Assembly: GCF_001011155.1 (NCBI RefSeq) | Contig: NZ_CP011479.1 | Coordinates: 948,501 to 1,012,500, forward strand | Reading direction: 5' to 3' | DNA from: Hoeflea sp. IMCC20628 | GTDB lineage: Bacteria; Pseudomonadota; Alphaproteobacteria; Rhizobiales; Rhizobiaceae | Length of the DNA: 64,000 bases | Notes under the pieces: generated by a model | The model's input: only the letters and a program-made list of their open reading frames with translations | Databases searched by the model: none | What the model was told of the DNA's origin: nothing | Translations under genes and position numbers: made by a program | In this document: positions 1-64,000 of the stretch, one piece after another | How the letters are laid out: every line of letters begins with the position of its first letter | How positions within the stretch are numbered: the first letter of the stretch is position 1

Positions 1-1
1 C

Positions 2-130
2 GGCCGCATCGAGCGCAAGCAGATCGCGCCACTGGTGGCCGAAACCTACCCGCTGCGCGACATCGGAGCCGCCCAGCAGGCATTTGGCGAGAAGGGCTAT
101 ATCGGCAAGATCGTGCTGCAGGTGGACTAA
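2..130 (+). CDS. Quinone oxidoreductase / zinc-binding dehydrogenase, C-terminal end (partial)
   Basis: Only the last 42 codons are inside the window. They read in frame from base 2 to a TAA stop. The tail (…YPLRDIGAAQQAF, then GYIGKIVLQVD) is the usual C-terminus of the MDR/zeta-crystallin-type quinone oxidoreductases, in which a 'pl…i..A…a…..…GKivl' segment closes the Rossmann/catalytic fold. The call rests on this tail only, so the substrate cannot be stated. It converges with the aminopeptidase P gene, leaving about 10 bases between the two stops. Confidence 0.6.
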   Translation, partial: GRIERKQIAPLVAETYPLRDIGAAQQAFGEKGYIGKIVLQVD

Positions 131-140
131 CTCGTCCGCC

Positions 141-1973
141 TCACAGCGCCCCGGTCGCAGCCTCCAGCCAGGCAAGCGCCGGGTCGCCGGCCAGCAGCGG
201 CGCGAGTTCACCGCGCACCCGCGCATGATAGGCGTTGAGCCATTCGATCTCGGCGGTGTCGAGCAGATCGGTCAGGATCAGCCGTTTGTCGATCGGGCAC
301 AGCGTCAGCGTCTCGAAGCCGAGCATCGGCTTGTCGCCGCCGTCGATGTCGCGCGGTTCGTGTACGGTGACCAGGTTTTCGATGCGGATGCCGAAAGCCC
401 CGTCACGGTAGTAGCCGGGCTCATTCGACAGGATCATGCCGGGCAGCAGTTGTTGCATGCCGCGACGCGAGATCGTTTGCGGGCCTTCATGCACCGAAAG
501 GTAGCTGCCGACACCATGGCCGGTGCCATGGGCGAAATCGACGCCGGCTTTCCACAGCGAGATGCGGGCGAAAGCGTCGATATCGAGGCCGCGCGTGGCT
601 TCAGGGAAGCGCAAGCAGCTGATCGAGATCATGCCTTTGAGAACCAGTGTGAAGAACCGCTTTTGCTCCTGCGGCACGTCACCTACGGCAATGGTGCGGG
701 TGATGTCGGTGGTGCCGGCGACATATTGGCCGCCGGAATCGACCAGCAGCATTTCTCCGGCGTTTACGCGCCGGTTGGTCTTTGTATTGACGCGGTAATG
801 CATGATCGCCGCATTGGGGCCGGCGCCCGAGATGGTGTCAAACGACAGCGCCTTGAGCGGCATCTGCATGGCTTGCCCGGTGGTACGACGGAACTCCTCG
901 AGCCGGCTGGCAGCAGCAATTTCATCAACTGAGCCGGGCTGCTGGTCGTCAAGCCAGGCGAGGAACCGCACCATCGCAGCGCCATCCTGGCGGTGCACGC
1001 TGGCGCTGCCTGCAATCTCGGCGCTGTTCTTGACCGCCCGCGGGATCCGCGCCGGATCGGCAGCGCTGAGCACCGTCCCGCCAGATTGTCCGATCAGCAT
1101 GGAGACCGCATGCGGGGCCACCGATGGATCGACCAGAACAGTGCCACCGTTCCGGCCAAGTTCCTTGAGTGCGTCATCGAAGTCTGATGGCGGTTCGAGA
1201 TCGGCCAGTTGCGTGAGATAGGCCTCGGCCTCAATGCCGGTCTTGCGCTTGTCGATGAACAGCAGCGGCCTGCCGGTCGCGGGTATGATGGCACGCGACA
1301 GCGGATGCGGCGTCGAGGGCAGGTCCTGGCCACGGATGTTGAAGCTCCATGCGACCGAAGAGGGATCGGCCAGAATCACGGCATCGGCGCCGGCGTCGCG
1401 GGCGTTGTCGGCAATCATCGCCAGTTTTTCGCGCGCAAGTTTACCTGCATACTCGATCGGCTGCAGCGTCACCGTGCCGAGCGGCGGTTGCGGCCGGTCC
1501 TCCCAGATTTCGTCGACCGGATTGTGGTCGAGAAACACCAGACTGCCGCCGAGTACTTTGAGCGCGGCTTCCAGGCGTGTCACTTCGCTCGACGGCCATG
1601 TCCATGGATCAATTCCGAGCTTCAGCCCGCTGTGGTCCGAAGCCTCGATAAATGCCGCCAACGGTGTGGCGATCAGATCTTCGTATGTGAAGACCTGACC
1701 ATCGGTCTGCGCCCGGACTTGCGCCGCATAGCGTCCGTCAACAAACAGATGGGCCTGGTCAGCGAGCACCAGCACCAGTCCGGCCGAGCCGGTGAAGCCG
1801 GTCAGCCATGTCAGTCGCTCGGCGCAGTCAGGCACATATTCTCCCAGATACTCGTCCGAACGCGGAACCGCGACGGCGTCGACGCCGGATGCGGCAAAAC
1901 GCTCGCGAAGCCGGGTCAGCCTGCCGGCCGCCTGGTCAGGGGACGAAAGCACTTCGAAGTTCTGAAACATCAT
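141..1973 (-). CDS. Xaa-Pro aminopeptidase (aminopeptidase P, M24B)
   Basis: This is a cytosolic dimanganese peptidase that removes an N-terminal residue preceding proline. The 611-residue form has the three-domain layout of the long, eukaryote-like aminopeptidase P: two creatinase-like N-terminal domains and a C-terminal pita-bread catalytic domain. The metal ligands are visible as Asp near 411 (LLVDSGG), Asp near 422 (TTDITRT), His near 485 (HGTGHGVG), Glu near 517 (NEPGYY) and Glu near 532 (RIENL). The frame is open upstream to 2090, but the ATG at 1973 is preferred. It has AGGA just upstream and matches the family start, whereas the extra 39 residues look like leader sequence. The gene stands alone and diverges from the DUF1127 gene. 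Confidence 0.93.
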   Translation of the reverse strand: MMFQNFEVLSSPDQAAGRLTRLRERFAASGVDAVAVPRSDEYLGEYVPDCAERLTWLTGFTGSAGLVLVLADQAHLFVDGRYAAQVRAQTDGQVFTYEDLIATPLAAFIEASDHSGLKLGIDPWTWPSSEVTRLEAALKVLGGSLVFLDHNPVDEIWEDRPQPPLGTVTLQPIEYAGKLAREKLAMIADNARDAGADAVILADPSSVAWSFNIRGQDLPSTPHPLSRAIIPATGRPLLFIDKRKTGIEAEAYLTQLADLEPPSDFDDALKELGRNGGTVLVDPSVAPHAVSMLIGQSGGTVLSAADPARIPRAVKNSAEIAGSASVHRQDGAAMVRFLAWLDDQQPGSVDEIAAASRLEEFRRTTGQAMQMPLKALSFDTISGAGPNAAIMHYRVNTKTNRRVNAGEMLLVDSGGQYVAGTTDITRTIAVGDVPQEQKRFFTLVLKGMISISCLRFPEATRGLDIDAFARISLWKAGVDFAHGTGHGVGSYLSVHEGPQTISRRGMQQLLPGMILSNEPGYYRDGAFGIRIENLVTVHEPRDIDGGDKPMLGFETLTLCPIDKRLILTDLLDTAEIEWLNAYHARVRGELAPLLAGDPALAWLEAATGAL

Positions 1974-2177
1974 GGGATCCTGAATAAGCCTAACTCTGCC
2001 GACCTTATAGCAAATCGATGCCGGATTGGCAGCCGTTGTCGGCGGTTTTGAATTTTGTTTGAAGTTCGGGCTTTGCCCATTAATTGACACATTTCATGCA
2101 AATCGGTGGTCTGCCTAAAAAGTTAACAAGTTGCATTGCTCGTAGGCTTTGCATGCGCTGTATGCATAGCTGCACTG

Positions 2178-2191
2178 CAGCATTAATGCTG
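2178..2191. promoter_or_regulatory. Perfect 14-bp palindrome between pepP-like gene and DUF1127 gene
   Basis: CAGCATTAATGCTG is perfectly self-complementary and lies about 75 bases upstream of the DUF1127 start, in the divergent intergenic region. A homodimeric regulator site is possible, but no regulator is identified. It could also be chance in a short AT-rich interval. Confidence 0.3.
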
Positions 2192-2265
2192 GCATCAAGG
2201 CGATAAACACCTATCTTATGGCTACAGGAGGAGTGAACGATCACTCAACCAAAGGGAAATATCAA

Positions 2266-2439
2266 ATGTCCGGCAATTTTTTCAAAACCGCTCTCGACCG
2301 CATCGTAACTGCCCGCGAACGCCAGGTTCGCCGCTATGTGAATGGCGCGCTTCTGGGCATGGACGACAGCCAGCTCAAGGCTCTTGGCCGCACCCGCGAA
2401 GAAATCCAGCGCGAAGGCGCGCAGTCCTACCTCTACTAG
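2266..2439 (+). CDS. DUF1127 family small protein
   Basis: This is a 57-residue protein rich in Arg and Lys, with the conserved alphaproteobacterial DUF1127 pattern: R-x-V-x-x-x-x-x-L, then D-x-x-L-K-x-L-G-x-T-R-x-E-I. Members of this family are short, soluble and basic. Some Rhizobium, Agrobacterium and Rhodobacter members act in phosphate or carbon metabolism or bind RNA, but no function can be assigned here. The ATG at 2266 is chosen because AAAGGGA lies about 8 bases upstream and the family begins here. An in-frame ATG at 2218 would add 16 atypical residues. A hairpin terminator follows at 2484. Confidence 0.85.
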   Translation: MSGNFFKTALDRIVTARERQVRRYVNGALLGMDDSQLKALGRTREEIQREGAQSYLY

Positions 2440-2483
2440 GATTGCACGGTACGCGGATCGGATCTGCGATCCTCATCAGTTTT

Positions 2484-2511
2484 AAACGGCTCCTTCGGGG
2501 GCCGTTTTTTG
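2484..2511 (+). terminator. Rho-independent terminator after DUF1127 gene
   Basis: AAACGG-CTCC and GGGG-CCGTTT form a stem around a TTC loop with one G-T pair. A run of six or more T follows. It sits about 45 bases after the DUF1127 stop and may also serve the opposing prmA transcript. Confidence 0.85.
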
Positions 2512-2540
2512 TTGCGCTGCTGTTTGCGATTTTACTGCAT

Positions 2541-3431
2541 TCACTTCAGATGAATCGTCACCCAGCCATTGCGCCACAGGGTTTCGACGTGGCGCATGCC
2601 CTGGGTGTTGAACGCGGCCAGAACCTGCCAGCGCTGGCTGGCCAGAATGCCTGACAGGATCACCGAGCCGCCCGGGGCGAGGTTGCGCTTGATATCCGGC
2701 GCCATGCGCATCAGCGGCCGGGCCAGAATGTTGGCGATGATCAGCCCGAATGGGCCGGAGCGCGAAAACGCGGTGGAATGAAACCCGGTCGCGGTGACGC
2801 AATTGATCTGGCTTGTGCAGTGGTTGTGCCTGACATTGGCGGCGGCCACGCGGGTGGCGATCGGATCAATGTCGGTAGCCAGGCACCAGATCGGTCCGAG
2901 CTTGGCCGCGGCGATGGCCAGCACACCGGAGCCGGTGCCCAGATCGAGAACCGGATCCACGCCGCGTGGTCCGCGCGGGTGGGCGCGCATCACCTTTTCG
3001 ATCATTTCCAGGCAGCCGGCGGTGGTTCCGTGATGACCGGTGCCGAACGCCTGTCCGGCTTCCAGTTCGATCGCCAGATCATGCGGCCGTACCGCAGCGC
3101 GGTCATGGGCGCCGTGGACCAGAAACCGTCCGGCGCGCACCGGCTTGAGGCCTTCGAGTGACTTGGCGATCCAGTCGGTATCGTCGCCAAAGACTTCGGT
3201 TTCGATCATGGCATCTGGAAACGGGCCAGCCAGGATGGCGGCGATGCGGTCCTTCAGCTCTGCCTCGGGCTCGCCATTGGCGTAAATTGACGCCTCCCAC
3301 AGCCCTTTGGCCTCGTCGACCTCCATCGTGGCGATGGGCAGACCCTCGTCTTCGAAAAAGTCGTTGAGCAGATCAAGTGCCCGGTTGGCACCGGCTTCGT
3401 CGGTGACGATGTAGTATCGGTGTTCGCTCAC
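2541..3431 (-). CDS. prmA: Ribosomal protein L11 methyltransferase
   Basis: This is a SAM-dependent enzyme that methylates ribosomal protein L11 at several amino groups. Of 296 residues, the N-terminal ~100 form the L11-recognition domain and the rest is a class I methyltransferase. Motif I (VLDLGTGSGVLAIAAAK) lies near residues 155-172 and the NILARPL motif near 232 takes the NPPY position. The start is a GTG at 3431, because family members begin SEHRYY and an AAGG lies just upstream. An ATG far upstream would add 63 residues that belong to the antiporter frame. The GTG overlaps the antiporter stop as GTGA, so the two are probably translationally coupled. Confidence 0.93.
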   Translation of the reverse strand: MSEHRYYIVTDEAGANRALDLLNDFFEDEGLPIATMEVDEAKGLWEASIYANGEPEAELKDRIAAILAGPFPDAMIETEVFGDDTDWIAKSLEGLKPVRAGRFLVHGAHDRAAVRPHDLAIELEAGQAFGTGHHGTTAGCLEMIEKVMRAHPRGPRGVDPVLDLGTGSGVLAIAAAKLGPIWCLATDIDPIATRVAAANVRHNHCTSQINCVTATGFHSTAFSRSGPFGLIIANILARPLMRMAPDIKRNLAPGGSVILSGILASQRWQVLAAFNTQGMRHVETLWRNGWVTIHLK

Positions 3432-5302
3432 GATGCCTTGCTTCCTTCGTCGTTTGTCGCCTGACTGGCGGATATTTCTTCCGCCTTGCGGGCAGTCTTG
3501 CTGGCGGCTTCGGCGCGCGCATCGTCCTTGGGCAAGCCAAAGCTCAGGATCCGGTCGTTCTGTCCGGGCGTGTTGGATGAGGTCGCGGCAAACACGATCG
3601 TCCCCGACGGCTTGATCCATAACAGGATCAGTGCGCCCTCGGGGCGCGACGCCTCATAGGCATCCCAGCCGAATTCATCGGTCAGGCGGGTGAGCTGGAA
3701 GGTCCAGCCGTTGAGCAGCTTTTCCCGCAGATCCAGAAAGCTGACGGATTCCTTGGTCAGCGACCGTCCGCCGAGCGTGAAGTTCAACGCCTTGCGGGCC
3801 TTCTCGTCGATACGGCCGATCTGGAAGACATGGCTGCGGCCCAGTTCCGGTCCGAAATCGGTGCACACCAACGCATTATAGGCGTCGTTGTCGCCGGTCG
3901 CGATCAGGTTCGAAAAGCTCTTCGGATCAATGCTGTGGTGGGCTGATTCCGACAGCACCTCGCCGAAATAGACCGGAATGCTGGCGAGCCGCGCCTCGGC
4001 CAGATGGTTCCAGTTCTGGTCGGCCAGCATCACCGGTATCTCAGCTTCCTTGAGCTTGAGGGCGAGTGCCGTTGACCAGCGCGATCCACCAACAATGAGT
4101 ATGCCGGGCTTGGATGCCTTCTTGAGCTTCAGGAAGCTCGCCAGCGGCGCCAGGGTGAAGCCGTGCAGCACGATGGTGGTGACGACGACAGCGAAGGTGA
4201 AGGCCACCATGCGGCCGGCATCCTCGACGCCAACATCAGCCAGCAGCGTTCCGAACAGGCCGGAGACGGCGACGGCGACAACGCCGCGGGGTGCGATCCA
4301 GGCGCTCAGCAGGCGCTCCTGCATGGTTGCGCCCGAGCGGATGGTGGCGAGCATGATGGCGACGGGGCGGATGACCAGCAGCAGTGAGGCAACAAACAGT
4401 GCTGCGCGCCAGTCGAGCGAACGGATATCATCGATGCTCAGCGACGCCGTGAGAATGATGAAGACGCCCGAGACCAGAAGCGTGGTGATGGTTTCCTTGA
4501 AGCGGCGCATGTCGGTGAGCGAGGCAATTCGGCTGTTGGCAAGCACCATCCCCATCACCGTGACAGTGAGCAGGCCGGATTCCTCAAGCAGCGTGTTGGT
4601 CGCGGCATAGACCGCCACCACCGAGGCAAGAAGCACCGGGGCCTTGAGGTATTCGGGCACATGGCCACGTACGAACGACCAGACAATCAGTTTTGCGGCT
4701 AGCCAGCCGCCAACAATAGCCACGGCGAAACCGGCCAGCAGCAGCACGATCAGGTTGTCGGCTTCATGTATGCCGATATAGACGAGGATGACCTCGAAGG
4801 CGACAACGGCGAAGAGCGCGCCGATCGGGTCGTTGACAATGGCTTCCCAGCGCAGCAGCGAGGCGGGGCGGGCATCGAGCTGGGCCTGGCGCAACAAGGG
4901 CATGATCACCGTCGGTCCGGTGACCACCAGGATGGCGCCCAGCACAATCGCCGTCGGCCAGCTCAACCCGCCGATGTGATGGGCGGCGAAGGCCGCCATG
5001 ACCCAGGTCAGCGGGCCGGCATACATGATGATGCGGCGAACCGCAGTCGAGGTCTCGCGGATTTCCTTGAAATTGAGCGTCAGCCCGCCTTCAAACAGGA
5101 TGATCGCCACGGCGATCGATACCATCGGCCTGTAGATCGCGCCAAAGTCAGCCGCCGGATTGAGGAACCCGGTTGCCGGTCCGGCGATGAAGCCAGCGGC
5201 GAGCAGCAGCACGATGGCCGGCAATTGCAGCCGCCAGGCAAACCATTGCGCGGCAATGCCCGCGGCGCCGATGACGGCCAGTTTGAGAACGATGTCATCC
5301 AT
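3428..5302 (-). CDS. Cation:proton antiporter (CPA1/NhaP-like) with C-terminal RCK-like nucleotide-binding domain
   Basis: This is an inner-membrane monovalent cation/H+ exchanger of 624 residues. Residues ~1-400 hold about twelve hydrophobic segments. They include IILFEGGLTLNFKEI and the NDPIGALFA signature (the ND pair is the ion-binding site of this superfamily). A Rossmann-type segment near 405 (GILIVGGSRWSTALALKLKEA) resembles TrkA-N/RCK domains that sense NAD(H) or nucleotides. The last ~40 residues are charged and Ala-rich. Sodium or potassium specificity cannot be read from sequence. It is the first gene of a two-gene unit with prmA, overlapping it by four bases. Confidence 0.9.
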   Translation of the reverse strand: MDDIVLKLAVIGAAGIAAQWFAWRLQLPAIVLLLAAGFIAGPATGFLNPAADFGAIYRPMVSIAVAIILFEGGLTLNFKEIRETSTAVRRIIMYAGPLTWVMAAFAAHHIGGLSWPTAIVLGAILVVTGPTVIMPLLRQAQLDARPASLLRWEAIVNDPIGALFAVVAFEVILVYIGIHEADNLIVLLLAGFAVAIVGGWLAAKLIVWSFVRGHVPEYLKAPVLLASVVAVYAATNTLLEESGLLTVTVMGMVLANSRIASLTDMRRFKETITTLLVSGVFIILTASLSIDDIRSLDWRAALFVASLLLVIRPVAIMLATIRSGATMQERLLSAWIAPRGVVAVAVSGLFGTLLADVGVEDAGRMVAFTFAVVVTTIVLHGFTLAPLASFLKLKKASKPGILIVGGSRWSTALALKLKEAEIPVMLADQNWNHLAEARLASIPVYFGEVLSESAHHSIDPKSFSNLIATGDNDAYNALVCTDFGPELGRSHVFQIGRIDEKARKALNFTLGGRSLTKESVSFLDLREKLLNGWTFQLTRLTDEFGWDAYEASRPEGALILLWIKPSGTIVFAATSSNTPGQNDRILSFGLPKDDARAEAASKTARKAEEISASQATNDEGSKAS

Positions 5303-5442
5303 GTCAGTCCCCCGTCGCGCGCCCCGAATGCGTTCCGGGACAAGTGCGTGACGTTCTATTGAACGTCCGCGAAACGCTGTAAAGCGCTGAAATGGTGCGC
5401 GGGGCTAAAAGTTCCACCCAAATAATGGCAGCGTGACCGGTT

Positions 5443-6036
5443 TCAGAGCAGGTTTTCAAGCTTGGCTACAGCCGTTTCCGGGTTTTCGCCCCAGGCAATG
5501 GTGCTCTTGAAGCGGCCTTGCGCGTCGAGCAGGAACACCGAAGCGGTGTGGTCCATGGTGTAGTCGCCTTCGGGGTCCTTGACGTCAACCGGCACCTTCT
5601 TGGCGTAGATATTGAAGCCCCGGACAACCTCGTCGATCTTCTCGGGCGATCCGGAGATGCCGATCACCCGGTCAGTGACACCCGACACATAATTGCCGAG
5701 CAGTTCCGGCGTATCGCGCTCGGGGTCCACGGTGACAAAATAGGCGCCGATCTTGTCGCCATCGGGATCGACCTGCTTGAGCCAGCCATCAAGCTCGTAA
5801 AGTGTGGTCGGGCAAACTTCCGGGCAATGGGTGAAGCCGAAAAACAGCGCTGTCGGCCGGCCGCGAAAGGCAGCCTCGGTGATCGGCGCGCCGGACTGGT
5901 CGACAAGCTCGAACGGTACGCCATAGGGTTTAGCGGCGATCTCGTTCTCGGTCACCTGCCATTCATAGGTAAACCAGCCCAGAACCACGGCAAACACGGC
6001 GATCAGCGCCCAAAGGGCAATGCGAAGGGCTTTCAT
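5443..6036 (-). CDS. SCO1/SenC family copper chaperone
   Basis: This is a membrane-anchored thioredoxin-fold protein that delivers copper to the CuA site of cytochrome c oxidase, or acts as a thiol reductant for it. Of 197 residues, the first ~25 form an N-terminal transmembrane anchor (ALRIALWALIAVFAVVLGWF). The copper-binding CPEVC lies near residues 70-74 and the third ligand His near 162 (TMDHTASVFLLD). All three ligands are present, so it should bind copper. A 58-residue membrane protein gene precedes it on the same strand, 73 bases upstream. Confidence 0.93.
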   Translation of the reverse strand: MKALRIALWALIAVFAVVLGWFTYEWQVTENEIAAKPYGVPFELVDQSGAPITEAAFRGRPTALFFGFTHCPEVCPTTLYELDGWLKQVDPDGDKIGAYFVTVDPERDTPELLGNYVSGVTDRVIGISGSPEKIDEVVRGFNIYAKKVPVDVKDPEGDYTMDHTASVFLLDAQGRFKSTIAWGENPETAVAKLENLL

Positions 6037-6109
6037 CGAAGTCTCCAGCTTGGCCCTCAGCCGCAGCCATCCAGGGCTGCACAGGCAGGGCCGGTATATT
6101 CAGGTCAAT

Positions 6110-6286
6110 TCACAGGCACCAGGCAAGCCCGTTGGCCGCAAGCACGTTCAACAGCGCCGGTCCGTTCGTCTGCCAGGCCGCAAACACCAGTGCGGTCGCA
6201 ACCGCTGCAGCGATGAGGCCCAGGGCACGGGGAAGCATTCCCCTCCATGGACTTGATTGCGGTGGATTGGCGGGCGCGGCGGTCAT
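6110..6286 (-). CDS. Small membrane protein upstream of SCO1-like gene
   Basis: This short open frame (58 codons plus TGA) starts MTAAPANPPQSSPWRGM. It contains one hydrophobic helix around residues 18-38 (LPRALGLIAAAVATALVFAA) and ends GLAWCL. It lies on the same strand as the SCO gene, so co-transcription is likely. Codon use is GC-rich like its neighbours. No homologue is recognised; a role in oxidase assembly would be inference from position only. Confidence 0.5.
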   Translation of the reverse strand: MTAAPANPPQSSPWRGMLPRALGLIAAAVATALVFAAWQTNGPALLNVLAANGLAWCL

Positions 6287-6494
6287 GCGCCCTATCTAGC
6301 GCGCCGCAGAGGCGATGCCAAGCGGCCCCGGCCTCTCCGGCAGTTGACGCGCGCTTGTGCCGCAGGATTTTTTGCCGCCCGCGCCGTATCTTTTATTTGT
6401 CGCCTGCAAGGTCCATATGCGTTTGATCCGATTCATCGGTGGCGCAGCGGGAACCGATCAGGCCCTGCGGCGTTGCCGGCACAAGGAGATTTTC

Positions 6495-7007
6495 ATGATC
6501 ATTGCCACATCCATCCGCTCGGCGCTTTCCGCCGGTCTTGTTGCCGCAACTCTGGCAAGCCCATTGATTGCCACGTCAGCCAATGCCGAACAGGTCGGCG
6601 AGGTCGGCGTCGACTGGCTCGGCAACGATATCCTGATCGATGCGGTCACCGACCCGGAAGTTGACGGCGTCACCTGCCATGTGGCCTATTTCGACCGTGG
6701 CGTCATTGACCGGCTGCAGAAGGGTAACTGGTTCGAGGATCCTTCCAACGCCTCCATCGCCTGCCGCCAGACCGGCCCTATCACCATCAAGGACATCGAT
6801 CTCGATGAAGATGGCGACGTGGTGTTCAAGGAATCGCGCTCGCTGATCTGGAAATCGCTGGTGGTGCGCCGGATCTACGACAAGGCCAACGATACGTTGA
6901 TCTATCTGGTCAACTCGCAGCAGGTGCAGGACGGCTCCGCCAAGATGAACATCTCTACCGTACCGCTCTACGGCCAGGAGGTGACCTGGGAAAACGGCAA
7001 GCCGTAA
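6495..7007 (+). CDS. creA: CreA family periplasmic protein
   Basis: This is a 170-residue exported protein with an N-terminal signal peptide of about 30 residues ending near SANAEQ. The core (VGEVGVDWLGNDI, then DPEVDGVTCHVAYFDRG, then DPSNASIACRQTGPI) is the CreA/COG3045 pattern, including the two conserved cysteines. The family is widespread in Proteobacteria and its biochemical function is unknown. The ATG at 6495 is chosen because AAGGAG sits 8 bases upstream and the signal peptide begins there. An upstream in-frame ATG would bury the signal. Confidence 0.9.
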   Translation: MIIATSIRSALSAGLVAATLASPLIATSANAEQVGEVGVDWLGNDILIDAVTDPEVDGVTCHVAYFDRGVIDRLQKGNWFEDPSNASIACRQTGPITIKDIDLDEDGDVVFKESRSLIWKSLVVRRIYDKANDTLIYLVNSQQVQDGSAKMNISTVPLYGQEVTWENGKP

Positions 7008-7140
7008 ACCCGCCGCTGTCTGATTGGCTGAAGTTTGATTTTTGTCATGCTGCTTTGACGGCTTTTATGGTTGTGTCTGCCATTGGAATTTCGTTCGGCG
7101 TTCGGCGCGAACCAAATCGGTTGCAAAGGCAGGCGTTCCC

Positions 7141-9804
7141 GTGAAACCAGACAGGCTTGAAAACGCTCATGCGCACAAGGTGCAGGACGTTGCCATCGGG
7201 CTCGATACCGACCCGGCGACAGGCCTCGAACCGGCACAGGTCCATCAAAGGCTGAAGCGCTACGGCCCCAATCAGCTGCGCCGCCAGAAAACCAGGAACG
7301 TGCTGGCAATCCTGGCGCACCAGTTCAACAGCATCATTGTCTGGTTGCTGGCGGGGGCGGCCCTGCTGTCGTTTGCGTTTGATGATATTGCCGAGGGCGT
7401 GGCGATTGTCGTCGTGCTGCTGCTCAATGGCGGCATCGGCTTCGTCACCGAGCTCCGGGCGGCGCGGTCTATGGAAGCCCTGATGCGCATCGCCGAGGTG
7501 AAGACGCGGGTGCGCCGCGACGGGCATCAGCGCATCGTCAATGCGCACGAGCTTGTGCCAGGCGACGTGGTGATCCTCGAGGCGGGCGATGTGGTGACGG
7601 CCGATTTGCGGATCAGCCAGGCCTCGAACCTGCAGGCTGATGAATCCGTTCTGACCGGTGAATCGGTGCCGGTCGTCAAATCCACCAAACCCGTCAGCCT
7701 GGACGCAACGCTTGGTGACAGAACCTGCATGGCGTTCAAGGGAACGGCGATCACCCAAGGGACGGGCGAGGGGCTGGTCGTGGCCACCGGCATGAAAACC
7801 GAAATCGGGCATATCAGCGATCTGGTCCAGAGCGCCGAAAGCGAAGCCGCACCACTGGAAAAACGCCTCGACAGCCTGGGCCACCGGCTGGTGTGGCTGA
7901 CCTTCGCGCTTGCAATACTGACCATCGGAGCCGGCATCCTGCGCGGGCATGAGGTGGTTGCCATGATTCAGACCGGCGTGGTGCTGGCAGTGGCGGCCGT
8001 GCCCGAAGGACTTCCGGTGGTGGCGACGCTGAGCCTGGCGCGCGGCATGTGGCGGATGAGCCAGCGCAACGCAGTGATCACCCGGTTGTCCTCGGTCGAG
8101 ACGCTGGGCGCCACCACCGTGATCCTCACCGACAAGACCGGCACGCTGACCGAAAACCGGATGACGGCGGTGCGTTACCTGCTTGACGGTGGCGATGTCG
8201 AGCTTGAAGCGCATGAGAGCGACGGCCGCAATCCGGCATCTGATGATCCCTTCAACTGGGCGATCAGGATCGGGGCGCTGTGCAACAATGCCGAACTGGG
8301 CGACGGCAAGGCAGACGGCCGGGCTGGTGATCCGATGGAGCTGGCGTTGCTGGCGGTGGCCAAAACATCAGGTGTCAGCCATGCTGGCCTTTTGAAAGAG
8401 TTTCCGGAAATCCGTGAGCACGCCTTTGATCCCGATGCCAAGATGATGGCGACGGTGCATGCTGACGATGGGAGATGTCTTGTTGCGGTCAAGGGGGCGC
8501 AGGAAGCGGTGATCGACAGCGCTGATGCGGTGCTGACTGCGGAGGGTCCGCGCCCTCTTGACGAGACGGCGCGCCAGCAATGGAAAAGCCGAAGCTCGAA
8601 AGCGGCCTGCGAAGGCCTCAGGCTGCTCGGTCTGGCGATGAAACGCAGCGAGCAGGAGGGTCCCGATCCCTATGTCGGCCTGACGCTGGTGGGGCTGGTC
8701 TGCCTGCTTGATCCGGTCCGCGAGGACGTGCCGCCGGCGATCAAGGCGTGCCGGGAAGCCGGTGTCCGGGTCATCATGATGACGGGCGATCATGCCGACA
8801 CGGCGGCAACCATCGCCCGGCAGGCAGGGCTTGGCGACGGCGATCTGACGGTGATCGAGGGCAGCGAGATTGCCGGGCTTGATCCTGGCGCGGTGAGCGA
8901 AGATGTGCGTAAACGGGTTTTGTCGGCGGACGTGTTTGCCCGTGTGGCGCCGGAAACCAAGCTGACGCTGGTGTCGATCTATCAAAAAGCCGGCCATGTC
9001 GTGGCGATGACCGGCGATGGCGTCAATGATGCGCCTGCGCTGAAGAAGGCCGATATTGGCATCGCCATGGGAAAGCGCGGCACCCAGGTGGCTCAGCAGG
9101 CAGCGCACATGGTGCTGCTCGACGATCAGTTCGCCACCATCATCATGGCCATGCGGCAGGGGCGCGTGATCTTCGACAATATCCGCAAATTCGTGGTCTA
9201 TCTGATGTCGTGCAATGTCAGCGAGGTCCTGGTCGTTGGCCTTGCCGTCGGTATCGGCCTGCCAATGCCGCTACTGCCGTTGCAGATCTTGTTTCTCAAT
9301 CTGGTCACCGACGTCTTTCCGGCCTTCGCGTTGGGGCTGGGCAAGGGCGATAAAAACGTCATGCACAAACCGCCCCGCGATCCGGACGAGCCGATCATGG
9401 ACCGCGCACGCTGGACGCTCATCGGCGTGCTCGGCGCGGCCATCACGGTGTCCACGCTTGGCGCCTTCCATCTGGCGCTCGACTGGCTGAGGCTGGAGGC
9501 CGATGCCGCCGTCACCGTGGCGTTCCTGACGCTGGCGCTGGCGCAATTGTGGAACGTGTTCAACATGCGCGATCCGGATGCCGGGCTGTTCAGCAATGAC
9601 GTCACCCGCAACCCTTACGTCTGGGGCGCGCTGGCCCTGTGTCTCGGGCTGATCGGTCTTGCGCACTGGCTGCCATGGCTGGCGGACCTTCTCGGCCTGC
9701 CAAACCCGGGCCCGCAGGGGCTGGCGCTCTCCGCCGCCGCCAGCCTGGCGCCGCTGGTTCTGGGACAGGTGTGGTTGACGTTGGCGCGATTTGGGAAGGG
9801 GTGA
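7141..9804 (+). CDS. P-type cation-transporting ATPase (P2, Ca2+/Mg2+/Na+-like)
   Basis: This is an inner-membrane ion pump driven by ATP through an aspartyl-phosphate, about 887 residues from the GTG at 7141. Visible parts are the cation-ATPase N-terminal domain (residues ~1-65), TGES in the actuator loop near 172, the phosphorylation motif DKTGTLT with Asp near 331, GDGVNDAP near 625-632, and a C-terminal bundle of six helices. The PEGLPVVATLSLARG segment in M4 is typical of P2A/P2B calcium-type pumps, but the ion cannot be proved from sequence. The frame stays open back to an ATG at 7042. The GTG is preferred because the conserved N-terminal domain begins soon after it. Confidence 0.92.
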   Translation: MKPDRLENAHAHKVQDVAIGLDTDPATGLEPAQVHQRLKRYGPNQLRRQKTRNVLAILAHQFNSIIVWLLAGAALLSFAFDDIAEGVAIVVVLLLNGGIGFVTELRAARSMEALMRIAEVKTRVRRDGHQRIVNAHELVPGDVVILEAGDVVTADLRISQASNLQADESVLTGESVPVVKSTKPVSLDATLGDRTCMAFKGTAITQGTGEGLVVATGMKTEIGHISDLVQSAESEAAPLEKRLDSLGHRLVWLTFALAILTIGAGILRGHEVVAMIQTGVVLAVAAVPEGLPVVATLSLARGMWRMSQRNAVITRLSSVETLGATTVILTDKTGTLTENRMTAVRYLLDGGDVELEAHESDGRNPASDDPFNWAIRIGALCNNAELGDGKADGRAGDPMELALLAVAKTSGVSHAGLLKEFPEIREHAFDPDAKMMATVHADDGRCLVAVKGAQEAVIDSADAVLTAEGPRPLDETARQQWKSRSSKAACEGLRLLGLAMKRSEQEGPDPYVGLTLVGLVCLLDPVREDVPPAIKACREAGVRVIMMTGDHADTAATIARQAGLGDGDLTVIEGSEIAGLDPGAVSEDVRKRVLSADVFARVAPETKLTLVSIYQKAGHVVAMTGDGVNDAPALKKADIGIAMGKRGTQVAQQAAHMVLLDDQFATIIMAMRQGRVIFDNIRKFVVYLMSCNVSEVLVVGLAVGIGLPMPLLPLQILFLNLVTDVFPAFALGLGKGDKNVMHKPPRDPDEPIMDRARWTLIGVLGAAITVSTLGAFHLALDWLRLEADAAVTVAFLTLALAQLWNVFNMRDPDAGLFSNDVTRNPYVWGALALCLGLIGLAHWLPWLADLLGLPNPGPQGLALSAAASLAPLVLGQVWLTLARFGKG

Positions 9805-9891
9805 GGGCGGATATGTCGGGGGTAGCTTGTTTTTGGGACGTTAGGGGTCAAACGGTTTGCCGACCGGCAAAGTATATTGTTCAATTCAAAG

Positions 9892-10428
9892 ATGGTTCTC
9901 AAAGTGCATAAATTCAGCATAGCCGGACAATGCGAATTTTCTCGATTCATTGGGACTGTACTCACCGCAGTGGTTGTCTGCGGAAGCCTATTGCTAGCCG
10001 GTTGTTCGGATGAGCGCTCACCTCGGGCGCTAAGCAAAAGCGAGATCGAGCAGTGCAAGCGAATAACAAAACCGGAAATCATCGATGTGGCCATAAGGGA
10101 TGTCGCTGAAGACATTCCTAATCTATTTCGTGAACTGAATAGCCTTCAATCGGGCGGGGTCGTTTCGGAGGAGGCCATTCCATCAGCTTCGGAAGCATTC
10201 CAAAGCCTCAAAAATTCGAATTGTTGCAAGATCCGGGACAAAATACCTGGAGATTATGACAGAGATACGCAGAAGCTTGGTGTCATGAAGGATGGATTTA
10301 TCCGAATTTACGCAGTTGAAGCAAATTATGAGATAGATCCCTCTTTCAAACACAACAAGCGCAGGACAATTGTCCTGGTCAACTGCACCGGAAAAACGGT
10401 CGGAGGTCCCTCTTTCTCTATAAGATGA
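9892..10428 (+). CDS. Hypothetical lipoprotein
   Basis: This is an exported protein of about 178 residues whose signal peptide ends in a clear lipobox, LLLAGC-S, so it is expected to be lipidated at that Cys. The mature part is polar with two pairs of cysteines and no recognised domain. Base composition is noticeably less GC-rich than neighbours, which suggests later acquisition. The frame opens at 9877, and either that ATG or the one at 9892 could be used. It converges with the gamma-glutamyltransferase gene. Confidence 0.6.
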   Translation: MVLKVHKFSIAGQCEFSRFIGTVLTAVVVCGSLLLAGCSDERSPRALSKSEIEQCKRITKPEIIDVAIRDVAEDIPNLFRELNSLQSGGVVSEEAIPSASEAFQSLKNSNCCKIRDKIPGDYDRDTQKLGVMKDGFIRIYAVEANYEIDPSFKHNKRRTIVLVNCTGKTVGGPSFSIR

Positions 10429-10443
10429 CGACCACCGTACTCC

Positions 10444-12177
10444 TCAATACCCCACTGTCGCCGATCCGGTCCGGCGCGTATCCGAGGCGCCGAGCAGCAG
10501 GCTCTTGTCGGCGTCGACATGGATCGACTGGGTCGAGCCCATCACGCTTTTGACCGCGATCTTGTGGCCCTTGGCCTCCAGCGCTGCGACTGTGTCTCGC
10601 GACAAGCCGCCTTGTTCGACGCGGATTTCGTCGGGCAGCCATTGGTGGTGGATGCGCGCGGCGTTGGTGGCTTCGGCGACATTCATTCCGTGATCGATCA
10701 TGTTGGAGATCACCTGCAGCGTGGTGGTGATGATGCGCGAGCCGCCGGGGCTGCCGGTGACCAGGAATGGCTTGCCGTCTTTCAGCACAATGGTCGGGCT
10801 CATCGAGGACAGCGGCCGCTTGCCGGGTTCGACTGCATTGGCGTCGCCGCCGATCAGGCCATAGGCGTTGGGCACGCCGGGCTTGGCGGAAAAATCATCC
10901 ATCTCGTTGTTGAGCAGCACCCCGGTGCCTGCCGCCGTCATGCCCGAGCCATAGGAGAAATTCAGCGTGTAGGTGTTGGACACCGCGTTGCCATCCTTGT
11001 CGACAATGGAGAAATGCGTGGTCTGGTCGCTCTCATAGGGCGCCAGCTTGCCGGGCTTGATCGTGTCCGACGGCGTGGCGCGGTTGAGGCTGATGCCGTC
11101 GCGGATTTTTGCCGCATAGTCCTTCGAGGTCAGGGCCTTGACCGGGACATCGGCGAAATCCGGGTCGCCCAGATATTCCGAGCGGTCGGCATAGGCGCGC
11201 TTCATGGCTTCCGCCATCAGGTGGATTGTCTCGGAGGAGTTGTGGCCGAGATAGGAGACCGGATAGCCTTCCATCACATTGAGGATCTGGATGATGTGGG
11301 TACCGCCCGAGCTTGGCGGCGGCATCGAAACGATCTCGTGGCCGCGGTAGCTGCCGCTGACCGGCTCGCGGATGACGGCCTTGTAATTTGCCAGATCCTC
11401 GACGGTCATCGAGCCGCCTGCTTCCTGCACTGACGCTGCGATTTTTTGCGCCACTTCACCTTTGTAGAACCCGTCCGGGCCTTCCGCCGCGATTGTCTTC
11501 AGCGTTGCGGCGAGATCGGGCTGTTTGATGACGTCGCCGGGTTCGTAAAAGCTGCCATCTGCTTTGTAAAAGATCGCGGCTGAGGCCGGCCAGGTCTTCA
11601 GCCGCTTCTCCAGTCCCTTGAGACTGTCGGCCAGATCGGCGGTGACGGTGATGCCGTCTTCGGCGAGTCTGATCGCAGGTGCTGCGGCCTCGGCCAGCGT
11701 CATGGAGCCATAGGTTTCGAGCGCCAACTGCATGCCGGCGACCGTGCCGGGCACGCCGACGGCGAGACCATGAAAGCGCGACAGCTTGCTGTCGGCATTA
11801 CCCTCGGCGTCGAGATACATGTCGCGGGTCGCACTTGCGGGCGCCATCTCGCGGTAGTCGATGGCCTTGGTCTCGCCGCTCTCCGCGTCATGCACCATCA
11901 TGAAGCCGCCGCCGCCGAGATTTCCGGCGCGGGGCAGGGTGACCGCCAGCGCCAGCGCCACGGCGACACCTGCGTCGACCGCATTGCCGCCGTCTTTCAG
12001 CACCTGCAACCCGACTTCGGCCGCGACCGCCTCCTGCACTGAAACCATGGCGGATTTCGCCCAGACCGGATGCACTGCATCCATGCTGGAAAAGATCGCG
12101 GCTTCCTGCGCGGTGGCGGCAACGGGGGCGAGGACGAACAAAGCGGCGGAGGCGAGGGCGGTGAGCGGGCGGATCAT
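10444..12177 (-). CDS. ggt: Gamma-glutamyltransferase, periplasmic
   Basis: This enzyme cleaves the gamma-glutamyl bond of glutathione and related amides. It is made as a proenzyme that self-cleaves into two subunits. The 577 residues start with a signal peptide (to about residue 23, ATAQEA). The catalytic/autoprocessing Thr is at 386 in TTHFSIVDKDGNA, and NTYTLNFSYGSG and the late GSPGGSRI loop are also present. These match the N-terminal-nucleophile GGT family at its usual length. It stands alone, converging with a lipoprotein gene. Confidence 0.95.
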   Translation of the reverse strand: MIRPLTALASAALFVLAPVAATAQEAAIFSSMDAVHPVWAKSAMVSVQEAVAAEVGLQVLKDGGNAVDAGVAVALALAVTLPRAGNLGGGGFMMVHDAESGETKAIDYREMAPASATRDMYLDAEGNADSKLSRFHGLAVGVPGTVAGMQLALETYGSMTLAEAAAPAIRLAEDGITVTADLADSLKGLEKRLKTWPASAAIFYKADGSFYEPGDVIKQPDLAATLKTIAAEGPDGFYKGEVAQKIAASVQEAGGSMTVEDLANYKAVIREPVSGSYRGHEIVSMPPPSSGGTHIIQILNVMEGYPVSYLGHNSSETIHLMAEAMKRAYADRSEYLGDPDFADVPVKALTSKDYAAKIRDGISLNRATPSDTIKPGKLAPYESDQTTHFSIVDKDGNAVSNTYTLNFSYGSGMTAAGTGVLLNNEMDDFSAKPGVPNAYGLIGGDANAVEPGKRPLSSMSPTIVLKDGKPFLVTGSPGGSRIITTTLQVISNMIDHGMNVAEATNAARIHHQWLPDEIRVEQGGLSRDTVAALEAKGHKIAVKSVMGSTQSIHVDADKSLLLGASDTRRTGSATVGY

Positions 12178-12428
12178 CGGGCGGTCCTTTCAAGATTGTC
12201 AGACTGTCAGCGCCATGAACGGATCGACATGGCGCTTTGCCAAGATACTGGTTCATCGAAAGCCACATAGCCGTCTTCGTCAACCCGGTTTTGCCAGAAC
12301 ACCAGGCGATGAAGGATGTCTGTATGGACACTGCCGCTGCGGCAACCTGCGCCTCACGCCCTTTATCAGGCGGGGGTCGCACCCTATGTAGGGCTTATGA
12401 CCGAACCCAATCTTGACAGAAACTGACC

Positions 12429-13115
12429 ATGGCGATCCTCGGCATCATTGGCGTGCTTGCGGTTCTTGCCGCTATCTATGGCCCGCAATACTGGGTCGGC
12501 CACACCATGCGTCGCCACAGCGCCAACCGGCCGGATTTTCCCGGCACTGGCGGTGAGATGGCGCAGCATCTGGTCGAGCGGCTCGCGCTCAAGGATGTGC
12601 GTGTCGAGGCGACCGATGCCGGTGACCACTACGACCCGGAAGCCCGCACGGTGCGCCTGTCGCAGGCCAATTACAACGGCGCCAGCCTGACCGCTGTTGC
12701 GGTCGCTGCGCATGAGGTCGGCCACGCGCTTCAGCACCATCGCGGTGAACGCGGGCTGGCGCTGCGCCAGTCTTTGGTCAGGTTCGCGATGGTCACCGAC
12801 CGGATCGCCTTGATCTTCTTCATTGCAGCACTCGTGCTGGCGATCCTGCTGCGCGCGCCGGTGGCGATGCTGGGCATGGCGGTGATCGGCATCGGCCTGC
12901 TGGCGATCCGGATTGTCGTGCATCTCGTCACCCTGCCGGTCGAATATGATGCCAGCTTCAACAAGGCACTGCCGATCCTGCGCGAGGGCGGTTATCTCGG
13001 CGATCAGGACCTTGCTGGCGCACGTAGCGTGCTGAAGGCCGCAGCCCTGACTTACGTCGCCAGCGCGCTGATGAGCCTGCTCAATCTCGCGCGCTGGGTC
13101 CGGACTTTGCGGTAA
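12429..13115 (+). CDS. Membrane zinc metallopeptidase (YugP/Zn_peptidase_2 type)
   Basis: This 228-residue protein has an N-terminal hydrophobic segment, HEVGH (residues 95-99) as zinc-binding active site, and two closely spaced hydrophobic helices at about 118-160. The order and the preceding YDPEARTVRLS motif match the YugP-like putative neutral zinc metallopeptidases of the inner membrane, whose substrates are largely unknown. Length is normal for the family. It is transcribed alone, divergent from ggt. Confidence 0.88.
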   Translation: MAILGIIGVLAVLAAIYGPQYWVGHTMRRHSANRPDFPGTGGEMAQHLVERLALKDVRVEATDAGDHYDPEARTVRLSQANYNGASLTAVAVAAHEVGHALQHHRGERGLALRQSLVRFAMVTDRIALIFFIAALVLAILLRAPVAMLGMAVIGIGLLAIRIVVHLVTLPVEYDASFNKALPILREGGYLGDQDLAGARSVLKAAALTYVASALMSLLNLARWVRTLR

Positions 13116-13205
13116 CGTCGTCTTGAATTTCCAGAACCGTGATGCAACTAGTAGGGTCTCGACAAGTCCGGACAACGAGACACCACGAAATCAAAGGAGA
13201 TTGCC

Positions 13206-13991
13206 ATGACGACCAGACGCAACTTTATCATTGGCGGGGCCGCTACTGTCGGAGCCGTAACGCTTCTGCCATCGCTCGGCTTCGCCGCCGCGCATGCAGC
13301 CAGCTTCAATCTCATGGACGGCAAGATCGTGATCCATCCGGTCGAGCATGCTTCCATCGTCATGGAGACCCCGGGAGGAACCCTCTATATCGACCCGGTT
13401 GGTGACGCGGCGCTGTATGAAGGCTTGCCCAAACCGGACCTTATCCTGGTCACCCACCGGCACGGCGATCACTACAATGCCGATCTGCTGGCCGCACTTG
13501 CCCCGGCGCCGATCCTGACCAACGCCGATGTCAAAGGCATGATGCCGGAGGATCTGCAGGCTCGCACGGACGTCATCGCTCCGGGTGAATCTACGGAAAA
13601 GACCGGCATCGCCATTGAGGCCATCGCGGCCTACAATACCTCTGCCGACAGGCAGGATTTCCACCCAAAGGCGAGAGGCGACCTGGGGTTGGTGCTGACC
13701 ATCGACGGGACTCGTGTCTATATCTCCGGTGACACCGAGGGAACGCCGGAAATGCAGGCGCTCGAGAATATCGACCTGGCCTTTGTCTGCATGAACCTGC
13801 CGTTCACAATGGACGCCGAACAGGCAGCGGAAGCCGTGGCGGCCTTCGCGCCGGGCATGGCTATTCCTTACCACTACCGCGGTAAAGACGACGGAACCCA
13901 GGACCCGCAGGTGTTTGCGAAACTGCTGAGCGAGGCCGGCAGTACGACCGAAGTCAAGCTGCACGACTGGTACAACGGTTCACTGGGCTGA
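13206..13991 (+). CDS. Tat-exported metallo-beta-lactamase-fold hydrolase (UlaG-like)
   Basis: This 261-residue protein starts with a twin-arginine signal (TTRRNFIIGGAA) and ends its leader near AAHA. The metal site THRHGDHYN lies near residues 82-90, with a second motif around ISGDTEGTPEM and a late His in AIPYHYRG. The pattern resembles UlaG-type (lactonase-like) MBL proteins, but the substrate is unknown. Export through Tat implies folding with metal in the cytoplasm. AAAGGAG precedes the ATG. A strong hairpin at 14015 separates it from the convergent dienelactone hydrolase. Confidence 0.88.
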   Translation: MTTRRNFIIGGAATVGAVTLLPSLGFAAAHAASFNLMDGKIVIHPVEHASIVMETPGGTLYIDPVGDAALYEGLPKPDLILVTHRHGDHYNADLLAALAPAPILTNADVKGMMPEDLQARTDVIAPGESTEKTGIAIEAIAAYNTSADRQDFHPKARGDLGLVLTIDGTRVYISGDTEGTPEMQALENIDLAFVCMNLPFTMDAEQAAEAVAAFAPGMAIPYHYRGKDDGTQDPQVFAKLLSEAGSTTEVKLHDWYNGSLG

Positions 13992-14014
13992 CGCTTCAGC
14001 CGCTCTCCGGACCC

Positions 14015-14051
14015 GGTTCGACCTTCCGCCGATTAGGTGGAAGGTCGAACC
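14015..14051. terminator. Bidirectional hairpin between convergent genes
   Basis: A 16-bp stem with one wobble pair (GGTTCGACCTTCCGCC against GGTGGAAGGTCGAACC) encloses a 5-base loop between two gene ends. There is no long T run on either side, so it may act as a transcript-end stabiliser rather than a classical terminator. Confidence 0.6.
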
Positions 14052-14078
14052 TTGAAACAGCGCAATGAAGCCTCTGGG

Positions 14079-14966
14079 TTAGGCGAGATGCTTTTTGAAA
14101 TGCGCAAGTGTCCGCTCCCAGGAGAGATTTGCCATTTCCTCGTCATAACGCGGGGTGCTGTCGTTGTGGAAACCATGGTTGGCGTTCTTGTATATGTAGG
14201 CCTCATACACCTTTTCATTCGCCTTCAACGCAGCTTCATAGTCAGGCCAGCCGGCGTTGACGCGTTCATCCAACTCACCGTAATGCAGCAACAATGGTGC
14301 CTGGATCTTGGGCACATCTGCTGCGCTTGCCTGACGCCCGTAATACGGCACCGCGGCTTTAAGTTCCGGAAATGCGACCGCCGCCGCATTTGCGACACCG
14401 CCTCCATAACAAAAGCCGGTGATCCCGACATTGCCTGTAGAGCCTTCGTGAGCCATCAGAAACTCGACCGCAGCAAAGAAGTCATTCATCAGTTTTTCTG
14501 GATCCACGGTGCTCTGCAGATCGCGACCTTCGGCATCATTTCCTGGATACCCTCCAACGGAGCTCAGCCCATCCGGTGCAAGGGCCATAAAGCCGGCTTT
14601 TGCAAGGCGGCGAGCAACATCTTCAATATAGGGATTGAGGCCCCGGTTCTCGTGGACAACAACCACCGCTGGCAATTTGCCCTCAACTGCTGCGGGCCGC
14701 ACCAGATAGCCTCTGACCTCACCGTGCCCATTCGGCGACGGGTAGGTAATGTATTCGGGTGTGATATCCGGGTCATTGAACGAAACCTGTTCGGCCAGGG
14801 CGTAGTCGGGTGACATCAAGCCCAAAACCGTCGTGGCAGTCATGCCCGCGACAGTGTATTTCGTGGCGCGTTCCAAAAACTCCCGCCTTGAAATCATACC
14901 GTGGGCGTAAAAATCGTACAGCTGCAGCAGTTTGGGGTCGAAGTCTTTCGCTGTTAATCTGGCCAT
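14079..14966 (-). CDS. Dienelactone hydrolase family protein with Tat-like leader
   Basis: This is an alpha/beta-hydrolase of 295 residues. The catalytic triad pattern of dienelactone hydrolase is present: nucleophile Cys near 185 in GFCYGGG, an Asp loop, and His near 263 in ANHGFHND. Residues ~25-60 hold SRREFLERA followed by a hydrophobic stretch ending SPDYALA, which resembles a twin-arginine export leader set back behind a short N-terminal extension. That layout is common in this subgroup. The ATG at 14966 follows AAAGGAAG. The true substrate is unknown. Confidence 0.88.
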
Positions 14967-15002
14967 AATTCTTCTTTCCTTTTGCAAAAACCAATGCGTC
15001 AT

Positions 15003-15399
15003 TGCGGTCAGTTTGGAGATATGAAGCGATTGTCCGCAATTTCAATACTGATATCTATGCTCTCTCATCCACCCATGAGGATTTGGAAAATTCAGTGTTG
15101 CTGGATTTTGCGCAGATGTATGCATTAATGCAAGCTACAGAAATGGCACGTTGGGTTTTGAGTGATGGATCTGAGGCCTCAAAAAATTCCAGCTTGCGTT
15201 TATACTCGTCAACCGCGACGCCAGTTCCGGGCAATGCGTCGAGATCGTAAGCCTCAAACAGAAGCACCGATCACCCGTGATGTCCGGGATATCCGGTTTT
15301 ACCATAATGGTGATTTGCTTCTATGGGACAGGAAGGTAGAAGGAGCCTCGCTGTGACAGCGTTTGCCCGCAATCCAGTCTTGACTCCGAAGGAACCCCA
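15003..15399. other. Intergenic stretch without a convincing gene
   Basis: About 400 bases of lower GC. A 70-codon frame on the minus strand (15055-15267) is open, but it has no good ribosome binding site or recognised domain, and a plus-strand frame overlaps it. The GTG-starting methyltransferase gene begins at the right edge, preceded by GAAGGAA. Promoters for both flanking genes presumably lie here. Confidence 0.5.
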
Positions 15400-16578
15400 G
15401 TGACCACTCCCGATCACCTCGAAGAGCTGTTGAACGCCACCAGCTCCGCATTCAAGAGCGGGGCGCTGGTGCGGCTGCGGCTGGTTGGCTATCACGGCTC
15501 AGAGCCGGATCTGAAGTCTGTCGAAATCAAGAAGATCACGGTCAAGGCCGGTGACAAATACTCCTTCACCTACCGCTACAAGACCCGCGATACCATCAAA
15601 AACTTCTTCGAAACCGAGGCGCTGGATCTGCTGCGTCATGCCTTGAAGACCGAGTTCGGCAGCGCCCAGCTGGCGACAACCGACTTCGACATGGCGTTTG
15701 AACGCAAAGGCGACAGGACGCAGCTCAAGCGCACCGAGGTGGAAGGCCGCGAGCCGCCCTCGACCGATCACAACCGGGTCAAGAACCGGCCGCTGACCGA
15801 TACCGGCAAGCTCTGGCTCAAGGCTTTGGCGATTACCGGCAAGGACGGAGCCGTGCGTCACAATGCGCAGGACAAGTTCCGTCAAATCAACAAGATGGTG
15901 GAAATCTTTGCGCCTTTGATTCAGGCGCTTAAAGTGGAGAATCCGCTGATCGTCGACATGGGCGCGGGCAAGGGCTATCTCGATTTCGCGCTCTATGATT
16001 ATCTCGCCACGGTGGTGGCGCACCCGGTTCGCATTGTCGGCGTCGAAATGCGCGAGCAACTGGTAAATGACGGCAATGCGACGGCACGGAAATCAGGCTT
16101 TGACGGACTGAGTTTCAAGACCGGCACCATCATGGATTACGACGCCAGCGGCGCTGATGCGGTGATTGCGCTGCATGCTTGCGACACCGCCACCGACGAC
16201 GCCATCTTCAAGGGCGTCAGCGCTGACGCGGCGCTGATCGCGGTGGCGCCCTGCTGCCACAAGCAGATCCGCCGGCAGATGGCCGACGGCCATCCCGACC
16301 AGCGGCTCAACCCGCTGTTGCGTCATGGCATCTTCGTCGAGCGGCAGGCCGAGATGCTCACCGACACGCTGCGCGCTCTTCTGCTGGAGCTTCACGGCTA
16401 CCGCACCAAGGTGTTCGAATTCGTCTCCGACGCGCACACGCCAAAGAACAACCTGATTGTCGCGGAGAAGGATTTGCGGTCTGCCCGTGACCCCGATGCG
16501 GTGCGCAAGCAGATCACCGAGATCAAGGCGATGTTCGGCATCAGGCAGCATTATCTCGAGGGCCTGTTCGAGGCGTGA
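15400..16578 (+). CDS. Class I SAM-dependent methyltransferase (Methyltransf_32-like)
   Basis: This 392-residue cytosolic protein has a SAM-binding motif at about residues 183-195 (IVDMGAGKGYLDFAL). It also has the acidic motif GVEMRE, and ALHACDTATD followed by VAPCCHKQIRRQM, a combination seen in the Methyltransf_32 / tRNA-type methyltransferases. The N-terminal ~150 residues are a family-specific extension and may bind substrate. The start is GTG with GAAGGAA 7 bases before it. The substrate (RNA or protein) is not determinable here. Confidence 0.85.
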   Translation: MTTPDHLEELLNATSSAFKSGALVRLRLVGYHGSEPDLKSVEIKKITVKAGDKYSFTYRYKTRDTIKNFFETEALDLLRHALKTEFGSAQLATTDFDMAFERKGDRTQLKRTEVEGREPPSTDHNRVKNRPLTDTGKLWLKALAITGKDGAVRHNAQDKFRQINKMVEIFAPLIQALKVENPLIVDMGAGKGYLDFALYDYLATVVAHPVRIVGVEMREQLVNDGNATARKSGFDGLSFKTGTIMDYDASGADAVIALHACDTATDDAIFKGVSADAALIAVAPCCHKQIRRQMADGHPDQRLNPLLRHGIFVERQAEMLTDTLRALLLELHGYRTKVFEFVSDAHTPKNNLIVAEKDLRSARDPDAVRKQITEIKAMFGIRQHYLEGLFEA

Positions 16579-16598
16579 TAACGTTGCAGTCTGTTTTG

Positions 16599-17531
16599 CT
16601 ATCTGAATAACTGCAGGATCATGTTGGGTTGGGAATTGGCGATGGACAGGGCCTGGATCGCCAGCTGTTGTTGCACCTGCAGGGCTTTGAGCCGTGTTGA
16701 CTCCTCTGCCATGTCCGCATCCACCAGGCGACCGAGTGCCTTCTTGGACACTTCGATCAGCTTCTTGGTAAAAGCTTCCTGCCTTTCGATGCCTTTAGCC
16801 TTGATCCCCAGCATGGCATTGGCATCGATCAGATCCTTTTCCATGTCGTCCATGGCCTGAACCATGCCGCTCAACTCATCGGCGGTGGTGTTGGCGTCGA
16901 GCGTGATCTGTTTTGCGGTTCCCGACGTTCCCGAGCCGAGCAGATAAAAGGTTTCGGCCGAACCACCCGCCGTGGTGACATCCCTGTCTTCAGTCAGGAT
17001 GCCGTTGCTGTTGTCGGCGGGATCGATCAGCGTCGTCTCACTCTTGTCCACCTCGATGTAACCGACACTGACAAAGCCGCCGTAGTCCCTGGTCGAGGCC
17101 GGCATCGAGACGATCCCGGGCGAGCCATAAAGCCAGTTCTGGCCATTGAAGGACGAGCTTTGCGCAACATTGAGCAGTTGTGCCTTGAGCTCATCGAGCT
17201 CCTTGTTGATCTTTGTCTTGTCGACGCCGGGTTCGCTTGCAAGGACCAGCTTGGCTTTGATTTCGCCGACGATGTCGACCGCCTGGCTCATTCCGGCCGA
17301 GGCAACATCCGTCATGGCGCGCGACAGGCCCAGCGCGTCGACAACGGCGCTCTTGGCCTTCATGTCGGACCGCAAGGTGGTTGCTATCGACCAGTAGGCA
17401 GCATTGTCCGACGCATCATTGACCCGCAATCCGGTCGAGATGCGCTGCATCGTGGTTTCCATCTGCGCATTGATCTGCCGCAGCGTGGCAAGCGCAGACA
17501 TGGCTGAATGGTTTGTGTGTATGCTGGACAT
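16599..17531 (-). CDS. Flagellin
   Basis: This is the flagellar filament subunit, 310 residues. The N-terminal D0/D1 helices (TLRQINAQMETTMQRISTG, then VNDASDNAAYWSIA) and the C-terminal helices (LKALQVQQQLAIQALSIANS, ending ILQLFR) are the conserved polymerising ends. They enclose a short variable centre rich in Thr, Ser and Gly. The DNAAYWSI variant is typical of rhizobial flagellins. No other flagellar gene is adjacent, which suggests a solitary flagellin locus outside the main cluster. A chaperone or regulator is not seen beside it. Confidence 0.93.
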   Translation of the reverse strand: MSSIHTNHSAMSALATLRQINAQMETTMQRISTGLRVNDASDNAAYWSIATTLRSDMKAKSAVVDALGLSRAMTDVASAGMSQAVDIVGEIKAKLVLASEPGVDKTKINKELDELKAQLLNVAQSSSFNGQNWLYGSPGIVSMPASTRDYGGFVSVGYIEVDKSETTLIDPADNSNGILTEDRDVTTAGGSAETFYLLGSGTSGTAKQITLDANTTADELSGMVQAMDDMEKDLIDANAMLGIKAKGIERQEAFTKKLIEVSKKALGRLVDADMAEESTRLKALQVQQQLAIQALSIANSQPNMILQLFR

Positions 17532-17809
17532 CGGACGCGGGTTTCAAATTGAAATTCTGCATTCAAATTTCTACCGTGAAGTGTATTTCGCCAACTCTTA
17601 AGTATTTCTGAATTCCTGGTGCAGAGATACCTATTTAAAACTGCAAGTTGATTTTCCGGGGAAGGATTTGCCGCGGAGATTACGAGGTTCCGGCAGGATC
17701 GTCATGGTGGCCAAATATGACCGATTGTTAATTCCACTTTTGCGACCCCGGGCGCTAGAACTGACAGCAATGCTGGTGATTTGATCGAGACTGAAGCGAA
17801 GGATACCCC

Positions 17810-18802
17810 ATGACACCGACGATATCGAAGTTCGCCAACGCGTTGAGCAGCAGTGCGAAGCCGACTGGGCTTGGGCTTGTCTGCACCGCCTTCTTGACCT
17901 TTTCCGCCACAGCGCATGAGGCCACAAGTGTCGACATCACCGGCGCGATCTTTGCCAGCACCCGGGCCGATTGCGCCAGCTATGAAAACCTCTATTCCTC
18001 GGATGTCACCGATACCCAGCAATATCGGCAGCTCAAGGGCTCGGTGCATGTCACGGCCTACGACGATCATTGCGTGGTCGAGTCCAACTCGATCCCCAAT
18101 CACGACACCGGCGAGGGCAGCGGCCGCAATTTCGTCGCGCCGGTGACGGAAATCTCCGGCAGCTTCACCATTCCGCGCAGTCCGAAACAGCAGGCATCCG
18201 TGACGGCGCTTGAACAGCGCAGCTATGATGCGATCCTGCTCAATGGTGTGGTTGTGGATATCCTTTCGGCCGGCTGCTACCGGCCGGGTGGCAACCGCGT
18301 CGATGCCAACGGCAATGTGGCGATCGGCTGCCGCGCAACTGACAAATGGCTGCTTGATCCGCTGGGACCGGACGCTGGCTTCGGGGCTGATATTCATCAC
18401 GCCCACACCCAGCCCAATGGCCAGTATCACTATCACGGCAACCCGATGGCGATGTTCGATGATCAGCCTGGCGATGACGGGTCGCCGGTGATCGGCTTTG
18501 CGGCCGACGGCTTCCCGATTTACGGCAGCTATTTCAAGGACGCCGCCGGTGCCGTGCGCAAGGCGAAATCCGGCTACAGCCTGAAACCCGGCACCCGCCC
18601 GTCGTCGGCCAGTGATCCCGGCGGCACTTACGATGGCATGTATGTCGATGATTTCGAATTCACCGATGCCGGCGATCTCGACGCCTGCAACGGCATGGTG
18701 GTGAATGGCCAATATGCCTACTACGTCACTGATGCCTATCCCTGGGTGATCAAGTGCTTTTCCGGTACGCCGGATTCGTCCTTTGCCAAGCCACGCCCCT
18801 GA
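17810..18802 (+). CDS. Secreted YHYH-domain protein
   Basis: This 330-residue exported protein has a signal-like hydrophobic segment at about residues 20-40 ending SATAHEA. The YHYH signature (HHAHTQPNGQYHYHG) lies near residues 195-210 and is followed by IGFAADGFPIYG and then CNGMVVNGQYAYYVT. YHYH proteins are periplasmic or secreted. Their function is not established, although the His-rich motif suggests metal binding. GAAGGA lies 7 bases before the ATG. Confidence 0.88.
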   Translation: MTPTISKFANALSSSAKPTGLGLVCTAFLTFSATAHEATSVDITGAIFASTRADCASYENLYSSDVTDTQQYRQLKGSVHVTAYDDHCVVESNSIPNHDTGEGSGRNFVAPVTEISGSFTIPRSPKQQASVTALEQRSYDAILLNGVVVDILSAGCYRPGGNRVDANGNVAIGCRATDKWLLDPLGPDAGFGADIHHAHTQPNGQYHYHGNPMAMFDDQPGDDGSPVIGFAADGFPIYGSYFKDAAGAVRKAKSGYSLKPGTRPSSASDPGGTYDGMYVDDFEFTDAGDLDACNGMVVNGQYAYYVTDAYPWVIKCFSGTPDSSFAKPRP

Positions 18803-18916
18803 ACCCGGACCTTTGACGTTTGTCGCCGGCATGCGCGCCGCGGCGAGCGGCAATCATGACCGGCAAACACGGCTTTTGCACCGGTGTTGGCGCGGCGATC
18901 ACGCCGCGCAGCTTCG

Positions 18917-19636
18917 TCATGCCAGCGTCAGAAATTCCACTTTCCCCGTTGCAATGTCATAGACTGCAGCGGCGGACTTGATCTTTCCCGACGCGTGAAA
19001 TTCGGAGAGGATCGGACCGGCGGCTGCTGCTTTTTCCGCGTTGAGCTTGGCGTTCTGTGCGGTTGCTGCTGCGAGCAGGTCACTCGGATTGCCGGGCATG
19101 ACATCATAGACGGCAGGCCGAATTGCATCGACCAGGCTCGGCAGGTGTCCGGGCGGGAGGATATTGTCCTGAATCGACGTGATCGTGGCGCCAACCGCGC
19201 CGCAGGATGTATGCCCGAGAACGACAATCGTCTTGATGCCGAGAATCGCAGCGCTGTATTCGAGGCTGGCCAGCCCGTCCTTATTGATGAAGTTGCCGGC
19301 AACGCGGACAACAAAAAGGTCGCCCGGCCCCTGGTCGAAAATCAACTCCGGCACGACGCGGGAGTCGGAACAGGCGACGACGGCGGCAAAGGGCTGCTGC
19401 CCGAGCGAGCGGGCCGACCGGCTGGCGGAATGATCCGTGTTGATTGCGGTATTTGACACGTAGCGTGCATTGCCCTCGATGAGGCGCTGAAGTGCTAGAT
19501 CGGGTGTGGCTGGTGGCGTTTCGTCGGTTTGAGCAAAAGCCCGGGAACCGGACGCCGTTGCTGCCAGGGCGACGGCCAGACCGCCTCCGAAAAGCCCCCG
19601 GCGGCTGATGGTCGCTTTCGCGTTTTGCTCACACAT
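18917..19636 (-). CDS. Exported beta-carbonic anhydrase (Tat signal)
   Basis: This zinc enzyme interconverts CO2 and bicarbonate. Of 239 residues, the leader ISRRGLFGGGLAVALA is a twin-arginine signal, so the folded enzyme should be periplasmic. The zinc ligands are recognisable: Cys near 87 in VACSDSRV (also giving the catalytic Asp-Arg pair), then His and Cys near 142-145 in GHTSCGAVGA. The length and motif order fit beta-class enzymes. It sits alone upstream of a lipoprotein gene read the same way. Confidence 0.92.
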   Translation of the reverse strand: MCEQNAKATISRRGLFGGGLAVALAATASGSRAFAQTDETPPATPDLALQRLIEGNARYVSNTAINTDHSASRSARSLGQQPFAAVVACSDSRVVPELIFDQGPGDLFVVRVAGNFINKDGLASLEYSAAILGIKTIVVLGHTSCGAVGATITSIQDNILPPGHLPSLVDAIRPAVYDVMPGNPSDLLAAATAQNAKLNAEKAAAAGPILSEFHASGKIKSAAAVYDIATGKVEFLTLA

Positions 19637-19757
19637 AAATTTCTTCCTTCAATGTCTTCACTAAAAATCGCCGGACCATCCGAAGATTGGCCCGGCGATG
19701 TGTGCCCGGAAACTGTTATCCCGCCGCCTTTGATGGCGGTGGGAAATATCCGTCAGA

Positions 19758-20459
19758 TCAGTTCGACTTCTGCAGCAGATTGCCGATGGCGTTGACTGCG
19801 TTGCCGACGTCGTCGATGGTTTTCTGCATCTTCTCGGCCTTCAGTTCTTCCTCGGTCCTGGGCCGGGCGGCTTCTTCGGCCGCGGCCTTGTCCGCTGCTG
19901 CCTTTTCTGCTGCCAGCGCCGCCTCATAGTCAGCCGCCCGGGCAGCCGCTGCTTCAGCGGCGGTCTTTTCGGCGGCCATGTCGGCGCGAACCTTTTCTTC
20001 GGCTTCGAGCTTGATGCGGGCCTCGCGTTCGGCCTGTACCCTCAGTGCTTCTTCAGCTTGCAGCTTCTCGAAATTGTCGTTCTCCAGCTTGGCCTTGGCT
20101 TCGGCGGCGGCTTTTGCGGCTGCAGCCTTGTCTGCCTTGGCCTGCCGGGCGGCACGGTCATTGGCTTCCTGGGCAGCGGCTGCCTCAGCTGCCTTTTTTT
20201 CGGCAGCCATCTCGGCGCGGACCTTGTCCTCGGCTTCAAGTTTGATGCGGGCTTCGCGTTCGGCCTTTGCCTTCAATTCCGCATCAGCCTTGGCTTCGGC
20301 TTCGAGCTTGGCTTTCGCAGCGGCTTCGGCGGCCTGTTGCGTTTCGGCTTCCGACACCACCGGTGCCTGCTCGACCTCGGTCTTGGCGTCCTTGTTCTCG
20401 TCGCTGCAGGCGGCGAGAGCCAGGGTGAGTGATGCCACGGTCAGAATTTTGCGGATCAT
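19758..20459 (-). CDS. Ala/Glu/Lys-rich coiled-coil lipoprotein
   Basis: This 233-residue protein has a lipobox (LTLALAAC-S), so it should be anchored by lipid. The rest is almost entirely low-complexity Ala/Glu/Lys predicted to be one long helix, resembling the TolA central domain but not homologous by any visible motif. Two internal copies of a ~55-residue block start AEREARIKLEAE and differ at scattered positions, so the gene grew by tandem duplication. The ATG at 20459 is set by the lipoprotein signal. A structural periplasmic spacer role is inference. Confidence 0.75.
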   Translation of the reverse strand: MIRKILTVASLTLALAACSDENKDAKTEVEQAPVVSEAETQQAAEAAAKAKLEAEAKADAELKAKAEREARIKLEAEDKVRAEMAAEKKAAEAAAAQEANDRAARQAKADKAAAAKAAAEAKAKLENDNFEKLQAEEALRVQAEREARIKLEAEEKVRADMAAEKTAAEAAAARAADYEAALAAEKAAADKAAAEEAARPRTEEELKAEKMQKTIDDVGNAVNAIGNLLQKSN

Positions 20460-20657
20460 GTAAAGTCCCTCAGGCTGTTTGGTCACGCCAGTGGAGATCA
20501 CTGGCTTTTCAGGTCATGCCCCTGTCGAGCACACCAACCCTGAATGTTTGGTTAACGAGCCGTTAATACTGGGTTCAGTTTGGGCTGCACAGCATTGCGC
20601 AGCTTGCTGATCCCGTCGTGGCGGCCACTGACTGGCCGGGTGCGCCGGGCAGGGCGC

Positions 20658-23600
20658 TCAGCGGACCTGCTTCAGTGCAGTCTTCAGCGAATTGTCGGAA
20701 TAGGGCTTCATCAGCAGCACCGCATCTTCGTCGGCGCCGGCTGGCACCTCGCTTTCGCCGGTGGCGAAGATGATGCCGACATTCGGCTTCAGCCGCCGTA
20801 TTTCCTTGGCCAGTTCTCCGCCCTTCATGTCCGGCAAACCGACGTCGGTGACCAGAATGTCGAAATCCTGCGCTTCGGCGGCCTTCAGTGCCTGAGCAGC
20901 ATTGCCCGCCTCGATGACGGTATGGCCCATGTCCTCAAGCATGTCCGCAGTGTTGATGCGGATCAGTGCTTCGTCTTCGACCAGCATGATGGTTAGCTTG
21001 TCGGCTTTCGGCGCGGCAGGTCCCGACTGGCCATGCGTGGCCGCAGCACCGGTTTTTGCGGCGGGCATGGTGCGCTGCTTCTGGTTGGCCAGAAGGTGAC
21101 GGATGCGGCCGTCAAGAGATTCACGGGTATAGGGTTTGGAGAGCAGTTCGACGCCGGGGTCGAGCTTGCCGCCATGGACGATGGAGTTCTCGGTGTAACC
21201 GGAGGTGAACAGCACCACCAGGTCAGGCCGCTGGGCAATGGCCATCTTGGCCATCTCCGGGCTTTTCAATGTTCCCGGCATCACCACATCGGTGAACATC
21301 ACATCAACCGGGATGCCGCTTTCGATGACGGAAAGACCGGCTTGCGCGTCGCGCGCGGTCAGCACATTATAGCCAAGATCGCGCAGCGTCGCCACCACGG
21401 TGGCGCGGACTTCATCATCGTCTTCCACCACCAGAATGGTTTCGGAGCCGCCGACAGCCGGGCCGGAAACGATCTGTTCTTCAAGGTGCTCCTCGTCGAC
21501 GGAGCGCGGCAGATAGAGCTTGACCGTCGTGCCGTGGCCGGGCTCGCTGTAGATCTTGATATGGCCGCCGGATTGCTTGACGAAGCCATAGACCATCGAC
21601 AGGCCCAGCCCGGTGCCCTTGCCTTCGGGCTTGGTCGAGAAGAATGGCTCGAACACCTGTTCCAGCGTTTCCTCGTCCATGCCGCTGCCGGTGTCGGAGA
21701 CCGCAATCAGCACATAGTCGCCGCTGCTGACGTCCTCGTGGCCGGTTGTGTAGCTGTCATCAAGACGGGCATTGCCGGCCTCGATCGTCATCTTGCCGGC
21801 GCCGTCCATGGCGTCACGGGCATTGATGGCCAGATTCAGAATGGCGTTTTCCACCTGGGTCGGGTCGGCGGATGTGTTCCACAATCCTTCGGAGATGATG
21901 ACTTCGCAATCCACGGTCTCGCCGATCGAGCGGCGCAGCAGATCTTCCATGCCGTTCACAAACCTGCCGACATTGATCACCTTCGGCTCCAGCGGCTGAC
22001 GGCGGCCGAATGACAATAGCTGGCTTGCCAGCTTGGCGCCGCGGTTGACCCCGGCAAGCGCGTTTGTGACCCGGGTTTCGGCGCGCTCATTGCCAGCCAC
22101 ATCCTTGGCCAGCAATTGCAGGTTTCCGGCCACGACCTGAAGCAGGTTGTTGAAATCATGGGCGATGCCGCCGGTGAGTTTGCCGATGGTTTCCATCTTC
22201 TGCGATTGCTGCAACGCCTTTTCCGATTGCAGCAATTGTTCGGTGCGCTCGGCGATCCGCTCTTCGAGTGTGGCGTTGAGCTCGGCAAGGGCTGCTTCAT
22301 TGAGCTTGGCATGTTCGATATCGGTGTTGGTGCCGACCCAGCGGCGGATATCGCCCTGCTCGGTCTTGACCGGAGTGGCCCGGACCACGTGCCAGCGGTA
22401 GACGCCATCATGACGGCGGACGCGGAATTCGGCCTGGTAGATCTCGCCGGCCTCGATGGCGGCGGTCCAGGCAGCCGCAGCGGCCGGAAAATCCTCGGGG
22501 TGGACGATCGATCCCCAGGCGTCGCCGGCGAGTTTTCCCTGAGCCACACCGCTGAAGGCCACAACCCGGTCATTGAGCCAGTCGATCTTGCCGTCAGGCG
22601 TCGCTGTCCAGACGTGGTTGAGCATCGACTGCGACAGCGTACGGAATTCTTCCTCGCTGGCCTTGAGCGACAATTCAGCGTTCTTGCTGGCTGTAGTATC
22701 CCTAAACAGCACGGCGACATTGTCGGAACCTGCGCCGTCAATGGCGAACGCCTGCACCTGGAACCAGCGATCATCGAGCTCGCTGGCCGGACTTTCGCTG
22801 CTGGCAGCCTCGCCGGTGCGCGCTACCTTGCCGTAGAAATCGAACCAAAATTGTTCATGGCCGGGGGCAATGTCGCGGCGTATCCATTTGCCGACCGCGT
22901 CCTTGATGCCGGTCTGGCGGGCGAAGGCCTTGTTGATTTCCAGGAATTCGTAATCGACCGGATTGCCGTCGTCATCCCAGATCATGCGGATGACGCAGAA
23001 TCCGGATTCAAGGTTTTCAAACAGATTGCGGTAGCGTTCGCGCTGGGCGTGAGCTTCCATCTCCGCCTTGCGGCGGGCGGTGACGTCAAACAGCACACCG
23101 GGAAACCGGTCCGGCTTGCCGTCCTTGCCTTTGACCAGTTTGCCCTGCGCCAGCACGTGGGACACCGATCCATCGGGCCGCATCACCCGGTACTCGGTGC
23201 TGTAGGCGCCACCGGATTCGATAGTGCGGACGATTTCGTCGGCGACACGTGGCCGGTCTTCCTCATGGATCCTGTTGACAAACTCCTCCAGCGGCAGGCC
23301 CTTCTTGGCCTGTTTGCTCGAAAGCCCGAAAGTATCGGCAAAGCGGCCATCGGTGACGATCAGATCGCCCGACACATCCCAGTTCCAGGACCCGATCACA
23401 TCGGCATTGGTCATGGTCAGGTCGAGCCGTTCCAGCAAATGCTTGGTCTGCGAACTGCGCAGTGCCACGACGTGCCCCTTGTCCGGGGTGGGAACCGAGA
23501 CCGAATCCAGATCGACCGGCCCGTCGGAGCCGATGAAAAAGCCCCGGTCATCATAGATACCGGAATAGGGCTGGCCGACGATGTCACCGGTTTTCCAGCC

Positions 23601-23687
23601 CAGCAACCGCTCGGCGCCCTCGCTCCAGCCGGTGATCACGCCTTCCGGGTCAAGAAAGATAAGAGGTGCAGTCAGCGTCGTGTCCAT
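20658..23687 (-). CDS. Hybrid sensor histidine kinase with multiple PAS domains and two receiver domains
   Basis: This large soluble two-component protein has 1009 residues. About four PAS/PAC domains occupy residues ~1-480 and carry no transmembrane segment, so the signal is likely cytosolic. The phospho-acceptor His is near 509 in [12 protein letters not shown]. The HATPase domain follows, with N-box near 619 ([10 protein letters not shown]) and G-boxes near 660-690 ([20 protein letters not shown]). Two receiver domains end it, with phospho-acceptor Asp near 798 (MFTDVVMPG) and near 945 (LVTDVGLPD). The ATG at 23687 follows GGAAAG. No partner regulator is adjacent. It diverges from uvrB. 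Confidence 0.92.
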
Positions 23688-23926
23688 GCGATCTTTCCAT
23701 CGTGTCAACGCGACATGCCTGGAAACCGCTGGGCTCCCGACTGCCGCTCAAGTTGCAGCCGTATGTATCATATCCGGCAAGGATGCCTAGATGCAGAATT
23801 GTGGCAGTGCGACAGGGTACCAAGTGGCGCGCCCTGCTGACACCTGCTGTCAGCATCGGCCGGTTTGTTCCCCATATGCCCCGGCCACCCCTTTCTTTCG
23901 CCATCGACTCTGCCCATATTGCCGCT

Positions 23927-26911
23927 ATGGCAAAATCTCCTGCAAAATCATCCCGCCCGGACGGTTCCGAATTTGACGGCTTCGAGGAAGCGCCGCAGGC
24001 GCCGCTCAGCGGCGATCCGATCGCCAGTTCCGGCTCGATTGCCGACTGGGCCGCTGATCTGGCGAAAGAAGCCGAGCTCGACGCGGTGAAGGCGCGGCGC
24101 AAGGCGGAAAACCGCGAAATTCGCTCGCAGGCCGGCAAGCACCGGATGAAGGCGGGCAAGCTCAGCGTCGATGAGGCTGCGGCGCTGCCGCCGAAGGGCA
24201 AGGCCAAGAAGACCTCTGCCAAATCCACCAAGGAGAGCAACGCCAAATCGGCGCGCGGCACCTCGATGGGTGCGAGCACAGATCCACGGGCACGGTCTGC
24301 CGCCGGTCTCAACGCCGTGGCTGGCCTCGACATGTCGATGGAGGAGGCGGAAGCTTCCGGCGCCACCAGCGCCAACACCGCCACCGTGCAAGCATTGTCG
24401 GATCTGATCGAAAGCGGCAACCCGCTGTTCAAGAACGGCAAGACCTGGACGCCGCACCGTCCGGCACGGCCGGAGAAATCCGAGGGCGGCCACACCATCC
24501 GCATGGTCACCGAATATGAGCCGGCCGGCGACCAGCCGACGGCGATTGCCGATCTGGTGGCCGGTGCCAACGAGAACGAGCGCAACCAGGTGCTTTTGGG
24601 CGTCACCGGCTCGGGCAAGACCTTTACCATGGCCAAGGTGATCGCCGAGACCCAGCGCCCGGCCTTGATCCTGGCGCCGAACAAGACACTTGCCGCGCAG
24701 CTCTATTCCGAGTTCAAGAACTTCTTCCCCGACAATGCGGTCGAGTATTTCGTCTCCTATTACGATTACTACCAGCCGGAAGCCTATGTGCCGCGCACCG
24801 ACACCTTCATCGAGAAGGAATCGACCATCAACGAGCAGATCGACCGGATGCGCCACTCGGCCACCCGTTCGCTGATGGAGCGCGACGACGTCATCATCGT
24901 CGCTTCGGTCTCCTGCATCTACGGTATCGGCTCGGTGGAAACCTACACCGCCATGACCTTCCAGATGGCGGTCGGCGACCGCATCGACCAGCGCCAGTTG
25001 CTGGCCGACCTGGTGGCGCAGCAATACAAGCGCCGCGACATGGATTTCCAGCGCGGCTCGTTCCGGGTTCGCGGCGACACCATCGAACTGTTTCCGGCCC
25101 ACCTTGAAGACGCGGCTTGGCGGATCTCGATGTTCGGCGACGAGATCGAGACCATTGTCGAGTTCGATCCGCTCACCGGCCACAAGACCGGCGATCTGCA
25201 ATCGGTCAAGATCTACGCCAACTCGCACTATGTCACCCCACGGCCAACGCTGAACCAGGCGACAAAGCAGATCCGCGAGGAACTCAAGCATCGCCTCGTC
25301 GAACTCGAGGCCTCGGGCCGGCTGATCGAGGCGCAGCGGCTGGAGCAGCGCACCCGCTTCGATCTGGAAATGCTCGAGGCCACCGGCGTCTGCCAGGGCA
25401 TCGAGAACTATTCGCGCTATCTCACCGGTCGCGCGCCGGGTGAACCTCCGCCGACGCTGTTTGAATATATCCCCGACAACGCGCTGCTGTTCATCGACGA
25501 GAGCCATGTCTCGATCCCGCAGATCGGCGGCATGTACCGCGGCGACTTTCGCCGCAAGGCGACGCTGGCCGAATACGGCTTCCGGCTGCCCTCCTGTCTC
25601 GATAACCGACCGCTCAGGTTTGAGGAATGGGACGCGATGCGTCCCTCCACCGTTGCCGTTTCCGCCACCCCGGGCAGTTGGGAGATGGAACAGGCCGGCG
25701 GTGTCTTCGCCGAACAGGTGATCCGTCCCACCGGGCTGATCGACCCGCCGGTGGAAGTGCGTCCGGCCCGGGCCCAGGTCGACGATGTGCTGGGCGAAAT
25801 CCGCGCCACGGCGCAGGCTGGCTACCGCACCTTGTGCACGGTGCTGACCAAGCGCATGGCCGAGGACCTGACCGAATATCTGCACGAGCAGGGGGTTCGC
25901 GTCCGCTACATGCACTCCGACATCGACACACTGGAGCGGATCGAGATCATCCGCGATCTGCGCCTCGGCGCCTTCGACGTGCTGGTCGGCATCAACCTGT
26001 TGCGCGAGGGGCTCGACATCCCCGAATGCGCGCTGGTGGCGATTCTTGACGCCGACAAGGAAGGTTTCCTGCGCTCCGAGACCTCGCTGGTGCAGACCAT
26101 CGGCCGCGCCGCGCGTAATGTCGACGGCAAGGTCATTCTCTATGCCGACAAGATCACCGGCTCGATGGAGCGGGCGATGGAGGAGACCTCGCGGCGCCGC
26201 GCCAAGCAGGAAGAATACAACACCGCCCACGGCATCACGCCGGAATCGGTCAAGGCGCATATCTCCGACATTCTCGAATCGGTCTACGAACGCGACCATG
26301 TCCGCGCCTCGATTTCCGCACCCGGCGGCAAGGGCCAGGCCGGCAATGAGGGCGTCATGGTCGGCGCCAATCTCAAGGCGCATCTGGAAGCGCTGGAAAA
26401 GCAGATGCGCGATTCCGCCGCCGATCTCGATTTCGAAACAGCCGCCCGTCTGCGCGACGAGGTCAAGCGGCTGAAGGCGGTCGAGCTCGAAATGATGGAC
26501 GACCCGCTGGCGCGCAATGCCGGCATCGAAAACACCAAGGCCAGCCGCAAGGCCACCGCCACCGGCAAGCCGCAACGCGGTCCCTCCAAACCGGCCAATC
26601 CCGATATCCTGCGCAATCCGGAATCGAATTATTTCAAGAAGCCCTCGCTCGACAATATGGGCCCGGGCACCGACATGGTGAAACCGCTTGCGGGCTCCGC
26701 GGCACCGGACAAGGCCTCCTATTTCCGCAAGAACGATCTCGACGAAATGACCGTCGGCCGCACCGAAAAGCCGGTGCCGGGCGCCGCACCGAAAAAACCC
26801 GATGATCCGATCCTCAAGCGCGGCAAGGTCGGGGCAGGGTCCTACGAGGACCCGGCGGAAGCCGCCCGCAACAAGCGCCGCCCCGGCAAGACCGGCCGTC
26901 CGGGCAAATAG
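23927..26911 (+). CDS. uvrB: Excinuclease ABC subunit B
   Basis: This is the damage-verifying helicase-like subunit of nucleotide excision repair, acting with UvrA and UvrC. Of 994 residues, the helicase core begins about residue 185. The Walker A GVTGSGKT is at 225-232, the beta-hairpin [12 protein letters not shown] near 278, the DEXH-type FIDESH near 521, and the C-terminal UVR helix pair near 820. It is about 320 residues longer than the E. coli protein. The extra sequence is a charged, Lys/Ala-rich N-terminal extension plus a C-terminal tail, a layout known in rhizobial UvrB. The start is uncertain; 23876 is an alternative. Confidence 0.95.
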
Positions 26912-27093
26912 CGGCGTCCGACGCCGCCTCGTACCCGCAAAACCATGTTGCCGGGTTCACCCTCGGCCGCATCCCCGGCATTTGATTCAAATCCCGCTGC
27001 CCGGTTTAACCTCCGCCTAAACCGGGCAGCGCTAGGTTTTGCGCGACCCCGACACCGGCACCCGTTTGCCGTCAGCATAGGAGCGCCAGCCAG

Positions 27094-27384
27094 ATGCCAG
27101 ACTTCTTTCCCGTCACATTGTCCGGCTCAGGTGCCGTGTCCGGTGCCGCAGTCGTTGATCTCACCGCCTTGCCGGCGCTGCCGCTCCGGTCCGCTGGCGG
27201 CAAATCTTTCACGCGGATCGCACCTGCGGTCTGGCCGTCGCCCGGCGCGGTCGACCTGGTGAGCCAGTTGCTCGATCTCAGCGGCACCGCCATCACCCAT
27301 ACCGCCACCAATTCGATGCCCGAATCCGATTCCGATTTCTGGGGCATGCTGGCCGCAGCACTGCCGAAGGACGTGCAGGACTGA
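27094..27384 (+). CDS. Hypothetical small protein upstream of flagellar rod-domain gene
   Basis: This 96-residue frame (MPDFFPVTLSGSGAVSG…) has good GC-rich codon use and a fitting position. It ends about 140 bases before the rod-domain gene on the same strand. There is no signal peptide and no domain I recognise. It could be an accessory of the next gene or an unrelated hypothetical. Confidence 0.45.
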   Translation: MPDFFPVTLSGSGAVSGAAVVDLTALPALPLRSAGGKSFTRIAPAVWPSPGAVDLVSQLLDLSGTAITHTATNSMPESDSDFWGMLAAALPKDVQD

Positions 27385-27521
27385 ACTGGCCGTCCGGCTC
27401 GATTGCACCGCCGCCTTTCATGCTGACCATCAGCCCCTGCGCACACGCTTTGTTAACTGTTCTTGCTAACCTGGCCCTAATCTCCTGACGTTATGTTTGC
27501 GCGCACAAGGAGCAGCGCGTC

Positions 27522-27851
27522 ATGATTTCGAGCGTCATCACCACGGCATTTTCCGGCATGGCCGCGCAGCAGCAGCGGCTCGATTCGATTGCCAGCAACA
27601 TCGCCAATGCCGACACGCCCGATTATGCCCGCAAGCGCACCGACATGGTCACCGTGCCGGGCGGCGGGGTGAAGGCGGTAACGCGCGAGGCGCAGACCGG
27701 TGGTGTCGATCTCGCCACCGAACTGGTCGACCTGATCGGCACCAAAATCGCCTATGAGGCCAATGTCGTGGTCATGGAAACCGGCATGGACATGTGGGAC
27801 ACGCTGATGAGCGCGCTGGCCCCCGAGGACCGCGACGAGCGCTGGCGCTGA
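27522..27851 (+). CDS. Stand-alone flagellar basal-body rod-domain protein
   Basis: This 109-residue protein consists of the flagellar rod/hook N-terminal motif (MISSVITTAFSGMAAQQQRLDSIASNIAN, an ANADTP turn) and a C-terminal helix with AYEANVVVMETG, matching the matching ends of FlgB/FlgC-type rod proteins. It lacks the central domain of full-length rod or hook proteins and is shorter than FlgB or FlgC (~130-140 residues). It lies outside any flagellar operon. AAGGAG precedes the ATG. It may be a small rod-like component or a remnant under selection. Confidence 0.75.
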   Translation: MISSVITTAFSGMAAQQQRLDSIASNIANADTPDYARKRTDMVTVPGGGVKAVTREAQTGGVDLATELVDLIGTKIAYEANVVVMETGMDMWDTLMSALAPEDRDERWR

Positions 27852-27954
27852 TCGCGACCCGTTTGCCGCCTCGCTGAATTCGCTTCCCATCGGCCAAAAC
27901 CGTGCTAGATGGCAGGTTCAGCGCACACCCGCGTCAGCTTTCAGGATCATCGCC

Positions 27955-28098
27955 ATGTCCCGCCAGACCCTCACCATCGTCATCGCCATCATCGCCGTCG
28001 GCGCCGCCATCCTCGGCTACATGTATTACCAGGACCAGCAGACCTCCGGCGTCGAAATCAAGATCGGCGAAGGCGGCATTTCCATCGAAGAGAAGTAG
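27955..28098 (+). CDS. Small single-pass membrane protein (47 aa)
   Basis: This short frame starts MSRQTLTIVIAII, has one hydrophobic helix (residues ~6-25, TIVIAIIAVGAAILGYMYY) and a polar tail ending GISIEEK. Codon use is strongly GC-rich at third positions, as in neighbours, and 'CAGGAT' lies close upstream. It looks like a genuine tiny inner-membrane protein of the sort common in Rhizobiales, but its function is unknown. Confidence 0.6.
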   Translation: MSRQTLTIVIAIIAVGAAILGYMYYQDQQTSGVEIKIGEGGISIEEK

Positions 28099-28127
28099 GG
28101 CAGGGCAGGACTCGCGGCTTGTTCCCT

Positions 28128-28147
28128 CTCCCCCCTTGGTGGGGGAG
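28128..28147. repeat. C/G-rich hairpin in intergenic region
   Basis: CTCCCCC and GGGGGAG pair around a 6-base loop downstream of the small membrane gene. It may be a terminator-like or interspersed repeat hairpin. The rest of the interval up to 28329 shows no gene. Confidence 0.45.
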
Positions 28148-28329
28148 CCTCCAACCCCACGCCGTCACCCCGGACTTGATCCAGAGAAGCGAAGCGACGT
28201 CGTAGCCTCCGGGGTCCAGCAGCGTCTGCGTCGGCAGGCGCGGGATACTCGGTACTAATCTGCGACCTGCAAAAGGTCTCTCGGCTCGCGGACGCTCGCC
28301 CACTGGATGCCGGATCGACTGTTTCTTCG

Positions 28330-29104
28330 CTACATTGAATCAACTTTATCAATTATTTCGTAAATAAGCGGAAAATTTATCCCCTTGTTCTCCGCAATTT
28401 TAAACAAACTGGAAATAACGTTTGGAGATTTTGCAATTTCATTTTTATTTAATCCCCAAATCTCTGCAACCTCTAAATAAATTTCTTCTTTTAGTTCACC
28501 TAAGCAGTTGTCAATGTAGTCGTTCATATTTCCTTTTACAGAGCAAAATAGCTCATGGCTTCCATCGGGGTAGTCTACTGGATTTGGGTGACCGCATATT
28601 TTTTGCAATAATTTGTTTATTACAGCGTTGTTTTTTGTATCCTTTTTGTCAGAATCAAAAAGTACATAAACGGGAATTCCAAATTTCTTGAATATCACTG
28701 CTGGCTTATCTAATTTCGTCTTTCCATCGGTTCGAATAATTGCGATTCCATCGTCATCTGCACTTCTTCCTAGAGAGAGGTATGCCGCAGACAAGATTGC
28801 CTTATCCGATACTCCTTCTACGAGAATTATCCGATCAGCAAAAAAACCCTCAGATATCTCGTCGGTGAATATGTGCAGGGCAGCTAGAAAACGTTCATCA
28901 GAAAAGGGTTTGGCTGGTGGGTCTAAAAGGTTTGCCAACTCCTCACTAATTTCATTGATCTCACAGGTGGAGCAAATAGTCCTATATTCTTCGCCATCAG
29001 TGATTTTTCTGATAACTCTTAGTGCGTTGAAATCACTTAGTGCGATCATTTTTTCAGAGTGGGTTGTGTAAATCACCTGGATTCGAATGCCAGTAAGTTT
29101 GTCA
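28330..29104 (-). pseudogene. OLD-family ATPase/TOPRIM nuclease, C-terminal fragment
   Basis: This open frame of about 258 codons up to the IS boundary carries the end of an OLD-type protein. It opens with IQVIYTTHSEKM (the H-loop after Walker B of the ABC-type ATPase). It continues into a TOPRIM domain with ILVEGVSDKAIL (catalytic Glu) and VLFDSDKKD (DxD). The region is clearly AT-rich against its neighbours, pointing to transfer. The 5' part of the gene lies at 31909-32362 on the same strand, with a scrap at 30480-30545. Everything between is insertion sequence, and the Walker B segment is missing. OLD-family proteins include Gabija GajA and P2 Old, which act in phage exclusion. Confidence 0.85.
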
Positions 29105-30479
29105 GTAATTACCCACCCCCTTGCCATGCACCACAATGTCTGAATCCATGATGATATGGATCGGACTGATTTGCAGCAGCTGAGCAAGGACGAATTGATC
29201 GAGATGGTGCTTCGGCTCCAACGGCCTGCCAAGGATTCTCGGACGTCTTCCAAGCCGCCCTCTACGGACAAGAAAGAGAAACGCGTCAACTCACGACCGG
29301 GTGGAGCCAAGCCCGGGCATGAACCCCACAATAGGGTGCTGGCGGATTTTGCCGACATGTTTCGCGATCATGAACCGACCGCCTGCAAGAGATGCGGCCA
29401 TGCGTTTTCCGGTGATGATACGATGGTGCTGGCCGGGGCCTATGACGAGATCGATATTCCTGCGATCCGTCCTCATGTCACCCGGCATCGGCGTTTTTCC
29501 TGTCATTGCCCGCAATGCGGCACGACGACAAAAGCCACCGCACCTGCCGTGGCAACCGCAACGCCGTTCGGGCCAGGCATTCACGCGCTGGCGATCTACC
29601 TCAAGAGTTTCCATGCATTGTCTTACGAACGCCTGAGCGGTGTGTTCATGGATATCTTCGGCCTCCATGCGAGCGAGGGCGCGATCATGAACATGTTTGC
29701 CCGCTCCCGTCCGAGCTTCCAGGCCACAGCACAGGCCGCCAAGGCCAGCCTTCGAGCCGCCCGCGTTGTCGCCAGCGACGAAACCGGTGTGCGTATTGAG
29801 GGCACAAATGCCCAACACTGGGTTTTTCATTGCAAGGATGCCGTTGTCCACCAGCCCGATTACTCCCGTGCAGCACGGGTCGTTCACGAGACCATGGGCG
29901 GCCATGTCCCCGAGGTATGGATATCTGATCGGTATTCAGCCCAGCAATCTCACGGCCATCGACATCAAACCTGCCTTGCACATTTGGCGCGTGATACAGC
30001 CTTTGCGCTGGAACATGGCGAGGATGATCTCCCTCTTCGCTTCCAGCTTTGGTTTGGCCGTGTGTTTGATTTCGCCAGAGCCATAAGCACATTCGCTGCG
30101 TCTACCGTCGCAAGCAAGAAGCGCAAATTCGATAAACAGCTTGCCGGGCTTCTATGCGCCCCGACTTCATGCGACCTGGCCCAAAAGCTCCAGGCCAAGA
30201 TCGGGCGGGCCCGCGATCAGCTGCTGACGTTTTGCGACTATCCCGGAGAAGTCGATGTCACCAACAACACATCTGAGCGAAAGCTCCGTCCATGGGTCAT
30301 TCAGCGAAAGGTGACAAACGGATATCGCGCCATGTGGGCCGCCCAAGCCGAAGCGAACATACGCACGACAGTCGATACCGCACGCCTCAAAGGCGCAAAC
30401 CCCTTCCAGGTCATCGCATCCGTCCTGGCATAGGCCGGTAGAAGAACCGGAAATCACGAATTCAGGGGTGGGTAATTAC
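29105..30479 (+). mobile_element. IS66-family element (ISBst12-like, single transposase), copy 1
   Basis: The element is 1375 bp, bounded by inverted ends GTAATTACCCACCCC and GGGGTGGGTAATTAC. It inserts into the OLD-family gene. Its outer flanks (GTTTGTCA on the left, GCTGAGTT on the right) do not match, so no target duplication remains. A deletion or inter-copy recombination next to it is likely. It is the same length and encodes the same protein as the copy at 33265-34639, which lies in inverted orientation. Confidence 0.9.
29156..30433 (+). CDS. IS66-family transposase, copy 1
   Basis: This is an intact 425-residue transposase. An N-terminal helix (LQQLSKDELIEMVLRL) and a Lys/Ser/Pro linker lead to a zinc-binding domain with CKRCGHAF and CHCPQCGTT. 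A DDE core follows, with first Asp in VASDETGV, second in WISDRYSAQ, and Glu in NNTSERKLRPW. The lack of accessory TnpA/TnpB-like ORFs fits the ISBst12 subgroup. It has the same predicted protein as the minus-strand copy at 33311-34588. Confidence 0.93.
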   Translation: MDRTDLQQLSKDELIEMVLRLQRPAKDSRTSSKPPSTDKKEKRVNSRPGGAKPGHEPHNRVLADFADMFRDHEPTACKRCGHAFSGDDTMVLAGAYDEIDIPAIRPHVTRHRRFSCHCPQCGTTTKATAPAVATATPFGPGIHALAIYLKSFHALSYERLSGVFMDIFGLHASEGAIMNMFARSRPSFQATAQAAKASLRAARVVASDETGVRIEGTNAQHWVFHCKDAVVHQPDYSRAARVVHETMGGHVPEVWISDRYSAQQSHGHRHQTCLAHLARDTAFALEHGEDDLPLRFQLWFGRVFDFARAISTFAASTVASKKRKFDKQLAGLLCAPTSCDLAQKLQAKIGRARDQLLTFCDYPGEVDVTNNTSERKLRPWVIQRKVTNGYRAMWAAQAEANIRTTVDTARLKGANPFQVIASVLA

Positions 30480-30545
30480 GCTGAGTTTCATATTCGACTA
30501 AATTTTCTTCACAAGCTTCTGCGTTTGGCGCAGGAGTTATTGTCA
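30480..30545 (-). pseudogene. OLD-family gene, internal 22-codon scrap between two IS elements
   Basis: Read on the minus strand, these 66 bases give an open frame (TITPAPNAEACEENLVEYETQ) trapped between the IS256 element and IS66 copy 1. Orientation and composition match the OLD fragments on either side. It does not join in frame to the C-terminal fragment without a missing piece. Confidence 0.5.
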
Positions 30546-31908
30546 AATCTGGTGTTTGAGGCTTGTCGGTCATGCGGCGATCTGGTGGGGGTTTGTAGCT
30601 TCAATTCCGTCTTTGAACGTGACGCCTGTGATGACTTTGGCCAGGTAATCAAAGCCGCGTAGTTTTCGCCAGTTTTGCTCGGCGCATTGCCCCAGCTTGA
30701 ACATCATGTGCAGCATGCCTTCGCGGGTCAGGCAGCCCTTTGAACGCTTGGTGCGATGCCGGATCGTGGCAAACGCAGATTCAATTGGGTTGCTGGTGCG
30801 GATGCTCTGCCAATGCTGGGCGGGGAAGTCGAAGAATGCCATGAGCTCTTCGCGATCTTTTTGCAGGCACAGCGCTGCCTTGGGATACTTTGGCTCATAG
30901 GTTTTGATGAACAAATCGAATGCCTTGTTCGCATCGTCTTTGGTCTCAGCCTGCCAGATATCGTGGATCGCGGCCTTGGCCTTTGGCTGAGACAGCTTGG
31001 GCAGGCAGTTGAGCACGTTCATCGTTTTGTGCTGCCAACATCGCTGCTGGCGGGTCTCGGGGTATACTTCCTCCAGCGCCGCCCAGAACCCCATGGCTCC
31101 GTCTCCAATCGCCAGCTTGGGGGCATTCATTCCTCGGCTGTTCAGGCTCAACAGAACCTCGCGCCAACTCTGCGTGGACTCGCGCACCCCGTCCTCAATG
31201 GCCAGGAACCGCTTTTTGCCACGGGCCGTAACGCCAACAATCACAAGGGCGCACAGCTTGTCGTTCTCGCCCCGAAGCCCGCTATGGACGCCGTCAGCCC
31301 AGATATAGACGATTGGCTCGTCATCGAACGCAGCGTCTCTCCAACCGTCGTACTCCTTTGCCCAATCACGCTTGAGCCGCGACACAGTATTCGCCGATAA
31401 GCCAGCGGCATCAGGGCCCAGAAGAACCTTGAGGGCAGCGCCCATTTCGCCGCTGGAAACACCTTTGAGATAAAGCCATGGCAAGGCCGCTTCCAACGTT
31501 CTGGTTCTGCGCACATAGGGTGGCACCAGGGCAGATCGAAATGTCACCGGTGTGCCGTCCTTGGATCGAACCTTTGGAATGCGCACGTTCACGGGGCCAA
31601 TGCCGGTCTGTACTGGCCGAGCCGGATGATGCCCATTACGAACAACAGCTGCGTGACCTGCCTCAGTGCGCAAGTCGGCAAATTGCGCCAGATAACTGAC
31701 AAGCTCTGCCTCGACTGCTGTCGCGATCAATTGCTGGGCTCCCGTTCTCAACAAATCCGTCAGCGTGTCCGTCATCCCGTCTCGACGCGCAAAATCAACA
31801 ATGTTAGTCGTCTCCATGGTGGCGTATCTCCTTTGGTTGGGCTGCTGTCTCGCAACAACAAATCAACCAGATACGCCGCCAACCTTCAAACCGCCCAAAC
31901 ACCAGATT
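30546..31908 (-). mobile_element. IS256-family element
   Basis: The element is about 1363 bp, with inverted ends that share 13 identical bases (AATCTGGTGTTTG). It inserts into the OLD-family gene. The 8 bases next to each end (TATTGTCA and CAGTCATA) differ, so the expected 8-bp duplication is absent. This suggests a deletion beside the element after insertion. Confidence 0.85.
30570..31817 (-). CDS. IS256-family transposase
   Basis: This is an intact 415-residue Mutator-type DDE transposase. Key residues are Asp in YIWADGVHSG, Asp in LAIGDGAMGFW (with the family's C/H motif QQRCWQHKTMNVL just after), and Glu in SNPIESAFATIRHR. Full length and no stop make it potentially active. It lies within the OLD-family pseudogene. 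Confidence 0.95.
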   Translation of the reverse strand: METTNIVDFARRDGMTDTLTDLLRTGAQQLIATAVEAELVSYLAQFADLRTEAGHAAVVRNGHHPARPVQTGIGPVNVRIPKVRSKDGTPVTFRSALVPPYVRRTRTLEAALPWLYLKGVSSGEMGAALKVLLGPDAAGLSANTVSRLKRDWAKEYDGWRDAAFDDEPIVYIWADGVHSGLRGENDKLCALVIVGVTARGKKRFLAIEDGVRESTQSWREVLLSLNSRGMNAPKLAIGDGAMGFWAALEEVYPETRQQRCWQHKTMNVLNCLPKLSQPKAKAAIHDIWQAETKDDANKAFDLFIKTYEPKYPKAALCLQKDREELMAFFDFPAQHWQSIRTSNPIESAFATIRHRTKRSKGCLTREGMLHMMFKLGQCAEQNWRKLRGFDYLAKVITGVTFKDGIEATNPHQIAA

Positions 31909-32362
31909 CAGTCATAGCTCTTGGCGCAGCTGCAAGATCTGAAAATTGTTTCCGTATTTCTGTGTATATTTTGCGTTTTTCTGTTTTGCTGGATTCATTG
32001 TAGAAATCTTGGAAATTTGGATGAGATTTTCTATATATGGCGTACCCACCACTGCGATCACTAGACGAAACCTCTCTGGTTATTGTGAGGGTTTGATCTA
32101 CTATTGAATTTGAAAATTCTTTCATTTCAGAAGGGGTTAATTTTGAGAAGGTTATGGTTATAAGTATTGGCTTGGACGTGTCTCGCCCAAAATGATCGTG
32201 ACCCGATATTTTGGGGGCAGCTTCAAAAAAGATCTCAATCGCTCGAAGGATGGTGGACTTTCCAGCATTATTAGATCCGAGTATTGATGTGAATTTGTCA
32301 AAATCCATTTTGAGAGAATCTATAGATTTGAAGCCGATTATCTCAATTGAGCTTATAAGCAT
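31909..32362 (-). pseudogene. OLD-family ATPase/TOPRIM nuclease, N-terminal fragment
   Basis: These are 151 codons from ATG at 32362 up to the IS256 end. The start (MLISSIEIIGFKSIDSL) and Walker A (ILGSNNAGKSTILRAI) are the N-terminus of OLD/RecF-like ABC ATPases. The sequence is AT-rich. Its ATG overlaps the TAA of the KTSC gene as TAATG, so the two formed a coupled operon. The remainder is at 28330-29104 with a scrap at 30480-30545. Confidence 0.85.
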
Positions 32363-32472
32363 TATGATTTCTTTGAGTATTTGTATTTTTTGGTAATAGT
32401 CTTTGCAACATATCTGCCCACTGAATCGGCAGACAATATTTCTTGGAACACTGAAGCTGGCACATTATAATA
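32362..32472 (-). pseudogene. KTSC-domain protein, C-terminal half (split by IS)
   Basis: This fragment encodes VPASVFQEILSADSVGRYV and then KKYKYSKKS, the C-terminal half of a KTSC domain (Pfam PF13619, suggested to bind RNA). The N-terminal half is at 34640-34755. Removing 32473-34639 plus one copy of the 8-bp duplication restores a 72-codon frame with the family's YxY centre (TYVYYNVP). Confidence 0.85.
32465..32472. repeat. Target site duplication TTATAATA (left)
   Basis: This is an exact 8-bp match to 34640-34647, directly abutting the IS66-type end at 32473. Eight bases is the usual duplication length for IS66 elements. Confidence 0.85.
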
Positions 32473-33264
32473 GTAATTACCCACCCCTGAATTTATGATT
32501 TCGGGCCTTGATGTCGGCCTACGCCAAGACGGATGCGATAACCTGGAAGGGATTTGCGCCTTTAAGGCGGGCGGTATCGACGGTTGTGCGTACATCCGCC
32601 TCGGCTTGGGCGGCCCACATGGCGCGATATCCGTTTGTCACCTTTCTCTGAATGACCCATGGACGGAGCTTTCGCTCAGATGTGTTGTTGGTGACATCGA
32701 CTTCTCCGGGATAGTCGCAAAACGTCAGCAGCTGATCGCGGGCCCGCCCGATCTTGGCCTGGAGCTTTTGGGCCAGGTCGCATGAAGTCGGGGCGCATAG
32801 AAGCCCCGCAAGCTGTTTATCGAATTTGCGCTTCTTGCTTGCGACGGTAGACGCAGCGAATGTGCTTATGGCTCTGGCGAAATCAAACACACGGCCAAAC
32901 CAAAGCTGGAAGCGAAGAGGGAGATCATCCTCGCCATGTTCCAGCGCAAAGGCTGTATCACGCGCCAAATGTGCAAGGCAGGTTTGATGTCGGTGGCCGT
33001 GAGATTGCTGGGCTGAATACCGATCAGATATCCATACCTCGGGGACATGGCCGCCCATGGTCTCGTGAACGACCCGTGCTGCACGGGAGTAATCGGGCTG
33101 GTGGACAACGGCATCCTTGCAATGAAAAACCCAGTGCTGAGCATTCGTGCCCTCGATGCGCACACCGGTTTCGTCGCTGGCGACAACGCGGGCGGCTCGA
33201 AGGCTGGCCTCGGCGGCCTGTGCTGTGGCCTGGAAGCTCGGACGGGAGCGGGCAAACATGTTCA
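32473..33264 (-). mobile_element. IS66-family element copy 2, 3'-terminal fragment
   Basis: This fragment has the same end sequence (GTAATTACCCACCCC) as the other copies but is diverged at many positions near the terminus. Its transposase frame (32519-33259) lacks the first ~180 residues. It starts abruptly at MFARSRPSFQATAQAAEAS where copy 3 is inserted. The missing 5' part is nowhere adjacent. Confidence 0.88.
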
Positions 33265-34639
33265 GTAATTACCCACCCCTGAATTCGTGATTTCCGGTTC
33301 TTCTACCGGCCTATGCCAGGACGGATGCGATGACCTGGAAGGGGTTTGCGCCTTTGAGGCGTGCGGTATCGACTGTCGTGCGTATGTTCGCTTCGGCTTG
33401 GGCGGCCCACATGGCGCGATATCCGTTTGTCACCTTTCGCTGAATGACCCATGGACGGAGCTTTCGCTCAGATGTGTTGTTGGTGACATCGACTTCTCCG
33501 GGATAGTCGCAAAACGTCAGCAGCTGATCGCGGGCCCGCCCGATCTTGGCCTGGAGCTTTTGGGCCAGGTCGCATGAAGTCGGGGCGCATAGAAGCCCGG
33601 CAAGCTGTTTATCGAATTTGCGCTTCTTGCTTGCGACGGTAGACGCAGCGAATGTGCTTATGGCTCTGGCGAAATCAAACACACGGCCAAACCAAAGCTG
33701 GAAGCGAAGAGGGAGATCATCCTCGCCATGTTCCAGCGCAAAGGCTGTATCACGCGCCAAATGTGCAAGGCAGGTTTGATGTCGATGGCCGTGAGATTGC
33801 TGGGCTGAATACCGATCAGATATCCATACCTCGGGGACATGGCCGCCCATGGTCTCGTGAACGACCCGTGCTGCACGGGAGTAATCGGGCTGGTGGACAA
33901 CGGCATCCTTGCAATGAAAAACCCAGTGTTGGGCATTTGTGCCCTCAATACGCACACCGGTTTCGTCGCTGGCGACAACGCGGGCGGCTCGAAGGCTGGC
34001 CTTGGCGGCCTGTGCTGTGGCCTGGAAGCTCGGACGGGAGCGGGCAAACATGTTCATGATCGCGCCCTCGCTCGCATGGAGGCCGAAGATATCCATGAAC
34101 ACACCGCTCAGGCGTTCGTAAGACAATGCATGGAAACTCTTGAGGTAGATCGCCAGCGCGTGAATGCCTGGCCCGAACGGCGTTGCGGTTGCCACGGCAG
34201 GTGCGGTGGCTTTTGTCGTCGTGCCGCATTGCGGGCAATGACAGGAAAAACGCCGATGCCGGGTGACATGAGGACGGATCGCAGGAATATCGATCTCGTC
34301 ATAGGCCCCGGCCAGCACCATCGTATCATCACCGGAAAACGCATGGCCGCATCTCTTGCAGGCGGTCGGTTCATGATCGCGAAACATGTCGGCAAAATCC
34401 GCCAGCACCCTATTGTGGGGTTCATGCCCGGGCTTGGCTCCACCCGGTCGTGAGTTGACGCGTTTCTCTTTCTTATCCGTAGAGGGCGGCTTGGAAGACG
34501 TCCGAGAATCCTTGGCAGGCCGTTGGAGCCGAAGCACCATCTCGATCAATTCGTCCTTGCTCAGCTGCTGCAAATCAGTCCGATCCATATCATCATGGAT
34601 TCAGACATTGTGGTGCATGGCAAGGGGGTGGGTAATTAC
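33265..34639 (-). mobile_element. IS66-family element copy 3, complete
   Basis: The element is 1375 bp with both inverted ends, identical in length to copy 1. Its left end sits inside copy 2 and its right end abuts the right-hand TTATAATA duplication. The duplication thus frames the copy 2 fragment plus copy 3 as one unit. The simplest reading is that copy 3 entered copy 2, and then recombination between their 5' parts removed the extra sequence. Confidence 0.9.
33311..34588 (-). CDS. IS66-family transposase, copy 3
   Basis: This intact 425-residue transposase has the same predicted sequence as copy 1: zinc-binding CKRCGHAF/CHCPQCG, the DDE residues in VASDETGV and WISDRYSAQ, and Glu in NNTSERKLRPW. 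Identity of the two proteins points to recent transposition. Confidence 0.93.
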   Translation of the reverse strand: MDRTDLQQLSKDELIEMVLRLQRPAKDSRTSSKPPSTDKKEKRVNSRPGGAKPGHEPHNRVLADFADMFRDHEPTACKRCGHAFSGDDTMVLAGAYDEIDIPAIRPHVTRHRRFSCHCPQCGTTTKATAPAVATATPFGPGIHALAIYLKSFHALSYERLSGVFMDIFGLHASEGAIMNMFARSRPSFQATAQAAKASLRAARVVASDETGVRIEGTNAQHWVFHCKDAVVHQPDYSRAARVVHETMGGHVPEVWISDRYSAQQSHGHRHQTCLAHLARDTAFALEHGEDDLPLRFQLWFGRVFDFARAISTFAASTVASKKRKFDKQLAGLLCAPTSCDLAQKLQAKIGRARDQLLTFCDYPGEVDVTNNTSERKLRPWVIQRKVTNGYRAMWAAQAEANIRTTVDTARLKGANPFQVIASVLA

Positions 34640-34647
34640 TTATAATA
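34640..34647. repeat. Target site duplication TTATAATA (right)
   Basis: This 8-bp sequence is identical to 32465-32472 and flanks the nested IS66 pair. Confidence 0.85.
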
Positions 34648-34755
34648 TACGTACGTGTGCTTATCCCTAAAGCTGACCTCGAGCTCCGATTTGTCTTCGT
34701 CAAAGCAAACTTGGCGCACACTGGTAGAATCCGGAAACTCTTGGCAAATTGACAT
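34640..34755 (-). pseudogene. KTSC-domain protein, N-terminal half (split by IS)
   Basis: The fragment starts at ATG 34755 with GGTGAG about 5 bases upstream. It reads MSICQEFPDSTSVRQVC, then ELEVSFRDKHTYVYY, and stops at the IS boundary. It joins in frame to 32362-32472. The intact 72-residue protein would be the first gene of an operon with the OLD-family nuclease. Confidence 0.85.
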
Positions 34756-35563
34756 AAGACTCACCTATTGGGCTCGGGAAATGATTGTAACCATCAGGTG
34801 AATTGGATTTCAATGCAATGCGCTAAGTTGTACTAGGGAAAATTTTGCTTTGTTGCTCACCCCCCCACATTCTTTTCCCCACCCTCCACCCCCATGCCAT
34901 ACTCGTCTCACTCCCGCTGCCGGATGGGTCGCGAACGTTTCGATGCAGGCGGGAGGGAATGCCCCTGATCGGGTGCGCTGACGTAGCGCCTCGGGTGAGG
35001 GGAGGCGGAGGCCATTGCGGTTCCGCTGGCGGGCGGTGTTCTTGCGAGCGCCGTGCAAAGCCAGCCACCGGGCCGGGTTCAGCCCCACGCCAGCCGCAAG
35101 GCGGGTGAGGGGGGGTGGCACCGGACCGGGCCTGTGGCGGACATGATGTGACTGGATGCAGCCCGCGCCCGAAATATTTTGGGCGCACACCGGGAAGCAT
35201 CGCTACAGCGCATCAGGGTCCGTGCCGGAACGCGGCAAAAGCCTCTCTCACGGTCTGTCCGGATCGTGGCCGGAGTAATCCGGGCGGGGACCTGGTGGAT
35301 AAGCCACCCCCGCGTGAGGCGAGGCACCGTCTGTCGGATGCGGACAGCGTCCGGCGGGTTCCGGGCCGCGCGCGTGTTGCGCCACCCATTCATACCCCCA
35401 GAGAGGCACAGCCCGCGCGCGGCCCTCCGGACTATCCGCCTGTCGCGCGAAAGGGCTTGCCCTTGAGCGATAACGTACAGGCGTAGCAAAGGATTTTCCC
35501 ACACCCCGGCGGCCTTGTCGCGCGGCGGCGTTTGCGGCTGCGCACAGGCCGCCGCGAAGCGGC
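34756..35563. other. GC-rich interval with overlapping open frames, no gene supported
   Basis: Roughly the first 90 bases should hold the KTSC-operon promoter. From ~34855 a pyrimidine-rich tract leads into about 700 very GC-rich bases where frames on both strands stay open without conserved motifs, signal peptides or good ribosome binding sites. Several local inverted repeats are present. It could be decayed sequence, a structured RNA or a long regulatory stretch; the sequence alone does not decide. Confidence 0.5.
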
Positions 35564-35839
35564 CTAGTTGTTGACCTTGCAACCGCGACGGCGTTCCTCG
35601 GCCTTGATCTCGGCGACGCGGCGGGTTTCCCACTGGCTCAGATTGGGGTTCTTGGTCCAGCAATCGGAATTGTCAAAGGTGCGCTTGCCGAGATTGGTGG
35701 AAAAGCAGTAGCCGTTGTTGTCGTAGATGGCGTTGCGTTCGTACCAGAGGTCGAAGCAACTGGCAGCCGTTGCCGCCGGTACCAGAGCGGTCATTCCGGA
35801 CACCAGTCCGGCGGCGAGCACAATCATCATGCGTGTCAT
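35564..35839 (-). CDS. Secreted YARHG-like protein
   Basis: This 91-residue protein has a signal peptide (MTRMMIVLAAGLVSGMTALVPAATA) and a mature part of ~65 residues reading CFDLWYERNAIYD, then GYCFSTNLGKRTF, then DCW. This resembles the YARHG extracellular domain (Y-x-R-N-x-I-Y/F-…-G-Y-x-F-x-x-x…F), with four cysteines that could form disulfides. A function is not established for the family. A short palindromic end follows at ~35540. Confidence 0.75.
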   Translation of the reverse strand: MTRMMIVLAAGLVSGMTALVPAATAASCFDLWYERNAIYDNNGYCFSTNLGKRTFDNSDCWTKNPNLSQWETRRVAEIKAEERRRGCKVNN

Positions 35840-36026
35840 GGCAAACTCCCGTTTTGCTGACGCGGCAAGGCGCCGCCTGATCCCCTATCGATAGCCGCGC
35901 CGGTCGCTGCCGCATTGATGCACATCAATGAATATGCCTGTCGCGACCCGCCGCCATAATCTTGCCGGTTTCGGGCTGGCCTTTGCCGTCAGCCCGGTTT
36001 ATCCCGGAATCTGCAAGTGAGGCTAC

Positions 36027-36632
36027 ATGAAAATCATTCGACCCATTGTCCTGACCGCCACGCTGCTCGCCACTGTGACCGGCGCGACGCAACCGGCCCT
36101 GGCCTGGGAAGCCGTCGAGCAGACAAAAACCTATCCGGTCAGCGGCCAGTCAGGGGCGGCGCTCTACGAGGCGATCGGCACTAACGGTCCGGTGATCGGC
36201 GACGGGCGGCGGACCATCGCCCACACCACCTTCAAGCTGACCTGGCGGCGCGATTACCAGCAGCGCGGCGCCGATTGCGTGCTGGCCTCGGCCAAGCCGA
36301 AACTGATCATCACCTACACGCTGCCCAAGCCGCGCGGTTCCATGCCGTCATCGGTGGCGTCGAGCTGGAAGCGCTTTGCCGACGGGCTGGCAAAACACGA
36401 GCGGGTGCACGGCCAGTATATCATCGACATGGTGCACGCCATCGAGACGGTCAGCACCGGCATCAGCGCCAAGGACGATCCCGGTTGCAACAAGGTGCGG
36501 GCCGAGCTTCAGACCCACCTCAAGCGCCTGTCGGATCAGCAGCGCGCCCGCGGCCGCGAATTCGACCTGCTGGAAATGGGCACCGGCGGCACCGTGCAGC
36601 AGCTGGTGCTGGGGCTGATCGAGGAACGTTGA
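36027..36632 (+). CDS. DUF922 secreted Zn-dependent protease-like protein
   Basis: This 201-residue exported protein has a signal peptide ending PALAWE. DUF922 features are the central beta-rich part (RTIAHTTFKLTWRRDY) and the metal-binding HERVH near residue 130 (LAKHERVHGQYI), an HExxH motif. Members are predicted periplasmic zinc proteases without known substrate. Two cysteines are positioned for a disulfide. It is the first of a run of four plus-strand genes. Confidence 0.82.
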   Translation: MKIIRPIVLTATLLATVTGATQPALAWEAVEQTKTYPVSGQSGAALYEAIGTNGPVIGDGRRTIAHTTFKLTWRRDYQQRGADCVLASAKPKLIITYTLPKPRGSMPSSVASSWKRFADGLAKHERVHGQYIIDMVHAIETVSTGISAKDDPGCNKVRAELQTHLKRLSDQQRARGREFDLLEMGTGGTVQQLVLGLIEER

Positions 36633-36744
36633 GCTTTGCGCAAGTCTTGACGCACAAAAGTGGTTCGGCGGGATTGGCCTTGCCCCGCAGCAGATGCCTG
36701 CTAGGGTCCGCGAAGCCCGAAGAACAGCAGGAAACACACCCCGC

Positions 36745-37851
36745 ATGAGTGTCCGAATCGCCAGCTTCAATGCCGAAAACCTGCTCAGCCGGTTCGATTT
36801 TACCGGCTTCCGCAACGAACTCAGGCAGGACCGGGTGGCGCAGCTTTACGAGTTCAGCTCCGAGGCGCAGTACCGCAATGCCGAGATCGCCCGTGTCATG
36901 TCGCTGACCGATGACACGCGGCAACTGACCGCGCTGGCGATCGCCGAGGCCGACGCCGACATCATCTGCCTGCAGGAGGTGGAAAATCTCGATACGTTGC
37001 ACCGCTTCGAATATGGCTATCTGTTCAAGATGATCGGCGACGGCTACCGCCACAAGGTGCTGATCGACGGCAATGACAGCCGCGGCATCAATCTGGCGCT
37101 GATGGCGCGCGAAGAGACGCTCGACGGCGCCAGGATCGAGATCGAGACGGTGACCAGCCACGCGCACCAGACCTACAAGTCGCTGGGGCTTTACACCGCC
37201 GATCTCGAAGGTCTCGCCCATCCCAATGACAAGGTCTTCAAGCGCGACCTGCTCGAGGTCGATGTCAAGATCGGCTCCAAGCGGCTGACCATCTATGTGG
37301 TGCATTTCAAATCGATGGGTGGCCCGCGTGATGGTATTGACGGCCGCACCCTGACCATGCCGGTGCGGGTGGCCGAGGCGCGGGCAGTCCGGCAGATCAT
37401 CGCCAAGCGGTTCGGGCCTGATGGCGGCGGCAAGCGCTATGTCATTGCCGGTGATTTCAATGATTATGCGGAAAAACTGGTGATCACCGGCGACCGCCGC
37501 AGCGGCTACACTTTCACCCCGGAAGCGGCGGATGACGGCGCGGTCACCGTGCTGACCGCTGGCGGCTTTGCCGAGAACGTGGTGGCGCGGCGGCCGGAGA
37601 TGGATCGCTGGACGCTGTACCACACCCGTGGCCCGCAGGAACGGCACCTGTGCCAGCTCGACTACCTGCTTGGCTCGCCGGCCATGGTCCGCACCAGCCG
37701 CGACCGGTTGCCCGACATCATCCGCTCCGGCCAGCCCTGGCGGACACTGTTTCCCGAAGGCCAGGAAGTCGACCGCTACCCGCGTACCGGCTGGGACCGG
37801 CCCAAGGCGTCGGATCATTGCCCGGTGGCCATGACCTTCGATCTGGTCTGA
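36745..37851 (+). CDS. Endonuclease/exonuclease/phosphatase (EEP) family protein
   Basis: This 368-residue enzyme has the metal-dependent EEP fold. Its motifs are SFNAENLL near the start, Glu in CLQEVENLDTL, the YVIAGDFNDY catalytic Asp-Asn pair, and the terminal SDHCPVAM with the conserved Asp-His. The family covers nucleases and phosphatases, so the substrate is open. No signal peptide is seen, so it is likely cytosolic. The ATG at 36745 is supported by AGCAGGAA upstream. The next gene follows after 3 bases, so they are co-transcribed. Confidence 0.9.
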   Translation: MSVRIASFNAENLLSRFDFTGFRNELRQDRVAQLYEFSSEAQYRNAEIARVMSLTDDTRQLTALAIAEADADIICLQEVENLDTLHRFEYGYLFKMIGDGYRHKVLIDGNDSRGINLALMAREETLDGARIEIETVTSHAHQTYKSLGLYTADLEGLAHPNDKVFKRDLLEVDVKIGSKRLTIYVVHFKSMGGPRDGIDGRTLTMPVRVAEARAVRQIIAKRFGPDGGGKRYVIAGDFNDYAEKLVITGDRRSGYTFTPEAADDGAVTVLTAGGFAENVVARRPEMDRWTLYHTRGPQERHLCQLDYLLGSPAMVRTSRDRLPDIIRSGQPWRTLFPEGQEVDRYPRTGWDRPKASDHCPVAMTFDLV

Positions 37852-37854
37852 GTC

Positions 37855-38607
37855 ATGACGGTCTCGAACATCCCGGAAAATCAGGTGTTCCATCTCGATG
37901 CGATCCGGCTGTCGGTCGATGACGCGGTGCATCCCTGGCATGAGGCTGAGCGCGCTGCCATCGAGGCGCACTGGGCCCGTGAACAGGTGGAACGGCCATG
38001 GCTGTTTAACGGCACGGTGATGCTGCACCGCGGCTTGCTGCTCGAGGACGGGGTGATTTCAGGGATCAGCCACCGGGTGCCCTATGCGGGGCTGCTGCAC
38101 TGGCTCAAACGCCAACCGCAGCCCGATGCCTGGCATCTGTTCGGCTCGGCGGTGATCCTGTCATCCGACGATGCCATGCTGCTGATCCGGATGGCGGCGC
38201 TGACTGCCAATCCCGGCAAGGTCTGTGCGCCGGCGGGATCGCTCGACGAATCCGATATCACCGGCAGCGCCGTGGATGTCGATGGCAGCATCCTGCGCGA
38301 GGCGCGGGAGGAGACCGGGCTCGACTTGTCCAGCGCTGCGGCTGAGGACCGGCTGCTGTGCTGGCGGCGTGGCGGCCTGGTTGCCGTATTCCGCCGGTTC
38401 CGCATGGCCGAGCCGGCGGCGGTACTGGTCGAACGCATGCGCGAGCACATCAGAACCGAGCCCGAGCAGGAGATCGAGGATGTGGTGGTGGTGCGCGCAC
38501 CATCAGGTGCCGGGCCGACCGTGACGCCCTATATGCAGGCGCTGATCGATTTTCATTTTGCAGCGCCCGATTTTGTTACCGGTTGTCAGGCCGGTGGAAT
38601 GCGCTAG
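37855..38607 (+). CDS. Nudix hydrolase-like protein with atypical box
   Basis: This 250-residue protein is likely coupled to the preceding EEP gene. A Nudix helix is visible as LREAREETGLDL near residue 145, preceded by an AGSLDESD loop. The spacing between the loop glycine and the helix is longer than the canonical GX5EX7REUXEEXGU, and the first Glu is not in place. Fold membership is convincing. Catalysis on nucleoside diphosphate-linked compounds is less certain. Confidence 0.78.
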   Translation: MTVSNIPENQVFHLDAIRLSVDDAVHPWHEAERAAIEAHWAREQVERPWLFNGTVMLHRGLLLEDGVISGISHRVPYAGLLHWLKRQPQPDAWHLFGSAVILSSDDAMLLIRMAALTANPGKVCAPAGSLDESDITGSAVDVDGSILREAREETGLDLSSAAAEDRLLCWRRGGLVAVFRRFRMAEPAAVLVERMREHIRTEPEQEIEDVVVVRAPSGAGPTVTPYMQALIDFHFAAPDFVTGCQAGGMR

Positions 38608-38641
38608 GCTGGCCAAACCAACGGCAGGGAGCCCGCCGATC

Positions 38642-39562
38642 ATGACGGACTATGCAATTTATGACGTCTTCACCGACGAGGCGTTGACTGGCAATCCCCT
38701 GGCGGTGGTGTTTGACGCTGATGCCATCGACGATGCGCGGATGCAGGCGATTGCCGGTGAATTCAATCTGTCCGAGACGGTGTTCGTGCTCACACCGGAA
38801 AATCCGGCGCACACGGCGGGCGTGCGGATTTTCACGCCGGGACGCGAGCTGCCATTTGCTGGCCACCCGACGGTCGGTGTCGCCATTGCGCTGGCCCACC
38901 GCCGTCTCGGCGGCGACCTGCCGGCCGCTGGCGTCGACATGGTGACGATGCTCGAGGAGCAGATCGGGCCGGTGCGTTGCGCCGTCCGCATCAGCCCGAA
39001 TGCGCCGGGCTTTGCCGAATTCGACCTGCCGAAACTGTCGCGCCGGCTGGATGTGGAAATCGAACCGGCTGACATCGGTGCGGCGCTCGGCCTCGACCCG
39101 CAGGACATCGGCTTTGAAAACCACCATGTGTCGCTGTGGAGCGCCGGAGTGCCGTTCGTGATGGTTCCGGTGCATGATATGGCGGCGGCTGCCAAGGCCG
39201 CCTGCCTGGCTGCGGAATGGGACCGTGTGGCGCCGATGGGCGACGGCATGCTGGCCGATGCCTATGTCTATTGCCGTGGCGGGGTAAACCACACCGCGTC
39301 CTTCCATACCCGCATGTTCGCGCCGGGTATGGGCATTGGCGAGGACCCGGCCACCGGCTCGGCGGCGGCAGCCTTGTCTGGTGCCATTCACCATTATGAC
39401 GGCATGCTCGATGGCAACCACGCGCTGGTGATCGAGCAGGGCGTTGAAATGGGCCGGCCATCGCTGATTCACATGCATCTCGATTGCGCCGAAGGCTGTG
39501 TGCGTCATGTCCGGATCGGTGGCCAGGCCGTTAAAATCGCTGAGGGGCGATTGCTGGTTTGA
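38642..39562 (+). CDS. PhzF family isomerase/epimerase-like protein
   Basis: This 306-residue protein has the diaminopimelate-epimerase-like fold. PhzF signatures are GNPLAVVFDA near the start, the catalytic Glu in FNLSETVFVL (about residue 45), FAGHPTVGVAIAL, and the late GEDPATGSAAAAL. Non-phenazine PhzF homologues like this are common and their reactions mostly unknown. No phenazine genes are nearby. The ATG at 38642 follows AGGGAG. It ends ~110 bases before tRNA-Lys. Confidence 0.9.
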   Translation: MTDYAIYDVFTDEALTGNPLAVVFDADAIDDARMQAIAGEFNLSETVFVLTPENPAHTAGVRIFTPGRELPFAGHPTVGVAIALAHRRLGGDLPAAGVDMVTMLEEQIGPVRCAVRISPNAPGFAEFDLPKLSRRLDVEIEPADIGAALGLDPQDIGFENHHVSLWSAGVPFVMVPVHDMAAAAKAACLAAEWDRVAPMGDGMLADAYVYCRGGVNHTASFHTRMFAPGMGIGEDPATGSAAAALSGAIHHYDGMLDGNHALVIEQGVEMGRPSLIHMHLDCAEGCVRHVRIGGQAVKIAEGRLLV

Positions 39563-39671
39563 AGCATATCAGGGCAGATGCAGAGCGACTTGCCGGATCT
39601 TGTGAAAAACGGTGTGGACAAGGCCATCCATCCGGTCTATACGCCCCTTCGTCCCGGTAGCGGGACAGGTG

Positions 39672-39747
<76 letters not shown>

Positions 39748-39810
39748 TCTTTTCTCTAAATTACCCAATGAAATCAAGGGTGGTTTGGATTCTCTGGTTT
39801 TGAAGCTGAA

Positions 39811-39868
39811 TGTGACCCTCCAAAAAGGGTCACATTAGGGTCACAACCCCTAAAAGGTGTTGTGACTG
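39811..39868. repeat. Tandem hairpins downstream of tRNA-Lys
   Basis: TGTGACCCT/AGGGTCACA form a 9-bp stem. A second inverted pair, GTCACAAC/GTTGTGAC, follows directly and reuses the AGGGTCACA word. This may be a terminator for the tRNA transcript or part of an integration/recombination site. There is no T run. Confidence 0.5.
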
Positions 39869-39979
39869 AATCAGTCCTCACGCTGCCTATAATACAAACC
39901 TTCACTCCACAATTCACGCTGCAGCACAAACCATGCCGCCAGCCCGATTGAATAAACTGGCGGTGAAGGAGAACCGTTC

Positions 39980-40577
39980 ATGTGCAATTTGTACAACATC
40001 ACCATAGGGCCGAGGGCAATTCGTGAGTTCACGAAAGCAGTGATCGACGAAGTCGAAAACCTTGAACCTGGCAAAATCTATCCCGACTATGGGGCCCAAT
40101 CGTGCGGAGTGGCGGAGACGGAAAGCGTGAGTTGGTCAAAGCGCGTTGGGGAATGCCCACCCCATCTAAATTCTCGGAAGGCAAAAAATCCGACAGCGGC
40201 GTGACCAACATACGAAATGTTTCATCGCCGCACTGGCGTAGATGACTCGGTGTCGAAAACTGTTGTGTCGTGCCAGGGACAGAGTTTCGGAGTATGGCAG
40301 TGTCCGCGCCCCCGCGACAAAGCGTTTGCCATTGCATTGGTTGGCCATGAACGAGGAGAGGCCGTTGTTCGTTTTCGCGGAAATTTGGACGACATGGACG
40401 AGCGTCGGCAAGGTCAAGGAAGGCGAAATCACAGCAGACTTGTTCGGTTTCCTCACAACTGAACCTAACGCTGTGGTGAAACCGATCCACCCGAAGGCGA
40501 TGCCAGTAATTCTGACCACGCCCGACGAAATAGAGACCTGGCTGACAGCGCCATGGGATGAAGCGAAGGCCCTCCAG
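39980..40577 (+). pseudogene. SOS response-associated peptidase (SRAP/YedK) pseudogene
   Basis: The start MCNLYNITIGPRAI keeps the catalytic Cys2 of SRAP proteins, which crosslink to abasic sites. The frame then breaks. After YPDYG the match continues one base off (PIVRSGGDGKRELVKARWGMP), and a TGA replaces a Trp codon in HWRRW. After VVPGTEF a second shift leads to SEYGSVRAPATKRLPLHW and the rest (FAEIWTTWTSVGKV to TAPWDEAKALQ). The C-terminus is replaced by IS21 sequence. Two shifts and a stop make it non-functional. Confidence 0.82.
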
Positions 40578-40733
40578 ACTTCCCGTTAACAACGCCATGT
40601 AATCATCGGCGGATGTTGCCGCGACATGGGCTTTGGGTAAATAGGGATAGACCGTCATATCAAGGCGTGGCGGACGCCGTTCTATCCGGCACAGCACCAA
40701 ATGCTTGACCGCATCAAAGCCGATGGTGCCCCG
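40578..40733 (-). pseudogene. istA: IS21 istA 3'-end remnant
   Basis: Read on the minus strand, these ~52 codons (GFDAVKHLVLCRIERRP, then YPYLPKAHVAATSADDYMALL) match the C-terminus of an IS21 IstA. The intact copy at 57748 reads GFDAVKLIALARIERRP…YPHLPKMDV. It is a different element from that copy. It bridges the SRAP pseudogene and a truncated membrane gene, which marks an old rearrangement point. Confidence 0.8.
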
Positions 40734-40991
40734 CTCCAGGGCATCGAACACGACAAATGCATATTGCGACGGATCCGCCAGCCCAGCAGGTACCGCATAA
40801 ACAACTGTCGTGATTGCGATCAGCCGAGACACTGCGCTCCAAAACAGAACGGGCGCGCGGGCGGTCAGGTCGCGGGTTGCCCAAATCAAGAGCGAGGCCG
40901 CCATTAGGAAGAAACCCGCGATTGCGAACGAAAGTACAAAGTTCGCAGGAATCTGTAGTTTTAATGGCGCGGCCGCAAGCGTATCTGTCAT
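40734..40991 (-). pseudogene. Membrane protein, N-terminal fragment (paralogue of 44589-44969)
   Basis: Eighty-six codons begin MTDTLAAAPLKLQ and contain two or three hydrophobic helices (VLSFAIAGFFLMAASLLIW; WSAVSRLIAITTVVYAV). They track the intact gene at 44589-44969 closely (AGFFMMATSLLVWAARDLAARAP, PSQYAFVVFD) and then stop at the IS21 remnant. The family has no known function to my recognition. Confidence 0.75.
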
Positions 40992-41264
40992 AGCCGCCCT
41001 CGCAGTGATCGATACAAGCGCCGATGGTTATTTACCAACTTTGTAAAAGTGGCGTTAAATAAAACGACATGGGGTATGCCAGTTCGCCGGGAGGCAGCCG
41101 TTGGTTGGTTCCGCAGAGGTGGCGGTTCGCGCTACTCGTTAAAGGTGAAGCGTCATGACAAGATTTGCCGCTATCATCAATTACCGGATTTCTGCTGGAT
41201 TTTCGAATAGAGGCCACGCCACTATTAAAAGAAAGAGGGCGGGGCTTGAATTTGGACGACTAGG
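40992..41264. other. Intergenic, no gene seen
   Basis: About 270 bases between divergent starts. There is no supported ORF. AT-rich patches near the left end could hold a promoter for the truncated membrane gene. Confidence 0.4.
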
Positions 41265-41285
41265 CATACAATATCCATATAATAT
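41265..41285 (+). promoter_or_regulatory. Direct-repeat operator candidate upstream of MocR gene
   Basis: CATACAATAT and CATATAATAT occur head-to-tail with an 11-base period, about 20 bases before the MocR start. The same two words recur at 42728-42761, upstream of the DUF983 gene. MocR-type regulators commonly bind direct repeats, so autoregulation is plausible. Confidence 0.55.
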
Positions 41286-41303
41286 TCAATTCAAGGCGCC
41301 GCA

Positions 41304-42701
41304 ATGAAGCGTGATGAACAAAAGCTGCTCTGGATTCCTGCGATTCGCAAGGCTGACGGGCCGGTCTATCTCGCTATTGCCGATGCCCTGTCTGCCGATA
41401 TTCGCTCCGGAAAGCTCGCTGCCGGTGCTCGCCTTCCTCCGCAACGCGCATTGGCCGACGCCCTCAAGATCGACTTCACGACCGTCAGTCGTGCCTATGC
41501 CGAAGCGAGCAAGCGTGGTCTTGTTGAGGGCAAGGTCGGTCAGGGCACTTACGTCCGGACCAGCCGTCCCAGTTTGATCCGGCCTGTCCCAAGTGGGCTC
41601 GTCGACATGAGCATGAACCTGCCGCCGCGGTTTGACGAACCCGGTCTTATGGCGCGTATGTGGGGCGGAATAAGCGGGTTGCAGTCGACCGGCGGTTTCG
41701 ATTTGCTGATGCGTTATCAGGAAGCCGGTGGCGCAAGGAGGGATCGCGAAGCCGGCGCGCTGTGGCTCTCGTCCCGGCTAGAGGGCCTGCGCCCAGAGCG
41801 CATTCTCGTTTGTCCAGGTGCGCAAGGGGCGCTGGTCGCCGTTGTTGGCGTCCTTGCCGCTCCGGGCGATACAATCTGCGTAGAGTCCCTGACCTATCCG
41901 GGGGTTCGCTCGGTTGCTTCCCATCTCCGGGTTAAGCTTGCCACCGTGTCGATTGACGATGACGGGATCATTCCGGAATCCTTCGAGAAGGTTTGCGTGG
42001 ATTCGAAACCGAAGGCTCTCTATTGCAATCCGACAATCCACAATCCGACGACAGCGACTTTGTCGCTCGCCCGGCGTCACGCGCTTGTGGAAATCGCACG
42101 GCGACACCAGGTTCCGATTATCGAGGACGACGCCTATGGCGCGTTGCCGCTTGATCCGTTGCCGCCACTGGCAGCCATTGCGCCTGAGCTGGTTTATCAT
42201 ATTGCCGGCCTCGCGAAATGTATCGCCCCGGCGCTGCGCATAGCCTATCTGGTCGTTCCCGATGGTCACGCAACTGCAAGGTTGAGTGGCGCAATCCGCG
42301 CAACAGCATCCATGGCCTCGCCCTTGACCGCTGCGATAGCCTCGCGATGGATTGAGGACGGCACCGCAGAGGCAGTTGTTGCGGCAATCCGACAGGAAAC
42401 TGCCGCACGCCAGATCATTGCGGCAGGGATTTTGCCGTCTGAGGCTATCAGCGCTGACCCGGAGGGGTTCCATATCTGGTTGCGCATTGCGTCGCCGTGG
42501 ACCCGGGGGGAGTTTTCATCGCGTCTCCAGTTGCACGGCATAAGCGTGGTTGCCAGCGATGCCTTCGCGCTTTCTTCGCCGCCCGAGGCAGTGCGGCTGG
42601 GTCTCGGTGCGCCAGAGACCCGGGACCAGCTTGCTCAGAGCCTGCGGGTCGTTGCCGATCTTCTCGATCAGTCCCCTTCAGCCTCCACAATGGTAGTCTG
42701 A
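41304..42701 (+). CDS. MocR-type transcriptional regulator (GntR DNA-binding + PLP aminotransferase-like)
   Basis: This 465-residue regulator has an N-terminal GntR winged helix (YLAIADALSADIRSGKLAAGARLPPQRALADAL, residues ~20-85). A fold-type I aminotransferase domain follows, with the PLP-binding Lys at 305 (IAGLAKCIAPALR), CNPTIHNPT and EDDAYG. Such proteins use PLP as effector or sensor and usually regulate an adjacent gene. Direct-repeat sites occur both in front of this gene and in front of the DUF983 gene downstream. Confidence 0.9.
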   Translation: MKRDEQKLLWIPAIRKADGPVYLAIADALSADIRSGKLAAGARLPPQRALADALKIDFTTVSRAYAEASKRGLVEGKVGQGTYVRTSRPSLIRPVPSGLVDMSMNLPPRFDEPGLMARMWGGISGLQSTGGFDLLMRYQEAGGARRDREAGALWLSSRLEGLRPERILVCPGAQGALVAVVGVLAAPGDTICVESLTYPGVRSVASHLRVKLATVSIDDDGIIPESFEKVCVDSKPKALYCNPTIHNPTTATLSLARRHALVEIARRHQVPIIEDDAYGALPLDPLPPLAAIAPELVYHIAGLAKCIAPALRIAYLVVPDGHATARLSGAIRATASMASPLTAAIASRWIEDGTAEAVVAAIRQETAARQIIAAGILPSEAISADPEGFHIWLRIASPWTRGEFSSRLQLHGISVVASDAFALSSPPEAVRLGLGAPETRDQLAQSLRVVADLLDQSPSASTMVV

Positions 42702-42727
42702 CGCGAGAGAAGGTGTCACCCTTCATG

Positions 42728-42761
42728 CATACAATATCTTGACATTCAATCCATATAATAT
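42728..42761 (+). promoter_or_regulatory. Second MocR-site candidate with promoter-like elements
   Basis: CATACAATAT (42728-42737) and CATATAATAT (42752-42761) repeat the words found upstream of the MocR gene, here 24 bases apart. TTGACA at 42739 and the TATAAT inside the second word look promoter-like but are spaced too closely to act together. The DUF983 gene begins ~115 bases downstream. Confidence 0.5.
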
Positions 42762-42876
42762 ACATGCAATTATATATTGATGGTGCTCAACTGTGCGCAA
42801 TCAAAACGCAATGCCCCTCCAGGCGCTCAAGGCTGACATCAACTTGCATTGAGTGCCCTTCGTGAAAGGACGCACC

Positions 42877-43269
42877 ATGTCTGCACAACAAGAATGGCCA
42901 CCACTCCAGCCAATCCACACCGGGCTGCGGGGGCACTGCCCGCGCTGTGGGCAGGGACACTTATTTCAAGGATTTCTTGCGATGCGCAAGGAATGCGAAG
43001 TCTGTGGCCTCGACTATTCCTTTGCTGATCCGGCGGACGGGCCGGCATTCTTCGTCATGATGTTCGCCTGCATTCCGAGCACAATTTTCGCTCTTTGGCT
43101 GCAGATCACTTACGAACCGTCGTGGTGGGTGCACTTGATCACGACGGGCCCGCTTATGTTGGCAACTTGTCTTCCCCCGTTGCGGCTGGTCAAAGGCTGG
43201 CTGATCGCGAGCCAGTATTTTCACAAGGCGCAAGAAGGTTCGATCGATTGGGACTGGGTAGAGAAGTGA
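42877..43269 (+). CDS. DUF983 family membrane protein
   Basis: This 130-residue protein has a zinc-ribbon-like start (GHCPRCGQGHLFQGFL…CEVCGLDY) followed by two hydrophobic helices (FFVMMFACIPSTIFALWL; TTGPLMLATCLPPLRLV). This is the DUF983 layout, a family of inner-membrane proteins of unknown function often near cytochrome oxidase genes in alphaproteobacteria. AAAGGA lies 8 bases before the ATG at 42877. Probable control by the upstream MocR regulator is inferred from shared sites. Confidence 0.85.
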   Translation: MSAQQEWPPLQPIHTGLRGHCPRCGQGHLFQGFLAMRKECEVCGLDYSFADPADGPAFFVMMFACIPSTIFALWLQITYEPSWWVHLITTGPLMLATCLPPLRLVKGWLIASQYFHKAQEGSIDWDWVEK

Positions 43270-43541
43270 CCGTCCAATTATCCCGCTCAGGTGAGAGAAG
43301 GGGCGGCAGTCGTGGTCGGTGATCGGTATAACGTCAATTGCTACCGAGAATAGGCGTGTCACCCGTGAGGTGTTTGAAACCAGGCAGCCGCGTTGACCAA
43401 TGCTCTACAACGGACCAACTGCTTGTAGGTCGGGGCTGATAGTTTTCGTTCCGGATCAAAGCGTCGGGTCACGCGCCGAAAGGCCGCTCTGGGCCGTTTT
43501 ACGCCAACAGCGTTGCGTCTTGGGAGCAGTGAAAAAATATC

Positions 43542-44264
43542 TCACTGAACGGACATCGGGCGCAGCATGTCGTCGGTGTCAAGTTTGATCGCGCTGCGCC
43601 AGAGCGGGGTCTTGAACACATGACATACATGCTTGCCGCCGTCGTCTTTGCGAGTCTCCATCAGCAATCCAGCCCAATCGAGCGGCCGAAGCACGCAAGC
43701 TGAGAACGCGGCCATCTCTCGCCACCCCGCGGTGTGCCAGTCTTGCGTCTCACCGTAAAAGGTTTCGAACAAGGCAGCCTCGGTCGTGCCATGATCGGCT
43801 TCGACGTTAATCACGTTCATCCAGACGTCCCACTTTCCGAAGGGGCGGTTGTCGAAGCGCGCATAAGAAGTGTGATCGAGCTGGAGCACAAAGTATGGGA
43901 TTAACTCGGCAAACAGGTGGCCAGGGGCTTGCGCCAGCTTTGTGCCACGCTTGGTCAAGCGAAACTCACCCTTGATGTGACGTCCCAGGCGCAGGGAAAT
44001 CAGCAGGAAATGAAGAACCTCGACCGGCGGAAACTCATATTCATTGATTACCTTGTTGTAGCGGAACATCTCTTCTGCGCTTTTCCCTGGCCAGTCGAAA
44101 TGATCGACGGCCCAGTGGACGAAGACGCGCTTGAAAGCCTTGGTTTTGGTCAAACCGATCGATCCGTGCATCTGCGCATATTGCAGGGTCAGGAGAGCGG
44201 CTCGAAGCAGCGGAGAATTCGCGAGCTCGGGATGGTCATCGGCGAGAGTGCGGAATTCGATCAT
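43542..44264 (-). CDS. Hypothetical protein, no recognised domain
   Basis: This 240-residue soluble protein (MIEFRTLADDHPELANSPLL…) is rich in aromatic residues and His, with no signal peptide or membrane helix. The C-terminal third (ACVLRPLDWAGLL, HVFKTPLWRSAIKLD) looks like a small winged-helix or alpha/beta end, but no family is recognised. Codon use is slightly less GC-rich than in region 1. The near-complete aromatic core suggests a real gene. It is flanked by intergenic sequence with mobile-element scars, so recent transfer is likely. Confidence 0.6.
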   Translation of the reverse strand: MIEFRTLADDHPELANSPLLRAALLTLQYAQMHGSIGLTKTKAFKRVFVHWAVDHFDWPGKSAEEMFRYNKVINEYEFPPVEVLHFLLISLRLGRHIKGEFRLTKRGTKLAQAPGHLFAELIPYFVLQLDHTSYARFDNRPFGKWDVWMNVINVEADHGTTEAALFETFYGETQDWHTAGWREMAAFSACVLRPLDWAGLLMETRKDDGGKHVCHVFKTPLWRSAIKLDTDDMLRPMSVQ

Positions 44265-44588
44265 GTCAAGATGTTGCCACAGACCGCGCTGCAGTTCTAT
44301 GCTGTCCGCACATTATGACACCAGTACCCCTGAGATTTTGCACCAGTAACGAATGGCCGAATCGAAGGGGCGTGCCGCAGCAGTCGGAATATGGCTGACA
44401 GCCTCCTAATGGTCGATATTACCAAGGAAGATTTGGCAGTTACGGGCGGATAGCAGGCATTAGCTGCATGCGCAGCATCCTCCTTCAAATCGGCGAAAGC
44501 GGTCGTTTAGGGTCGGTTGACGTTGTTGAGGATACTGAGTCTCGGCCAAGGTCAAATCCGCGCTGTAAGCGTGTAAACCTTTTCGGCC
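44265..44588. other. Intergenic with degenerate repeat unit
   Basis: This stretch contains two CACCAGTA words 25 bases apart, and near 44430 a segment reading TTGGCAGTTACGGGCGGA that recurs in degraded form at ~48360 and ~50259. No gene is seen. The sequence resembles eroded mobile DNA. Confidence 0.45.
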
Positions 44589-44969
44589 CTACGCAACGCG
44601 CCACAGCAGGAAATCCAGAACCGACCGGCCTGTGAGGCGGATCGTGCCAAAGATATAAACGACCGCTACAAAGCCGTCGAACACAACAAACGCGTATTGC
44701 GAGGGGCCAGCCAATCCGTTTGGGACCGCATAGAGCACTGACACGATTGCAACTAAACGCGATATAGCGCTCCAGAACACGACCGGGGCCCGTGCAGCCA
44801 AATCGCGGGCTGCCCAAACCAAAAGCGACGTGGCCATCATGAAGAATCCAGCGAGCGTGAACGAAAACACGAAGCTTGCGGGATCATGGGCTTGGACCGC
44901 CTGCGCGATGATCATCGGCGCAAAGAGGAAATTAAATAGCGCGGTTCCGATGATGAATTTTTTGAACAT
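44589..44969 (-). CDS. Small membrane protein of dehalogenase operon
   Basis: This 126-residue protein has three to four hydrophobic helices (FIIGTALFNFLFAPMII; VFSFTLAGFFMMATSLLVW; WSAISRLVAIVSVLYAV; FVAVVYIFGTIRL) and no catalytic motif. A truncated paralogue lies at 40734-40991. Spacing of 11 bases after the upstream gene makes it the last member of a four-gene unit with the haloalkane dehalogenase. Its function is unknown. Confidence 0.75.
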   Translation of the reverse strand: MFKKFIIGTALFNFLFAPMIIAQAVQAHDPASFVFSFTLAGFFMMATSLLVWAARDLAARAPVVFWSAISRLVAIVSVLYAVPNGLAGPSQYAFVVFDGFVAVVYIFGTIRLTGRSVLDFLLWRVA

Positions 44970-44980
44970 GTTTTTTGTCT

Positions 44981-45652
44981 CTATATTTGCTTCAGTTCCG
45001 GGTGAATTTCGCGCATCTGATTTGGCAAATCAGCCGCTATGGCGATGGCTCCGTGACAGGGTAACAACATGTCGGGAGGGTCAGACGAAATGAGCGCCTT
45101 TAGATTGGCGATATATCTCGCGCGATCTTTGATCCCGAAGCTCGGAAAGACCTTGTTGGCGCGGATCTCGTTTCCAACGTTGCCCTCAGCGTTCTTTTGC
45201 GCCCCAAAGGCGTCAACCACATGCCAAAGGCACCGCCCGTTGACATGCGCAATCAACCAGGTCTCGCCATTTTTCAGCCCTGCCGGAGATTCCAAACGCA
45301 TCCCCTCAGGCAATTCATCGCGCAGCGCTTCCAGCCCCTCAAATGTCAGTCCCGTGCGGCCCTGAAGCCGCTCATGCATGACAGGTGACGCGACTATTGC
45401 GGCATCTGGATAGGCCGCTGCGTATTCAACCAAGCCGCCGTTGTGATAGCCGTTCGGCGCAAAAAGGAAGGCAACGTTGCCGATATCGGCAAGGCTGGCG
45501 TTGGCGGCATCGCTCAGCCCCGATACGGGGCTGAACAGGCACAGTTTTCCCGAACGCAGTTCAATCGCCGTGCAACGCAGGTTGTTCTTTGTAGCGGTGA
45601 ACATGCTCGGCATGCCCGTCACCGGCTCAAATGCAGATAGCTGCGCCGCCAT
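44981..45652 (-). CDS. MBL-fold-like (DUF4336-type) protein
   Basis: This 223-residue protein has a beta-lactamase-like layout. It starts with NNLRCTAIELRSGKLCLFSPV and continues with LFAPNGYHNGGLVEYAAAYPDA, where canonical HxHxDH is replaced by a single His. A late PCHGAIA follows. This fits the DUF4336 branch, whose metal binding and activity are uncertain. The ATG at 45652 lies two bases past the previous stop, so it should be translated with the upstream gene in the dehalogenase operon. Confidence 0.7.
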   Translation of the reverse strand: MAAQLSAFEPVTGMPSMFTATKNNLRCTAIELRSGKLCLFSPVSGLSDAANASLADIGNVAFLFAPNGYHNGGLVEYAAAYPDAAIVASPVMHERLQGRTGLTFEGLEALRDELPEGMRLESPAGLKNGETWLIAHVNGRCLWHVVDAFGAQKNAEGNVGNEIRANKVFPSFGIKDRARYIANLKALISSDPPDMLLPCHGAIAIAADLPNQMREIHPELKQI

Positions 45653-45654
45653 GA

Positions 45655-46095
45655 TCAACGCGCCATTTCACGTTGCAAAATCATGCGCGTGATCTGACAG
45701 GCAACGACCAATTCGACCCATGCCCACGGCACGGCAATCAGTGCCACGGCTACAGTGCCAGTGCCCATGTTCACATTGGCGATCCAGAACAGCAGTAGCG
45801 AAAACGCCGTGGCGAAACTGCCCGCGACAATCACGCTGCGGGTTGTATGACCACTGACACGGGCGTGCAGCCAATAGGAATAGGCGGTCAGCCAGATCAG
45901 CAGCATCATCCAAACTGTCCACGAGATGAAGATCGGCACATTCATCGGTGCGATACCTGCAAAGTCAGGAAAGGCCGCCTTTGTCATCGGCAGAACGATC
46001 AAGAAGGCGCGAATACATTCGAGAACCATGATCCATAGGCCAGAGGCGATCAGCGCCTTGGTGAATCCGGCGGGGAGGCTATGTGACTGTGTCAT
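45655..46095 (-). CDS. Four-helix membrane protein of dehalogenase operon
   Basis: This 146-residue protein has four clear transmembrane segments (ALIASGLWIMVLECIRAFLIV; IFISWTVWMMLLIWLTAYSYW; SVIVAGSFATAFSLLLFWIA; VAVALIAVPWAWVELVVAC). AGGAG lies 7 bases before the ATG. It is sandwiched between the haloalkane dehalogenase and the MBL-like gene with gaps under 15 bases. No family name is recognised. A role in substrate entry or membrane context is speculation. Confidence 0.75.
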   Translation of the reverse strand: MTQSHSLPAGFTKALIASGLWIMVLECIRAFLIVLPMTKAAFPDFAGIAPMNVPIFISWTVWMMLLIWLTAYSYWLHARVSGHTTRSVIVAGSFATAFSLLLFWIANVNMGTGTVAVALIAVPWAWVELVVACQITRMILQREMAR

Positions 46096-46105
46096 TTTAT
46101 GCTCC

Positions 46106-46984
46106 TTATAGTGTCGCATGCCAGTCGCGGACCGCAGCGCCGATCTGGTCGGGGGAATCCTCTTGGATGAAATGCAGCCCTGGCACCGTGACCTCGGTCA
46201 GGTTGGGCCAACTGCGGACGTAGTCGCGCACCGGGCCGGCGATCAACACACCGGGGTTGGCATTGACGAACAGCTTGGGGATGGGCGTCTGCGTCAGCCA
46301 TTCCGAATAGGCCCCGACGATTTTGACCACATCCGCGGGGTCCCCGCCAATCGGGATCTGGCGTGGCCATGTCAGGGTCGGACGACGATCCTCACCGGCA
46401 TTGGCGAAGGGGCGGCGGTATTCGTTCATCTCTTCTTCGCTCAGATCACGCTGGATCGAAGCTGGCAGGATGTTTTCCACAAACATGTTCTTCTGCAGAA
46501 CCATCTCGTCCCCCGCAGGTGACCGCAGCCCCTCAAATACCGCGCGGCTTTTTTCGGGAAAGCTGTCCATGCTGGGAACGGGGGCGACAATGGCCTCCAT
46601 GAACGCAATCCCTTTGACTGCGTCGGCGTGCGTATGCGCCCAGTGAAAGCCAAGGCCAGAACCCCAGTCGTGGATGACCAACGTCACGTTATCGGTGACA
46701 CCCAATTGCTCCAGCAGCGAGAACAAGTATTTACGCTGTTCCACATAGGTATAGCTGTTGGGGCCAGAATTATCGAGTTTGTCGCTATCGCCCATGCCGA
46801 TCAGGTCGGGCGCGATCAGCCGCCCTTTGCCCGCCAGGTGCGGCATTATATTGCGCCATAGATAGGACGATGTCGGGTTTCCGTGCAGGAACACAATCGG
46901 GTCGCCGGTGCCTTCCTCGATATAGGCCATCTGCTTGCCATGGACGGTGGCAAATTTCTTTTTGTCGCGGAAAGACGTAGTCAT
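46106..46984 (-). CDS. Haloalkane dehalogenase (HLD-II type)
   Basis: This alpha/beta-hydrolase releases halide from haloalkanes to give alcohols. The 292-residue length is normal. The catalytic pattern is complete: halide-binding Asn in [12 protein letters not shown], nucleophile Asp followed by Trp in [13 protein letters not shown], a Glu in FMEAIVAP as in HLD-II, and His in [15 protein letters not shown]. The ATG at 46984 is set by the conserved start ([14 protein letters not shown]). It is the first gene of a minus-strand four-gene operon, divergent from a TetR regulator, with a 16-bp palindrome between the two. Confidence 0.92.
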
Positions 46985-47026
46985 GTTGGGAACCTCGGAC
47001 TTGTGTTTGAGTCGAGTTAGACTTAG

Positions 47027-47042
47027 AAGAATGATCATTCTT
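47027..47042. promoter_or_regulatory. 16-bp perfect palindrome, TetR operator candidate
   Basis: AAGAATGATCATTCTT lies in the 72-base gap between divergent haloalkane dehalogenase and TetR genes. Position and symmetry are typical of a TetR-family operator controlling both directions. Confidence 0.75.
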
Positions 47043-47056
47043 AAACAAGGCCAAAA

Positions 47057-47665
47057 ATGCCCAGAGCGAAATCCCATTCCCGCGAAAACCTGCTGGACGC
47101 TGCCCTGAATACCTTTTGGAAGACTGGTTATCATGTTGTTTCCATGGGCGATCTGGTGCGGGAAACTGGCGTCAGCCGTGCAGGTATCTATAGTGATTTT
47201 AACGGCAAAGAGGATCTCTTTCATGCCTGTCTCGATAGGTATCAAGACATCGTCGTGAGTCCTGCCTTTGCCCCAGTCGAGGCCGAGGCTGCGGGAATCG
47301 AAGGCATTGAGGGCTACCTGAACAGTCTATTGACGCGCTTCGAATATATGGGTGGCTTGGGACGGGGATGCCTTGTGGGAAACACGCTGACCCAGATCCC
47401 CGAAGATGCGCTGGAGACCAGACAAAAGCTGCGCGCCCATTGCGACCGTCTGACTGCTGGCTTTCATAAGGTGCTGACCCATGAAAACGGTGGACATAGC
47501 CTGCTCACCCAAGACGAAATTGGCGACCTTGCACGCTACACCATGATCTCGGTGCAGGGCATCTGGTCCTATTCACGACTGACCGAGGACGCTGCGGAGT
47601 TGCGCGCGGCGTCTGATATGCTCATCGCGGTTTTGAAAGTCCGATTGCGCGGGTCGCCGCAGTGA
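47057..47665 (+). CDS. TetR/AcrR family regulator
   Basis: This 202-residue repressor-type protein has an N-terminal helix-turn-helix ([41 protein letters not shown], residues ~7-47) and a C-terminal ligand domain similar to TetR_C_16-like groups ([19 protein letters not shown]). It divides an operator palindrome with the haloalkane dehalogenase operon and probably represses it. Its GTGA end overlaps the next gene. Confidence 0.88.
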
Positions 47666-48246
47666 CGTCGCCCCTGCCAGATGGGGAATTCCAGTTCATC
47701 GCGCTGGATGTCGAAACCGCATGTGGTGACAGCGCAAGCATCTGCCAGATCGGGATTGCCTGTGTCGGGTATGATGAGAGCATTCGCACATGGTCTACAT
47801 ATGTTGACCCGCAAATGCCCTTTGCGCCGTTTAACATCGATCTGCACGGAATCGGTCCTAATACCGTGCGAAACGCGGGAAACTTTGCGCAGGTCTGGCC
47901 CGATATGCTGCCGTTGCTTTCTCGTCACCCGATGGTGCAGCACAGCAGGTTTGATGAACACGCAATCAATGCCGCATGCAAAGCGCACGGCCTGCTGCGC
48001 CCATGCCTGACGTGGCTCGACAGCGTGACTATCGCGCGGGCGGCATGGCCCGAGCTAAAAGGCAACGGCGGCCACGGTCTGGCCAACCTGAAACAGGTGC
48101 TGAAACTCGACTTCCACCATCACGACGCAGGCGAAGACGCCCGCGCAGCAGCGATGGTCGTGCTGCATGCGCAGGCCGCGTCGCCTGAATTGGCGGCGAA
48201 GCATGCGCTGCGGTTTAAACCCGTGCAATTGTCGCTTCCCTTTTAG
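47662..48246 (+). CDS. 3'-5' exonuclease (DnaQ/DEDD type)
   Basis: This 194-residue nuclease is translated from a GTG overlapping the TetR stop. The DEDD residues are visible in FIALDVETACGDSASICQIGI (Asp, Glu), a middle Asp in MVQHSRFDEHAINAA, and the C-terminal HHHDAGEDARAAAMV. The family covers DNA proofreading-type exonucleases acting alone. Coupling to the TetR gene may be incidental. There is a role in DNA repair or in nucleotide recycling, but it cannot be chosen here. Confidence 0.85.
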   Translation: MTSPLPDGEFQFIALDVETACGDSASICQIGIACVGYDESIRTWSTYVDPQMPFAPFNIDLHGIGPNTVRNAGNFAQVWPDMLPLLSRHPMVQHSRFDEHAINAACKAHGLLRPCLTWLDSVTIARAAWPELKGNGGHGLANLKQVLKLDFHHHDAGEDARAAAMVVLHAQAASPELAAKHALRFKPVQLSLPF

Positions 48247-48606
48247 GTTCTTGGTCTTGGTCTGCGATCCGCGACTTATGAGTCCGGTATAGGTTGGGGG
48301 CAGTCGTTGTTTGCGGAGGGAGGAATGACGGCTTTGTCCGCCGAAATCGCCAACGAGGATTTGGCAAGTTCGGGCGGGGAGCGGACTTTCGCCGGGGCGG
48401 GAACGACTGGCCGGAATGGGGCCGCTTTCCGACCGTCCGGTTTTGGGCGCCCAATATGAAATAGCCGCCAAAGAGCGCGGGGGGCTAACCTCAATGGCCG
48501 CTTCCGACCACATTCTCGGCATTTGTCGCAGAAGGCGATGATCCCAAAGGCGGGCATGCCTATATCGGTGCAGTACATGCCCTTCCGGCCGGAAGGTTTG
48601 TATGGA
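48247..48606. other. Intergenic with degenerate repeat unit
   Basis: Three hundred and sixty bases hold a copy of the degenerate repeat (TTGGCAAGTTCGGGCGG near 48360) plus GC-rich decayed sequence. No ORF is supported. Confidence 0.45.
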
Positions 48607-49887
48607 TCAGCCTGATTCTTCTTGCGCCACCTCTCCGGCAACCGCCGTGGAAATCTCGGTGCCCTGCAAAGGTACAGGGACATAGGGGGACTGGTCCGCC
48701 ATCGGAATTCTCTCGCGCCGGGACATGCGCCAGATTGCAAAGACGGCGAGCGCCGCGTGGCTCAGAGCAAGCCATACGAAGAAACCGCGTGGACCGAACG
48801 AACCAATCGCTAGGCCGACCATGATAGGTCCGCAGACTGATCCGGCACCAAGTACGAGAACGAGCCCACTGCTCGCGCCAACCATCTCGTCGACGTTGAG
48901 ATAATCGTTGGTGTAGGCCAGCGACAGCGAGTGGATGGAGAGTGACAGTCCCCCGGTCAGAGCGATTAGGGCAGCTGTGGTAATTGAGTCGATGGCAGTG
49001 ACCTCGGCGGCGAACAGGCACGCGCCAGCAGCAGCAGCGGTGACGCCGGTGATAACCTTGCGCCGGTCTATCACGTCAGAGAGTTTTCCGATTGGCCATT
49101 GCACGATCGCCGCACCGAGGATGAGCAGCGCCATGAAGAGCGAGGTGTCGGCGACCGTGAACCCGACGCTACGTGCATAAACTGCCCCCATGCCGAAGAT
49201 CGTGCCGTTCGCGATGCCCGCCACAAACACCCCGAAGACGCCCAGCGGCGACGCCGCTGCAAGGCGCTTCAGGGTGACACGTCGCCCAGCCTCAGAAGTG
49301 GGCAACGGCGTCGCGCGCAGAAGAAGTGGAACGACAGACAACGAAATCAGAACCGAGACGAGCATGAACAGTTCGGCCGCACTGTCGCTCGCCAGGTTGA
49401 GCAAAAACTGTCCGCTTCCCATACCGGCGAAGGTCACGGCGAGGTAGAGGGCAAGGACCTGCCCGCGGGTTTCTTGAGGCGCGCGGTCGTTCAACCAGCT
49501 TTCAGCGACAACAAAGATGCCAGCATAGCAGAATCCGGTGATGAACCGAATAAACCACCATGCGACTTCGTTCACGAGGAGAGCGTGCAGGAGGATCGCT
49601 ACCGAGGCTACGGCGGACATCGCTGCAAAGACCCGGATATGCCCGACGATCCGCACCGCTTGTGGCGTCCAAAGGGACCCCGCGAGAAGCCCCGCGAAGA
49701 AGCCCGCCATGATAATCCCGATCACAGAGGCATCGAAGGCCTCGGTTTCTGCACGGACCCCGAGAAGGCTGCCTTGCAGTCCGTTGGCCATCATCAGAAG
49801 ACCGATGCCCAACAGCAGTGTCCAGACCGACCTTAGGGTCGCCAGCAAGGTAGGGCGAGGCCCAAGGGAAGCAGGATCGTAAGGCAT
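48607..49887 (-). CDS. Major facilitator superfamily transporter
   Basis: This 426-residue inner-membrane protein has twelve hydrophobic segments in two halves. MFS loop motifs appear after TM2 (GFFAGLLAGSLWTPQAVRIVGH) and after the central loop (PIGKLSDVIDRRKVI). The YbjJ/YcaD-like pattern (ESWLNDRAPQETRGQVLALY) suggests a YcaD-type subgroup. Substrate is unknown. A Gly-rich ATG context is normal. It is single and opposed to the exonuclease gene. Confidence 0.88.
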   Translation of the reverse strand: MPYDPASLGPRPTLLATLRSVWTLLLGIGLLMMANGLQGSLLGVRAETEAFDASVIGIIMAGFFAGLLAGSLWTPQAVRIVGHIRVFAAMSAVASVAILLHALLVNEVAWWFIRFITGFCYAGIFVVAESWLNDRAPQETRGQVLALYLAVTFAGMGSGQFLLNLASDSAAELFMLVSVLISLSVVPLLLRATPLPTSEAGRRVTLKRLAAASPLGVFGVFVAGIANGTIFGMGAVYARSVGFTVADTSLFMALLILGAAIVQWPIGKLSDVIDRRKVITGVTAAAAGACLFAAEVTAIDSITTAALIALTGGLSLSIHSLSLAYTNDYLNVDEMVGASSGLVLVLGAGSVCGPIMVGLAIGSFGPRGFFVWLALSHAALAVFAIWRMSRRERIPMADQSPYVPVPLQGTEISTAVAGEVAQEESG

Positions 49888-50375
49888 GCGAACCCCATAG
49901 CAGACTCATGCCAGCGCGTCAGCTGCCTTTGACGCCCGCCGATCTGGGCATGCCTGTTGATTGCTATTGAGAGTTGATCTGTGAACCGGCGGGATTTGAA
50001 AACCGATCAGCACGATAAGCCTTTGAAAACACCGCTGCCTGTGGGCTCCAATGACGGCACCGAAATACACTTTTCGCATTTCCGCCCTCAAAGTAGCCAG
50101 TCCGCAATCCACCCCAAGTTCGACATGCAGCCTGATACTGCGAACGACAGCTTTCAGGAAATTTTACAGGCTGCTAAACGGCTGAGATGAGGGCGCGAAG
50201 CAGTCAATGAGTGGATGCCTCGTCAGGGTCAACAATGGGACGAAAGCACCAAAGAGCAATTGGCAACCTCGGGTGGAAAGCGGAAGTTTTGGGGGTAGTC
50301 CTGATCTAGGAGTGACAGAAGCTACCATTGTCGCCTTTGCTGACCCCTTGGATCAGGTCATCGACGGAATGGGCG
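49888..50375. other. Mobile-element rich interval, no gene supported
   Basis: A third copy of the degenerate repeat (TTGGCAACCTCGGGTGGAAAGC) lies near 50259, and short unsupported frames fill the rest. The left end of the duplicated unit begins at 50376. Confidence 0.4.
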
Positions 50376-50790
50376 GTCAGCAGGCGTTTGCCGTGACGCA
50401 GAGGATGCCTACAAGAATCGGTCCTATTCAATCATCATTTTTTGGAAACAAACTGCCAACTGGCCAACCTCTGGCGAGAGGTCATCGCGCCACCTCGGCG
50501 CAAACCAATTCCGGATCAACAACACATCTGGCAGAGGATCGATTCTATTTCATCGATTTCGTCTTGGATGTAACGTCGCTCCTTATCGCTCTCATACCGA
50601 AGCCGAGAACGCAGTTCCTTGGATTCGGCTTCTAGGCGGTCGGCCAAGCGTATGTCATCAAACCTGAAGTTCTCAATCAATCTTGCCATAGATATATCCC
50701 AATCGAATTCATGCATTTCATGCTGATGGATGTTTGTAGTGGCGGCAAGGGCTGAAAGCCCCACCGAAGACGACCATGGGCTCAGCCACT
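50376..50790. repeat. Duplicated ~0.4-kb unit, copy A
   Basis: The unit begins GTCAGCAGGCGTTTGCCGTG and runs to a CTCAGCCAC word. Copy B is at 51742-52157 in direct orientation, on the other side of an IS110 remnant. The copies are near-identical inside a minus-strand 66-codon ORF (about 6 changes in 201 bases) but differ at about 20 positions in the preceding ~140 bases. Confidence 0.8.
50516..50716 (-). CDS. Small coiled-coil protein of the duplicated unit, copy A
   Basis: This 66-residue frame (MHEFDWDISMARLIENF…ESILCQMCC) is very charged and predicted helical, with Glu/Arg-rich heptads (ESKELRSRLRYESDKERRYIQDEIDEIES) and two terminal cysteines. The second copy (51883-52083) has the same protein except Ala11 to Ser, and five of six base changes are silent. 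This suggests selection for the protein. No Shine-Dalgarno is strong. Its function and family are unknown. Confidence 0.6.
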   Translation of the reverse strand: MHEFDWDISMARLIENFRFDDIRLADRLEAESKELRSRLRYESDKERRYIQDEIDEIESILCQMCC

Positions 50791-50794
50791 GAGG

Positions 50795-51741
50795 CCATGG
50801 TCCTGATATGGCCCGGCTAATCCTAGACTACATGTTCGCCTGAGGCAGGGCGACCCGTCTCACAGTATGCAGGTTTCGAGGATTGCGCTGGATATCCCGG
50901 CGCCGTGCCTCATGCATAGGAGACGGGCCATAGCATATCATCTACATTGGTTTGGACGTTCACAAAGAGACGATTTCTGTCGCTTTGGTTGACGGGAGCA
51001 AACGTGGAGAAGTTCGCGAACACGGACAGATCCAGAATACGCCTGCGGCTTTGAAGCGTCTTTGGAGCAAACTCTCCCGGCCGGGAACGACGCTGCGGTT
51101 CTGTTATGAGGCCGGTCCATGTGGCTATGTCATTCAGCGGCAACTGGCCGCTGCGGGGCACGACTGCGTGGTGGTCGCTCCGTCGCTGATCCCCCGCAAA
51201 CCCGGGGATCGGATCAAGACCGACCGCCGGGATGCCATCAATCTGGCGAAGTTGCATCGGGCTGGCGAGCTGACACCGGTATGGATTCCCGACCTTTCCC
51301 ATGAGGCGATGCGGGATCTCAGTCGCGCACGTCTGGCCGCGGTTCGTAGCTTGCGGCAGGCCCGCCAGCAGCTCTCCGGATTTCTGCTGCGCCACGGCTT
51401 CCACTATAACCGCACCGCCTGGACGCAGATGCATCGTCGGTGGCTGGCTGGGCTGCGGTTCGAGCAGCCCGCGCACCACATCGTCCTGGAAGACTGTATG
51501 GCAACGATCGAAGCTGCAACGGCCCGTCGTGATCGGTTGACGGCGCAGATCGAGACCATGCTCGCGGACTGGGCTCTGACGCCAGTGGTCCACGCCCTCC
51601 AAGCGCTTCGCGGGATGGCCCTGGTCACGGCCGCAACCGTGATCGCAGAACTCGGCGACATCACGCGCTTTGAGAACCCCCGGCAGCTCATGGCCTATCT
51701 CGGCTTGGTCCCCTCGGAACATTCCAGCGGCGGAACCAGAC
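50795..51741 (+). mobile_element. IS110-family element, 3' end lost
   Basis: A left-end non-coding stretch (~50795-50951) is followed by an IS110/IS1111 transposase frame. The element is cut at 51742, where the duplicated unit copy B begins. The rest of the element is not found on the far side. Confidence 0.75.
50952..51741 (+). pseudogene. IS110-family transposase, truncated
   Basis: About 263 codons from TTG 50952 carry the DEDD-type start (YIGLDVHKETISVAL with the first codons just upstream), the FCYEAGPCGYVIQ motif, DRIKTDRRDAINLAKL, and the C-terminal HhH region (LRGMALVTAATVIAELGDITRF). It stops at SSGGTRRQQ where the family continues with GGITKTGN. The C-terminal serine motif is therefore missing, and the protein is not active. 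Confidence 0.85.
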
Positions 51742-52157
51742 GTCAGCAGGCGTTTGCCGTGACGCAAAGGATACCTACGAGACTCGTTCCTGTCCAATCA
51801 TCAATCTTTGGAAACCAATCTACCAACTGGCCAACATCTTGCGCGAGGTCATTCCGCCACCTCGGAGCAAACCCATTCCGGATCAACAACACATCTGGCA
51901 AAGGATCGATTCTATCTCATCGATTTCATCTTGGATGTAACGTCTCTCCTTATCGCTCTCATACCGAAGCCGAGAACGCAGTTCCTTGGATTCGGCTTCT
52001 AGGCGGTCGGCCAAGCGTATGTCATCAAACCTGAAGTTCTCAATTAATCTTGACATAGATATATCCCAATCGAATTCATGCATTCCATGCTGATGGATGT
52101 TTTAAGTGGCGGCAAGGGCTGAACGCCGTTCCGAAGATGATCGCGCGCTCAGCCACC
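51742..52157. repeat. Duplicated ~0.4-kb unit, copy B
   Basis: This is the second copy of the unit at 50376-50790, in the same orientation. It interrupts the IS110 transposase frame at its left end and runs into unrelated sequence on the right. Confidence 0.8.
51883..52083 (-). CDS. Small coiled-coil protein of the duplicated unit, copy B
   Basis: This 66-residue frame is nearly the same protein as copy A (Ser at position 11), with GGA close before the ATG. Base differences are almost all silent. It is a helical, charged protein with no recognised family. It may be part of a small mobile unit. Confidence 0.6.
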   Translation of the reverse strand: MHEFDWDISMSRLIENFRFDDIRLADRLEAESKELRSRLRYESDKERRYIQDEIDEIESILCQMCC

Positions 52158-52777
52158 GACTTGATACGGCGTCATTTTCTTATCTTACCAAGGTGTGGAA
52201 CGGCCCATGCAAGATATTCCATGGTGCAGGATTGAAAGGACTCGCGGTTCACTAAACCTGATTGTCTCCATCAAAATCTTCTCGATCAATAAGTCAGCGC
52301 AGACTCGATTTTAGAAACGCATCAAATTGAGGGGCTAACGAACCAAAAGTGATTGCATTGTGTGAACGCAATATGCCGCGCCTTGCTGCGGCTTATGGAA
52401 TTGATATCGGCAAGAACATTTTTCAGGTCGTCGGTTTTGGAAGCGACGGTGTACCGAAACCACCTGCAGCTTACAGGCGTTGGCTCGAGTAACGTTCACG
52501 TTGTGGATGTTGAACCGCCTCGGTGAGGTTTGCTGGTTGCAGGACGATCATGCTACCACAATTTCAGATAGCAATTGCGGAGTAATTCGTGTTTTGGTGT
52601 CGGGTGGGTAGTCGACGAAGCCGCCCAGCGAATGGGTTGCGGGAAAGCTCGAGATTAGAGTGCTACCTATTGACGTGACATCCTTCCGCGCGCTTTGATC
52701 CCAAGGGCACTTTAGAAACTGAGTCCTAAGGCTGGGCGTAATGAGAGTGGCTGCCAAAGGCACTCAGGGTAGGGCTT
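52158..52777. other. Interval with a second IS110 scar, upstream of the helicase gene
   Basis: Plus-strand codons near 52390-52460 (AYGIDIGKNIFQVVGFGSDG) are an eroded N-terminus of another IS110-type transposase. The remainder has no ORF of note. AT-rich sequence next to the helicase start holds AGGG just upstream of its ATG. A promoter for that gene is probable but no clear -35/-10 pair was settled. Confidence 0.55.
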
Positions 52778-55700
52778 ATGTCGATATTGTTGCGGACTAT
52801 TTCAGCATTTCCATCGGGCCGCACCACCAGTGAACTCTTTGCCTTATTGGATGTAGATTTCGACCCTCGCAAGCGATCCGAGCTTTACGCTGAGTTAAGC
52901 GTCCTGGCTGACGCTGGGAAAATCACTAAGGCCCGGGATGGAAAATGGCGACATTTATCGCGATATCCAGCCCCACAAACAGACCTATCCTTGGCAACGG
53001 GTCCAAAGCTTGTCGGAGAGAGCAAAGTCCTCAGGGCCGCGACCGCTTCATTTCGACTTAGTGCCCAGAAGGAGACCTCGCTCAATGAAGAAACAGGCGC
53101 TGCCAAACTCGATCCTAGCGCGCTTCTCCGGTATTATCGTTCCACGCTTCGAGCAGACGCTCGTGGGGCGATTTCTCAAGTTGATGATCGGCATGGCGTA
53201 CAGTGGCATCTCGTTACCGGGCTGGGGCCACTGACGCCAGAAAAGGGGAATAGTCTCTGTATCGCAATCGCGCTTAACGACCTCGCTGATGAATTCCGTA
53301 AGGCGTTGGTTAAGCGTGAGGCGAACGAACAGACTCTAGCTGTCGGATGGCCGATAGCGGTCGGTCGGAAGCAGGGCGCTCCCGTTGTTTGGCCCATTGG
53401 CTTGATTAGCGCAGAATGGACTCGGAGCGAAACGCATCTGGAGATCACCATCGATGCCGATGATGTCCTCGTCAATCCTGACTGGCTCAAAGGGGCCGCG
53501 CGCGGGGCTGGATGGACCGAGGCCTCGCTGCGGGACGTCTTCAATCAGACTGAAGGGCTCGGACTTGAACGCGCTGACTTCCTCGTTAGGCTCAAGGAAG
53601 CCGTGGCGGGTACATTTCGCGGTAAAGTTTCCGGAACCGCAATGGTTTCAGAGGTTGATCCAGAAACGCCGGGAATCTATGACTTGGCGGCACTCTTTCT
53701 TCCAACAGATAGCACGTTTACTGCCGGAGCAGTGCGTGACCTCGACCAGATCGGCGCGTGGGCAAGTGAGAAACTTGCCCGGACTGCGCTCGCGTCAATT
53801 CTAGGGCTCGATCCACAAGCCCAGGCAGAAACACCTCCCGCGATAAATGTTGGCAGCGTCAACAAAGAGCAGATCACTGCGGTCCGTGCGGGAATGACCG
53901 CGCCCCTGACAGTCATAACCGGTCCGCCAGGCACAGGCAAAAGCCAAACGATCGTTTCGATGGTCGCATCAGTTCTTGCTGATGGTGGGTCTGTTCTGGT
54001 GGCGTCTAAAAATCACCAGGCGCTGGACTCAGTTGAAGACCGCCTCGCAAAAATAGCTCCGGATACGAATTTCTTGGTCAGGACCCTGGATCCGAAGCGG
54101 GAGATCGACCAATCCTTCACCGACGTTTTAACGTCGCTCATAAGAGAACCTTCAAGAGCTGCAAATGAGCCCGATCGGGTCGCGCGCTCCCGCTTGGCGA
54201 CGTTGGCACAGCAGCGCGTCCGGGTGCTTGACCAAATCGACGAAGAGGAGCGCCTGAACACGCAGATCGCCGATTTTCTGGAAAGGATCGAAGCTCGGAC
54301 GCTTCATGGAGACAACCTGAATGCAAGTCTATCGGCTCCAGCGGTTCTTGGGCTTTGGGCTCGCATTCTCGAAGCGCTCCGGCGCTTGTTCTCGAGAAAG
54401 CCAAATCCTGCGTCCGCACCTGACGCACGGGCAGAGGGGGCAAACCTCGCTACCCTTCAAGCGGAACTGAAACGGCTTCGCGCGGAATTGGATGCCCTCG
54501 ATACGACCGGCGACCCGATTGCGCTCACCACTGAAATCACCGCGACGGTGAGGCAGTTTTTGCCACGGGTGCTCGCCTCACGAGTTGCCCTGTCGGAGGG
54601 TGATCGGTTACGCCTTGGTGAGGAGCATGCCAACCTTGAATTGGTTCAGACCCGCGGGCCGCTGCCAATCGCGCTTGCCACCGAAGTCGTGGCGCATCGT
54701 CCTCTCTGGTTGGCATCGGTGCTAGGGGCTCCACGTCGCGTGCCGCTTGGCGAGGGTCTTTTCGACCTTGTGATCTTCGACGAGGCCAGCCAGTGCGATA
54801 TCGCCTCGGCACTCCCGCTATTCGCGCGGGCTAAACGCGCCGTGGTCGTCGGTGATGATCGCCAACTCTCTTTCATCAGCCAGCTGGGGGTGGCCCATGA
54901 TCGCAACCTGATGCAGGCTCAGGGTCTGCCTGTGGGGTCGATGGGACGGCTGGCGCAAAGCCGCAGGTCGCTTTTTGACCTGGCAAATCTTACGCCACAT
55001 GCGGTGAAGATCACGTTGCGCGACCAATATCGATCTGCCACCGATATTGTTGGGTATATCAACGATCAGTTTTATGGGGGGCGTTTGCGTGTAGCCGCTG
55101 ACCAGTATCGGTTGAAAGTGCCAAGCGGGACAAAGCCGGGAATCGCGTGGACAGATGTCCCCGCACCGAGCTTACCTATGCAGGCCAATATCAACGCCGC
55201 CGAGGTATCGGCTATTTTGGCGCAACTGCGTCTTCTTCTGGAGGTCCAGCAGTATGAAGGCAGCGTCGGCGTCATCGCACCATTCCGGCCCCAGGTTCAG
55301 GCACTCAACGATGCGATCAAGGGGGCACTGCCCGCCGATCTGCTAGAGCGAGCGGACTTCCGGGCAGGAACAGTGGATAGCTTTCAGGGGCAAGAAAGGG
55401 ACCTTATCCTTTTTTCGCCGTGCCTGGGTCGGTCCAGCGCCACTAGCGCTGTCACCTTTATCCAGAAGGACTGGCGCAGGTTGAACGTCGCAATTAGTCG
55501 AGCCCGCGCCGTCGCACACGTCTTTGGCGATCTGAGCTACGCGCGCACCGGTAAGGTAACAAGCCTTCAGAAGCTAGCTTCAATTGCTACCGAGCCGCGT
55601 GCGCGCGTGGCGGAAGGAACGTTCGATAGTGAGTGGGAGCGGCGTGTTTATTTCGAGCTGAAAGATCGGGGGTTCAATCCGATTGCACAGTACGAAGTCG

Positions 55701-55930
55701 CCGGGCGGCGTCTTGATTTCGCGCTCTTCGGGTCTGGGGATATCAAACTCGATCTTGAGATCGATGGTCGCCACTGGCACTCGGACATCGACGGAATGCG
55801 TAAGCTATCCGACCTTTGGCGGGACCATCAATTAAAGGGCCTTGGCTGGCGGGTACGTCGGTTCTGGGTCGACGAACTATCAAGAGATATGGAGGGATGC
55901 ATTGAGATCATCCGAAAAGACCTTTCCTAA
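52778..55930 (+). CDS. Winged-helix / SF1 helicase / PD-(D/E)xK-type nuclease fusion, defence candidate
   Basis: This 1050-residue single protein opens with a winged-helix-like N-terminus (LLRTISAFPSGRTTSELFALLDVDF, residues ~1-60). A superfamily 1 (DNA2/NAM7-like) helicase follows, with Walker A GPPGTGKS near 382-389, Walker B-type IFDEASQ near 666-672, GDDRQLS near 692, SFQGQERD near 869 and NVAISRARA near 902. The C-terminal ~100 residues form a Vsr/MTES_1575-like nuclease (FDSEWERRVYF near 946; RRLDFALF; DLEIDGRHWH near 991). Fusions of this design occur in antiphage systems such as Hhe. It sits among mobile elements and no partner gene is adjacent. Confidence 0.85.
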   Translation: MSILLRTISAFPSGRTTSELFALLDVDFDPRKRSELYAELSVLADAGKITKARDGKWRHLSRYPAPQTDLSLATGPKLVGESKVLRAATASFRLSAQKETSLNEETGAAKLDPSALLRYYRSTLRADARGAISQVDDRHGVQWHLVTGLGPLTPEKGNSLCIAIALNDLADEFRKALVKREANEQTLAVGWPIAVGRKQGAPVVWPIGLISAEWTRSETHLEITIDADDVLVNPDWLKGAARGAGWTEASLRDVFNQTEGLGLERADFLVRLKEAVAGTFRGKVSGTAMVSEVDPETPGIYDLAALFLPTDSTFTAGAVRDLDQIGAWASEKLARTALASILGLDPQAQAETPPAINVGSVNKEQITAVRAGMTAPLTVITGPPGTGKSQTIVSMVASVLADGGSVLVASKNHQALDSVEDRLAKIAPDTNFLVRTLDPKREIDQSFTDVLTSLIREPSRAANEPDRVARSRLATLAQQRVRVLDQIDEEERLNTQIADFLERIEARTLHGDNLNASLSAPAVLGLWARILEALRRLFSRKPNPASAPDARAEGANLATLQAELKRLRAELDALDTTGDPIALTTEITATVRQFLPRVLASRVALSEGDRLRLGEEHANLELVQTRGPLPIALATEVVAHRPLWLASVLGAPRRVPLGEGLFDLVIFDEASQCDIASALPLFARAKRAVVVGDDRQLSFISQLGVAHDRNLMQAQGLPVGSMGRLAQSRRSLFDLANLTPHAVKITLRDQYRSATDIVGYINDQFYGGRLRVAADQYRLKVPSGTKPGIAWTDVPAPSLPMQANINAAEVSAILAQLRLLLEVQQYEGSVGVIAPFRPQVQALNDAIKGALPADLLERADFRAGTVDSFQGQERDLILFSPCLGRSSATSAVTFIQKDWRRLNVAISRARAVAHVFGDLSYARTGKVTSLQKLASIATEPRARVAEGTFDSEWERRVYFELKDRGFNPIAQYEVAGRRLDFALFGSGDIKLDLEIDGRHWHSDIDGMRKLSDLWRDHQLKGLGWRVRRFWVDELSRDMEGCIEIIRKDLS

Positions 55931-56061
55931 ATCAAAGCGTTACGCCTACCTTGCTGGAGCCTTGGGCTTCGTGTCCTTCGTCGCACTGTGTCCGTCGTCA
56001 GATAAAATGGGACATCAGAGCGGCTTGAGTATTGGAGGCTCTGGTTCGTTTGTGTGACTGA

Positions 56062-57042
56062 TTATGCCGCTTGTTTTTGATGGTGCAAGCGACGTTGGCG
56101 GATTGTCAGCTTCTTGATCTCTTTCCTTTCTCTCAAGATGGCTTTGTCGCGCCCAAAGTAGACGTCGGCGGGTGTGACGTTCTTCAAGCTCTCGTGGTAG
56201 CGCCTGTTGTTATAGTAGTCGACGAAGGCCTCGATCTGGCGTTCAAGATCGCCTGGCAGATAGTAATTTTCCAGCAGGACCCGGTTCTTCATCGTCTGAT
56301 GCCATCGCTCGATCTTTCCCTGGGTTTGCGGGTGGAACGGGGCTCCACGAACGTGATCCATCTTCTTGTCCTCCAGCCATTCAGCCAAATCGCCAGAGAT
56401 GTAACATGACCCGTTATCGCTGAGCAGGCGCGGTTTGTGGCGCACGACGGCCTGGTCGCAGCCCGATGCCTGAAGCGCCAGTTCAATGGTGTCTGTCACG
56501 TCCTCGGCCCGCATGTTTGTGCAAAGCTTCCAGGCGATGATGTAGCGGCTGTAATCGTCCAGGATCGTGCTGAGGTAATACCAGCCCCACCCGATGATCT
56601 TGAAGTAGGTGAAGTCGGTCTGCCACATCTCATTGATGGCGATAGTTTTGTCTTTGAACTCATTGGCTGCCTTGATCACCACATAGGCCGGTGCGGTGAT
56701 TAAATCGGCTTCCTTCAGGATACGATAAGCCGATGATTCAGAGACAAAATACCGCTTCTCATCAGTGTATTTGACTGCCAGCTCCCGGGTCGTCAGCGCC
56801 TCGTGTTCCAGCGCGAACTCAATCAGGTCATCACGCCGGTCTTGGGGGATACGGTTCCAGACCGACTTCGGCCGTGGAGACCGATCATCCAAGGCAACAA
56901 CCCCACCGTCGAGGTAAAGATCATACCATCTGTAAAAAGTGGTGCGCGGTATGCCCAGCATATCGAGGGTCTGCTTGGTTGGCAGGTGCGATCCTTCGAC
57001 CGTGCGAATGATCTCAAGCTTCTCGGTCGCAGGGTATCTCAT
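56062..57042 (-). CDS. IS3-family transposase, OrfB
   Basis: This 326-residue rve integrase-type product reads from ATG 57042, which overlaps orfA's stop as ATGA. DDE residues are in NEMWQTDFTYF (Asp), LLSDNGSCY (Asp) and QGKIERWHQT (Glu). The open frame continues upstream (to 57114), so an OrfAB fusion through -1 frameshifting at AAAAAAAG (57071-57077 on the plus strand as T7) can be made. It is intact. Confidence 0.92.
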   Translation of the reverse strand: MRYPATEKLEIIRTVEGSHLPTKQTLDMLGIPRTTFYRWYDLYLDGGVVALDDRSPRPKSVWNRIPQDRRDDLIEFALEHEALTTRELAVKYTDEKRYFVSESSAYRILKEADLITAPAYVVIKAANEFKDKTIAINEMWQTDFTYFKIIGWGWYYLSTILDDYSRYIIAWKLCTNMRAEDVTDTIELALQASGCDQAVVRHKPRLLSDNGSCYISGDLAEWLEDKKMDHVRGAPFHPQTQGKIERWHQTMKNRVLLENYYLPGDLERQIEAFVDYYNNRRYHESLKNVTPADVYFGRDKAILRERKEIKKLTIRQRRLHHQKQAA

Positions 57043-57413
57043 GCCTCGTCCTCCCCAGCACCTGTCATGCTTTTTTTGAGCAGGCGGTTCTCCAGGGTCA
57101 GATCGGCGACGCATTCCTTCAACGCCAAGGCTTCAGAGCGAAGGTCCTTTACTTCCGGCGACGTCGCTTGCCGTGCTGTGTCACCCGAGAGCCGGCGCTT
57201 GCCTGCTTCCAGGAACTCCTTCGACCAGCTGTAATACAGGCTTTCGGCGATACCTTCGCGGCGGCACAGCACCGAGATGCTTTCCTCTCCACGCAAACCC
57301 GCCAAAACGATACGGATTTTTTCCTCCGCTGAATAGGTCTGGCGGGTCTTGCGGCGGATGTTCTTGACCAGCTTGTCAGCTGCGTTCTTCGATGTTTCAG
57401 GCTTCTGTCTCAT
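57039..57413 (-). CDS. IS3-family transposase, OrfA
   Basis: This 124-residue protein has a helix-turn-helix (EEKIRIVLAGLRGEESISVLCRREGI) and a C-terminal leucine-rich helix (LRSEALALKECVADLTLENRLLKK). The ATG at 57413 is preferred because GGGAGAT lies just upstream. The frame continues to 57461 without support. It ends beside the A7 slippery site. Confidence 0.9.
   Translation of the reverse strand: MRQKPETSKNAADKLVKNIRRKTRQTYSAEEKIRIVLAGLRGEESISVLCRREGIAESLYYSWSKEFLEAGKRRLSGDTARQATSPEVKDLRSEALALKECVADLTLENRLLKKSMTGAGEDEA
57071..57077 (-). other. A7 slippery site for -1 frameshift (OrfAB)
   Basis: The run of seven A on the minus strand followed by G lies in the orfA/orfB overlap, with the OrfB frame open in the -1 register. 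This matches the programmed frameshift of IS3 elements. Confidence 0.75.
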
Positions 57414-57498
57414 CTCGATCTCCCAATCGGTAAGATGAACCAGAAATCCTCCGTTGTTCAAATCCTCAAATCTGTCCCACGGGCGCTGACGTCAGACA

Positions 57499-57747
57499 CT
57501 GTTTGGACTGAAGAAGAGGACGCTACTGTGTTTTCGCTTTGGGAAACCGATATTTCTATTCAGAATATTGGTATTGCCACCGGTCGCTCTTAGTCAGCCG
57601 TGCAGACTCAGGTGTCAAAACTCGGGTATTCAAAAAGTGGGCAGGGCGGTGACAAAGTCTACCAGAGAACGCCGGCATTTTGCCTGGCGGGGCAGAGTAA
57701 AATCCAGCCAATGGTAGATTGCTTTCTTTTTGAGAGGGCGGCCGGGG
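57499..57747. other. IS21 left-end region
   Basis: Non-coding sequence between the IS3 element and istA. It should contain the left end of the IS21 element (a TGTCAAAACTC segment near 57612 is a candidate terminus), but its exact end was not resolved. Confidence 0.4.
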
Positions 57748-59235
57748 ATGTTTGTCGTGGAGAGTTATGCCGCCGTTCGCCGGTTTGTTTTTGTTGAAGG
57801 CCACAGCCGTCGGGAGGCCTCTCGGGTCTTCGGTTTAAGCCGTGAGACGGTTTCGAAGATGTGCCGCTTCTCTCTTCCACCGGGCTACACGTGCACGAAG
57901 CCTGTGGGCAAGCCGAAGCTTGGAGCCTTGCTGCCTGTCATCGATGAGATCCTGGCGTCGGACCAGTCCGGTCCGGTGAAGCAGCGACATACGGCCAAGC
58001 GGATCTTCGAACGGTTGCGTGCCGAACACGGTTTTGACGGCGGCTACACGGTTGTGAAGGACTACGTGCGTATCTGCCGGTCCAAGGGTCGAGAGACCTT
58101 CGTGCCACTGTCGCATCCGCCAGGACATGCGCAGGTCGATTTTGGTGAGGCGATCGCCATCATCGGCGGCGTGCGCCAAAAGGTCCATTTCTTCTGCATG
58201 GATATACCGCAGTCGGACGCCTGTTTCGTGAAGGCCTATCCGCGTGAGACCACGGAGGCATTCCTGGATGGACATGTTTCTGCCTTTGCTTTCTTCGGCG
58301 GCGTGCCGCTATCGATCCTCTACGACAACCTCAAAATCGCCGTGGCCAAGATCTGCGGCGACGGCAAACGCGAGCGAACCCGTGCGTTCACCGAGCTCGT
58401 CAGCCATTATCTGTTCCGTGATCGCTTTGGTCGACCGGCCAAAGGGAACGACAAGGGCAAGGTCGAGGGGCTGGTGAAGTTCTCCCGTGCCAACTTCATG
58501 GTGCCAATTCCGCAGATGGCGAGCTTCGAGGCGTTGAACATGATGCTCGAAGACCGTTGCCGTGGCCGCCAGGGCGAGTGCGCCGGTCGACACACCGAGA
58601 CCATAGGTGAGCGCCTGGTGACCGACACCGTGGCCCTTCGTCCTCTCCCTGCAGTGCCGCTGGAGCCCTGCGAGAAGCGTGCCGGCCGCGTCTCTTCAAT
58701 GGCGCTGGTACGCTATCGCACCAACGACTACTCAGTGCCGACGGCCTACGGCTTCCAGGATGTCGTGGTGAAGGGCTTTGTCGAGGAAGTCGTCATCCTG
58801 TGCGCGGGCCAGGAGATCGCTCGACACCCTCGCTCGTATGGCGAAGGCGTGTTCGTTTCCAATCCGCTGCATTATCTGGCGCTGATTGAGATGAAGCCCA
58901 ATGCGCTCGACCAGGCAGCCGCCCTGCAAGGCTGGGACTTGCCGGAGGTGTTCCAGCATCTACGCCATCTGCTGGAGGCACGGATGGGCAATCGAGGAAA
59001 GCGTGAGTTCATCCAGGTCCTGCGGCTTCTGGAGGCAATGCCGAAGGACGTTGTCACCTTTGCGGTGACCGAGGCAATCCATCTGGGCGCTCCTGGCTTC
59101 GACGCGGTCAAGCTGATTGCACTGGCCCGTATTGAGCGTCGCCCAGCCCGACTTGACCTTGCTCCCTACCCGCATCTGCCGAAGATGGATGTGAAGATAA
59201 CTTCGGCAGCAGACTATTCGGTGCTGGCAGCATGA
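57748..59235 (+). CDS. istA: IS21-family transposase IstA
   Basis: This is an intact ~495-residue transposase. It begins MFVVESYAAVRRF with a helix-turn-helix (SRREASRVFGLSRETVSKM). The DDE core runs from HAQVDFGEAIAI (Asp) through PLSILYDNLK (Asp), with the later Glu in KGKVEGLVKF. Its last codons overlap istB as ATGA. The frame opens slightly earlier at a TTG (57730). The protein looks functional, but its partner is broken. Confidence 0.9.
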   Translation: MFVVESYAAVRRFVFVEGHSRREASRVFGLSRETVSKMCRFSLPPGYTCTKPVGKPKLGALLPVIDEILASDQSGPVKQRHTAKRIFERLRAEHGFDGGYTVVKDYVRICRSKGRETFVPLSHPPGHAQVDFGEAIAIIGGVRQKVHFFCMDIPQSDACFVKAYPRETTEAFLDGHVSAFAFFGGVPLSILYDNLKIAVAKICGDGKRERTRAFTELVSHYLFRDRFGRPAKGNDKGKVEGLVKFSRANFMVPIPQMASFEALNMMLEDRCRGRQGECAGRHTETIGERLVTDTVALRPLPAVPLEPCEKRAGRVSSMALVRYRTNDYSVPTAYGFQDVVVKGFVEEVVILCAGQEIARHPRSYGEGVFVSNPLHYLALIEMKPNALDQAAALQGWDLPEVFQHLRHLLEARMGNRGKREFIQVLRLLEAMPKDVVTFAVTEAIHLGAPGFDAVKLIALARIERRPARLDLAPYPHLPKMDVKITSAADYSVLAA

Positions 59236-59961
59236 CCCGCACAGTCAGCGATGCGATGCCGTCCGGCACAACAGGCGGAACCCCGCAGATCCTTCTGGCC
59301 CATCACCTCAAGCAACTGAAGCTGCCTACCGTGCTGCGAGAGTATGAGAAGGTGGCTCGGGAATGCGCCGAAAGCGGCGTCGATCACCCCCGCTATCTGT
59401 TGCGCCTGATCGAACTCGAACTCATCGACCGGGAGCGACGCACGGTCGAACGACGCATCCGCGCTGCCCGCTTCCCGGCGGTCAAAAGCTTCGATACCTT
59501 CGACTTCAAGGCCATACCCGGCCTGAACAAGATGCTCGTCCTGGAGCTTGCTCGGTGCGAATACATCCTGCGGCACGATAACATTATCGCTCTTGGCAAT
59601 AGTGGCACCGGCAAGACCCATGTCGCTCTGGCGCTGGGCCTGGCTGCCTGCCAGAAGGGCTTCACCGTGATGTTCACCACTGCAGCCGCATTGGTCAGCC
59701 AGCTTCTGGAGGCTCGTGACGAGCGACGCCTGCTCAAGCTGCAGCGCGACCTGGCATCGGCAAAACTATTGATCATAGATGAGCTCGGCTACGTCCCCCT
59801 ATCATCGACAGGGGCCGAACTTTTGTTCGAGACCTTCTCGCAGCGCTATGAGCGAGGCTCGACCATCGTGACGTCCAATCTGCCATTTGAGGACTGGACG
59901 TCGATGCTGGGATCCGAACGCTTGACCGGGGCGCTACTTGACCGCCTGACCCACCATGTTA
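59232..59961 (+). pseudogene. istB: IS21 IstB ATPase, 5' part, split by IS630
   Basis: About 243 codons carry a DnaC-like AAA+ helper: Walker A GNSGTGKTH, Walker B LLIIDELGYV, sensor TIVTSNLPFEDW, ending RLTHHV. The IS630 element then interrupts. Its continuation is at 61102-61172. Removing the IS630 and one TA joins HHVSILTMTGDSYRLKQ in frame. Confidence 0.9.
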
Positions 59962-61099
59962 GTGCACTGACTCATACAGACGGTACAGGTATTTCGTCGA
60001 GCTTTGCGAAAATATCTTTGGCGGATTTTGTCCACACGAAGGGCTTTGGATCCGCATTCTGGCGCTTGATATAGTCTCGGATTGTTTTCTGCAGATCCGG
60101 CACGGATTTGAAGACACCCCTTCGGAGTGCTCTTCGGGTGAGGGCTGAAAAGAAGTTCTCGACCGCATTGAGCCAGGACGCGGAAGTCGGGGTAAAATGA
60201 AATGTCCATCGGGGATGACCGGCCAGCCATTCAAGCACTTTGGGATGCTTGTGTGTGGCGTAATTGTCGAGAATGGCGTGAACGACTTTGCCTGCGGGCG
60301 CGGCTTTTTCCACGGCATTTAGAAAGCGGATGAATTCCTGATGGCGATGACGTGACATGCATCGCCCCAAGACGGTTCCATCCAGGATATTGAGGGCTGC
60401 GAACAGAGTTGTTGTTCCGTTGCGTTTGTAATCATGGGTCATGGTGGCGCATTTTCCGGGTTTGAGCGGCAGTCCGGGCTGAGTTCGGTCATACGCCTGG
60501 ATCTGGCTCTTCTCATCGATGGAGACGACAATCGCATGAGCCGGTGGGCTCATATAAAGGCCGACGATATCCTCCACCTTCTGGGCGAAGGCGGGATCGT
60601 TGGATGTCTTGAACGTATGCAGGCGATGGGGCTGGAGACGATGAGCCTCCCATATGCGCTGGACAGACCGCAGAGAGATACCGATGATGCCGGCGACAGC
60701 GCGCCCGGTCCAATGCGTGATTGAACCGGGTGGCTCCGTGCATGTCAGCGCCAGAACGCGGGCCGTCACGGAGGTGCCAAGTGGAGCCCTGCCAGGTGGT
60801 CGTGTCTTGTCGCGGACAAGGCCATCAGGCCCTTCCTCGCCAAAGCGCAACTGCCAGCGCCAGACGCAGGGACGACTGACCCCGACGCGCCGAGCAATAT
60901 CCTGCACCGTCAGGCGCTCCGCCGAAAACAGAATGATTTTGGCCCGCTGCACATGTTTGAGCGGGCGATTGCGATCCGACACGATCGCTTCAAGATAACA
61001 GCGATCGGCAGGGTTCAAAAGAATGCATACGGTCTGGGACATAATCCCAGACTCGCACATTTGAAACCCATTGTGAATCTTCTGTGTGCGTCAATGCAT
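59962..61099 (-). mobile_element. IS630-family element inside istB
   Basis: The element is 1138 bp, flanked by TA on both sides (59960-59961 and 61100-61101), as expected for IS630. Its ends match in inverted order (GTGCACTGACTCATACAG against ATGCATTGACGCACACAG). Confidence 0.92.
59972..61060 (-). CDS. IS630-family transposase
   Basis: This intact 362-residue transposase has an N-terminal helix-turn-helix region (LTVQDIARRVGVSRPCVWRW). The DDE core has Asp in VVSIDEKSQIQAYDRT, Asp in HAILDNYATHKH and Glu in ASWLNAVENFFSALT. The start may be 61060 or the internal ATG a few codons later. It inserts in opposite orientation to istB. Confidence 0.93.
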   Translation of the reverse strand: MCESGIMSQTVCILLNPADRCYLEAIVSDRNRPLKHVQRAKIILFSAERLTVQDIARRVGVSRPCVWRWQLRFGEEGPDGLVRDKTRPPGRAPLGTSVTARVLALTCTEPPGSITHWTGRAVAGIIGISLRSVQRIWEAHRLQPHRLHTFKTSNDPAFAQKVEDIVGLYMSPPAHAIVVSIDEKSQIQAYDRTQPGLPLKPGKCATMTHDYKRNGTTTLFAALNILDGTVLGRCMSRHRHQEFIRFLNAVEKAAPAGKVVHAILDNYATHKHPKVLEWLAGHPRWTFHFTPTSASWLNAVENFFSALTRRALRRGVFKSVPDLQKTIRDYIKRQNADPKPFVWTKSAKDIFAKLDEIPVPSV

Positions 61100-61101
61100 T
61101 A

Positions 61102-61172
61102 GCATCCTCACCATGACCGGCGACAGCTATCGGCTGAAACAGTCCGCCGGTCGCCGCCGCGGAGAAGCTTGA
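61102..61172 (+). pseudogene. istB: IS21 IstB, 3' end
   Basis: The last 23 codons read ILTMTGDSYRLKQSAGRRR and end GEA-stop. They complete IstB after the IS630 is removed. The IS21 right end was not resolved in the following ~90 bases. Confidence 0.88.
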
Positions 61173-61264
61173 GAACCCTTTCAATGCGATACGGGTTCAA
61201 TCAGAAGACACCATTGCTGCTCTCGTAACCCAAGCGCCCAGGTTTTTATCCAGCGGTGAGCTTC

Positions 61265-62473
61265 CTACGCAGCGCTGTGGCAGCCCGGTTCGGGGGTGGC
61301 GAGCGTCTTGTAGGTGAGCACGAATTCGGTATGGCCGAGCAGTTCTGATTGTGTCCGCGCGCCTTGCCCAAGCGTCACCAGTTGGTCGAAAATCTCCCGG
61401 CCTACATCAGCAAGCCGGGCCTCGCCCTTCAGAATGCGCCCGGCGTTGACGTCCATGTCGCCTGACATCCGGGCGTAGGTTTCGGGATTGGCGCAAACTT
61501 TCAGCACCGGCGAAATCGCCGACCCGACCACGGAGCCGCGTCCGGTGACGAAAATTATCGCATGCGCGCCGCAGGAGATCATCTCGATGATCTCGGCGGT
61601 GTCGTTGATGTTGGGGAATCCGAATTTGGGCACCCCATCGGGAACCACGTCAAGGAGGTAGAGGCCACCGCCGGGCGCCCGTTGCGCGGGTTTGAGAATG
61701 CCGCTGATCGGGCTTGCGCCAGATTTGGCGTAGGCGCCCAGCGATTTTTCTTCGATGCTGGACAGGCCACCCTCGGCATTGCCGTTGGAAAAGGAACCGT
61801 AGCCCATTGCCGCATAGTAGCGAGCGGCCTTTTCTACCGTGGCAATGATTGCAGGCTTGAGCGCTGAGTCAGCAACCCGGTCGGCCATGATGTGCTCGCA
61901 GCCGATCAGTTCGCCGGTTTCCTCGAAGATGCAGGTCGCACCCTGGTCTACAAGCTGGTCGAAGGCCAGCCCTGCCGCCGGGTTGCCGGTGATCCCCGAG
62001 GTGGCGTCGGAGCCGCCGCAGATGGTGCCGATCACCAGTTCGGAAATCTCCATCGGCACTGTGGGTTGTACTGCCAGCGCCTCTGCCGCATCCTTCACCC
62101 AGGCTCGGCCGGTCTCAATCGCTGCGGCGGTTCCGCCGCCGGCCTGGATCGTGATCAGGTTGACGGGCCGACCTGATGCCTTGATCACCCCGGCCAGCCG
62201 CTGCTTTTTGAAGTTCTCGCACCCCAGCGACACCAGTTGTACCGCCCCGACATTGGGGTGAGTGCAAAGCGCCTCCATCATCTCCTGGCCGTAGTCGGAG
62301 GGAAAGCAGCCGGAGAAGCCGATGACCTGCACATCAGCCTCGGCAAACGGCCTGGCGATCTTGCTACAGACATGGTGGGCGCATTCGACCAAATAGGCAA
62401 CGAGGACGACGTTGCGGATGCCCTTGCGGCCGTCGGCGCGGGGCCAGCCCTGCATCATGGGAGAGGTTTTCAT
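61265..62473 (-). CDS. UxaA family lyase (altronate dehydratase-type), large subunit
   Basis: This 402-residue enzyme starts MKTSPMMQGWPRADGRKGIRN. It carries the C-terminal dehydratase domain of UxaA/GarD-type enzymes, with VAYLVECAHHV, LGCENFKKQR, TICGGSDATSGITGNPA, GRGSVVGSAISPVLKV and conserved cysteines. Substrates of relatives are D-altronate and D-galactarate; specificity is not settled here. The SAF-domain subunit is encoded separately 2 bases upstream, a split form common in these bacteria. An open frame runs further upstream but overlaps the small subunit. Confidence 0.88.
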   Translation of the reverse strand: MKTSPMMQGWPRADGRKGIRNVVLVAYLVECAHHVCSKIARPFAEADVQVIGFSGCFPSDYGQEMMEALCTHPNVGAVQLVSLGCENFKKQRLAGVIKASGRPVNLITIQAGGGTAAAIETGRAWVKDAAEALAVQPTVPMEISELVIGTICGGSDATSGITGNPAAGLAFDQLVDQGATCIFEETGELIGCEHIMADRVADSALKPAIIATVEKAARYYAAMGYGSFSNGNAEGGLSSIEEKSLGAYAKSGASPISGILKPAQRAPGGGLYLLDVVPDGVPKFGFPNINDTAEIIEMISCGAHAIIFVTGRGSVVGSAISPVLKVCANPETYARMSGDMDVNAGRILKGEARLADVGREIFDQLVTLGQGARTQSELLGHTEFVLTYKTLATPEPGCHSAA

Positions 62474-62475
62474 AG

Positions 62476-62766
62476 TTACTCCATCACTTCGATCGCCGTG
62501 TACCGGCTGGTCAGGTTGTGAACATGCACATGGGCGCCCAGCGGGATGTCGGTGGTCGCAAAACCGATTGGCATGCCGTATTTGAGAATGTCGGCACCGG
62601 CCGGGATCGGCTGGCAGGCGAGCTTGTGGCCCATGCCCAGTCTTTGCAGCACTTCGATCGGGCAACCGGCCAAAACAATGGTCTCGCCCTTTTCGAGCGT
62701 TGCGGCCAGCACCGCGACATTGTCTTGCGGCGCGAGGATGATTAGGCGCGGATCGGTGTCGGTCAT
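62476..62766 (-). CDS. UxaA family SAF-domain protein (dehydratase small subunit)
   Basis: This 96-residue protein is a single SAF domain (MTDTDPRLIILAPQDNVAVLAATLEKG, and GHKLACQPIPAGADILKYGMPIG), ending IEVME. It corresponds to the N-terminal part of fused altronate/galactarate dehydratases and should combine with the large subunit. It follows the regulator gene on the same strand with a 10-base gap, giving a three-gene operon. Confidence 0.88.
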   Translation of the reverse strand: MTDTDPRLIILAPQDNVAVLAATLEKGETIVLAGCPIEVLQRLGMGHKLACQPIPAGADILKYGMPIGFATTDIPLGAHVHVHNLTSRYTAIEVME

Positions 62767-62776
62767 GGAATGTCCG

Positions 62777-63496
62777 TTATTTTGTGTCGGTGGGATTGGC
62801 GAATGCGTTGGCGAGCGCGTCGGGGTTATCTCTGACCCATCTGATGACCTGGTTCACATGTGTCCACATGGCGTGACGCGCCTCGTCAACGCGTTGATGT
62901 TCGATGGCGTCGACAATCATGCCGTGCTCGCTGCGGATGCTCTGAAAATCAAAATCGGCCAACCGCTGGCGCCAGATCCGGGCCCGAACGGTGGGTGCCG
63001 AGACGATACGCAGCAGGGCGGCCTGGATCGGGTTGCTGCCGATTTCGGCGATCAGGTTGTGGAAGGCGCCGTCAAGCGCCATCAACCGCGCCGAGTCGTT
63101 TTCGTCCAGCACTTCCCTGTGCAGTTTTTTCAGCGCCGCCAACTGCGCTGGGCTGCGGCGTACCGCAGCTTCCTGCACGGTGGCGACCTCAAGCAGCTGG
63201 CGCAGCTCAAGATACCACACCACCGAACGGGCGTCAGAGACGTCAACGGCGAACCGCAACACATCCATCATCCCGGCCGGATCTAGATCGGAGACATAGG
63301 TGCCGTCACCTTGCCTTGCTTCCAGTATCCGCATGGTCTGCATGGCGCGCACCGCTTCGCGCAACGAATTCCGCGACACGCCGAGTTGCGCGGCGAGATC
63401 GGCCTCGTTGGGAAGCCGGTCGCCGGGACGCAGTTGTCCGGACTGGATCAACTCCTTCACCAGATTGATGGCCTGATCGACCTTTGGGCTGCTCAA
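62777..63496 (-). CDS. FadR/GntR family regulator with FCD domain
   Basis: This 239-residue protein has a GntR winged-helix (residues ~20-75, GDRLPNEADLAAQLGVSRNSLREAVRAMQTM…GDGTYV) and a C-terminal FCD domain, with Asp/His-rich metal-binding positions spread in helices (LDGAFHNLIAEI, HGMIVDAIEHQRVDEARHAM). It is the first gene of the operon with the UxaA-type subunits and probably responds to a sugar acid. It is likely autoregulated together with the divergent genes. Confidence 0.88.
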   Translation of the reverse strand: MSSPKVDQAINLVKELIQSGQLRPGDRLPNEADLAAQLGVSRNSLREAVRAMQTMRILEARQGDGTYVSDLDPAGMMDVLRFAVDVSDARSVVWYLELRQLLEVATVQEAAVRRSPAQLAALKKLHREVLDENDSARLMALDGAFHNLIAEIGSNPIQAALLRIVSAPTVRARIWRQRLADFDFQSIRSEHGMIVDAIEHQRVDEARHAMWTHVNQVIRWVRDNPDALANAFANPTDTK

Positions 63497-63574
63497 GCTC
63501 GCATACTCCTCGCTGAATTCGTCCCATGTTTATCGCAGAGTAACCGCGAACTGCAGCAAAATTCAAGTTAATAA

Positions 63575-63603
63575 TTGACAGTCATAGGATGTATGCGTAT
63601 CAA
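63575..63603 (+). promoter_or_regulatory. Sigma70-like promoter with inverted repeat in spacer
   Basis: TTGACA is followed by 17 bases and TATCAA. The spacer holds CATAGGATGTATG (CATA-N5-TATG), a possible GntR operator. It points to the right, toward the decayed permease and dehydrogenase. Confidence 0.5.
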
Positions 63604-63619
63604 ACATGCGAGGATAGCG

Positions 63620-63911
63620 CTATAAGTGCAGGATTGAGGGTATTAGTAGCAAAGCTACGCGAATACATGGGAGGACTTGCCTTGGTATTCAAATTTCTTG
63701 TCGGTGGGATTTTGCCGGCAGCCGGTCTGTCGGATGCCAGATCAAGCGCCTGTTTGCTCGTGCCGACGAATCTGAGTTCAAAGGAGCCGAGGTTATTGGG
63801 GTCATTTTCCGGAGCGGTAAACGTCGCTGATGGCCGGGGCATGTCGGCGTACTGCCGCTCCGGATCCTGGCAATCCGCGGTCCGATCATCCCCGGCGTGT
63901 TGATGATCGTC
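63620..63911 (+). pseudogene. Decayed sugar ABC transporter permease fragment (RbsC-like)
   Basis: Read in one plus-strand frame, the end of this region gives GVLPLRILAIRGPIIPGVLMIVDRTN and then a stop. It resembles the C-terminus of ribose-type permeases (LLGVsp.wq.iv.G.vi..avlid). An in-frame TGA and a frame change precede it, around GVIFRSGKRR. The upstream part is not recognisable. The call is tentative, but position in a sugar-acid operon supports it. Confidence 0.4.
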
Positions 63912-63944
63912 GACCGCACAAATTCACATTGACAGGACCAAATG

Positions 63945-64000
63945 ATGAAAGCAGTTAGCATCGAGGCGATCGGCAAGGTCGCACTAACAGATGTCGCAGC
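63945..64000 (+). CDS. Zinc-dependent alcohol/sugar dehydrogenase, N-terminus (partial)
   Basis: The frame from ATG 63945 (MKAVSIEAIGKVALTDVA) runs off the window edge. The start resembles L-galactonate/L-idonate-type MDR dehydrogenases. AGGA lies before it. A role in oxidising a sugar acid that feeds the adjacent dehydratase is inferred. An ATG three bases earlier (63942) is an alternative. Confidence 0.65.
   Translation, partial: MKAVSIEAIGKVALTDVA

What the first reader, a model, noticed from the sequence alone, without database searches (positions are those of the whole stretch)
28330..34755. Interrupted KTSC-domain + OLD-family nuclease operon
Removing insertion sequences shows a coupled two-gene unit: a 72-residue KTSC-domain protein whose TAA overlaps the ATG (TAATG) of an OLD-type ATPase/TOPRIM protein. 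OLD-family nucleases (Old, GajA) take part in phage exclusion. Pairing one with a small KTSC protein, a suggested RNA-binding domain, is not a described system that I know of. The KTSC frame rejoins exactly across a target duplication. The unit is AT-rich and foreign.
Basis: partly seen in the sequence, partly recalled or inferred. Interest (0 to 1): 0.75.

Follow-up and report, generated by a model that had tools for sequence, protein, structure and literature searches.

The report
Wrecked KTSC–OLD two-gene defence unit
This is the broken remains of a small two-gene unit, a tiny KTSC protein next to an OLD-type DNA-cutting enzyme, whose intact versions recur in distant bacteria and archaea and suggest a shared accessory part of anti-virus defences that has not been named for OLD enzymes.

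Summary
A KTSC gene (PF13619) is split by a 2,167-bp composite IS66-type insert with an 8-bp duplication, and its stop overlaps the start of an OLD gene (TAATG). But the OLD gene is not merely interrupted: besides an IS256-type and an IS66-type insertion it has lost about 214 residues, including the ABC signature and Walker B, not found elsewhere in the genome. This copy is dead. The insert, absent from the matching region of 9 of 9 same-genus relatives compared, carries only these two genes plus insertion sequences. The pairing itself is real: KTSC lies within 130 nt of OLD in 6 of 80 OLD loci collected without regard to KTSC, and nowhere else in their 0.78 Mb of flanks. With other surveys I found 11 further places, from Alphaproteobacteria and Myxococcota to archaea, with at least four separate gains or losses on the OLD tree. 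It is a minority habit: the window gene's closest relatives lack KTSC. KTSC also occurs with SIR2–HerA systems as a third gene or a C-terminal domain. Best reading: KTSC is an optional accessory (targeting or docking) of ATPase-driven defence enzymes, and KTSC–OLD is an undescribed variant of the OLD kind. Its function is inferred, not shown.

The parts
28317..34859 (.). acquired segment: KTSC + OLD remains plus insertion sequences, between conserved uvrB-side and YARHG/DUF922-side DNA
   Evidence: blastn against closest same-genus relative L260: alignment stops at 28316 and resumes at 34860, about 460 bp apart there; no hit to the segment in any of 9 relatives' regions
34642..34755 (-). KTSC gene, 5' half (38 residues, PF13619 positions 2-30)
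32362..32472 (-). KTSC gene, 3' half with stop codon (PF13619 positions 29-58)
32473..34639 (.). composite IS66-type insert: truncated copy 32473-33264 plus full copy 33265-34639 (transposase ORF 33311-34588, -)
   Evidence: IS66 family by the Pfam match of the same transposase at 29156-30433; TSD TTATAATA at 32465-32472 / 34640-34647
32360..32364 (-). TAATG: KTSC stop overlapping OLD start
31921..32362 (-). OLD gene, N-terminal piece (147 residues, Walker A GSNNAGKST)
   Evidence: AAA_15 3e-17; matches residues 1-147 of L010
30534..31920 (.). IS256/Mutator-type element (transposase ORF 30570-31817, -), 9-bp duplication TTGGCGCAG at 30525-30533 and 31921-31929
   Evidence: Transposase_mut 5.6e-58
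30480..30533 (-). OLD gene, short middle piece (17 residues, aligned to L010 146-162)
29105..30479 (.). IS66-type element copy (transposase ORF 29156-30433, +), no target duplication; sits where about 214 OLD residues are missing
28330..29104 (-). OLD gene, C-terminal piece (257 residues): end of ATPase domain and TOPRIM with LVEG and DSD motifs
   Evidence: OLD-like_TOPRIM 2e-18; matches L010 377-634

Best explanation
The segment is a dead copy of a horizontally acquired two-gene unit. In intact copies elsewhere, a KTSC protein of about 70 residues is usually encoded first, on the same strand and often with overlapping or nearly touching reading frames, followed by a 620-660-residue OLD ATPase-TOPRIM nuclease. 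Most likely mechanism (inferred): KTSC is a nucleic-acid-binding or docking subunit that binds the OLD enzyme, or its substrate, and directs or licenses ATP-gated DNA cleavage by the TOPRIM domain on invading DNA, giving phage or plasmid exclusion. KTSC is an optional, exchangeable part: it was taken up several times by OLD enzymes and, independently, by SIR2-HerA defence complexes. Shown: anatomy, damage by insertions and deletion, acquisition as a bare two-gene cargo, non-random recurrence of the pair, sharing of KTSC with SIR2-HerA. Inferred: co-transcription, defence activity, physical contact, what KTSC recognises.
For: Pair not by chance: in 80 OLD loci collected with an OLD query, all 6 KTSC genes found lie within 130 nt of OLD and none in the rest of 784 kb of flank; if scattered evenly, the chance of all six within 150 nt is about 7e-10 (Pfam check). 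Independent finds starting from KTSC: G273, G956, G1410. Junctions: 1-nt overlap (window), 14-nt overlap (L013), gaps of 1, 2, 7 and 13 nt (L139, L247, L142, L137), about 82 and 127 nt (L043, L088). Pairing kept within clades (L139+L142, two archaeal phyla; L013+L043; L247+L137), with at least four separate gains or losses on the OLD tree. The acquired insert in the window holds nothing but these two genes and insertion sequences. KTSC as third gene after SIR2 and ATP-binding genes in 4 of 8 plasmid places read, next to HerA in 5 genome loci, and fused to HerA's C-terminus in L057 and in PDB 8wiv; four entries with that HerA chain (8wld, 8woc, 8wod, 8wof) also hold a SIR2 chain.
Against: 74 of 80 OLD loci have no KTSC in the stretch held, and the window gene's own closest relatives have none, so OLD does not need it. 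Among KTSC genes OLD is a rare neighbour: besides the window's, 0 of 57 other KTSC genomes in the Pseudomonadota sample. OLD-linked KTSC proteins do not cluster on the KTSC tree (11 changes, shuffled mean 10.7, 500 of 500 shuffles as low), while HerA-linked ones do (6 against 8.8, 0 of 500). KTSC and OLD identities correlate only weakly (Pearson r = 0.39, permutation p = 0.066; Spearman 0.35, p = 0.09; 9 pairs). Arrangement varies: 2 convergent (L124, L132), 1 downstream (L291). In L309 no usual start codon stands at the conserved beginning of OLD. No defence assay, no binding data; no structure prediction could be obtained.
Confidence: 0.5

Rival explanations
1. KTSC is a restraint: an antitoxin-like upstream partner that keeps a self-harming OLD nuclease off until infection removes or titrates it.
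For: Small gene first, overlapping or abutting the enzyme gene, as in many toxin-antitoxin operons. Old of phage P2 kills recBC-deficient cells (PMC10568477, part 1 of 5 read). Two KTSC-OLD loci were found damaged (window by insertion sequences; Archangium L137, OLD cut short between two copies of the same ORF, which I take for a mobile element), as expected of a costly gene.
Against: OLD relatives without KTSC are the majority. KTSC is fused to HerA in nature and in a solved protein, odd for a labile restraint. In L291 it is the second gene, in L124 and L132 it is on the other strand.
Confidence: 0.2
2. No functional link: KTSC and OLD are separate passengers of defence islands and mobile elements that end up side by side.
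For: Rare pairing, variable arrangement, no significant co-divergence, no clustering of OLD-linked KTSCs. KTSC is a recurrent cargo: with one KTSC query 48 of 50,697 phage records and 68 of 72,556 plasmid records match.
Against: All 6 KTSC genes found in 80 OLD neighbourhoods abut OLD and none is elsewhere in the same flanks; repeated overlaps and short gaps; pairs kept across deep divergence, e.g. two archaeal phyla with 46% identical OLDs; the window insert carries only this pair.
Confidence: 0.15
3. KTSC is a bait: a captured copy of a phage KTSC protein that OLD (or SIR2-HerA) guards, so that a phage factor acting on KTSC fires the enzyme.
For: KTSC proteins occur as small phage genes; OLD-linked KTSCs do not form one lineage, as if captured repeatedly.
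Against: No phage factor acting on KTSC is known to me; KTSC is also tied to lysyl-tRNA synthetase and called RNA-binding in one paper (PMC7824862, passage), which suggests plain nucleic-acid binding.
Confidence: 0.07

Closest known systems
Class 1 OLD nucleases (P2 Old, Thermus scotoductus OLD, PDB 6P74)
   Same: One-chain AAA_15/ABC ATPase plus PF20469 TOPRIM; best PDB sequence match of the KTSC-paired OLD L043 is 6p74 (6.5e-20); PADLOC 'Old' is the first or second match of the four KTSC-paired OLDs scanned
   Different: Class 1 is defined by standing alone (PMC10568477 part 1, PMC12796447 passages); here a KTSC gene is coupled to it
Gabija (class 2 OLD, GajA + GajB)
   Same: OLD-type enzyme with a partner gene
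   Different: No UvrD-like partner in the window insert; KTSC is a different, much smaller protein than the helicase GajB
PARIS (class 4, AriA + AriB)
   Same: AAA_15 ATPase profile (AriA is a top PADLOC match)
   Different: TOPRIM is fused and of the PF20469 type; no separate AriB-like gene in the insert
SIR2-HerA with KTSC (PDB 8w9l/8wiv series)
   Same: KTSC in or beside an ATPase of a SIR2-HerA set, as third gene or C-terminal domain
   Different: Effector is a SIR2 protein with a HerA motor, not an OLD nuclease
HerA + KTSC + endoDNase neighbourhoods (remark in PMC9503650)
   Same: KTSC coupled to a P-loop ATPase and a DNase
   Different: There HerA, here OLD; given there as unpublished observation (passage read)

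Membership tests
OLD family nuclease | N-terminal AAA_15/ABC ATPase domain with Walker A | tested here: met
   N piece AAA_15 3e-17, GSNNAGKST
OLD family nuclease | C-terminal OLD-type TOPRIM (PF20469) with acidic motif | tested here: met
   C piece 2e-18; LVEG and DSD aligned with intact relatives
OLD family nuclease | ABC signature and Walker B present (working ATPase) | tested here: not met
   About 214 residues missing in the window copy, spanning GHGLQR and IEEPEIYQHP of L010; GHGLQR and EEPE are invariant in the four intact relatives aligned. This bars a working enzyme, not family descent
OLD class 1 (stand-alone gene) | No conserved partner gene | tested here: not met
   Coupled KTSC gene, though most relatives are without KTSC
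Gabija / OLD class 2 | UvrD-like helicase gene alongside | tested here: not met
   ORF list and synteny: the insert 28317-34859 holds KTSC, OLD pieces and transposases only
Retron-type OLD / class 3 | Reverse transcriptase and ncRNA alongside | tested here: not met
   No room for a reverse transcriptase in the insert; no Rfam scan was made for the ncRNA
PARIS / class 4 | Separate AriA and AriB genes | tested here: not met
   L043 and L139 carry ATPase and PF20469 TOPRIM on one chain of 626 and 638 residues
KTSC family (PF13619) | Match above curated cut-off | tested here: met
   27.2 and 32.5 bits for the two halves, cut-off 25
SIR2-HerA-KTSC system | SIR2 and HerA genes with KTSC | tested here: not met
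   No such genes in the insert
Anti-phage defence system | Protection against phage | not testable with these tools
   Needs a plaque assay

The most novel reading that the evidence does not exclude
KTSC is an exchangeable recognition cartridge used by unrelated defence engines: SIR2-HerA complexes, OLD nucleases and SbcCD-like/OLD clusters all carry it, as a coupled gene or a fused domain, so the small protein and not the effector would set what is sensed. KTSC-OLD would then be a further, undescribed class of OLD system.
Probability: 0.3. Interest if true: 0.75.

Novelty: new variant of a known kind. Interest (0 to 1): 0.5.

Why it matters
OLD enzymes are sorted largely by their partner genes, and my searches of an open-licence library showed no paper on an OLD class with KTSC. 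If KTSC turns out to aim or gate both OLD and SIR2-HerA, one domain of about 60 residues with solved structures (4rgi, 7x8c, and HerA 8wiv by sequence) would help explain how unrelated ATPase defences choose their target. The window copy itself is only a relic.

Tried and rejected
Rejected: 'the operon is intact once insertion sequences are ignored' (about 214 residues lost). Rejected: 'KTSC is the regular partner of this OLD subfamily' (closest relatives lack it). Considered: single ancient KTSC-OLD system; not supported, since OLD-linked KTSCs do not cluster and co-divergence is not significant, although the KTSC tree has only 58 columns, is poorly resolved, and the window's split KTSC was not on it. 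Considered: a uvrB-side insertion hotspot, because the G273 pair also lies just downstream of uvrB (L043); left open. L189/L269 (partial KTSC before an 804-residue AAA_15 protein, with a gene that looks UvrD-like to me by eye, not scanned) not counted as a pair: only 22-23 KTSC positions match. Dropped or limited: the Pfam scan of KTSC neighbours took 9 chosen neighbours of KTSC, not all neighbours of the 116 distinct KTSC loci, so HerA counts are lower bounds; 8 of 71 plasmid KTSC places were read. The OLD tree kept long rows and the partial window row. No structure model and no fold search could be made.
Full report
WHAT IS THERE. The window lies in one contig of a 5.12-Mb, three-contig genome. 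A genome of the same family (G031) has a contig of the same length, and an identical OLD protein, as a named 'Rhizobiaceae bacterium' record, so the family is probably Rhizobiaceae; the species is not told. Reading on the minus strand, a KTSC gene starts at 34755. Its first 38 codons and its last 36 codons each match PF13619 above the curated cut-off (27.2 and 32.5 bits); between them lie 2,167 bp of IS66-type DNA (32473-34639), a 792-bp truncated copy followed by a full 1,375-bp copy, flanked by TTATAATA. The stop overlaps the ATG of the next gene as TAATG. That gene is an OLD-type protein: N piece AAA_15, C piece OLD-like_TOPRIM. A 9-bp duplication flanks a Mutator/IS256-type element between the N piece and a short middle piece.

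THE OLD GENE IS DELETED, NOT ONLY INTERRUPTED. Against the intact relative L010 (634 residues from the conserved start; 43% identical over the C piece) the N piece covers residues 1-147, the middle piece 146-162 and the C piece 377-634 (the middle piece is short and its alignment weak). The IS66 copy at 29105-30479 sits in this gap and has no target duplication. The lost 214 or so residues include the signature GHGLQR and the Walker B region; GHGLQR and EEPE-YQHP are invariant in the four intact relatives aligned. A search of the own genome with the whole L010 protein finds the two window pieces and one weak match over residues 2-45, but not the missing middle.

IT ARRIVED AS A BARE TWO-GENE INSERT. 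Of 18 same-genus genomes searched, 17 (own included) hold the DUF922 gene to the right of the insert. I fetched the region in 9 of the other 16. uvrB lies in 8 of these 9 stretches, DUF922 in all 9 and the YARHG gene in 4, with the order of the window. In the closest one (L260) the DNA matches the window up to 28316 and again from 34860; about 460 bp lie between there, 6,543 here. None of the 9 regions has a blastn match to the segment between, nor a KTSC or OLD match by profile. Five of 8 compared by blastn (L260, L262, L263, L265, L267) show matching DNA near both edges (L264 was left out of that call); the short left-edge matches could be dispersed repeats, since L268 has two such hits elsewhere. 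The pieces have 34-44% GC against 64% on both sides. Apart from insertion sequences I see KTSC and OLD and no other gene in the insert.

IS THE PAIR REAL ELSEWHERE? KTSC genes were found in 6 of 80, all within 130 nt of OLD, and none elsewhere in 784 kb of flank; six evenly scattered genes would all fall within 150 nt with a chance of about 7e-10. Pfam confirms all six. Four are upstream on the same strand (L088 Actinomycetota, L137 Archangium, L139 Nitrososphaerota, L142 Theionarchaea), two convergent behind OLD (L124, L132). In the window's family 5 genomes other than the own hold 6 matches to the C piece (151 genomes searched); 1 of the 6 loci has KTSC in front (L013 in G141). A class search with L010 gave 5 further loci in 385 genomes, of which 1 has KTSC (G273). 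A viral-contig scan gave 12 relatives, 1 with KTSC, placed behind OLD with a TGATG overlap (L291).

Starting from KTSC: 18 of 387 class genomes carry it, OLD next door in the own genome and G273; 58 of 397 Pseudomonadota genomes, OLD next door only in the own genome; 9 of 179 in the phylum of G539, OLD next door in G539 (the chosen centre) and G956; 1 of 115 in the phylum of G541, which is that centre itself; 5 of 200 in the phylum of G540, OLD next door in the centre and in G1410. The class and phylum samples share some genomes, and some stretches end at contig ends. KTSC is thus rare, and OLD is one of its minority neighbours.

JUNCTIONS AND TREES. Same-strand KTSC-first junctions: window 1-nt overlap, L013 14-nt overlap (20 from an earlier ATG), L139, L247, L142 and L137 gaps of 1, 2, 7 and 13 nt, L043 about 82, L088 127. 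In L309 the frames lie 11 nt apart but no usual start codon stands at the conserved beginning of OLD. On a tree of 89 OLD rows the upstream-KTSC label (8 rows; L309 was not yet known) needs 5 changes, 4 of them forced by well-supported branches; shuffled labels need 7.8 on average and none of 500 was as low. So the pair is inherited within clades (L139+L142 from two archaeal phyla; L013+L043; L247+L137) and was gained or lost several times. The window row holds only 39% of the columns and some branches are long, so its exact place is loose; its nearest rows, L010 and L011, have no KTSC. On the KTSC side (117 rows, 58 columns, poorly resolved; the window's split gene not included) OLD-linked proteins do not cluster (11 rows, 11 changes; shuffled mean 10.7), HerA-linked ones do (9 rows, 6 changes; shuffled mean 8.8). 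Identities of KTSC and OLD over 9 pairs correlate weakly (r = 0.39, p = 0.066). This fits repeated uptake better than one old system.

KTSC IN OTHER DEFENCES. In 5 genome loci the gene that precedes and abuts KTSC is HerA (Pfam DUF87, HerA_C), and in L057 HerA and KTSC are one chain. Of 8 plasmid places read out of 71, 4 show SIR2, ATP-binding protein and KTSC in a row (Bradyrhizobium, E. coli, Rhizobium, Sulfitobacter; the others 101, 102, 108, 109). A solved HerA chain (8wiv and six more entries) bears KTSC at its C-terminus, four of these entries also hold a SIR2 chain, and the E. coli plasmid's SIR2 protein matches that chain at 3.5e-68. A remark in PMC9503650 mentions HerA coupled to a DNA-binding KTSC protein and an endoDNase as an unpublished observation (one passage read).

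CONTEXT. L124 has AbiEi/AbiEii genes beside it; L142 has a phage integrase gene close by; L088 lies next to a PADLOC candidate PDC-S06 and behind SbcD-like and SbcC-like genes. L137 is again a damaged copy: the OLD frame ends after 391 codons, and copies of one 414-codon ORF lie on both sides. Enrichment near defence genes was not tested.

MECHANISM. I hold as most likely that KTSC is an optional nucleic-acid-binding or docking subunit that directs or licenses the OLD enzyme. For it: coupling, sharing with SIR2-HerA, fusion to HerA, existence of OLD without KTSC. The main rival is an antitoxin-like restraint; against it stand OLD enzymes that do without KTSC, the HerA fusion, and the reversed order in L291. 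Neither contact nor activity was tested.

COMPARISON WITH WHAT IS KNOWN. OLD enzymes are sorted in print into classes 1-5 by partners and other traits (PMC10568477, part 1 of 5 read; PMC12796447, passages); the passages I saw name no KTSC, and 'KTSC' does not occur in the held text of PMC12796447. Searches for KTSC with domain, OLD family, defense, crystal structure, and HerA/Sir2/OLD/TOPRIM (listings, some capped) showed no paper on a KTSC-OLD pair; the library holds open-licence papers only. I file the pair as a new variant of the OLD kind, and the window copy as a dead member.

LIMITS. Adjacency statistics assume even scattering within the fetched flanks. Draft contigs can hide neighbours: 76 of 80 loci have at least 300 nt before the OLD frame.

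Noticed in passing
window 32473-34639; own genome, 7 places (L300-L306): A 792-bp truncated IS66-type copy and a full copy sit together as a 2,167-bp composite at 7 places; 3 have an 8-bp duplication around the whole (L300, L302, window L306), two more (L303, L304) carry each other's flank halves as reverse complements, which fits an inversion between them; L301 and L305 show none. 42 matches to this element in the genome, partial ones included.
   Followed up: partly
L063, L064, L066, L067, L071, L076, L078, L081, L088, L121, L124, L132, L135, L138: 14 of 80 OLD loci have both an SbcD-like metallophosphoesterase and an SbcC/Rad50-like gene close to OLD; 3 of these 14 also have KTSC. One paper search for 'OLD nuclease' with SbcC found nothing.
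   Followed up: partly
plasmid loci L294, L295, L296, L299; L157, L158, L160, L161, L163; L057: KTSC as third gene behind SIR2 and an ATP-binding gene, as gene abutting HerA, and fused to HerA.
   Followed up: partly
L049:8877-9914, L159:446-1477, L165:444-1481: KTSC directly in front of a family of about 345 residues; no Pfam match at 1e-3 for the two scanned (L049, L159), start regions alike in all three.
   Followed up: no
L137:3278-8444: Archangium KTSC-OLD pair: OLD frame ends after 391 codons and alike 414-codon ORFs (first 80 residues identical as printed) lie on both sides, so a second KTSC-OLD locus is damaged, perhaps by a mobile element.
   Followed up: partly
L043:8031-13526 and window 23666-34859: The KTSC-OLD unit of G273 also lies just downstream of uvrB, one gene away, as the window's lies 1.4 kb beyond uvrB; orientation to uvrB differs.
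   Followed up: no
L291:3980-6090: Viral contig with OLD followed by KTSC, stop and start overlapping as TGATG, the mirror order of the window.
   Followed up: no
L012:7995-9898: A near relative of the window's OLD gene (G141) is itself split into two ORFs (134 and 424 codons) without KTSC.
   Followed up: no
L269:3580-7332: Partial KTSC match (22-23 positions) directly before an 804-residue AAA_15 protein and then a gene that looks UvrD-like by eye; may be another KTSC-ATPase pair or a chance match.
   Followed up: partly
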